Shown: in pieces, positions 1 through 27,757 of the stretch | Position numbering within the stretch: position 1 is the first letter of the stretch | How the letters are laid out: each line of letters begins with the position of its first letter | DNA from: a virus | Strand: one strand, 5' to 3' | DNA length: 27,757 nucleotides | Virus record (IMG/VR): IMGVR_UViG_3300036790_000215 | Location: 1 to 27,757 of that record | Made by a program: the position numbers and the translations under genes | The notes under the pieces: generated by a model | Seen by the model: only the letters and a program-made list of their open reading frames with translations | The model's database searches: none | What the model was told of the DNA's origin: nothing

Positions 1-611
1 CTCGTGGTTCCGTAGGGAGGAGTGCTGGTGCCCGTATTCTGCACCTCGACCCAGCCCTCATGCGACGCCATCGTGTCGGACTGCTTGACGCCGACAATGA
101 CGTTACCACCCGTAATAGTCGCAGCTCCCAAGCCGCTGGTGATAGTAGCGTTGATAGTGGTACCTGTAGTGCCAGTCGTAGCAGTCCAGGTTCCGTCGAT
201 CGAGGCGAACGACCCCGTGCCAGTTAAGCCTGACAGGGTGAAAGAGTCACCTGATACAATACCATGAGCGCCAGCCGTGGCAATAACCAAGGCACCCGTG
301 CCCGTAGTGTAGCTGCTGCCTGAGGACGAGACCGTCGTGATTGTTGGGCCGTAGTTAACACTGCTGATCAGGAGCATGAACGGCCCGGTGACCGTATAGC
401 CAGCTCCTGTCAGAGCAGCCGTCAGCAGCTCATTCTGGCCACTAGTAGTGACAACGTTCTCATACGTATCCGACCAGAGGACATTACCGTCCTTATCGGT
501 GCACTCGAGGTTGTAGACGCCCCTGATAGGGCGATTGGGTCCTTCAGCTATATAGCCTCCTGCTGACAGAAGAGCATCAAGAGAGGCTACGCCACGCAGC
601 TGGTCCTTCAT
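1..611 (-). CDS. Phage virion structural protein, partial (runs off left edge)
   Basis: This minus-strand gene starts at ATG 609-611 and is open for 203 codons to the window edge, so its C-terminus is missing. An AAAGGA ribosome binding site lies about 10 bases upstream of the start. The N-terminal part contains YENVVTTSGQNELL, and a later part contains DTMASHEGW. I recall both from a family of small tailed-phage proteins near portal and capsid genes, where they normally sit close together. Here about 85 residues rich in Gly, Thr and Ser separate them (about residues 88-172), which may be an inserted beta-rich domain. It is the last gene seen in the late operon, 16 bases after the portal stop. 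A virion role is inferred from position and the motif; the exact part of the particle is unknown. Confidence 0.6.
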   Translation of the reverse strand, partial: MKDQLRGVASLDALLSAGGYIAEGPNRPIRGVYNLECTDKDGNVLWSDTYENVVTTSGQNELLTAALTGAGYTVTGPFMLLISSVNYGPTITTVSSSGSSYTTGTGALVIATAGAHGIVSGDSFTLSGLTGTGSFASIDGTWTATTGTTGTTINATITSGLGAATITGGNVIVGVKQSDTMASHEGWVEVQNTGTSTPPYGTT

Positions 612-627
612 TGGGGGCTATTCCTTT

Positions 628-2322
628 TCATACCTGGTGAGTTCCGCCAGAGTCTCCGCCAGAGTCTCCGGTGGGAGTTCCGTGTGTTGCATTTGCTCCG
701 GGAGATCCCTGAGCAGCTAGAGCTGCTACAGCTCCTGGACCAGTCAAGGCTCCGATAGGTACATACCCTGAGGTAGTCGCAAGCATAAGAGTCTCAGCCT
801 GCTCACCGACAGGAAGCTTGCCACGATCCTCGCGGACTTCGTCAATGCTGAAGATCCCGCCCTTGACATAGCCTGTGTCGATCTGCATCTGGATCAGAGG
901 GTCTTGCTCACGATCATCGAGGAAGACGAACTCCATATCAGGAGAGTTCAAGTCGTACCGAATGATCTGATCCATCAGGAACTTCCACCATCTCTGCAGT
1001 GGAAGTAAGCCCTCTTCAAGTGCTCTGCTTTTTGCTGTACCAGCTGTTGCCCGATTGAGATGGGTGACAAAGGGCTCCGGGGAGATTGAGAAAATGAAGC
1101 AGATAACTCGGGCTAACCACTCATCGTAGTCGTCCTTAAGGGGCGGCTCCTTCGTCTCAACATACTTGAAGTCCCCAGGCATGAAGCGCACTTTGCGCCT
1201 GGTCGCAAGCTCGCCAACCAGCAAACTGTCGAAGTATTGCTGGAAATCCTTGACGTTGGCTAAGTTCCAGGCTGCTGGAAGGCCTACGAATGCATCTGGA
1301 GTGCTGCCGCTCAGGTAGTACTCCAGCTGAAAGGCCTGACGCCTGATGGCTGTGTTGACCGTGATGACTACTTGCTCTGTCTGGCCAAGCCCATAGACAC
1401 GATCTGTTCGTCGATTGCGGGGCATATACATGAGCTCAGACGACGTATAGTTGACAGCAGGAATTCCATGCAGAATCTGCTGGTACGAGGGGTCGGTCGG
1501 ATTGGTTGGACGACGACCCTCTGCATCCAGCAGAGGAAAGATGGTGCTGCCGTCGATGTACTCCAGCGCATACAGCTTCTTGCCCCGTGTGCGGCGCTTG
1601 TAGATCGTAGCACCGTCAATGACAAACATGTCCTCGTTGAGGGCTCGGCACCAAACATCCCAGGAGTTCTCCTTGTCGGGGTACTGGAGAAAGTCCGTGA
1701 GGTTGCGGATTCGGTCCTTGTCGCTCTTCGACAGCCTGAGGGTGTGCAAGTCCTTGCGGGGAATGCTAGGCTGTCTGTTGCCTGTAGGCACTCCAGAAGT
1801 CATTCCAGATGCCTGGCGTGTTGCATTGGCCCCCGCTATAGGAGTACCGGCACCTGCTGCCTTCGCAACCTTGCTAGCCCCATAAGAGCTTCCGCCTTCG
1901 TCGACGAGGTCTGGAGCTGCTTCAGGAGTACTCTCCTCCCCACCGGCCTCAGATGAGCTTTCACGGGGGCGAATTGCCCAGTCGAGGGCGGACAATTGAT
2001 CCTTGCGGGCCTCAATGACGCCACGTAGGACATCGCAATTGTCTGCTAGAGCTCGCAACTCTGCAAAGCTGATGCCGACTTCCTGCCCTCGAGGCGTGTA
2101 CTGTAGGTTTCTGCCTACAGGATAGTTGAACCTTCTGCCTACAACTCCCGCTTCATCCGGGTTCTGGACGAAAGGTTTGAGAGGATTCCAGGGCCCAAAC
2201 CAGTTTGCTCCAGCATCAACACCGCTCACCACATAACGAGCAGCACTAGTAATGCGCTGCACAAAGCTTGGCGCAGCTAATGTAACGTTTCCGTTTGGGC
2301 CCTGAGCTGGAAGGTGTGGCAT
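628..2322 (-). CDS. Portal protein
   Basis: The portal forms the dodecameric ring at the capsid vertex through which DNA is packaged and to which the tail attaches. The 564-residue product has portal-like stretches: LRGVIEARKDQLSALDWAIRPR near residues 99-120, a middle part with MYMPRNRRTDRVYGLG, and SPEPFVTHLNRATAGTAKS before a long helix. The reading frame extends to 2412, but ATG 2322 is preferred: it has an AGGGG site upstream, gives a plausible N-terminus, and avoids an 85-base overlap with the preceding small gene. About 78 residues of Ser/Gly/Ala-rich sequence (residues 121-198) interrupt what is normally a short link between the DWxIRPR stretch and the DRIRNLTDFLQYP stretch. The location next to the large terminase supports the call. 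Confidence 0.85.
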   Translation of the reverse strand: MPHLPAQGPNGNVTLAAPSFVQRITSAARYVVSGVDAGANWFGPWNPLKPFVQNPDEAGVVGRRFNYPVGRNLQYTPRGQEVGISFAELRALADNCDVLRGVIEARKDQLSALDWAIRPRESSSEAGGEESTPEAAPDLVDEGGSSYGASKVAKAAGAGTPIAGANATRQASGMTSGVPTGNRQPSIPRKDLHTLRLSKSDKDRIRNLTDFLQYPDKENSWDVWCRALNEDMFVIDGATIYKRRTRGKKLYALEYIDGSTIFPLLDAEGRRPTNPTDPSYQQILHGIPAVNYTSSELMYMPRNRRTDRVYGLGQTEQVVITVNTAIRRQAFQLEYYLSGSTPDAFVGLPAAWNLANVKDFQQYFDSLLVGELATRRKVRFMPGDFKYVETKEPPLKDDYDEWLARVICFIFSISPEPFVTHLNRATAGTAKSRALEEGLLPLQRWWKFLMDQIIRYDLNSPDMEFVFLDDREQDPLIQMQIDTGYVKGGIFSIDEVREDRGKLPVGEQAETLMLATTSGYVPIGALTGPGAVAALAAQGSPGANATHGTPTGDSGGDSGGTHQV

Positions 2323-2327
2323 AAGAG

Positions 2328-2549
2328 CTAGAGAACCCCTCGTAGATCTACGATCAGATCGGAGCTTGTCAGCACTGGGACCGAATTGATCTCTGCATAC
2401 TGCTGGAAGCACGCATACTCATCAATAGTCAGGGGCCGATTACGGTGGAATGCAGGACTTATAGCCAACCAGCAGTCCAGAGCATGCTCTTTTCCTGCAA
2501 TACAGGCATCAACCAGCTCCCCAATCTGTGGTTTGGTGAGGTAAATCAC
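2328..2549 (-). CDS. Small hypothetical protein between large terminase and portal
   Basis: This 73-residue protein starts at GTG 2547-2549, overlapping the TGA stop of the large terminase by the four bases GTGA, which suggests translational coupling. It ends five bases before the portal start. The sequence is mixed helical with MIYLTKPQIGELVDACIAGK at the N-terminus and has no signal peptide or membrane segment. I do not recognise a family. Position in the packaging cluster suggests an accessory packaging or head protein, but this is inference. Confidence 0.6.
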   Translation of the reverse strand: MIYLTKPQIGELVDACIAGKEHALDCWLAISPAFHRNRPLTIDEYACFQQYAEINSVPVLTSSDLIVDLRGVL

Positions 2550-4417
2550 TGCCTGGAGGCTCCCTTCGCCTCTGCAAGAGCCTTCGCAGCTGCAACCTGG
2601 TCGCGGTAGAAGTGCAGGTAGCCAAGACCCTCGCGGTAGCGCTGCGAGAAGCCATTGATGACTGCATCACCTCGGTTCGGAGAGCGCCCAATTCGGTCCT
2701 TGATCTTCTTCTTGTCCTCGACCAGAATGCCTTTCATGCTGATCGACCACCGAGGCGCTGCCAGATCAGCTGCTAACTCAGGGTCAGGTGGGAGTGCAAT
2801 CTCAAGACCAAGCTCAGGATCCAAGGCTTCTCTGAAGGTCCAATGGTCTTCAGCACGGGTATTGTGGAAGCGAAGGAGCCCTGAACGGTCAGTCGCCTCG
2901 GACCTCTCGGCTCCATTTAGTCCTGTAACGTCCATCTCCCGCAGGATACCGACGTCAACTGGTGACGAACCGACCCCCGTAACGTCAACCTTTAACGGCC
3001 AATCCTTATAGCCCAGCTCTACTAGCCAGTCAATCAGGGAAGGTCCGTCAGGCGTCTTCTCCCCATCTATGGCATGCAGGTGGTTGAACCAGCTCCCAGT
3101 ACGAGGAGCAGCCACAGATTGATCGCGCCCTCCTCGTGCAACGTCAACCCCAACTGCGCGTGAGCCAGGCATATTCGAATCAGTCCCCTGCACAAACTGG
3201 AGCCGATCACTATTCAGCTTCTGCTGGGTATCAGACAGGAAGACCGACAAGTCAACTCCAGGCCCTGCAGCTGCCACGAAGGGTATTTCTGGTGACGTTG
3301 GCCCCTTAGCGGGGGAAGAACTCAGTGATGTATCCCCGGAAGGGCTATAATCGCTGGCATCCGAAGGGTTTTGGTACCGCTTGAGACCTGTATCAGGGTC
3401 TATGGCTTCCGCGCGTTTTGCTGCCAACCTATCGTGCAGTTTGAGGAGATATTCCTCATATGTGGGGGCCCAACGCGCTTGAGCCTGCAGAATCCAAGCA
3501 CTAGGGATCACCTGCCACTCATGGTCTTCCTCAGCTACTCCAAAGTCGCCCTCAAGCATGCGGGAGCGTAAGGGCTCAGGCAATGCTTGCAGGGTTGTGA
3601 GGTAACCAGTCCGGATCAAATAGGTGTTGTCTTGGACTCGAGCCCGGATGAAGGTACGGGATGTTGGCTTGACCCACTGCTCTACGCTTGAGATCCTGAT
3701 AAACCTTGGAGTGGAGTCGGAGACCTCGATATCATCCCCGTGCTCATCCGTTATGTACCAACGGAGCTCTCCTGGCTTGGCAGGATTCGGATATAGGGGG
3801 TCGAGCCAGGCTCGCCAATAGCGGTTAACCCACTGCCCCTCAGCGTTAAGAGGCGGATTTCCTGCGGCGATGACTCTCGTCCGTACGCCCAGACGCGTTG
3901 TGCGGTTCCATCCCTTGAGGAACCTGAACTGCTTTTCGGAGAAGTGCGTAATCTCATCGAAGCCTTTGAGGTCATGAGGGCGTCCCTGGTACTTGAGCTC
4001 TCCACCTTCCCACTGGCAGGCTCCAAACTCACATGTGCGGCCTTGGTACTGCCCCTTGAAGCGCCAGAGCAGATCCATCCCGTTGTAGGAACCCCAAGGT
4101 CTGTAGAGCTCCTCCGCGCGCTCGCGGATCCCCTTCAGCTGCGCGAACTCCCTCCGGAAGATGATGCTCTGGTAGTGCTGAGTCAAGGCAGTACCCATAA
4201 GGAGGTCCGTCTTGCCTCCTCCAGCTGCACCACCATAGAAGATTTCATCGGCCAGGGAATGGTATGCCTCTGTCTGAGGGCCTGGCTGGGGCGTCCAAGC
4301 TGGCAGCGGGATATCCGCGATGAGCATGTCGATCTCAGCTATCTCATCCTCGGACAAGTACAGCATGAGATCCTCAAGCTCATTCTTGGGCTGCTGTAGG
4401 GCTTGAGTGTCACCCAT
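2546..4417 (-). CDS. Terminase large subunit
   Basis: This is the motor and nuclease that drives DNA into the capsid and cuts it. The 623-residue product has an N-terminal ATPase with Walker A GGAAGGGKT at about residues 62-70, Walker B and catalytic acid in LKGFDEIT at about 150-157, and a coupling motif in AAGNPP. The C-terminal nuclease begins at GVDVARGG, about residue 423, with the first metal-binding Asp. The frame opens at 4453, but ATG 4417 is preferred: GGAGGA lies ten bases upstream and it overlaps the preceding stop by eight bases. Roughly 100 residues of Ser/Pro/Asp-rich sequence (about 319-417) sit between the two domains, much longer than usual for this family. Confidence 0.92.
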   Translation of the reverse strand: MGDTQALQQPKNELEDLMLYLSEDEIAEIDMLIADIPLPAWTPQPGPQTEAYHSLADEIFYGGAAGGGKTDLLMGTALTQHYQSIIFRREFAQLKGIRERAEELYRPWGSYNGMDLLWRFKGQYQGRTCEFGACQWEGGELKYQGRPHDLKGFDEITHFSEKQFRFLKGWNRTTRLGVRTRVIAAGNPPLNAEGQWVNRYWRAWLDPLYPNPAKPGELRWYITDEHGDDIEVSDSTPRFIRISSVEQWVKPTSRTFIRARVQDNTYLIRTGYLTTLQALPEPLRSRMLEGDFGVAEEDHEWQVIPSAWILQAQARWAPTYEEYLLKLHDRLAAKRAEAIDPDTGLKRYQNPSDASDYSPSGDTSLSSSPAKGPTSPEIPFVAAAGPGVDLSVFLSDTQQKLNSDRLQFVQGTDSNMPGSRAVGVDVARGGRDQSVAAPRTGSWFNHLHAIDGEKTPDGPSLIDWLVELGYKDWPLKVDVTGVGSSPVDVGILREMDVTGLNGAERSEATDRSGLLRFHNTRAEDHWTFREALDPELGLEIALPPDPELAADLAAPRWSISMKGILVEDKKKIKDRIGRSPNRGDAVINGFSQRYREGLGYLHFYRDQVAAAKALAEAKGASRQ

Positions 4418-6107
4418 TTGGAGGGACTCCTCCAGCCTTACGTGAGCGGGCACGATCCAGGAGGATCGCTAGCCGTCTGGCGCGCTGCTCATCTGTAAGA
4501 TCCTGCCCCTCTCTCTGGCTTCTGCTAGTAGAACCTTGAGATGTGCTTCTCCCCACCTCTTCTGATACGCTAGAAGAGGAATGAGTCCCTCTTCCTCTGG
4601 TAGGCCGATTCTCTTGGCCTGCGTTGGGATTCGGGTTGCCGAGGGCCTTGAGATGGCCTGGAGCACTCTGGGGCATACCAATAGCAAGACGCTGCATGCC
4701 ATGGATTTTAGCCAGAAGCTCGATAGCATTTCTCGGCGACTTAGCGATACCCTTCCAGAATAGGCTTCTGCCTTCTGCGTCAACAAAGTCTGCTCCTTCG
4801 CCGTTCATGAGGCCCATCAGTCTCATGTAGAGTCTGTTGGCATCCCCAAAGTGGGTATTGTCAAGCTGTAGAGCCAGCATCTCACGTGACGCGTTGACAC
4901 TAGCACTGTAGTACAGATCATGAGAGTGGGCTCTGGTGCCCCAGTGATAGAGGTGGAACCACTCTTGCAGGGTCCCGATATCCGCCCCGTTGAGCGGAAT
5001 TATCTCAGCAGACCTCGACTCAAGGCTAGTCGAGAAGGAGGAGAGGTGACTTCCACCACCTGAGGCCTCACTGATAAAGCCACTGCCTGACAGAGGTCCC
5101 TGGCGCGAGGAGTCTTCCGGCTCGCGAACCTCAGGAAGGCGACTGCCGGGGACAGGCCCAAATCCGTCATCCTCATCCTCGGGGGCACGAAGATTTGGGT
5201 TGGAGTTTAAGCTTGGGTTGTCTACCTGGCTCAGGCGATCGAGCGCAATCCGGGCCTTTGAGATTGCCTGCTGAGCCTCATGGCTCTCTGCAAGCATGAA
5301 GAGCTGCCGGCTGCCTGTAGCTCCTTGCTTCAGGTAGCACTGGAATCCCGTGAAGGCATCTCTAGGCTCAAACTCAAATTGCTGCCAGAAGGGCTTACCG
5401 TTGGGGAGAACAGGGTACCCCTCATCGTAGTGCAGAGGAACGAATGCCAGACGGAGCTGCCTCTCATCGAGGACAGCCGTAGGCAGTCTGTAGTCAGAGC
5501 TGACTTCGGGTTCCCTTTCTACGGGTTGCGGGGAGTCCCTTTGGGAGTTGGGCGCTTCGGCAGACCTGTTGAGAGGTCTGGAGCTTTGGCTTGGGTTTGG
5601 GTTTGGGTTTTGGGACGAGGCGTCTCTGACCTCTTCTTCTCTCCCCCTCCGGCCGTTGTCTGTTGCGTACGCTTCGACCTGGTGCCCCGACTGCCTCTCG
5701 TCCCGCGTGACATTGGGCTGGGATCTCCGCTTGAATGTGTCGCTTGAAGTGGGGAGGGGAGCAGTCGATGCTGCAGCCATTGCAGCTAATGCCCCTGATG
5801 CAGTGCTGACGACAGCCCGCTTGAGCTCAGTAAGGTTTGAGAGGGTGTCAAGCTCTAGGGGCTTGACGAACCCTCGCACGACGGACTCTGGGCTCAGTAG
5901 GTCAGCGCGGTGAAAACCCTCAGGGAGGCCGTTTGAGAGCTTGGGAACACGCTGGCTAGCTTCGCGCATGATCTGAACGCGCGTAGGCATAGGCATAGAC
6001 ATAGACATAGACATTGAGTAGTCCCCTTGAGGCCCTTTCGGGGTGCCTTCGGGTGGCTTCTCTGGTGGGTCCTGACTAGGCTGGGTGCGCAAAAGTGTGG
6101 CACTCAT
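4410..6107 (-). CDS. Terminase small subunit-like protein with long disordered inserts
   Basis: This first gene of the leftward late operon encodes 565 residues. Residues 375-480 (TLQEWFHLYHWGTRAHSHDLYY, then a helical repeat ending SPRNAIELLAKIHGMQRLAIGMP) resemble the helix-turn-helix and core of phage small terminase proteins, which bind the packaging site and recruit the large subunit. Residues 240-275 (FEFEPRDAFTGFQCYLKQG) look like the start of the same DNA-binding domain, separated by about 100 Ser/Gly/Pro-rich residues. The N-terminal 210 and C-terminal 80 residues are also low complexity, with Ser-Met and Asn-Pro dipeptide repeats. The start at 6107 has only a weak ribosome site and lies about 34 bases after the predicted transcript start. 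The large terminase follows with an eight-base overlap. The subunit assignment rests on position and pattern. Confidence 0.6.
   Translation of the reverse strand: MSATLLRTQPSQDPPEKPPEGTPKGPQGDYSMSMSMSMPMPTRVQIMREASQRVPKLSNGLPEGFHRADLLSPESVVRGFVKPLELDTLSNLTELKRAVVSTASGALAAMAAASTAPLPTSSDTFKRRSQPNVTRDERQSGHQVEAYATDNGRRGREEEVRDASSQNPNPNPSQSSRPLNRSAEAPNSQRDSPQPVEREPEVSSDYRLPTAVLDERQLRLAFVPLHYDEGYPVLPNGKPFWQQFEFEPRDAFTGFQCYLKQGATGSRQLFMLAESHEAQQAISKARIALDRLSQVDNPSLNSNPNLRAPEDEDDGFGPVPGSRLPEVREPEDSSRQGPLSGSGFISEASGGGSHLSSFSTSLESRSAEIIPLNGADIGTLQEWFHLYHWGTRAHSHDLYYSASVNASREMLALQLDNTHFGDANRLYMRLMGLMNGEGADFVDAEGRSLFWKGIAKSPRNAIELLAKIHGMQRLAIGMPQSAPGHLKALGNPNPNAGQENRPTRGRGTHSSSSVSEEVGRSTSQGSTSRSQREGQDLTDEQRARRLAILLDRARSRKAGGVPPNG
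5586..5614. repeat. TTGGGT-type short repeat in coding sequence
   Basis: A run of TTGGGT-like units encodes Asn-Pro-Asn-Pro on the minus strand in the small-terminase-like gene. Related NPN codons recur elsewhere in the same gene, near 4630 and 5205, showing a low-complexity linker built from one dipeptide. Confidence 0.7.
5985..6014. repeat. Hexanucleotide tandem repeat in coding sequence
   Basis: Five tandem units of AGRCAT (two AGGCAT then three AGACAT) lie in the 5' part of the small-terminase-like gene. Read on the minus strand they encode alternating Ser-Met and Pro-Met. The unit length is a multiple of three, so copy-number change would keep the frame. Confidence 0.85.
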
Positions 6108-6147
6108 CTGGGATGTTGGGTCGGTAGACCTACCTCTATTGACCTTT

Positions 6148-6177
6148 ATTATATATGAGGTCGCAAGTTGACCTCAC
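6148..6177 (-). promoter_or_regulatory. Leftward late promoter
   Basis: On the minus strand the -10 TATAAT is at 6148-6153 and a -35-like GTGAGG at 6172-6177, with an 18-base spacer. A perfect 7-base inverted repeat, TGAGGTC and GACCTCA separated by 7 bases, covers the -35 and spacer. It would start a transcript near 6141, about 34 bases before the small-terminase-like gene. The geometry matches the plus-strand promoter family. Confidence 0.7.
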
Positions 6178-6203
6178 GTTACCAATTGTTAATAATTTAT
6201 CTC

Positions 6204-6233
6204 TTGGGGTCATTGAGGTCTCTGTGTTATAAT
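6204..6233 (+). promoter_or_regulatory. Rightward promoter 1 (HNH gene)
   Basis: TTGGGG at 6204-6209, an 18-base spacer with a GGTC half-site, and TATAAT at 6228-6233. It faces away from the leftward promoter and lies 27 bases before the first rightward gene. The upstream GGTCGACC palindrome seen at other copies is absent. Confidence 0.75.
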
Positions 6234-6259
6234 AGGGATGTAGATGGAAAGAACTACTC

Positions 6260-6673
6260 ATGGAGAGCTGGAAGGGTGTGCTTGGCGGTGAGGGTTGTTA
6301 TGAGGTAAGCGACCTTGGAAGAGTCAGGAACCTAAAGACAGGAAAGATTCTGAAGCCTAATATAGGCAAGGATGGGTACGCCAGAGTTACCCTGTATAAC
6401 TGTCCAGCTAAGGCAGGTACCTATGCTATTCATATCCTTGAGTTAGAGGCCTTTAGGGGGCCAGCGCCTCCAGGACATGAGTGCGATCATGGAGGCCTAA
6501 GCCGCTCAGATAACCGATTAGAGGTATTAGAGTGGGTTACGCGTGCTGTGAATATCCAGCGGATGATAGCAAGAGGAGGTAGGGTTAGCAGGCTTCGTAC
6601 AGAGTCTACTGAAAAGCCTGGCAGACCTAAGGACTGGATAGCATTAAGTACCCATATTAGAAGGCCTGCCTGA
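6260..6673 (+). CDS. HNH endonuclease with NUMOD4 domain
   Basis: This 137-residue protein has an N-terminal NUMOD4-type segment (WKGVLGGEGCYEVSDLGRVR, residues 4-23, then LKTGKILKPNIGKDGY). It is followed by an HNH core with HILELEAFRGPAP, DH at 76-77, DNRLEVLEWVT and a terminal Asn 98. Such proteins are free-standing, homing-like DNA endonucleases that nick or cut specific DNA and are common in phage genomes. The ATG at 6260 follows a weak GGAAAG site. It is the first rightward gene and is the only gene before the tandem repeat block, so it may be a mobile insertion. The HNH class is clear; the target is unknown. Confidence 0.85.
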   Translation: MESWKGVLGGEGCYEVSDLGRVRNLKTGKILKPNIGKDGYARVTLYNCPAKAGTYAIHILELEAFRGPAPPGHECDHGGLSRSDNRLEVLEWVTRAVNIQRMIARGGRVSRLRTESTEKPGRPKDWIALSTHIRRPA

Positions 6674-6788
6674 GCGGCAATTGCCTGACAGGTAAAACTG
6701 GTTTTGGTACATTTTGGGATGGGGACCCCTTCAGGCAATTGCCGCAAAGGTTAGATAGGTAAAAAGGCATTTTGGGATGAATCCCCCA
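6674..6788. repeat. Two 58-bp tandem repeat units with palindromic cores
   Basis: Each unit contains GGCAATTGCC (6676-6685 and 6734-6743), AGGTAAAA (6690-6697 and 6757-6764), CATTTTGGGATG (6710-6721 and 6768-6779) and a C-run. The first and third elements repeat exactly 58 bases apart. The palindromes extend into a perfect 15-base inverted repeat, 6674-6688 with 6731-6745. The block starts right after the HNH stop codon and no gene lies in it. It could be protein-binding DNA, a terminator or the footprint of an insertion; the function is not known. Confidence 0.8.
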
Positions 6789-6919
6789 GGCGCTGCATAA
6801 TTGAATTAAATCGGTTGGAAATAAAACACATTATAACCCCTTTTTCTATGGATATGACCAACCAACGTTTGTATCATTATATATGTAAGGAAATGGTTCC
6901 TTATATGGGAGTAAAATCG

Positions 6920-7135
6920 ATGACCAACAAAAATGATACCTTCGAACATGATAGTGACCTCTACACCCCAATCGATCATACCTCTCAATTCAAAGAGGGG
7001 ATGTCAAAATCGGAGAAAATTCGCAGACTCGCGAAGAGTGGTATGAATAGGTGGACGATTCACAAAACGTTGGGTCTTCGATACCAATTTGTGAGGAATG
7101 TCCTAGAAGCGGCTGGGATACCAAATTCGAGGTAA
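6920..7135 (+). CDS. Small helix-turn-helix DNA-binding protein
   Basis: This 71-residue protein has a predicted helix-turn-helix in residues 28-64 (SEKIRRLAKSGMNRWTIHKT then LGLRYQFVRNVL). The pattern of G, then a helix, then LxxxYQxVRNxL fits a group of short phage and bacterial DNA-binding proteins. The frame is open from TTG 6815, but ATG 6920 is preferred because GGGAG lies eight bases upstream. The gene is AT-richer than its neighbours. No member of the common promoter family precedes it, and a strong terminator follows, so it seems to be a separate transcription unit. It could be the regulator of the promoter array, but that is inference. Confidence 0.65.
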   Translation: MTNKNDTFEHDSDLYTPIDHTSQFKEGMSKSEKIRRLAKSGMNRWTIHKTLGLRYQFVRNVLEAAGIPNSR

Positions 7136-7150
7136 CCCACCACTAAAAAG

Positions 7151-7187
7151 TGAAAGGGATCTCAGAAATGAGATCCCTTCATTTTTA
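7151..7187 (+). terminator. Rho-independent terminator
   Basis: AAGGGATCTCA (7154-7164) and TGAGATCCCTT (7169-7179) form a perfect 11-bp stem with a GAAA tetraloop, followed by a T-rich tract. This ends transcription after the 6920 gene. Confidence 0.9.
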
Positions 7188-7384
7188 TTATGATGATTTC
7201 ATTTTTGAGATTAGCCCGGGCCGCCCGGGACCGCCGGGGCTCGAGGCCGGCCCGGCCCCAAGGGCGGCCTGGTCAGGCTCTTAATCGGCATCGCCCTAGG
7301 GCAAGGACCAATCATGCTCCTATCACAGAACCACCGCATTACCAAGGCTCTTAACCTACCTTTGGTAGGACAAAATTTTCTTTA
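7188..7384. other. GC-rich structured intergenic DNA
   Basis: No coding frame is supported here. Bases 7212-7270 are extremely G+C-rich, unlike the AT-rich DNA around them, and contain hairpin-forming pairs such as CCCGGG-CCG-CCCGGG, GGGGC/GCCCC and the palindrome GCCCTAGGGC. The motif AGGCTCTTA occurs twice here and twice more near 7930-7970. A small hairpin (CCTACC-TTT-GGTAGG, 7355-7369) followed by an A/T-rich tract could terminate a transcript just before the next promoter. A structured RNA or regulatory DNA is possible; I cannot assign it to a known family. Confidence 0.5.
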
Positions 7385-7386
7385 TC

Positions 7387-7436
7387 GGTCGATCCCCTTT
7401 TGACTCTTGTTGTCCTCTATGGTCATGTTATATAAT
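7387..7436 (+). promoter_or_regulatory. Rightward promoter 2
   Basis: The upstream element GGTCGATC is at 7387-7394, a TTTTGAC box follows, then -35 TTGTTG at 7407-7412, an 18-base spacer with GGTC at 7421, and -10 TATAAT at 7431-7436. It drives the genes at 7477 and 7753. Confidence 0.85.
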
Positions 7437-7476
7437 ATAAATGTACAATGAAGTACAGAGGAAGGAGTACCTATCT

Positions 7477-7740
7477 ATGGTAACAAGGCAGAGTCTGAAA
7501 CAGGCGAAGATCGATAAAGCAGAGGCAGATCTGCTTGCGCATCGCCTTGGTAACAGGATCATGGAATCTCCTGAGATCACCAAGTTCTGTGATAGAGTCG
7601 CGAGGCGCCAGAACGATTGGGACAATATCGATCCCATGCCTGAGGAAGATCCGAGGTATCAAGGCTACTGGGATACATACGCTCGGATCCAGTGCATCAT
7701 CGTAAGTAAGGCGCTAACAGAACTGATGGGTCGCATCTAG
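7477..7740 (+). CDS. Hypothetical protein, helical and charged
   Basis: The product is 87 residues, rich in charged residues, with a long N-terminal helix (QSLKQAKIDKAEADLLAHRL). The frame is open from ATG 7441, but that codon lies at the predicted transcript start. ATG 7477 has AGGAAGGAG ten bases upstream and is preferred. I recognise no family, signal peptide or membrane segment. It is the first gene behind promoter 2. Confidence 0.65.
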   Translation: MVTRQSLKQAKIDKAEADLLAHRLGNRIMESPEITKFCDRVARRQNDWDNIDPMPEEDPRYQGYWDTYARIQCIIVSKALTELMGRI

Positions 7741-7752
7741 AAAGGAACAACC

Positions 7753-7884
7753 ATGACGAAGCGCGAGCAAGCACAGTCCCAGATCAGAATGACCTTACTT
7801 AGGGAGGGACAGAAGACCTACCTAAGTAAGGCAGAGTGGGACTTCATCCTGGACATCTTCACAGGCTTGGAATGGGATAGATAG
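7753..7884 (+). CDS. Small hypothetical protein (43 residues)
   Basis: An ATG at 7753 follows AAAGGA with good spacing and opens a 43-codon frame ending at TAG 7882-7884. The peptide is MTKREQAQSQIRMTLLREGQ and onward to FTGLEWDR, a charged amphipathic sequence. It lies 12 bases after the previous gene and is probably co-transcribed from promoter 2. Function unknown. Confidence 0.5.
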   Translation: MTKREQAQSQIRMTLLREGQKTYLSKAEWDFILDIFTGLEWDR

Positions 7885-8092
7885 TAGGGCAGCGACTCTG
7901 GTCGTCTAAACCCCAGGGCCCAATCCAGGCTCTTACCAGCTAAGTTGAGGACCTCTTTGTCAGGCTCTTAACCAGGAGCTACCAAAGGTCAGAAGCACCC
8001 CTCACGGGGGTAGAAACTCAGTGAATCGTCCCGCTTGAGCGGTCTAGTGAAGGTCAGAGCCCGGCACAGAAGACCTACCTTTGGTCTATACT
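7885..8092. other. Intergenic segment with hairpins and repeats
   Basis: No gene is supported. AGGCTCTTA recurs (about 7931 and 7964), and AAGGTCAGA occurs twice (about 7984 and 8051). Compact hairpins include CCCC-TCAC-GGGG and CCGCT-TG-AGCGG. The motif ACCTACCTTTGGT, present at 7354 before promoter 2, returns at about 8074. The combination suggests a transcribed structured region or a partial duplication of the 7188-7384 segment. Confidence 0.4.
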
Positions 8093-8572
8093 GCAATGTT
8101 CCAACACTATGTATGATACATAAATTGATTGTCCCTTTTACTTAACAAACATGGTGGCGGTATTGTAACCCATTGAAATCATTGACTAAATTTTTTTTTT
8201 TTCAATCCGCAAAGTTGTGACACGCCTATATATATCAAATTTCTGACATAACTAAAATACTGTTGGAACAGTGCCGCAATTACCGGAGGGTAGGTACGAC
8301 AGTGTAGATATGCACAGATAAACAGTATTGATATACACAGATAATATACATATCTAATCTATTCTTACCTACCATTACCTATCCATACCTACTTTATATC
8401 TATCATAGTATTATATTATAAATCCATGATTTTATTGACTATTCTAGACTACATTGCAATGTTGATCCTAATGAAATCAATAAGTTAACAATTGATCCCC
8501 ATGCACTTACCACATAAAAGACAACTGCAGTATGTATGTGGTATACAGGCAAACGGAAGGATCAAAATAATT
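8093..8572. other. AT-rich repeat region, candidate replication origin
   Basis: This AT-rich segment has no supported gene. It holds two near-identical 15-mers of the form GATATRCACAGATAA at 8307-8321 and 8330-8344, 23 bases apart. Three TACCTA-type units lie in 10-base phase at 8365-8394, with an inverted GTAGGTA at about 8290. A 12-base T tract lies at 8191-8202. An inverted repeat (TGTTCCAACA at 8097-8106 with TGTTGGAACA at 8261-8270, extending to 16 of 18 matches) flanks the left half. Phased repeats plus easily melted DNA are typical of phage origins, but no initiator site is proven. Confidence 0.45.
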
Positions 8573-8574
8573 TC

Positions 8575-8625
8575 GGTCGGTCCCAATTTTGACTCTTGAG
8601 TTCCTTTATGGTCATCATTTATAAT
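8575..8625 (+). promoter_or_regulatory. Rightward promoter 3
   Basis: GGTCGGTC element at 8575, TTTTGAC box, -35 TTGAGT at 8596-8601, an 18-base spacer with GGTC at 8610, and TATAAT at 8620-8625. It precedes the operon beginning at 8670. Confidence 0.85.
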
Positions 8626-8669
8626 ATAATCATAATTGATACAGTGCGGGAGGTACCGAAGTCGTAACA

Positions 8670-8795
8670 ATGATGTCAATTGCTCTCATTACTGGTGCAA
8701 TGTACTACTACTGCATTGCACTGGCAATCAGAGCCGGCCTACGGATCTACTATAAGGCTCTGCTTGGCATAACAGACCAACTCAACAAGGAGTAA
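8670..8795 (+). CDS. Small single-pass membrane protein (41 residues)
   Basis: The ATG at 8670 opens 41 codons to TAA 8793-8795. Residues 3-25 (SIALITGAMYYYCIALAI and beyond) are hydrophobic and form a likely transmembrane helix; the C-terminus is charged. A GGGAGG site lies 16 bases upstream, farther than usual, so the start is less certain. It is the first gene behind promoter 3. Function unknown; nothing links it to lysis. Confidence 0.5.
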   Translation: MMSIALITGAMYYYCIALAIRAGLRIYYKALLGITDQLNKE

Positions 8796-8803
8796 CAAGT
8801 ACA

Positions 8804-9028
8804 ATGTCACCGGATGAACAGAAAGACCTTGACGTCCTCAAGGCGGCAATTGCCGATCTCAAGAGGGCAGGGTTTGATGGGGCACAGATGTGTCTCCAGA
8901 TGGCCAACTCGACCCTTCCACACACAGGCTACAAGTCCAGAGAGGAAGCCGCTATAGGGACTCTCAAGTCCTACATGAGAGACATTAAGAGTCTGGAGAA
9001 GGCCTACCTGAAGAAGTACCCAGACTGA
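8804..9028 (+). CDS. Hypothetical protein (74 residues)
   Basis: The product is a soluble, mainly helical protein that ends LKSYMRDIKSLEKAYLKKYP. The AAGGAG site that overlaps the end of the previous gene lies 11 bases before the ATG. It belongs to the operon behind promoter 3. No family recognised. Confidence 0.7.
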   Translation: MSPDEQKDLDVLKAAIADLKRAGFDGAQMCLQMANSTLPHTGYKSREEAAIGTLKSYMRDIKSLEKAYLKKYPD

Positions 9029-9049
9029 CAGCAAAGGAGCACAGTGTCA

Positions 9050-9199
9050 ATGATTAACATCCTACGTAAGGTCCTCTGCGCACTCGGAATCCACCGGTGG
9101 CAGACAGACACCAGCGCAGAGGGGCTCTTGATCGCCAAATGGGGCAGAGAGCAATTCACCTGCGGATACTGTTCAGCCAAGCAGATAACAGTGAAGTAG
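9050..9199 (+). CDS. Small zinc-ribbon-like protein (49 residues)
   Basis: The ATG at 9050 is ten bases after AAAGGAG. The peptide has Cys10 and His15 (CALGIHRW) and Cys38/Cys41 (CGYC), a pattern consistent with one zinc-binding site. Short phage proteins with GxHxW and CxxC occur widely, but the role is unknown. It lies between the genes at 8804 and 9212 in one operon. Confidence 0.6.
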   Translation: MINILRKVLCALGIHRWQTDTSAEGLLIAKWGREQFTCGYCSAKQITVK

Positions 9200-9211
9200 G
9201 AGCACAACAAC

Positions 9212-9463
9212 ATGCCGTCGTTCAATATCCGTCACCTTTCGGTTCAGGCATATGCTGGTGGCAACACCCTGTGGAGTCACAACCTGAAAAGCCTCACCAG
9301 CACAGAGGGGCTCAACACAGTCATGCATGAGGGCTACATGAACAGCGCTCATGACATGCTGAGTGTGGGGGATGTAATCTTCTTCCACTTCAGTGACGGC
9401 GCCGCGATGCGGGCAGTCGCAGACATCGCCCCTCACAAGGTTGTGCTTGCTAGACTAGACTAG
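9212..9463 (+). CDS. Conserved phage protein of unknown function
   Basis: This 83-residue protein follows AGGAG with good spacing. It has the pattern FNIRHLSVQAYAGGNTLWSH near the start and AHDMLSVGDVIFFHFSDGAAM further on. I recall a small conserved phage family with the form RHLSVLAYANGFTLWHY plus DMLxxGDMI; its function is not established. It is the last gene behind promoter 3, and a hairpin overlaps its stop codon. Confidence 0.7.
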   Translation: MPSFNIRHLSVQAYAGGNTLWSHNLKSLTSTEGLNTVMHEGYMNSAHDMLSVGDVIFFHFSDGAAMRAVADIAPHKVVLARLD

Positions 9464-9470
9464 CAAGCAC
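9443..9470 (+). terminator. Hairpin overlapping a stop codon
   Basis: GTGCTTGCTAG (9443-9453) and CTAGCAAGCAC (9460-9470) form a perfect 11-bp stem with a 6-base loop that includes the end of the 9212 gene. No T-run follows, so it may be a weak terminator or an RNA-stability element. Confidence 0.5.
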
Positions 9471-9514
9471 AGTCACACGCCCAAAAATCTGAGAACCCTC
9501 CCCCATTTTGACTC

Positions 9515-9544
9515 TTGTGGTCACCTTGGGTCACAGAGTATAAT
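9515..9544 (+). promoter_or_regulatory. Rightward promoter 4
   Basis: TTTTGAC box, -35 TTGTGG at 9515-9520, an 18-base spacer with GGTC at 9529, and -10 TATAAT at 9539-9544. The GGTCGACC element is not present. It drives the genes from 9577 onward. Confidence 0.85.
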
Positions 9545-9576
9545 AGGGGTACGAAAGAAGAACAGAGGAGCTATCA

Positions 9577-9753
9577 ATGCCTTGGGTTGTTGAAGCTACG
9601 TATGGAGCCAGCTACCAGAAACCTTACTGGCGCAAGTTACACACTGCTCCAATCCATGACACTGAGGAAGATGCAGTAATCAGGGCAAACCTGTATGAGG
9701 AGCACTGCAAGGAACTGGGAGTTGAAGCAGACACCAGGATCAGAAAAGTATAG
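9577..9753 (+). CDS. Hypothetical protein (58 residues)
   Basis: The ATG at 9577 follows GAGGAG with good spacing and is the first start after promoter 4. The frame runs to TAG 9751-9753. The product begins MPWVVEATYG and has a charged helical second half. No family recognised; its place directly behind the promoter supports it as real. Confidence 0.65.
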   Translation: MPWVVEATYGASYQKPYWRKLHTAPIHDTEEDAVIRANLYEEHCKELGVEADTRIRKV

Positions 9754-9757
9754 TCCT

Positions 9758-9985
9758 GTGAAGAATCTTTGGACAATTACCAACGAAGATAAGGGTCGCC
9801 TAATCAACAAGGGTGCGACCTTTCAAGGAGCCTACCTTTACGCATCACGTTACGAAAAGATCAATGTGATCCGTGGAGGAGTCAAGGTGCCCCACGTATG
9901 TACAAGCCATACAGTGGCACAGCTGAAGAAGTTGCTGGGCCAACGTGCCTATACTCACTACCCTAGACTGAATCCTTTAGTCTAG
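9758..9985 (+). CDS. Hypothetical protein (about 75 residues)
   Basis: The frame is open from 9695 inside the previous gene, but GTG 9758, four bases after the previous stop, is a more likely start by coupling; the ribosome site is weak. The product is small, basic and mixed alpha/beta (TITNEDKGRLINKGATFQGA). An 8-bp inverted repeat overlaps the end of the gene. Function unknown. Confidence 0.5.
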   Translation: MKNLWTITNEDKGRLINKGATFQGAYLYASRYEKINVIRGGVKVPHVCTSHTVAQLKKLLGQRAYTHYPRLNPLV

Positions 9986-9986
9986 G
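9962..9986 (+). terminator. Hairpin overlapping a stop codon
   Basis: CCTAGACT (9962-9969) pairs with AGTCTAGG (9979-9986), with a 9-base loop, across the stop of the 9758 gene. There is no T-run. The CTAGACT core is shared with the hairpin at 9443. Confidence 0.4.
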
Positions 9987-10013
9987 TAACACGCAGAAGG
10001 ATCTGTACAAACC

Positions 10014-10511
10014 ATGAAAACGAGCGCAACAAGCCTGGAGCAGCGGGTAAACACGGATACCGACATTGAGCAAGCCAAAGCTCCTGATCTCAACAGCCTT
10101 CCTATCTCCCCTGAAGTCGCAGCACTGATCGCGCAACAGGTGCCAGCAATTGCTGCAACCGCACCAACCACAGGAAGGGTCCTTGCGGCAAGCCCCGTTC
10201 CTGGAATCTATCCGATCATTGAGGCTGTGAGGGTGGAGGTCAATAAGCTCACCACTACTGCGGCGAGGATCCGGTATCTCCACTCGGTCGGGTTGAACAC
10301 CACACAGATCAGCAAGACACTGGACATCCTCTACCAGCACGTACGCAACACACTGACTCGACCGGTGAAGCGCCCTTTGGGACTCAACGCACCACCACAG
10401 CTGCTGCCAGCACAGGCACCAGTGGTGCAGATCCCACAGGCAAGTGAGACCTCCGAGCAATCTACGGCTACCGCCACTGAGCTGAGTTTCACCTCCGCGA
10501 AGGCGGCCTAA
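10014..10511 (+). CDS. Helix-turn-helix protein with low-complexity flanks
   Basis: The 165-residue protein has a central helix-turn-helix at residues 84-116 (ARIRYLHSVGLNTTQISKTL then ILYQHVRNTLTRP). It resembles the domain at 6920 in the G, helix, YQxVRN order. The flanking regions are Ala/Pro/Thr-rich and likely disordered. The start is the first ATG after the hairpin at 9962, with AGAAGGA upstream. A DNA-binding role is inferred from the domain; it may regulate phage promoters or bind DNA structurally. Confidence 0.65.
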   Translation: MKTSATSLEQRVNTDTDIEQAKAPDLNSLPISPEVAALIAQQVPAIAATAPTTGRVLAASPVPGIYPIIEAVRVEVNKLTTTAARIRYLHSVGLNTTQISKTLDILYQHVRNTLTRPVKRPLGLNAPPQLLPAQAPVVQIPQASETSEQSTATATELSFTSAKAA

Positions 10512-10545
10512 ACAACACGGTACTAACAAGCACCGGGATAGCTTG

Positions 10546-10574
10546 GGAGTCAGAGCCTTACAACCTCTGACTCC
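10546..10574 (+). terminator. Intergenic hairpin
   Basis: GGAGTCAGAG (10546-10555) and CTCTGACTCC (10565-10574) form a perfect 10-bp stem with a 9-base loop. No clear T-run follows. It may reduce read-through between the 10014 and 10607 genes or protect the upstream transcript. Confidence 0.5.
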
Positions 10575-10606
10575 TTGGCAATCCTGCCAGAGAGGAACGA
10601 GCAAAC

Positions 10607-10891
10607 ATGGATAACCGAGGGCAAGATAAGAAGCCCGCCGTAGCTCAGTCGAAGAGCCGTCGGGCGAAGTACTCGAGCTACCGTACTCAGAACCACAGGG
10701 CTCTGAACAAGGCCAAGAGAAAGGAGCGCCACCTGAAGCGCCTGGAGTTCTTCGACTACCGACATTTCAACTCCAGCAGGACATGCCTCCACCGCGACAG
10801 CTGGAAGCCAGTAGGAGCCGTTCTGCGCTACGTGCGAAGGCACCAGAGCGAGTACACGAACGCCGAGCTGATCCAGGCAGGAGTCATCTGA
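10607..10891 (+). CDS. Small very basic hypothetical protein
   Basis: This 94-residue protein is strongly basic in its N-terminal half (SKSRRAKYSSYRTQNHRALN and KAKRKERHLKRL), which suggests nucleic-acid binding. AGAGAGGA precedes the ATG. No known domain is recognised. It is followed after three bases by the next gene in the same operon. Confidence 0.65.
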   Translation: MDNRGQDKKPAVAQSKSRRAKYSSYRTQNHRALNKAKRKERHLKRLEFFDYRHFNSSRTCLHRDSWKPVGAVLRYVRRHQSEYTNAELIQAGVI

Positions 10892-10894
10892 ACA

Positions 10895-11320
10895 ATGGGC
10901 ATCAGAGGAAGTGACTATCCTACAGCTAGTCTGCAGGGTAAAATGATCCCGTTCTGGAAGCTTGACAGCACAGATCGGGACGCTATGGTCGAGCACATCA
11001 TGGGAGGTAACGACCATGAAGACCTTACGATCGCCTACCTTGAACGATACTCCCGGGAGGAGCTCACGATCCTTCAGGCAGAGATCGACCTGCAAAGGCG
11101 AATTGAGGATGCAGAGGCCTGTATTAAGAATCTGGCCGAGAGTACTTACTTCATCCCTGATGACCTCCAGAAGGTTCTGATCGCACTGGTGCAGCGAGAG
11201 CGCTTGAGGATCAAAGATGAGACAGGATCAATGAAGTTTGCTGACAGTGGCTTCGTCGAGCTGGGTAAGCAGGAAGAGGAGCTGAATGCCTTGTTAGAGC
11301 ACCTGAAGCACCTAAAGTGA
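10895..11320 (+). CDS. Hypothetical coiled-coil protein (141 residues)
   Basis: The ATG at 10895 lies three bases after the previous stop, and the upstream GGCAGGAG supports it. The central and C-terminal parts are long charged helices (AEIDLQRRIEDAEACIKNLA and EEELNALLEHLKHL), compatible with a coiled coil. No known domain is recognised. The next small frame starts in an overlap with its stop codon. Confidence 0.7.
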   Translation: MGIRGSDYPTASLQGKMIPFWKLDSTDRDAMVEHIMGGNDHEDLTIAYLERYSREELTILQAEIDLQRRIEDAEACIKNLAESTYFIPDDLQKVLIALVQRERLRIKDETGSMKFADSGFVELGKQEEELNALLEHLKHLK

Positions 11321-11448
11321 TCTGGAAGTACTTCAAAGCGGTCGCAGTCATGCTCCTAACGGACATGATCGCGACCGACACGCAACTCAGCTGGGGCGAT
11401 GCACATACTTTGGCGTGCATCTTCCTCAGGCAGAATGGGTGGTCATAG
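11317..11448 (+). CDS. Possible small protein (43 residues)
   Basis: A GTG at 11317 overlaps the TGA of the previous gene and opens 43 codons to TAG 11446-11448. The peptide has a hydrophobic stretch (YFKAVAVMLLTDMIATD) but no convincing membrane helix. The ribosome site is weak, so it depends on coupling. It exactly fills the gap between two genes, which is the main support. Confidence 0.4.
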   Translation: MIWKYFKAVAVMLLTDMIATDTQLSWGDAHTLACIFLRQNGWS

Positions 11449-11450
11449 AC

Positions 11451-11651
11451 ATGGCAATCACTGAGCAGGAAGTGCATGAGGCTCTGGACAGTGCAGTCAC
11501 AAACGGCTACAAGGCTGTGCTCCTGAGTACAAGTCCGGAAGCTGTTTGTGAGGATCTTGTCGAGTGCGGAGGCGTACCTGAGAATACTCCCCTGACAGAG
11601 CTCTTCCCTCATGTGGTGAGCTGGCAGGCAAAGAACAGACCAAAAAACTAG
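11451..11651 (+). CDS. Hypothetical protein (66 residues)
   Basis: ATG 11451 is preferred over upstream GTG codons because GGGTGG lies nine bases before it and the previous frame ends three bases earlier. The product is acidic, with ITEQEVHEALDSAV as a first helix. No family recognised. It ends just before promoter 5. Confidence 0.6.
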   Translation: MAITEQEVHEALDSAVTNGYKAVLLSTSPEAVCEDLVECGGVPENTPLTELFPHVVSWQAKNRPKN

Positions 11652-11652
11652 A

Positions 11653-11703
11653 GGTCAACCGCTATTTTGACCCTTGATGACCTCAAAGGTCATCATCTAT
11701 AAT
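11653..11703 (+). promoter_or_regulatory. Rightward promoter 5 with perfect operator dyad
   Basis: GGTCAACC at 11653-11660, a TTTTGAC box, -35 TTGATG at 11674-11679, an 18-base spacer, and TATAAT at 11698-11703. The spacer holds a perfect 9-base inverted repeat, TGATGACCT and AGGTCATCA (11675-11695), the cleanest operator in the set. Confidence 0.88.
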
Positions 11704-11731
11704 AGTGGCATAAAGGGAAAGGACTCAGAAC

Positions 11732-11968
11732 ATGGCAAACCCTAATAGCCCTCGTACGTACACAGTAACTGATGAGTTCATCAGGCGCGTCAATGCGATG
11801 TTGGAAACCAGACCCTGGGCTGGGCACTACGAGATCTCCCAGCTCGAGGAAGCCTATCTCAATGGCAAGCAGGTCGGAAGGCTCTTCTACCAGCAGATTG
11901 AACGAGCTGTGAAGAAGTTCGAGCGGGAGCGGGCTCAGGCTTCAACGGCAAACAGAGAGGAGTACTAG
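11732..11968 (+). CDS. Hypothetical protein (78 residues)
   Basis: The first gene behind promoter 5, with AAAGGA before the ATG. The product has a helical C-terminal half (FYQQIERAVKKFERERAQAS). It is soluble, with no recognised domain. Confidence 0.7.
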   Translation: MANPNSPRTYTVTDEFIRRVNAMLETRPWAGHYEISQLEEAYLNGKQVGRLFYQQIERAVKKFERERAQASTANREEY

Positions 11969-11972
11969 CACC

Positions 11973-12179
11973 ATGTACAAGATCCAAACCTTCACAAGAG
12001 TTCGTGAGACCAAAGGCACCTGGGTTTACCAGGAGGTCGATGAAGAGGGCATCCCGAAGGCGCAGAACGATCCAACTCTGATGGTCGGAGTGCTCTACGT
12101 CCGCAAGAACACCTTTAGCAACCCTCACGCAGCCCCTCAGAAGATCCAGGTGAGCATCGACGACGACGGACAAGGCTAA
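11973..12179 (+). CDS. Hypothetical protein (68 residues)
   Basis: It starts four bases after the previous stop and is preceded by AGAGAGGAG inside that gene. The peptide looks beta-rich (TKGTWVYQEVDEEG, MVGVLYVRKN) and ends in a run of Asp. No family recognised. Confidence 0.7.
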   Translation: MYKIQTFTRVRETKGTWVYQEVDEEGIPKAQNDPTLMVGVLYVRKNTFSNPHAAPQKIQVSIDDDGQG

Positions 12180-12196
12180 AGTCAAGCGCCAGATCA

Positions 12197-12457
12197 GTGG
12201 CTAAGCACGGACGTTACAGCCGGATCAGAGAGCTCTGGGGGGAGGCCTGTCCTAAATGTAAGGAGGTCTTCCTTCAGGGTACCCATCACATTTGCCTGTC
12301 GAAGTGTAAGTACTGTCTTGCTTTGCATCGCAATCCCTCGACCCAGATGTGTAACCGGTGCTGGAACCTGGATGTCGGTATTCGAAAGGACCCAGAGATC
12401 GCCCGACTCATCATGGTCGACATGCGCTTCAGGATTGGGAAGGTACCAAGAGGCTAA
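12197..12457 (+). CDS. Zinc-ribbon protein with multiple Cys pairs
   Basis: The 86-residue protein has CPKC (18-21), HHIC (30-33), CKYC (37-40) and CNRC (52-55), enough for two zinc sites. Such small treble-clef or ribbon proteins are common in phages and may bind nucleic acid or host protein. The start is GTG 12197 with only a weak ribosome site. The next gene overlaps its stop by one base. Confidence 0.7.
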   Translation: MAKHGRYSRIRELWGEACPKCKEVFLQGTHHICLSKCKYCLALHRNPSTQMCNRCWNLDVGIRKDPEIARLIMVDMRFRIGKVPRG

Positions 12458-12711
12458 TGGCAGGGCGTCTTAAGGTCAAGAGCAGGCGCGATCTGGACAG
12501 CTACAACTTCAATCCGGCAATCAGAGCCCAGATCGAGGCCAAGCTGCGAGAACAGGGTGTAATAACTCCTGGCGCTAATGCCGGCGCGCAGTCTAAGGCA
12601 CAACACCCGAAAGGCGGAAAGAGAATCCCGCTCCCAATCATGCTGGCAGTCCTAGGCTTCTTAGCGTTCATTGCCATCATGCTCCTAACGCATCCTCCTG
12701 GAGGCCACTAA
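12457..12711 (+). CDS. Small tail-anchored membrane protein
   Basis: ATG 12457 shares a base with the previous TAA. The 84-residue product has a basic N-terminal cytoplasmic part and one hydrophobic helix at residues 57-78 (IPLPIMLAVLGFLAFIAIML), followed by a short tail. This topology places a soluble domain at the inner face of the membrane. Function unknown; no lysis gene is beside it. Confidence 0.65.
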   Translation: MAGRLKVKSRRDLDSYNFNPAIRAQIEAKLREQGVITPGANAGAQSKAQHPKGGKRIPLPIMLAVLGFLAFIAIMLLTHPPGGH

Positions 12712-12752
12712 GTTGAAGACGTGTACCGAATTAGAAAGGAAATAGCACTTTC

Positions 12753-12947
12753 ATGCCAATAATACCAATCACCCGTGATATGCTCATGACAATCCTTGGA
12801 GCATTACATGACACTCAATGCGACCTTGAGGCAAAATGCTGCGCAAACCCCGAAGAAGCGGACCAGAGTATAGCCGACTACACAGAGGAGATCGTGAAGA
12901 TCACCCAAGCTCAAGTCTGGTTAAGGTGCTTTGTAAATAAGTCGTAA
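12753..12947 (+). CDS. Hypothetical protein (64 residues)
   Basis: AAAGGA lies about 12 bases before the ATG. The product is an acidic helical protein with three cysteines (CDLEAKCC) and no recognised domain. It is followed by 149 bases without a supported gene. Confidence 0.6.
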   Translation: MPIIPITRDMLMTILGALHDTQCDLEAKCCANPEEADQSIADYTEEIVKITQAQVWLRCFVNKS

Positions 12948-13022
12948 AGACGCGATTAGAGTGCACAGCATCTCATACTGCGTCAACCACCCCGCTACCG
13001 GCGAGCACGTAATGGGAATGGG

Positions 13023-13078
13023 ATGAGTGAACGGCGACTTACCGAGCACGAGCACGCGCGCAATGAGTGAACGGCGAC
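13023..13078. repeat. 16-bp direct repeat, 40-base spacing
   Basis: ATGAGTGAACGGCGAC occurs at 13023-13038 and again at 13063-13078, exactly 40 bases apart. Both copies contain an ATG, the first opening a 15-codon frame, but neither has a strong ribosome site. The intervening DNA is GC-rich with GAGCACGAGCACG. It looks like a small local duplication in the leader of the 13097 gene. Confidence 0.75.
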
Positions 13079-13096
13079 CTGCTGGAAGGAGTAGCA

Positions 13097-13312
13097 ATGC
13101 CTTGGTTTGGACTAAGATCAATTGCCCAACCCAAAGGGCCAGAGATCAGTCAGAACGATGCATTCGATATTCTGGCCGCTAAAGCCCTAGAGATGGAGCA
13201 ATACCCAAGGGAGGTAGTCCAAAAGGGCGTTGCTCTGGGCTGGGCAGAACGAATGAAGATGCTGGCCGGGAAGTACAACTGGGACTTCCGCTTTACCATC
13301 AAAGACAAGTAA
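13097..13312 (+). CDS. Hypothetical protein (71 residues)
   Basis: GGAAGGAG lies seven bases before ATG 13097, which is preferred over the upstream GTG at 13067. The sequence (NDAFDILAAKALEMEQYPRE, then KGVALGWAERMKMLAG) is helical. No family recognised. A purine-rich stretch follows, then promoter 6. Confidence 0.65.
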   Translation: MPWFGLRSIAQPKGPEISQNDAFDILAAKALEMEQYPREVVQKGVALGWAERMKMLAGKYNWDFRFTIKDK

Positions 13313-13349
13313 GGAGAGAAAGAGAAAGAGGGAGGCCAAAAATAATTTA

Positions 13350-13400
13350 GGTCGACCTCTATTTTGACTCTTGATGTTCCTTTGTGTCTTATGATATAAT
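13350..13400 (+). promoter_or_regulatory. Rightward promoter 6
   Basis: GGTCGACC palindrome at 13350-13357, TTTTGAC at 13362-13368, -35 TTGATG at 13371-13376, an 18-base spacer, and TATAAT at 13395-13400. It heads the 13435 operon. Confidence 0.88.
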
Positions 13401-13434
13401 ATAGACACAATAGAACAGAGGGAGCGAAGACCAT

Positions 13435-13776
13435 ATGGCTCAGTACTTCATCTACCCAGATACTCAAGAACCCTTCACAGGAAGACCTGTACCCTATCAC
13501 AGACAGGATGCGAACACGCACTTCCTGACTCACTACGGTAATGCCAAGTACCTAGCCTTCTTCTTGGCCAACACATGCGACTTCGGAGAACGTCGCCAGT
13601 TGGCTAAGGAGATGGAGGTCTGTGACAGAAAACTAGCCTCCTGGCGCAGACACATCAACTTTGAACCTGCAGTCGTAGCCCGAGAAACTCAGGTAATTGA
13701 CGCTACGTGGGCATCAGGTAAAAGGTACACACCAGACAATGGCAAAGGCAGTGCGCAACACGGCAAGAAAGACTAG
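13435..13776 (+). CDS. Hypothetical protein (113 residues)
   Basis: The ATG follows GAGGGAG and is the first start behind promoter 6. The product is soluble and helical in its second half (ERRQLAKEMEVCDRKLASWR). I do not recognise a domain. It overlaps the next gene by 38 bases, a larger overlap than usual here. Confidence 0.7.
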   Translation: MAQYFIYPDTQEPFTGRPVPYHRQDANTHFLTHYGNAKYLAFFLANTCDFGERRQLAKEMEVCDRKLASWRRHINFEPAVVARETQVIDATWASGKRYTPDNGKGSAQHGKKD

Positions 13777-14230
13777 CCCGTCAGGCAAGCCGCTTGGAAG
13801 ACCTCCAAAGGTAAAGGTCAAGGCAGTTGATGTCGAGCCCCTCCTGGGTATCCTCCAGGCGAATGGCGACGTGAAGATCAGTGCAGTTGTCAGCAAGGAG
13901 CTGCACAACGACCTGTACTTGTTCCTGAGGGAGCGAGGGCTCACTCTGACCGATTTCGTCCGCATGGCTTTCAAGCAGAGCATGCGAGGCTATAAGGTCT
14001 ACGGGCCAGACGACATCCTGCGGTTTGGCAAGTACAATGGGGAGAAGCTGGAGTACGTCATCCGTATGGCTCCAGACTATATCCTCTGGTGCCGTGAGAA
14101 TATGCCGAACTTCCGGATCACCGATGAGGCTGAGCAGCTTTTCATCGCCCTCACCGAAGAGAGCATGGAGGAGCCTCTGGAGCCTCCGCTGGAGGTCGCA
14201 GAAACTCGTGCACCCTGGTGGGTGCAATAG
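13739..14230 (+). CDS. Ribbon-helix-helix plus exonuclease-X C-terminal-like protein
   Basis: The 163-residue product starts at ATG 13739. It has a basic N-terminus with an AT-hook-like GRPPK (20-24). A ribbon-helix-helix-like segment follows (KISAVVSKELHNDLYLFLRE and LTDFVRMAFKQSM, about 45-83). Residues 90-130 (ILRFGKYNGEKLEYV, then DYILWCRENMPNF) match the short FGKYKG...YLxWLxxN domain found at the C-terminus of exodeoxyribonuclease X-like proteins. That domain is accessory; no nuclease catalytic domain is present. A DNA-binding role is likely. The fusion order is inferred by eye. Confidence 0.6.
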   Translation: MAKAVRNTARKTSPSGKPLGRPPKVKVKAVDVEPLLGILQANGDVKISAVVSKELHNDLYLFLRERGLTLTDFVRMAFKQSMRGYKVYGPDDILRFGKYNGEKLEYVIRMAPDYILWCRENMPNFRITDEAEQLFIALTEESMEEPLEPPLEVAETRAPWWVQ

Positions 14231-14232
14231 TC

Positions 14233-14550
14233 ATGCATGGTCTAGTATGGATAGCGAAACACCCTAAGGCTACTCCTGAAATGCTGGGATACATTCCTGG
14301 ATGGATCCACGAGGATGATTCTCGTCCTATCAAGGAGCAGATCGATAACAATTACCGTCATGGAGGTGGCTGGTATAACTTCCAGGGATTCACCATGGCG
14401 GAGAATGGAAATCTACACTACCCGGGAGATCCACCGACATTGCTGCTGTTCGAAGCCAAACTGAGGGACGAGACGATTAGGTTCTACCAGCACTCCTGGG
14501 TTGCAATCGTCCAGAAGGATGGCAGCTTTGAAGTCGCGCGGATAGACTGA
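14233..14550 (+). CDS. Conserved phage hypothetical protein (105 residues)
   Basis: ATG 14233 lies two bases after the previous stop; a GTG at 14218 is the alternative. The C-terminal part (PPTLLLFEAKLRDETIRFYQ, then HSWVAIVQKDGSFEVARID) resembles a conserved phage protein of unknown function that I recall only loosely. It is soluble, with a predicted mix of beta strands and a helix. Confidence 0.65.
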   Translation: MHGLVWIAKHPKATPEMLGYIPGWIHEDDSRPIKEQIDNNYRHGGGWYNFQGFTMAENGNLHYPGDPPTLLLFEAKLRDETIRFYQHSWVAIVQKDGSFEVARID

Positions 14551-14583
14551 CAAGCAGATACAAGGAAGGAGAACTCTAGGATC

Positions 14584-14931
14584 ATGGCGTACAAACCGAA
14601 GGATGCTAGCTACTTCATCCGCCAGACAAAGGAGGGTGAATGGTCTGTTACGAAGTTCCTGGGATCCGGAGGGGGCGAAAGCTCCCAACCGGATCAGATC
14701 TATACCATTAAGGCTCAAACCTCCCAATCCAGAGGGACCGAGCACTGGTGTGATTGCCCAGCAAGCTGGGCTGGACGCGAAGGCGTCAAGAAGCCCTGTA
14801 AGCACCTTACCTGGCTTAGTCGCTGGAAGGCCCTCTATGGTAGTAATAAGCTGGCTGTAGGTGAGGTCGCCTTCTATGACAGCAGATCAGACCGTTTCTA
14901 CAGAGCAGAGGGCCTCACTGCCCTTGAATAA
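14584..14931 (+). CDS. SWIM zinc-finger protein
   Basis: The 115-residue protein has Cys56-x-Cys58 and Cys72-x-His74 (CDCPASW and CKHLTWL), the CxCxnCxH pattern of the SWIM domain, which binds DNA or protein. The ATG follows AAGGAGA with usable spacing. It is a stand-alone SWIM protein, not fused to the transposase or helicase domains seen in larger members. Function in the phage is unknown. Confidence 0.7.
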   Translation: MAYKPKDASYFIRQTKEGEWSVTKFLGSGGGESSQPDQIYTIKAQTSQSRGTEHWCDCPASWAGREGVKKPCKHLTWLSRWKALYGSNKLAVGEVAFYDSRSDRFYRAEGLTALE

Positions 14932-15091
14932 GGAGCGACAATACCATGAAAATACAGGCAAGAAGCTGACCAAAGAGCAAATTGAGTCAGTCAAGGCCAA
15001 TCTCAACCGGCCTGTTATGTACATGACAGGAGGACACCGTATGGGCGGAGATGAGTCTCTCTCAGCAGCAGGTACACTGTTTTGCCCTTGA
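14924..15091 (+). pseudogene. Possible gene with damaged or unusual start
   Basis: A frame ending at TGA 15089-15091 encodes KKLTKEQIESVKANLNRPVM and MTGGHRMGGDES, which look protein-like, but no ATG with a ribosome site opens it. TTG 14924 is a possible start. In another frame AAGGAG sits ten bases before ATG 14946, which opens only seven codons (MKIQARS). Either a frameshift has separated a good start from the body, or the gene uses TTG, or 14946 is a leader peptide. Confidence 0.35.
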
Positions 15092-15161
15092 GAGTGGGCT
15101 ACCGGAAATCCCTGGCTACTATGGGGCAGATCTCCAGAACGGTACGATCTACTCGGAATGA
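15051..15161 (+). CDS. Possible small protein (36 residues)
   Basis: ATG 15051 opens 36 codons (MSLSQQQVHCFALESGLPEI and on) to a TGA that overlaps the next ATG as ATGA at 15158-15161. The overlap supports coupling to the next gene, but a ribosome site with good spacing for 15051 is missing; GGAGG at 15029-15033 suits ATG 15041 in the other frame instead. Function unknown. Confidence 0.35.
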   Translation: MSLSQQQVHCFALESGLPEIPGYYGADLQNGTIYSE

Positions 15162-15382
15162 ATAACTCGTTGCTGCAGCGCCGCTGGGACCAATTGATCC
15201 TTGCTAGCTGTAATCGAGAGCTATCTGAGGCTGAGCTGAGGCAGCTACAGATTCTGCGCAATGAGTGCCTCAGCAGCGGTGGGACCGCCTTTGTCCCAAC
15301 AACGCCTACAACAAGCAGAGGACTACACGATGAACTTGTACGAGGTAAAGATGGTCGAGACGGGCCATCAGGTTCACAATAA
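15158..15382 (+). CDS. Hypothetical helical protein (74 residues)
   Basis: The first two-thirds (QRRWDQLILASCNRELSEAE and LRQLQILRNECL) form plausible paired helices typical of small phage proteins. The start overlaps the preceding stop as ATGA. The last 53 bases overlap the next gene in another frame. No function known. Confidence 0.5.
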   Translation: MNNSLLQRRWDQLILASCNRELSEAELRQLQILRNECLSSGGTAFVPTTPTTSRGLHDELVRGKDGRDGPSGSQ

Positions 15383-15617
15383 GGCTGGCCAGCCTTTCGT
15401 CATCACTGCAGTGAACCTGGAGGACGAGACTATTACGGTTCGCCAGCTGGAGATGTCTGGAGGCCGCGTCCGTGCTGATCAGGCGCCGAAGAAGGGTGAG
15501 CATCCTGCTGACTACGCGTGTGTCTTTGCCGAAGACATCGACGACGTCATCGATCCAGCACTGGTCGACCTCGATCCGGAAGGGAGTGATCCTGAAGCTG
15601 ACGACAAGGAGGGGTAG
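15330..15617 (+). CDS. Acidic hypothetical protein (95 residues)
   Basis: ATG 15330 has AGAGGA eight bases upstream and is preferred over the ATG at 15261 deep inside the previous gene. The product is beta-rich in its middle (FVITAVNLEDETITVRQL) and ends in a strongly acidic tail. It is the last gene before a terminator and promoter 7. Confidence 0.65.
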   Translation: MNLYEVKMVETGHQVHNKAGQPFVITAVNLEDETITVRQLEMSGGRVRADQAPKKGEHPADYACVFAEDIDDVIDPALVDLDPEGSDPEADDKEG

Positions 15618-15636
15618 TCCTCAGGCTTGGCAAAGT

Positions 15637-15673
15637 GAGGTCGGCCGATCTATTTTTCGGTCGACCTCTTTTT
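15637..15673 (+). terminator. Terminator fused to a promoter element
   Basis: GAGGTCGGCCGA (15637-15648) and TCGGTCGACCTC (15657-15668) pair at 11 of 12 positions around an 8-base loop and are followed by five T residues. The 3' arm contains the GGTCGACC element of promoter 7, so one sequence may serve both functions. Confidence 0.75.
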
Positions 15674-15709
15674 GACCTCTTGATGACCCTTTAGGTCTTA
15701 TGATATAAT
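15659..15709 (+). promoter_or_regulatory. Rightward promoter 7
   Basis: GGTCGACC at 15659-15666, TTTTGAC, -35 TTGATG at 15680-15685, an 18-base spacer with GGTC at 15694, and TATAAT at 15704-15709. It heads the operon that contains the primase/helicase-like gene. Confidence 0.88.
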
Positions 15710-15738
15710 ATGGACAGAATCATGAGTAGGAGCGCAAC

Positions 15739-16167
15739 ATGAGTGACGCCCAGGACCAGGACAAGGCAAGACTTACTGCAGCGTGGAAGTTCGAGAGGCC
15801 TAATCTCAGCAATGCCACAGTAGAAAGCTTAGTGGACGAGGTTGCGCTCGTACGACGTCAGCAGTCGTACTACAAGGCCGCCGATGGATTCTTGGGTGAG
15901 GCCTTGAAGGCGCGCCTTGACGGCAAGAAGATGTCAAAGGGTACCTATTACCAGATGTCCCGAGAGGAGGTTCACCAGACACGGGTGAATTCTGCTGGGG
16001 CTCAAGCTCTGATAGACAGGGTCCGCGAGCTGCTCGAGGATCCTGACCTCGCAGGCCTCAAGCTGGCTGGGGTACTCGAGCCCCTTGAGGCCGCTGTGGA
16101 CGGCGTATTTACCAGTCTGTCCTTCGAGCAGATGCGGTTCAGCAAAGTGGAGGCTACAAGTGGCTAA
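15739..16167 (+). CDS. Hypothetical helical protein upstream of replication genes
   Basis: The 142-residue, soluble, mostly helical protein follows GTAGGAG. Stretches such as VESLVDEVALVRRQQSYYKA and LGEALKARLDGKKMSKGTY suggest a helical bundle. No domain is recognised. Its place as first gene before the primase/helicase-like protein suggests a replication accessory role, which is inference. Confidence 0.65.
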   Translation: MSDAQDQDKARLTAAWKFERPNLSNATVESLVDEVALVRRQQSYYKAADGFLGEALKARLDGKKMSKGTYYQMSREEVHQTRVNSAGAQALIDRVRELLEDPDLAGLKLAGVLEPLEAAVDGVFTSLSFEQMRFSKVEATSG

Positions 16168-16639
16168 CGACGGAAGCGACGATAGCGGCGGCAACTCAGA
16201 CCCTCTGGCAGAGACTTATCGGGTCCTGCGTGAGGATGAAGATGAAGATGAGGGTGAGAATGAGGGTGAGAATGGAGGAAGTGGCCTGTTTGAGGAGGCC
16301 CCTAGCCTAGCAGAGATGGAGGAGCTGACGCAGCCAATAGGACTACCTCCTGCTGCCTATTCCTCAAGTCTTGTCACAGGACAGTCTGAGGCAGATCGGC
16401 TTGCTGCAAAGGCAATCTTCCTGCTGTCGATCTATCCCAAGCTCAATCAGACTATGCTGCACATTGGGCTGGGTCCTCATATTCCCCCTCGCGAGTGGAA
16501 GCCTGTTCTTGATGCTCTGATTGCTCGCGGCATTGTCAAGAGGGAGATTCTGAACCTTCTGTCTCCTCTAGGGCAGTATCGCTCTTACACGGTCATTTCA
16601 TTGACCAATCCTCCCGAAGTCAGGACTGCTGCAGCCTAG
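16160..16639 (+). CDS. Acidic linker plus winged-helix-like protein
   Basis: The start is GTG 16160, with GGAGG six to seven bases upstream and an eight-base overlap with the previous gene. The 159-residue product has an acidic repeat (EDEDEDEGENEGENGG, 25-40), then a helical, winged-helix-like C-terminal part (about 79-150: DRLAAKAIFLLSIYPKLNQT, then WKPVLDALIARGIVKR). That pattern suits DNA or protein binding next to replication genes, but the family is not identified. Confidence 0.6.
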   Translation: MANDGSDDSGGNSDPLAETYRVLREDEDEDEGENEGENGGSGLFEEAPSLAEMEELTQPIGLPPAAYSSSLVTGQSEADRLAAKAIFLLSIYPKLNQTMLHIGLGPHIPPREWKPVLDALIARGIVKREILNLLSPLGQYRSYTVISLTNPPEVRTAAA

Positions 16640-16702
16640 CCTAGTCTAGATTAGCTCGACAAGCAATCACTCGACGATCAAGCGCCTATTTCCGGGGGAA
16701 GC

Positions 16703-19378
16703 ATGAGCCAAACTGGCATTCTGGGACCGAATGATCCTATCCCTCTAGGGCGTCTTATCCCTCCGCCTAAGCTTGTAGTTCCTGCTGATATCCTAGCTGA
16801 CCTTGAAGCTAGTGGGTTAGCTCCCAAAGACCTGCGCATCAGGCGATTTGATGCCACAGAGCGTCAGGCTACAGGATGTAGTCCAGCAACTAGAGGCTAT
16901 GTGATTCCCTATTTTAGCTGGGACGAACACCCTAAGCCATTCTACCGCATTAAGGTCCTGAATCCCGACCTGGAGAATGGCGCTAGATATAAGCAGCCCA
17001 AGAACTCAGTCAATCACCTTTACTTTCCTCCTAGGCTTGCTCAGTGCATGGAAGTCTGGTTGCGCAAGTTCCCTTATGAACCTCTGCTAGTCATCACTGA
17101 AGGAGAGAAGAAGGCAGCCTGTGCCGTTAAGCACGGTATTCCGGCAATCGGCATCAGCGGTGTCGACTCCTGGAGAGGTAAGACTCTAGTCATCCCGAGT
17201 GAGGCTGAACTGACTAAGGATAAGACCTCAATTCGGGCTAAGCTCCCCAGCGGAAGTACTCACGTCCCAGAACTGTCTCTACTTGCCGATGGCTGGGGAG
17301 AGCTCCTGGACAAGCTCTTAGGAAACAACCTAACCGTAGTGATTGTCTACGATACTGACCAGCCACATGAAGGTCAGGAGCTCAAGACGGAGGTGCGACG
17401 CGCTGCGACTATGCTTGGCTATGAGTTACGTTATCTTGGTATACCCAGCGTTCGGATCAAACTGCTAGTACTGCCTCATATAGGCCTCATGGAGCGTGAG
17501 GGCTCTACTTTCAATCAGGGTGAGACAATTCAGGCTACGAGGGATGATGATGGTAACCTCAAGACGGGTGTTGATGACTACATCCTAGCTAGAGGCCCGG
17601 ATGAACTTATTGACAGGCTCCGGAAGACACATGGAGACCCTACAGCCTTTCCTAAGCATCCCAATCCCCGAGGGTTTATCAATGTACAGCTTAACAAGCA
17701 GCTGGACAGAAAAGCCTGCCAGCAACTCTCCTCTGTCATACTTGCTGAGCTGGACGCATCTGGCACTCGATACCTTGACCGCTATTCTAACCGCCCCTAC
17801 TATTATGAGCGGGATTCCCACAAACTCTACCTTGCTCAGATGTTAGGTCGACGGGGAGAGCTTATGCATGAGACAGGTTTTGGGACCTTGCTTTACAGAC
17901 GTTTTGGCCTCACGGGCTCAGACATTAAAGTCATTAGCTGGATAGCGAGCCAGTTCACGGGGGAGCTCCCCTTACAATGGACAGTTCCACGAAGGGTCAT
18001 GACTCTGATAACTGAAGAGGACGATCCGGAGAATCCTCACGGCTTTGCTCTGCAGGTGAGCGACTCTCACTACCTTGCAGTGTCTCCTGATCCCAAGAAG
18101 GCCCTGACTCTTAAGATCAACGGAGCAGATGGGATTCTATTCGAGCAAGATCAGGTCGAACCTCTAGATATTGATCGGGTTATGGAGTACTTTGAGCAAG
18201 AGGTTAATGCTCCAGGACCGTTACAAGCTTGGTGGGCTGATGTATTACGGGAGACTAATCTGGGCAAGAACGTTGGGATTGATCCTATGAATCCCGACCG
18301 TGAAATTGCCTTGCTGACTCCTGATGGTGCACGAAGTCGTGCATATGCATGTCTACTGTACTACATCTCACCGTTCCTGCAACGCTGGCGCGGTTTACAA
18401 CTACCAGTGGAGATCACTCTTGGGGAGGCTGGAAGTGGCAAAAGCTCACTCTATGCGATGCGGCTTCAGATCCTTACAGGGCGACCCATCCTCAGAAACC
18501 TTCCTAACGATCTCCGTGACTGGCGAGCCTCCATCACTAACAGTGGAGGACTTCATGTCACCGACAATGTGCACTTTGCTGACGGAAAGCTCAAGCAGCA
18601 GCTCAGCGATGAGATATGCAGGCTCATTACAGAGCCTCACCCTGCTGTTGAGATGCGGAAGCTCTACACTGACAATGATCTTGTCAGAATCCCTGTAGGG
18701 GTCACGTTTGGCTTTACGGCTATCAACCAACCTTTCAGGAATGCCGACTTCTTTTCACGTGCTGCTGTCTTCAATATGGCATCTCTAGGTCGGGCACCTG
18801 ACGGCAGCTGGGTAGATAGACAAATAGATCAAGGGGGTGGACGAGAGGCTTGGGTAGCTCACCATCTAGTATTCCTACACAGGTTTATGCGAGCAGCAGA
18901 GGCTGAAGGCACGAAGAGCGCTTGGGATCCTAACTTTCAGACCACTCATAGGCTCGCTCATCTTGAGCAGACCCTGAAAATTGCGTCAGACATCCTGGGT
19001 ATCGACAGTCTCTTCCTTGGCACAACGATGCGTAAGGCTCAGGAGAAGTCCCGAGAGGAGGCTGACTGGGTAGTCGAAGGCCTAATGAGATATGCTAAGG
19101 AGATCAGAGACAATCCCAGGCAGAAGGGGTCCTTCAAGTTTACCGCTCGCGATGTCAGTGAGTGGGCACAGAGTGAGGATGACTTCATGCACTGTACCCA
19201 GCTGACCAGTTCACGCCAGCTAGGGAGGTATTTGACATCACATCACTCCTCCCTGTGTAACATGCTCAATATGGTGAGCGGGGGACTTCAAGGTAATATC
19301 TGGACTTACCGCCTCTTAGCCTCCAAGCCTGAACCTGAGGTTGAGGTTGCCATCAAGACAGAGGAGCCTGAGAAATGA
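16703..19378 (+). CDS. Primase/helicase-like replication protein
   Basis: This is the largest gene in the window (891 residues). The N-terminal part has LLVITEGEKKAACAVKHG (about residue 128 on) and TVVIVYDTDQP (about 212), matching the DUF3854/TOPRIM-like domain of phage and plasmid primase-type proteins. The C-terminal part has Walker A GEAGSGKS at 574-581, then GGLHVTDNVHFAD and a conserved TFGFTAINQPF, typical of a P-loop helicase-type ATPase. It would provide primase-related and unwinding activity for phage replication. GGGGGA precedes the ATG. A short zinc-finger gene starts in an ATGA overlap with its stop. Priming activity itself is not proven. Confidence 0.75.
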   Translation: MSQTGILGPNDPIPLGRLIPPPKLVVPADILADLEASGLAPKDLRIRRFDATERQATGCSPATRGYVIPYFSWDEHPKPFYRIKVLNPDLENGARYKQPKNSVNHLYFPPRLAQCMEVWLRKFPYEPLLVITEGEKKAACAVKHGIPAIGISGVDSWRGKTLVIPSEAELTKDKTSIRAKLPSGSTHVPELSLLADGWGELLDKLLGNNLTVVIVYDTDQPHEGQELKTEVRRAATMLGYELRYLGIPSVRIKLLVLPHIGLMEREGSTFNQGETIQATRDDDGNLKTGVDDYILARGPDELIDRLRKTHGDPTAFPKHPNPRGFINVQLNKQLDRKACQQLSSVILAELDASGTRYLDRYSNRPYYYERDSHKLYLAQMLGRRGELMHETGFGTLLYRRFGLTGSDIKVISWIASQFTGELPLQWTVPRRVMTLITEEDDPENPHGFALQVSDSHYLAVSPDPKKALTLKINGADGILFEQDQVEPLDIDRVMEYFEQEVNAPGPLQAWWADVLRETNLGKNVGIDPMNPDREIALLTPDGARSRAYACLLYYISPFLQRWRGLQLPVEITLGEAGSGKSSLYAMRLQILTGRPILRNLPNDLRDWRASITNSGGLHVTDNVHFADGKLKQQLSDEICRLITEPHPAVEMRKLYTDNDLVRIPVGVTFGFTAINQPFRNADFFSRAAVFNMASLGRAPDGSWVDRQIDQGGGREAWVAHHLVFLHRFMRAAEAEGTKSAWDPNFQTTHRLAHLEQTLKIASDILGIDSLFLGTTMRKAQEKSREEADWVVEGLMRYAKEIRDNPRQKGSFKFTARDVSEWAQSEDDFMHCTQLTSSRQLGRYLTSHHSSLCNMLNMVSGGLQGNIWTYRLLASKPEPEVEVAIKTEEPEK

Positions 19379-19554
19379 CATGTGCGCAACAGGTGTCGAC
19401 ATCAGGGTCAAGATCGTTTGCTGAAACCTACCGTTGTGCTTTCTGCGGAAGGACTAGCTCAAGTCCTGGTGACCTGTGTCTACCTCACAAGAAATATGGC
19501 AGGGCTAGAATCTCAAAAAAGAGAATAGCGGTCGACCGAAAAAGACCCTCTTGA
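19375..19554 (+). CDS. Small zinc-finger protein (59 residues)
   Basis: ATG 19375 overlaps the preceding TGA as ATGA. The peptide has CAFC (21-24) and CLPH (35-38), a CxxC...CxxH zinc site, followed by a basic tail (KKYGRARISKKR). The last 25 codons overlap promoter 8, so the coding sequence and the promoter constrain each other. A nucleic-acid-binding role is plausible. Confidence 0.6.
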   Translation: MTCAQQVSTSGSRSFAETYRCAFCGRTSSSPGDLCLPHKKYGRARISKKRIAVDRKRPS

Positions 19555-19579
19555 GGTCATCTTAGGTTTCAGCTATAAT
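19530..19579 (+). promoter_or_regulatory. Rightward promoter 8
   Basis: GGTCGACC at 19530-19537, an AAAAGAC box instead of TTTTGAC, -35 TTGAGG at 19551-19556, a 17-base spacer, and TATAAT at 19574-19579. It drives the GC-rich gene at 19649. Confidence 0.85.
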
Positions 19580-19648
19580 AGGGGTGTTGAAAGGGTTAAA
19601 ACCCACAACACTAAATGGACACAACCAACCAACCGAAAGGTCACTACA

Positions 19649-20077
19649 ATGGCACGCGAACCGAACCAGCCGCACGGCCACGAGCATGGGCATGGCGGAG
19701 AATCGAATCCAATCCCCGAGAGCGTCCCGGCGCCTCCTGCCGCAACTGCTGCGGCGCCTGGCGTCAACGAGGCGGTGGTCCCGAGCGTCAAGGATGGCGC
19801 GAAGGTCATGCTGCAGGGTGGCGTTGCGCGCGTCGACTACATCCGCGCGCGCTACAAGCAGGGCATCGGCCGCGGGCAGATCCTCAAGGAGGTGAACGAG
19901 CGGCGGTTGTCGGGTACGAATCCCGTCAGCTACCAGATCGTGTTCTCGGCTACCAAGGGGCTCCCGAAGCCGGCAACTGGGCCGGCAGCAGCTCCTGTGG
20001 ATCCTCTGAGCATCGCGCCCAAGGATCCGGTTCCTGGCGCGATGGCGGCGGGCGAGACTTCAGCAGCTGCTGCCTGA
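19649..20077 (+). CDS. Helix-turn-helix-like protein, GC-rich
   Basis: The 142-residue product begins with a His/Gly-rich tract (HGHEHGHGG), has a central domain at 60-105 (ARVDYIRARYKQGIGRGQIL, then PVSYQIVFSATKG), and Ala/Pro-rich linkers. The order of the domain, ending in YQIVF, loosely parallels the helix-turn-helix proteins at 6920 and 10014. AAAGG precedes the ATG. Third codon positions are strongly G/C, unlike its neighbours, which suggests recent acquisition from a high-GC genome. It is the only gene between promoter 8 and the hairpin at 20098. Confidence 0.6.
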   Translation: MAREPNQPHGHEHGHGGESNPIPESVPAPPAATAAAPGVNEAVVPSVKDGAKVMLQGGVARVDYIRARYKQGIGRGQILKEVNERRLSGTNPVSYQIVFSATKGLPKPATGPAAAPVDPLSIAPKDPVPGAMAAGETSAAAA

Positions 20078-20097
20078 TACAGGATACAGGATGCTGT

Positions 20098-20149
20098 AAG
20101 GTATATCTCCCCTAGCGAACTGTGGAGGTCCGAGCGGGGGAGATACCTT
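20098..20149 (+). terminator. Hairpin, possible terminator
   Basis: AAGGTATATCTCCCC (20098-20112) and GGGGGAGATACCTT (20136-20149) pair over about 13 bp with a two-base bulge and a 23-base loop. It follows the 19649 gene by 20 bases. The trailing sequence lacks a T-run, so termination is not certain. Confidence 0.55.
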
Positions 20150-20312
20150 GCAGAGCAGGGATAGGAGCTCTAGACTGTTTATACCTCCTAGGGATAGTCG
20201 CCTAGCGTCGATTCCCGTACGGTCCGGTGATGAGCCGGTGAGTAAGGAAGGGCCCTTGAGTGGCAACCTTACTTAGCTCTATGAACACTCTATCTCCTAG
20301 CCCGACCTTCCT

Positions 20313-20406
20313 ATAATATGCATGGAGCCTCCTGGATGCAAAACGCCTACTGAGGAATGACGCATCCATTTCGAGGATAGGTGTCAGGAGTCTCCGTGTA
20401 TATTAT
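20313..20406 (+). ncRNA. Candidate pseudoknotted structured RNA
   Basis: Bases 20313-20334 pair with 20385-20406 at 21 of 22 positions, including two G-U pairs. The enclosed 50 bases can form two interleaved stems: 20335-20339 with 20362-20366 (5 bp) and 20343-20349 with 20378-20384 (7 bp, one G-U). That is an H-type pseudoknot, with the second stem abutting the outer helix. It matches no ribozyme or riboswitch I can recall. It sits in the leader of the RuvC-like gene, about 49 bases before its start, so it could be a cis-regulatory element or an independent RNA. Confidence 0.45.
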
Positions 20407-20454
20407 CGGGTTCCAGTCCCGCGCCCGCGCACGAGCACAAGAAGGTCTCATGAT

Positions 20455-20994
20455 TTGATCACACTTGAGCAACTCTACCAGCATAGTATCGAGAGGCTCA
20501 AGCGTCCTCCTGCACCAGAACGGCTCTTGAGTTTGGACCCAGGTGAGACAACAGGGTTTGCACACTTCGCAGGCCCTCTGTTTGTCCATGCTAATCAAAT
20601 CTCCACTTCATCACAGCAACTTGCCCTAGGAGAGCTAACCACTCTCCTGGAGGAGTACAAGCCTACTCTGGTAGTTATTGAGGACTACCGCGTCTATGCC
20701 AATCGTACTGCGCAACATGCAGGTTCCTCTCTCTCAACGCCTCGGCTGATTGGGATGATCGAGACCTTGTTGCTGCAGCGCGACATTCCCTTTCACAAGC
20801 AACCTGCCGGCGTCGCCAAGCAATTTGTGACAGACGATAAGCTGAAGGCTTGGGGCTTATACAGCAGAGGCTTGAAGCATGCCAGGGATGCTATTCGACA
20901 TGGCCTCTACTTCATCCTGTTTCCTCCTAAGGCTGTCTTCTCCAAGATGATCCAACCGGGCGTCTCTCGCAACGCAGGAAGGCATGTAGGATGA
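20455..20994 (+). CDS. RuvC-like Holliday junction resolvase family protein
   Basis: The 179-residue product has a RNase H-fold nuclease pattern: LSLDPGETTGFAHF with Asp28, LVVIEDYRVY with Glu76, and KHARDAIRHGLYF with Asp145. These acidic residues would bind metal for cutting branched DNA during recombination, replication or packaging. The only usable start is TTG 20455, with AAGG about 11 bases upstream. The next gene overlaps as ATGA. Confidence 0.8.
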   Translation: MITLEQLYQHSIERLKRPPAPERLLSLDPGETTGFAHFAGPLFVHANQISTSSQQLALGELTTLLEEYKPTLVVIEDYRVYANRTAQHAGSSLSTPRLIGMIETLLLQRDIPFHKQPAGVAKQFVTDDKLKAWGLYSRGLKHARDAIRHGLYFILFPPKAVFSKMIQPGVSRNAGRHVG

Positions 20995-21656
20995 CTACAA
21001 GCACCCGCAGCGTTTGGGCTTTTGCAGGGGCTGGCGGGGTAGGCAAGACTACTACTGCTGAAGGAGTCCTGACACTGCTCAGGCTCCAAGGACATGAGAA
21101 CTTCAAGCTCATGCCATCTCCCAGTCGTGCTGTGTTCCGAGCATTCGGACTGAAGTCAGAGATAGACCAAAGACATCTTACTCCTGGCGAGCGATGGGCG
21201 CTCCAGAAGGCTATCCATGTAGCTCATGGTGAGGCCATAGAGGCAGCTGCTGTAGAGGCGCAAGACTCGGGCGTCAGATTTATCGCGGACAGGACTCGGA
21301 TTGACATGCTTGCTTATGCAGTCCAGTACTGTACGGAGGCTCTTACCGGGAACGACATTGAATGGTTACAGCAACAGACTGCAGAAGCCTGTAGGCTCTA
21401 CCGACGGATCTTCTACTTTCCACTCCACACCTTTAGCAGCCATGATGACGGAATGCGTGAGACCTCCTATGCGAAGAGGTATCAGTTCAACATGCTCCTC
21501 CAAGGGGCACTAACTCATCAGGTCAGCAAAGGAACAACCTTCAGAACTGCTGTTACCCGCGTGACTGCGCTAGATCTGGGAGCTCGAGTAATCCAGGTTG
21601 TAACAGCCATTAATGCAGACATGGAGATAGACGCAGAGCTGCGAGGCACAATTTAA
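20991..21656 (+). CDS. P-loop nucleotide kinase-like ATPase
   Basis: The 221-residue product has Walker A GAGGVGKTT at about residues 13-21, FIADRTRIDMLAYAVQYCTE as the second motif region, and DGMRETSYAKRYQFNMLLQ near the C-terminus. This resembles the AAA_28/NadR-type kinase group, which acts on nucleosides or nucleotides. It overlaps the RuvC-like gene as ATGA, so the two are co-translated. The substrate cannot be read from the sequence. Confidence 0.7.
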   Translation: MTTSTRSVWAFAGAGGVGKTTTAEGVLTLLRLQGHENFKLMPSPSRAVFRAFGLKSEIDQRHLTPGERWALQKAIHVAHGEAIEAAAVEAQDSGVRFIADRTRIDMLAYAVQYCTEALTGNDIEWLQQQTAEACRLYRRIFYFPLHTFSSHDDGMRETSYAKRYQFNMLLQGALTHQVSKGTTFRTAVTRVTALDLGARVIQVVTAINADMEIDAELRGTI

Positions 21657-21681
21657 TTGATGGCGCCCGAAATTTTACCTC

Positions 21682-21711
21682 TTGTGGCCCCTAAGGTCAA
21701 TATGTTATACT
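21682..21711 (+). promoter_or_regulatory. Rightward promoter 9
   Basis: -35 TTGTGG at 21682-21687, an 18-base spacer with GGTC at 21695, and TATACT at 21706-21711. A partial palindrome (GGCGCC) lies where the GGTCGACC element would be, and TTTTACC replaces TTTTGAC. It is the most divergent copy and the last one seen. Confidence 0.75.
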
Positions 21712-21741
21712 ATTGAAACATGAGCAGAGGGCTTGGATCAA

Positions 21742-22005
21742 ATGAAGGGCTGGCCAACATTATCTGCCCCACTACGCTCAGTTACGGCTGAGGAGATCCA
21801 GAGGTACTGTGTACATGACCTTGAATGGCAGAAGTTTAGGCTAGGCCTCAAGAGGTCGACTACTGAGCGGAAGCTGGAACAGCTCCTCAAGTGGTACCAG
21901 GAACGTCCCAACAGGGAGCACTCTAAAGTCCAAGTCGGTAACTATCTGAATGCCCTAAAGCGTGCGGGTATTCTTGACAGCAACTATCAGGTTGTAAAGG
22001 AATAA
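21742..22005 (+). CDS. Hypothetical protein (87 residues)
   Basis: ATG 21742 is preferred over the TTG nine bases earlier because AGAGGG then has workable spacing. The protein is helical and basic (ERKLEQLLKWYQERPNREHS, then VGNYLNALKRAGILD), which could form a small helical or winged-helix fold. No family recognised. It is the first gene behind promoter 9. Confidence 0.65.
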   Translation: MKGWPTLSAPLRSVTAEEIQRYCVHDLEWQKFRLGLKRSTTERKLEQLLKWYQERPNREHSKVQVGNYLNALKRAGILDSNYQVVKE

Positions 22006-22013
22006 TGCATACC

Positions 22014-22355
22014 ATGCCGAAAATCAGCCGTCCTGCTGATGTCCGCTTCAGACGTCAGGGCCAGATGAGAACTCCTCCACACAAGGAGATTGACCCTGAC
22101 TACCCAAGAAGTGGTGAGCACTTCATAGTCAAGGCGCAGATCTCCATCTTCACTAGTGAGTCTGGGCCGCTGATGCTGATCTATGATCAGCGCAGGGAGT
22201 TCGAGTTGCAGTTTCCTGTTACGCCTCCATGGGCGACCGCAATGGGGCGCGACCTCAAACGCTTCTTTGCTGCCCAGCTGGAGCCTGACCGGCTCGCTGG
22301 CAAGCACAAGTACAAGATGGCGATCAGAGCCCGCGTAGTAGACAGGAACTGGTAA
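22014..22355 (+). CDS. Hypothetical beta-rich protein (113 residues)
   Basis: ATG 22014 lies 12 bases after AAAGGA; ATG 22005, overlapping the previous stop, is an alternative. The sequence is beta-rich in the middle (HFIVKAQISIFTSESGPLML), then basic. No known domain. The next small membrane protein overlaps its stop. Confidence 0.65.
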   Translation: MPKISRPADVRFRRQGQMRTPPHKEIDPDYPRSGEHFIVKAQISIFTSESGPLMLIYDQRREFELQFPVTPPWATAMGRDLKRFFAAQLEPDRLAGKHKYKMAIRARVVDRNW

Positions 22356-22519
22356 TGGTAGGTGTCATGCAATACGTTCCCTTCGGCGGCCTGGCCATAT
22401 CGGCTTTAGCCGTATACATAGGCTGGGATACCCCTTTCCGTATACCCATAGTGGGTATAGCAGCGCTGTCGACAGCACTGGCTCTGCTGTCCATAAGCTT
22501 AAGGAGTAATGGGCTGTGA
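22355..22519 (+). CDS. Two-pass small membrane protein (54 residues)
   Basis: ATG 22355 overlaps the previous TAA, with AGGAA eight bases upstream. The peptide has two hydrophobic segments (about residues 8-23 and 30-50) with a short polar turn and a small positive tail, the shape of a holin-like hairpin. No endolysin lies beside it, so a lysis role is only possible. The next gene overlaps its stop as GTGA. Confidence 0.55.
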   Translation: MVGVMQYVPFGGLAISALAVYIGWDTPFRIPIVGIAALSTALALLSISLRSNGL

Positions 22520-22992
22520 ACAAGATATACTTCCCTTGGGGAGATATAATGCTTATGGCCAAGAGACTCCATGGCAAGCTGCAGGATACTGGAGTGTCCT
22601 ATGATCACATTGCGGGGGTTACACGCGGAGGCCTAGTACCTGCAGGCTTACTAGCACAGTCCCTCGATATCAACCAGGTAGATGTTCTGGGAGCAAGATC
22701 CTATCAAGGAACGGTAAAGAGGGGTAGTCCTAGTCTGCTGCGCGCAGAGTCTGTGATCATCGACCGTCTCAGGAGTAAAGGGCCTACTCTCCTTATAGTC
22801 GACGACATTGTTGACACAGGGGACACTTTCAAGATGATCCGGGAAGTCCTTCCTGATGCAACGTACGTTGCTCTATGCACTAAGCTTGACAATCCAGGAA
22901 TAGTTGACTACTATGGATTCCCAATGCCTCAGAGCGACTGGATCGTCTTTCCCTGGGAGGCTGAGACTTGGTCTTCAAGTCTTCAGTCCTAA
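22516..22992 (+). CDS. Phosphoribosyltransferase
   Basis: The 158-residue product has the PRPP-binding loop TLLIVDDIVDTGDTFK (91-106), with VTRGGLVPAGLLAQSL (35-50) before it, as in xanthine-guanine-type phosphoribosyltransferases. It would transfer phosphoribose to a base in nucleotide salvage. The start is GTG 22516, nine bases after AAGGAG. It sits among DNA-metabolism genes. The base it prefers is not visible. Confidence 0.8.
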   Translation: MNKIYFPWGDIMLMAKRLHGKLQDTGVSYDHIAGVTRGGLVPAGLLAQSLDINQVDVLGARSYQGTVKRGSPSLLRAESVIIDRLRSKGPTLLIVDDIVDTGDTFKMIREVLPDATYVALCTKLDNPGIVDYYGFPMPQSDWIVFPWEAETWSSSLQS

Positions 22993-23000
22993 GCTAAGCC

Positions 23001-23552
23001 ATGCCTAAGGGTGTGCATGGTAAGAATAAGCCTCACGGTCCTAAGAGAGGAACTGCGGCTGATCTCAAGAAGAGGACCTACCATTCATGGCACAACATGT
23101 TGGCGAGGTGCTACAATGCGTCGCACGTCAGCTACAAAGAATATGGTGGCAGGGGAATTAGGGTCTTTACTCCCTGGTGTCCCAATGGTGAAGTGGCTAC
23201 TGGGCTCAGGACGCATGCTGAGGCTTTTGCCAATTTCGTCCGAGATGTTGGTATCAAGCCGACCCCGATCCATACTCTGGACAGGCTCAAGCCCAATCTC
23301 CACTACACACCTGATAACGTTAAGTGGTCCACACCGAAGGAGCAGGGCGTCAACAAGAGGGATACGCACTTTGTTGCGCACCCTACAACAGGAGCAGAAA
23401 TAGCTGCTGCCACACTAGCAGATGAGCTCAAGATCTCCTATCAGGCACTGCGGGCCCGTATGATGAAGTTGGGCACGTGGTATGCCTTGCGAACGCGGGA
23501 AGGTCAAGGGCTTACTGTCAACCCTCCAGGCAAGGAGACTAATACCCCATGA
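23001..23552 (+). CDS. HNH-type phage endonuclease with C-terminal DNA-binding segment
   Basis: The 183-residue protein has TYHSWHNMLARCYNASHVSY, then YGGRGIRV (26-55), and HTLDRLKPNLHYTPDNVKWS, then EQGVNKR (90-119). This is the Cys-poor HNH pattern of free-standing phage endonucleases. The C-terminal AAATLADELKISYQALRARM looks like a helix-turn-helix that would direct target choice. It lies between a phosphoribosyltransferase and a short gene and may be a mobile intruder. The target is unknown. Confidence 0.8.
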   Translation: MPKGVHGKNKPHGPKRGTAADLKKRTYHSWHNMLARCYNASHVSYKEYGGRGIRVFTPWCPNGEVATGLRTHAEAFANFVRDVGIKPTPIHTLDRLKPNLHYTPDNVKWSTPKEQGVNKRDTHFVAHPTTGAEIAAATLADELKISYQALRARMMKLGTWYALRTREGQGLTVNPPGKETNTP

Positions 23553-23863
23553 GCAGAGTCACCGGAGTAACGTTACTTACCCACTGCATTGAGGAGCTTA
23601 ACTGGCTGCGAAAGTGTAATGAGTGGTTAGTAGCTAATGGCCACTCCCGAGGGCTTATACAAGTAGACAGTTTCTACGGAGGTACAAAGACTCCCCAGCA
23701 GAACATTTATGGAGCAGGCCTGAATTACCTGCAGATCGAGGAGTTTGCAGCTTTCGTGCGAAGTCTTCCCTGGGAATATCCTGAGAACGTACTGCTGGTC
23801 TTAGCACCAGAAGATGAACAACCCCTAGTATTCCGGATGTCTGAGGAGGCCAACACTCCATGA
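23549..23863 (+). CDS. Hypothetical protein (104 residues)
   Basis: It starts in an ATGA overlap with the HNH gene and ends in a similar overlap with the ligase gene. The product is soluble with a leading helix (HCIEELNWLRKCNEWLVANG). Nothing in it matches a family I know. Tight coupling to both neighbours supports expression. Confidence 0.65.
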   Translation: MSRVTGVTLLTHCIEELNWLRKCNEWLVANGHSRGLIQVDSFYGGTKTPQQNIYGAGLNYLQIEEFAAFVRSLPWEYPENVLLVLAPEDEQPLVFRMSEEANTP

Positions 23864-24786
23864 GCAACACAACCGGTAAACCGTTTAGGCCTATGCTGGC
23901 TTACGACGCAGACATCGAGCACTATAAGGCTCGCATTGCCAATGGCGAAAAGCTGTATGGGAGCTACAAGCTCGACGGCATCCGCGCAATGGTCATCGAT
24001 GGGCAGCTCATCTCTAGAACGCTCAAGCCCATTCCAAACAAGTACTGCCAGAGGCTGTTCGGACGGCTCTCGTGCGAGGGGCTCGACGGAGAGCTTGTAG
24101 TGGGCAATGAATTTGGAGACGGCGTATTCGCCCGAACCTCTTCAGGTGTTATGTCGCATGAAGGGATGCCCCAGGTCAGCTTCAGAGTATTCGACCTCTT
24201 AACAGTGCCTGCAAACACACCCTTCGAAGTCCGAATGCGTCAGCTGGGGCAGAAGGTAGCAGGCCTTCCTTTAGCGAACGTAGCTTGGGTCATACAGTAC
24301 CTTCTTGACCCTTCCCATGATACGGTAGAAAAAGTTGAGGCTGAGGCTATTGATCTTCAGTACGAAGGGCTGATTATCAGGAGTGCCGACTCTCCGTACA
24401 AGCAGGGGCGGAGCACTTTGCGTGAAGGGTACATGGGGAAGCTCAAGCGCTTCATGGACTCCGAAGCTGTTATAACCGGCTTTGAGGAGATGATGCACAA
24501 TGATAACCCTGCAACTACGGATGCCCGAGGGTTCACAGTTCGAAGCTCTCACCAAGCACATCAACGAGGAGCTGGAGTGCTTGGTACTCTTCGTGTCACG
24601 GATATCCACAAACCTGAATGGTCCTTCGGTATTGGAAGCGGATTTGATTTAGCACTCAGGGCGTGTATCTGGAAAGCTCAAGATGAATATCTTGGCAAGG
24701 TAGTGAAATATAAGTATCTGCCAGTTGGCACCTTAGAGTTGCCGAGGCATCCTGTCTTCCTAGGATTCCGCCCAGAAGGAGCCTGA
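23860..24786 (+). CDS. ATP-dependent DNA ligase
   Basis: This 308-residue enzyme seals nicks with ATP. The nucleotidyltransferase motif I is YKLDGIRA with the active Lys37, followed by ELVVGNEFGD, VFDLLTV, EGLIIRS and the late VVKYKY motif. The length suits short phage ligases without extra N-terminal domains. It would act in replication and repair alongside the primase/helicase-like protein and the resolvase. The start overlaps the previous stop. Confidence 0.9.
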   Translation: MSNTTGKPFRPMLAYDADIEHYKARIANGEKLYGSYKLDGIRAMVIDGQLISRTLKPIPNKYCQRLFGRLSCEGLDGELVVGNEFGDGVFARTSSGVMSHEGMPQVSFRVFDLLTVPANTPFEVRMRQLGQKVAGLPLANVAWVIQYLLDPSHDTVEKVEAEAIDLQYEGLIIRSADSPYKQGRSTLREGYMGKLKRFMDSEAVITGFEEMMHNDNPATTDARGFTVRSSHQAHQRGAGVLGTLRVTDIHKPEWSFGIGSGFDLALRACIWKAQDEYLGKVVKYKYLPVGTLELPRHPVFLGFRPEGA

Positions 24787-24792
24787 GTAGTC

Positions 24793-26070
24793 ATGGCGCG
24801 CATCAATACTGGCTGCCCCTTCTGTGGGGAGAAAGAGTACCTCAAGGCTTCTGGCATCTACATTGGATGCCAGAGGTGCGGAGCTGTAGGGCCTTACAAG
24901 CCAAACGAGGAGGCTGCTATAGAGTCATGGAACCTGCGGGCGGATCCAGCTAGCCTCTCAATCCTCGACGGCAGGATTTCACGTCGATCGCTTGCGGCAA
25001 TTGCAGGAGACCCTACCCCTTTTGTCCTTGCAATTCCTTGCACCAGCCTAAAGACTGTTGTCCCGCCTGTCGAAGCCTGTCTGAGCGCATTCAGGCCTCA
25101 ACAGCAAGAGGTCCTACAGGAGAAGTGGCTATCTATGCTTAGTCAGCAGCCTGCTACTGTGTCAGCACGAAACATGTATGCAGGTAAGGCAGCCAGACTC
25201 TTATGCTCCTTAAGCCTTGCTTATGCCTTTCCGCTGTATATCATCTCTACAGGCGTAGGGCTCACAAATGCTGAAGACTGTATCCCTGCCTATGATCTTA
25301 CTCTGGCACACGGTTCTGCAAGTTGCTTGTACGACAAGACTCTAGGAAGGTTCAGCTCGAGACAGTGGTGGGCAGCAATTAGAGCTGAATCTCCTTACTG
25401 TACCTCACTATCCAGTCTATTCCATGAGGATAACGGCTTAGTAGTTCTGGCTCTGACAGATGATTTTGCTGACATGCTCTACGAAGAGCTGGAAGCTTTG
25501 ACTCCTGAGCAGGTCAAGCGATTACGCATCATAGGGATGGGGCAGGCTCTAGCCATACCTCGGAGTGCTCAGGAGTGTGTCCTGACCTACAGTGCTGCGG
25601 CTAAGCACCTTTTAGGTCCTGGAGGTCTTATGGACTTTGCTTACAGAGCTGCTCAGCACTATGTGACAGAGAGGCTTTTGCGCTCCGATATAAGAGGAAG
25701 TGATCCGGGTGAGTGCCGCGCTTGGGTAGCTGCTGCCCAGCAGATGACTGAAGAGCAGTTAGCCTCCTATCCGTCTGTACATGTAGAGGCTAGAGGAGGA
25801 GTCCGGGAAAGTACAGTTCAGTCCTCTCCACTGGTTCTGGGTGAGAGTGCCCCTAGAGTTGGCAGCGCAAGTGATATAGAGGTGGTTGCATTCATTACAG
25901 AGCACAACCTTCTTCACGTAGCAGGCACGAGGGGCCTTAAACTCCTCCGCTCTACTGGGCGCTCCTGCTCGCAAGACAGGTTCGAGCGTATCTTGGAAAG
26001 CCTGAAGCGTATAGCGGCAGCAGCAATAGCTGGTCCTGAACAGCCTTCTACAGAAGAAGTAGTTCCCTAA
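24793..26070 (+). CDS. Lar-type zinc ribbon fused to YaaA/DUF6884-like protein
   Basis: The N-terminal 50 residues have CPFC (8-11), CQRC (26-29) and EAAIESWN, the pattern of Lar-family restriction-alleviation zinc ribbons. Residues 76-195 (FVLAIPCTSLKTV, then YAGKAARLLC, LYIISTGVGL and IPAYDLTL) match the CSxxK...YxxSAxxGLxxxxxxxxPYdxTL pattern of YaaA/DUF6884-like proteins, which are tied to stress and DNA biology. The remaining 230 residues are unrecognised. An anti-restriction or DNA-associated role is possible. The total of 425 residues is far larger than a stand-alone Lar protein. Confidence 0.6.
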   Translation: MARINTGCPFCGEKEYLKASGIYIGCQRCGAVGPYKPNEEAAIESWNLRADPASLSILDGRISRRSLAAIAGDPTPFVLAIPCTSLKTVVPPVEACLSAFRPQQQEVLQEKWLSMLSQQPATVSARNMYAGKAARLLCSLSLAYAFPLYIISTGVGLTNAEDCIPAYDLTLAHGSASCLYDKTLGRFSSRQWWAAIRAESPYCTSLSSLFHEDNGLVVLALTDDFADMLYEELEALTPEQVKRLRIIGMGQALAIPRSAQECVLTYSAAAKHLLGPGGLMDFAYRAAQHYVTERLLRSDIRGSDPGECRAWVAAAQQMTEEQLASYPSVHVEARGGVRESTVQSSPLVLGESAPRVGSASDIEVVAFITEHNLLHVAGTRGLKLLRSTGRSCSQDRFERILESLKRIAAAAIAGPEQPSTEEVVP

Positions 26071-26288
26071 TGGAGCCTGAACCTCCAAGCTTCAACAGAG
26101 ACAGGCGGGTCAGTCTGAGCTCTCTGATCCATAAGGTGTTGCAGGCAAACGGAGTTCTTGATCCGAGTAGGGACCTCGCCAGGGCTATAGCCGAAGCTGT
26201 CAGCAAACGTAAGGCTCTCGGGTTTCACGGAGTCAATCGTCGCCAGCGCAACAGGAAGTTGAAGGAGCTGCAATGCACTGGGTCCTAA
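26070..26288 (+). CDS. Small basic hypothetical protein (72 residues)
   Basis: ATG 26070 overlaps the previous TAA. The product is basic with a helical middle (DLARAIAEAVSKRKALGFHG) and an Arg/Lys-rich C-terminus (RRQRNRKLK). It may bind nucleic acid. The next gene overlaps it by 16 bases. Confidence 0.6.
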   Translation: MEPEPPSFNRDRRVSLSSLIHKVLQANGVLDPSRDLARAIAEAVSKRKALGFHGVNRRQRNRKLKELQCTGS

Positions 26289-26479
26289 TCTGGGTGCTAT
26301 TTGGAGGCTCTGGGAGCTTAACTTCTGGGAGTGCCTACTTTGCTGTGCATGATCAATGCAATGCTGCTATAGACCATATGACCTCAGGGCTGAAGGGACA
26401 ACCTGTCCAAGTCATCTACAGCTCGTGTGAGGTAATTGCTGAAGGTGGAATGCCAACAAGGGAAAATAGGAGCCCCTAA
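26273..26479 (+). CDS. Small exported or membrane-anchored protein (68 residues)
   Basis: The N-terminus (MHWVLIWVLFGGSGSLTSGS) is hydrophobic like a signal sequence or anchor. The rest has two cysteines (about residues 29 and 52) that could form a disulfide outside the cytoplasm. GGAG lies close to the ATG. Function unknown. Confidence 0.55.
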   Translation: MHWVLIWVLFGGSGSLTSGSAYFAVHDQCNAAIDHMTSGLKGQPVQVIYSSCEVIAEGGMPTRENRSP

Positions 26480-26482
26480 CAG

Positions 26483-27154
26483 ATGCCAATGTTTGACAAG
26501 GACAGTGACGCAGAGTTCTCACCAGGCATGCACCTTGTGCCTATTCCTGCGAAGTGGGCAGAAGCCTTGGAGCGAATCCAGCAGATCTTCCCTGGCGCTT
26601 TAATCTGCGGTGGGGCCCTACGAGATCATCTCCTTGGACGTAAGGTTGCAGATCTAGATATCTTCATTCACGGCACCGACGCCGATGTGCTTGAGACTGG
26701 AGCTACTGCATGGTGGCCTGATTGGAAGATGAGGCACAATAAGGTTGAGCTGCAGAATTACGAGCTCAACTTCACAGATGTTGTAGGAGTGCTTGAGCGT
26801 ACATGCTTCGAAGATTACCTTGACAAACCTCCTAGAGTCCAGCTGATCGTCCTGCAGAGCGATCCTGACCTTAGCAAGGTTGCAGGCCGGTGTGACTTTG
26901 GCATCTGTCGAATTGGGCACACAGGTAAAGTCTGGATGCTTGACCATGAGTTCATCCATGATGTGTACAACAAGACCTTCACACTGCACCGCTGTACGAT
27001 CCCTATGAACCACCTGAAGCGCTGGTGGAGATTACACAAGAAGTATCCTGACTATTCCCTGAAAGATCCTCATGGGCATCTCACCGAGGTTATCAAATCG
27101 TACGGAGTGCCTGACGATGACGATGATCCGTTCAGCCTCCCCGTAGGCTCATAA
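26483..27154 (+). CDS. Nucleotidyltransferase-fold protein
   Basis: The 223-residue product has GGALRDHLLGRKVADLDIFI: GG at 43-44 and DLD with Asp57/Asp59, as in the head domain of poly(A) polymerase/CCA-adding-type nucleotidyltransferases. Later metal-site residues are not obvious. A C-terminal acidic run (DDDDD) ends the protein. Such phage proteins may transfer a nucleotide to RNA or protein; the substrate is not known. Confidence 0.7.
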   Translation: MPMFDKDSDAEFSPGMHLVPIPAKWAEALERIQQIFPGALICGGALRDHLLGRKVADLDIFIHGTDADVLETGATAWWPDWKMRHNKVELQNYELNFTDVVGVLERTCFEDYLDKPPRVQLIVLQSDPDLSKVAGRCDFGICRIGHTGKVWMLDHEFIHDVYNKTFTLHRCTIPMNHLKRWWRLHKKYPDYSLKDPHGHLTEVIKSYGVPDDDDDPFSLPVGS

Positions 27155-27155
27155 G

Positions 27156-27757
27156 ATGCCTTACCCTACCCAGCTCCCTTTAGGGCTCACGCCCTGGGAC
27201 TTCCAGATTGAGGGAGCTGCTTGGGCAATTGCCGTAGCGCAAGGCCGTGCTCTATTCGCAGATGAGACAGGCGTCGGGAAGACTGGAGAGTGCTACCTCG
27301 CATGGAGGGACCTCGAGTATCCAGCTCCAGCTCTCCTCCTCGCAGGTGTAAACGCTCAGGTAGCCTGGCTCAATCAGGCTAAGGATTTCGGTTGTCCTGC
27401 TCCTCAGCTGATCAGAGGCAATCCAGCCCAGAGAGAAGCAGCTTGGGAGAAGGTCAGAGCAAATGCTCTTCACGGTAACTCTGTCGCCGGCTCTGGCTTT
27501 GTCGCTTGTAGCCGTGAGGCCTTCTGGAGGGATCATCAGAGACTGCCCTGGCTAGCTGGTCTGTTCAAGACCGTGTTTGTCGATGAAGCTCATAAGGACA
27601 GCAACCGAAAGACCAACAACTACAAGCAGCTCAAAACGCTTTCAAGATCTCACCCCTTTATGTTCTTTGCTACAGGCAGCAGCATGAGAAGGGGCCCTCA
27701 GAACCTCTGGGGTCTACTAAACATCCTTCGCCCTCAGGAGTACCGATCCTACTGGAG
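27156..27757 (+). CDS. SNF2-type helicase, N-terminal part (runs off right edge)
   Basis: Two hundred codons are seen. Motif Q-like PWDFQIEGA leads into Walker A DETGVGKTGE (36-45), motif Ia-like ALLLAGVNAQVAWL, DEAH at 143-146 in TVFVDEAHK, and ATGSS as motif III. These are the first half of the SNF2/superfamily 2 ATPase fold. It would remodel or unwind DNA during replication or recombination. The C-terminal motifs lie beyond the window. Confidence 0.85.
   Translation, partial: MPYPTQLPLGLTPWDFQIEGAAWAIAVAQGRALFADETGVGKTGECYLAWRDLEYPAPALLLAGVNAQVAWLNQAKDFGCPAPQLIRGNPAQREAAWEKVRANALHGNSVAGSGFVACSREAFWRDHQRLPWLAGLFKTVFVDEAHKDSNRKTNNYKQLKTLSRSHPFMFFATGSSMRRGPQNLWGLLNILRPQEYRSYW

Follow-up and report, generated by a model that had tools for sequence, protein, structure and literature searches.

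A long near-perfect RNA stem with interleaved inner complementarities before a phage RuvC-like gene: an orphan intercistronic element of putative function

The non-coding gap in front of a phage RuvC-like gene raises the question of whether the long stem that lies in it (20313-20406) is a structured RNA and, if so, of what kind. The window, by which we mean the whole stretch of DNA that was analysed, is a linear phage record from IMG/VR (27,757 bases); its gene matches include those for portal, terminase and DUF3854 proteins and for RuvC-like, thymidylate-kinase-like and DNA ligase genes, and the DUF3854 protein is probably a primase-helicase. The gap spans 377 bases (20078-20454) between the gene of a 142-aa HTH-like protein (19649-20077, + strand), whose similarity to HTH_7 is weak (E 0.0087, under the curated cut-off), and the RuvC-like Holliday-junction-resolvase gene (20455-20994, + strand), which has a TTG start. 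The initial annotation had placed its candidate in a gene-free gap before a RuvC-like gene, and both points hold, since the open reading frame list leaves the gap non-coding and phrog_159 and phrog_1770 back the RuvC-like call. As we argue here, the element is best read as an orphan, lineage-specific stretch of structured phage mRNA with a putative function.

The two arms of the outer stem (20313-20334 and 20385-20406, + strand) pair at 21 of 22 positions, through 19 Watson-Crick and two G-U pairs (20320:20399 and 20323:20396), with a single C x U mismatch at 20328:20391; on recounting, this is the same pairing as first described. In a gap-free stem scan with G-U allowed, its score of 17.5 is the highest of the window and lies above the maximum of 17.0 obtained from 200 dinucleotide shuffles of the full 27.7-kb sequence, which bears out the earlier view that such arms exceed chance. 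When folded with its exact boundaries, the element gives -44.8 kcal/mol (z -6.6, with 0 of 200 shuffles as good) as compared to -28.1 kcal/mol (z -2.6) for the opposite (-) strand, the + strand fold being stronger because G-U pairs favour the transcribed strand. These pairs, two in the outer stem and one in the inner stem S2 described below, are as expected of an RNA, though few in number. Among the 2214 segments of 100 bases on a blind grid, the place of the element ranks about 20th, with a z of -4.2, and the segments above it are mostly terminator-like hairpins. It occurs as a single copy in the window, with no visible target duplication.

A long inverted repeat could also act as DNA, for example as a cruciform or as a replication or packaging signal, and junction resolvases such as RuvC act on branched DNA. 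The repeat does adjoin a gene of this kind, but we consider a DNA-level structure very unlikely, as neither strand folds strongly as single-stranded DNA (-16.6 and -15.2 kcal/mol), the imperfect pairs are of the G-U type, which RNA tolerates on one strand, and the RuvC-like gene is present in relatives without the repeat.

Enclosed by the outer stem are two further complementarities on the + strand. S1 joins GGATGC (20334-20339) to GCATCC (20362-20367) over 6 bp, or 5 bp when 20334 remains in the outer stem, and S2 joins ACGCCTA (20343-20349) to TAGGTGT (20378-20384) over 7 bp; the two are interleaved in the layout of an H-type pseudoknot. Their stacking sum of -25.1 kcal/mol was reached by 0 of 500 and by 2 of 200 core shuffles (2/700). 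S2 is common to the nested and pseudoknotted folds, and S1 competes with an apical hairpin (GGAAUG 20354-20359 with CAUUUC 20367-20372, + strand) that belongs to the minimum-free-energy fold. Because they share bases, S1 and this hairpin are mutually exclusive. The best nested core fold, S2 with the apical hairpin, comes to -16.2 kcal/mol and, with the usual pseudoknot penalty taken as an estimate, the pseudoknotted and nested folds are predicted to be about equally stable. According to this modelling an H-type pseudoknot is possible in the element. The two interleaved stems of the initial annotation are therefore retained as complementarity beyond chance, but as a structure they have an equally good nested competitor.

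Searches against known RNA classes agree with the earlier statement that no known riboswitch, ribozyme or tRNA could be recognised: Rfam 15 gave no match in the window at the gathering threshold and only chance-level matches over the gap in a permissive search up to E 5, ARAGORN called no tRNA or tmRNA gene in the window, and the tmRNA model RF04321 had no match in G000. Despite a T-arm-like GGGTTCCAGTCCC at 20408-20420, a tRNA or tmRNA in the window was rejected, the models being unmatched. The interleaved stems and the 3-nt first loop recall, in outline, the P1/P2 crossing of HDV-like ribozymes. However, a new self-cleaving ribozyme with interleaved stems is the reading that we find hardest to credit: the 12-nt loop (CUGAGGAAUGAC) holds no P3 hairpin, there is no G.U at the base of S1 and no P4, the outer stem runs straight into S1 at what would be the HDV-like cut, and no Rfam ribozyme matches even up to E 5. 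Ribozymes of the HDV type are marked by a nested double pseudoknot with P3, P1.1, P4 and a catalytic C in J4/2; an HDV-like assignment was rejected because neither P3 nor P4 can be read from the sequence and Rfam gives no match. The description of the element as an unknown structured RNA is upheld by its folding statistics and strand bias, with no sign of an independent RNA or of a ribozyme.

Relatives were sought with three kinds of query, namely the RuvC-like protein, alignments of it and the DUF3854 protein, and the loci obtained come from dozens of phage contigs and from two Brevundimonas phage isolates; a scan of the genome collection for the RuvC-like protein gave no relative. Their RuvC-like proteins are 39-61% identical, and the gene order is kept with the element absent. 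Close relatives (RuvC-like proteins 51-61% identical) retain the order DUF3854 gene, HTH gene, RuvC-like gene. The HTH gene stands directly before the RuvC-like gene in the window and in L002, L005, L006, L007 and L008, the first four of these loci having short gaps without the element, and in L003 another gene stands between the two. Distant blastn against phages and plasmids found no match to the element, nor did annotated phages, plasmids and IMG/VR contigs contain one. One rigid and two flexible DNA patterns run over IMG/VR yielded 120 partial matches; a single one had both stems by complementarity and was judged to be chance, the outer-arm sequence being absent. A covariance model comparison with related phages, as the initial annotation had proposed, was made with R1, a model of short reach built on the single sequence; over 18 whole related records and the loci around 33 further relatives it recovered the window alone. 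With no homologue by sequence, covariance model or IMG/VR pattern, the element is an orphan. The same annotation had named the loss of pairing in phages that keep the genes as evidence against its candidate, and this is partly what we find, in that relatives keep the flanking genes without the element.

Absence from every relative examined speaks for a hairpin that has decayed or is confined to this lineage and has no function today, whether a relic of a terminator slot or a small inverted-repeat insertion. The element replaces the terminator slot of relatives, its arms close with AT-rich inverted sequence, and L038 and L037, other phages from the same gene search, have stems that are perfect inverted repeats. 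We nevertheless think this origin rather unlikely, given that the element is single copy without visible target duplication, that the differences between its arms are not random but for the most part fit G-U pairing on the transcribed strand, and that its interior pairing also goes beyond chance.

A hairpin followed by a T run, that is an intrinsic terminator, occupies the HTH-RuvC slot in many relatives (L008, L019, L039, L040, L062, L066 and others), and this suggests, from sequence comparison, that transcript-end or transcript-decoupling structures belong in this slot. The window element resembles these terminators in being a strong hairpin just after the HTH gene, but it lacks a T run, its stem is much longer, and it lies in a 377-base gap rather than a short one. 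No intrinsic terminator (hairpin, then T run) was matched on the + strand between 20077 and 20455, and the tail of the element reads CGGGTTCC. A second long hairpin in the gap (20094-20153, + strand) sits at the terminator place of relatives, also without a T run. In L008 (IMGVR_UViG_3300045413_000166) the slot holds, in order, a terminator, a 17-bp long-stem element (1167-1275) and, just after it, a permuted two-piece tmRNA (1291-1543; RF04321, 113 bits; tag ANDSVYAVAA), and two-piece tmRNAs of phages have been described (PMC9004378). The long stem of L008 has no pseudoknot beyond shuffles. The L008 tmRNA is comparable to the window element as a non-coding RNA in the same syntenic slot with a long stem just before it, but the window has no tmRNA match. 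The slot of L003 contains a tRNA-like fold, and its structured gap measures about 290 bases. This fold (3868-4002) is a cloverleaf with a 7-bp acceptor stem, a D-like arm and a perfect T arm (GTGGGTTCGAATCCCAC), in which three hairpins replace the normal anticodon and variable region; it is not called by ARAGORN and scores only 21.9 bits with RF00005.

These occupants lead to the main rival, which we place second after an intercistronic hairpin: an independent or processed small phage ncRNA of about 100-380 nt on the same transcript, for instance protein-binding or host-acting, the HTH-RuvC slot being a docking place for ncRNA genes. Such an RNA is possible but, in our judgement, doubtful. The whole 383-nt stretch folds more stably than its shuffles (z -3.6), the pseudoknot complementarity is beyond chance, and the permuted tmRNA of L008 and the tRNA-like fold and structured gap of L003 occupy the same slot; against this, the gap has no + strand promoter match, the 18 related records, the loci of the 33 further relatives and the IMG/VR patterns hold no homologue, and the tmRNA and tRNA models are unmatched in the window. 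The nearest candidate promoter for a gap RNA is a sigma-70-like match, TTGAGG-17-TATAAT, before the HTH gene (19551-19579, + strand). A TATAAT at 20312-20317 was rejected as a promoter for want of a -35 match at the usual distance. In the window, CTCAAAAAAGAGA stands at 19511-19524; the stretch is conserved in L002, L005 and L006, close to where the DUF3854-protein region ends, but is read in another frame in the window, and it contains A AAA AAG, a heptamer familiar from frameshift sites.

Long stems are also present elsewhere in the collected loci, where 37 of them enclose 30-120 bases in 1.1 Mb (overlapping stretches included). Pseudoknot complementarity went beyond 60 shuffles in few cores, including those of L014 5737-5877 and L095 413-499. 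The L014 stem has 27 positions and its core also went beyond 200 shuffles. Both elements (the L095 one more widely 379-531) are intergenic, come from phage G010 and have AGGCCT...AGGCCTGGTACAA in common. They have the outline of the window element and no sequence similarity to it, and since many cores were tested and few matched, no class is claimed. It seems improbable that the window element represents a new phage ncRNA class, with a compact H-type pseudoknot that is borne on a long outer duplex, switches with a nested hairpin and serves to control or process a recombination-gene transcript. L026, L025 and L080, whose phages have a primase or RuvC-like gene in common with the window, contain further long stems around 50-90 bases that fold more strongly on the + strand. 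The one at L026 5814-5945 (same in L027 and L028) is a 29-position stem with many G-U pairs around 74 bases, ends just before a 672-aa gene, and folds at -79 kcal/mol on the + strand and -58 on the - strand. In the window itself, a perfect 15-bp inverted repeat (GCGGCAATTGCCTGA/TCAGGCAATTGCCGC) encloses 42 bases at 6674-6745, after an HNH-like gene.

The reading that we favour, tentatively and with somewhat less than even confidence, is that the element is an intercistronic structure of an HTH-RuvC read-through transcript, namely a hairpin for RNase III-type processing or for stability, with a possible further role in gating RuvC translation. Given the promoter match before the HTH gene and the lack of any match to a terminator in the gap, transcription probably runs across the gap within an HTH-RuvC message. 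This transcript would start before the HTH gene (19649) and read through the gap into the RuvC-like gene (20455). The outer duplex would then be a target of RNase III; its likeliest role would be to part the HTH and RuvC messages and stabilise the ends, and the pseudoknot or apical hairpin inside would cap it. A near-perfect duplex of 21-22 bp is the classical shape of an RNase III substrate and an exonuclease barrier, and the 21 of 22 paired positions of the outer stem are in keeping with the near-perfect 20 bp or so, or more, that such hairpins call for. RNase III hairpins of the type seen in T7 early mRNA are similarly intercistronic, with about two turns of near-perfect duplex and no U tract; unlike them, the window element has an interior that can form a pseudoknot, which an RNase III hairpin does not require, and this counts against our reading, as does the lack of a homologue and hence of covariation. 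In its favour, the stem is beyond chance, its fold is stronger on the + strand, a terminator or other hairpin fills this slot in many relatives, and L026, L025 and L080 show other long stems with this strand preference. The element belongs to a known kind, the structured intercistronic phage RNAs.

A link to translation is suggested by the predicted fold of the whole gap, in which a 7-bp helix (GACCUUC 20304-20310 with GAAGGUC 20441-20447) closes a domain around the element. Its 5' strand, GACCTTC in the DNA (+ strand), is the predicted partner of the ribosome-binding site of the RuvC-like gene, as bases 20441-20447 are part of the Shine-Dalgarno AAGAAGGTC (20439-20447, + strand). The helix is predicted to bury this site in five folding contexts (mean unpaired 0.16-0.20). 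Burial that strong was found in 4.5% of upstream shuffles, so that the hidden Shine-Dalgarno is, in these models, marginally beyond chance. When the element was deleted in silico the site was still hidden (unpaired 0.167); since the helix forms without the element, burial is independent of it. The burial in five contexts speaks for the intercistronic reading, its marginal strength and this independence against it. Cleavage or refolding may still switch RuvC translation through the buried ribosome-binding site.

In conclusion, the HTH-RuvC slot of this phage group alternates between terminators, a permuted tmRNA, a tRNA-like fold and an orphan structured RNA, which makes it a place to seek phage ncRNAs. 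Should the inner pseudoknot exist and the ribosome-binding site indeed be buried, the element would be a phage leader linking RNA processing with expression of a junction resolvase.
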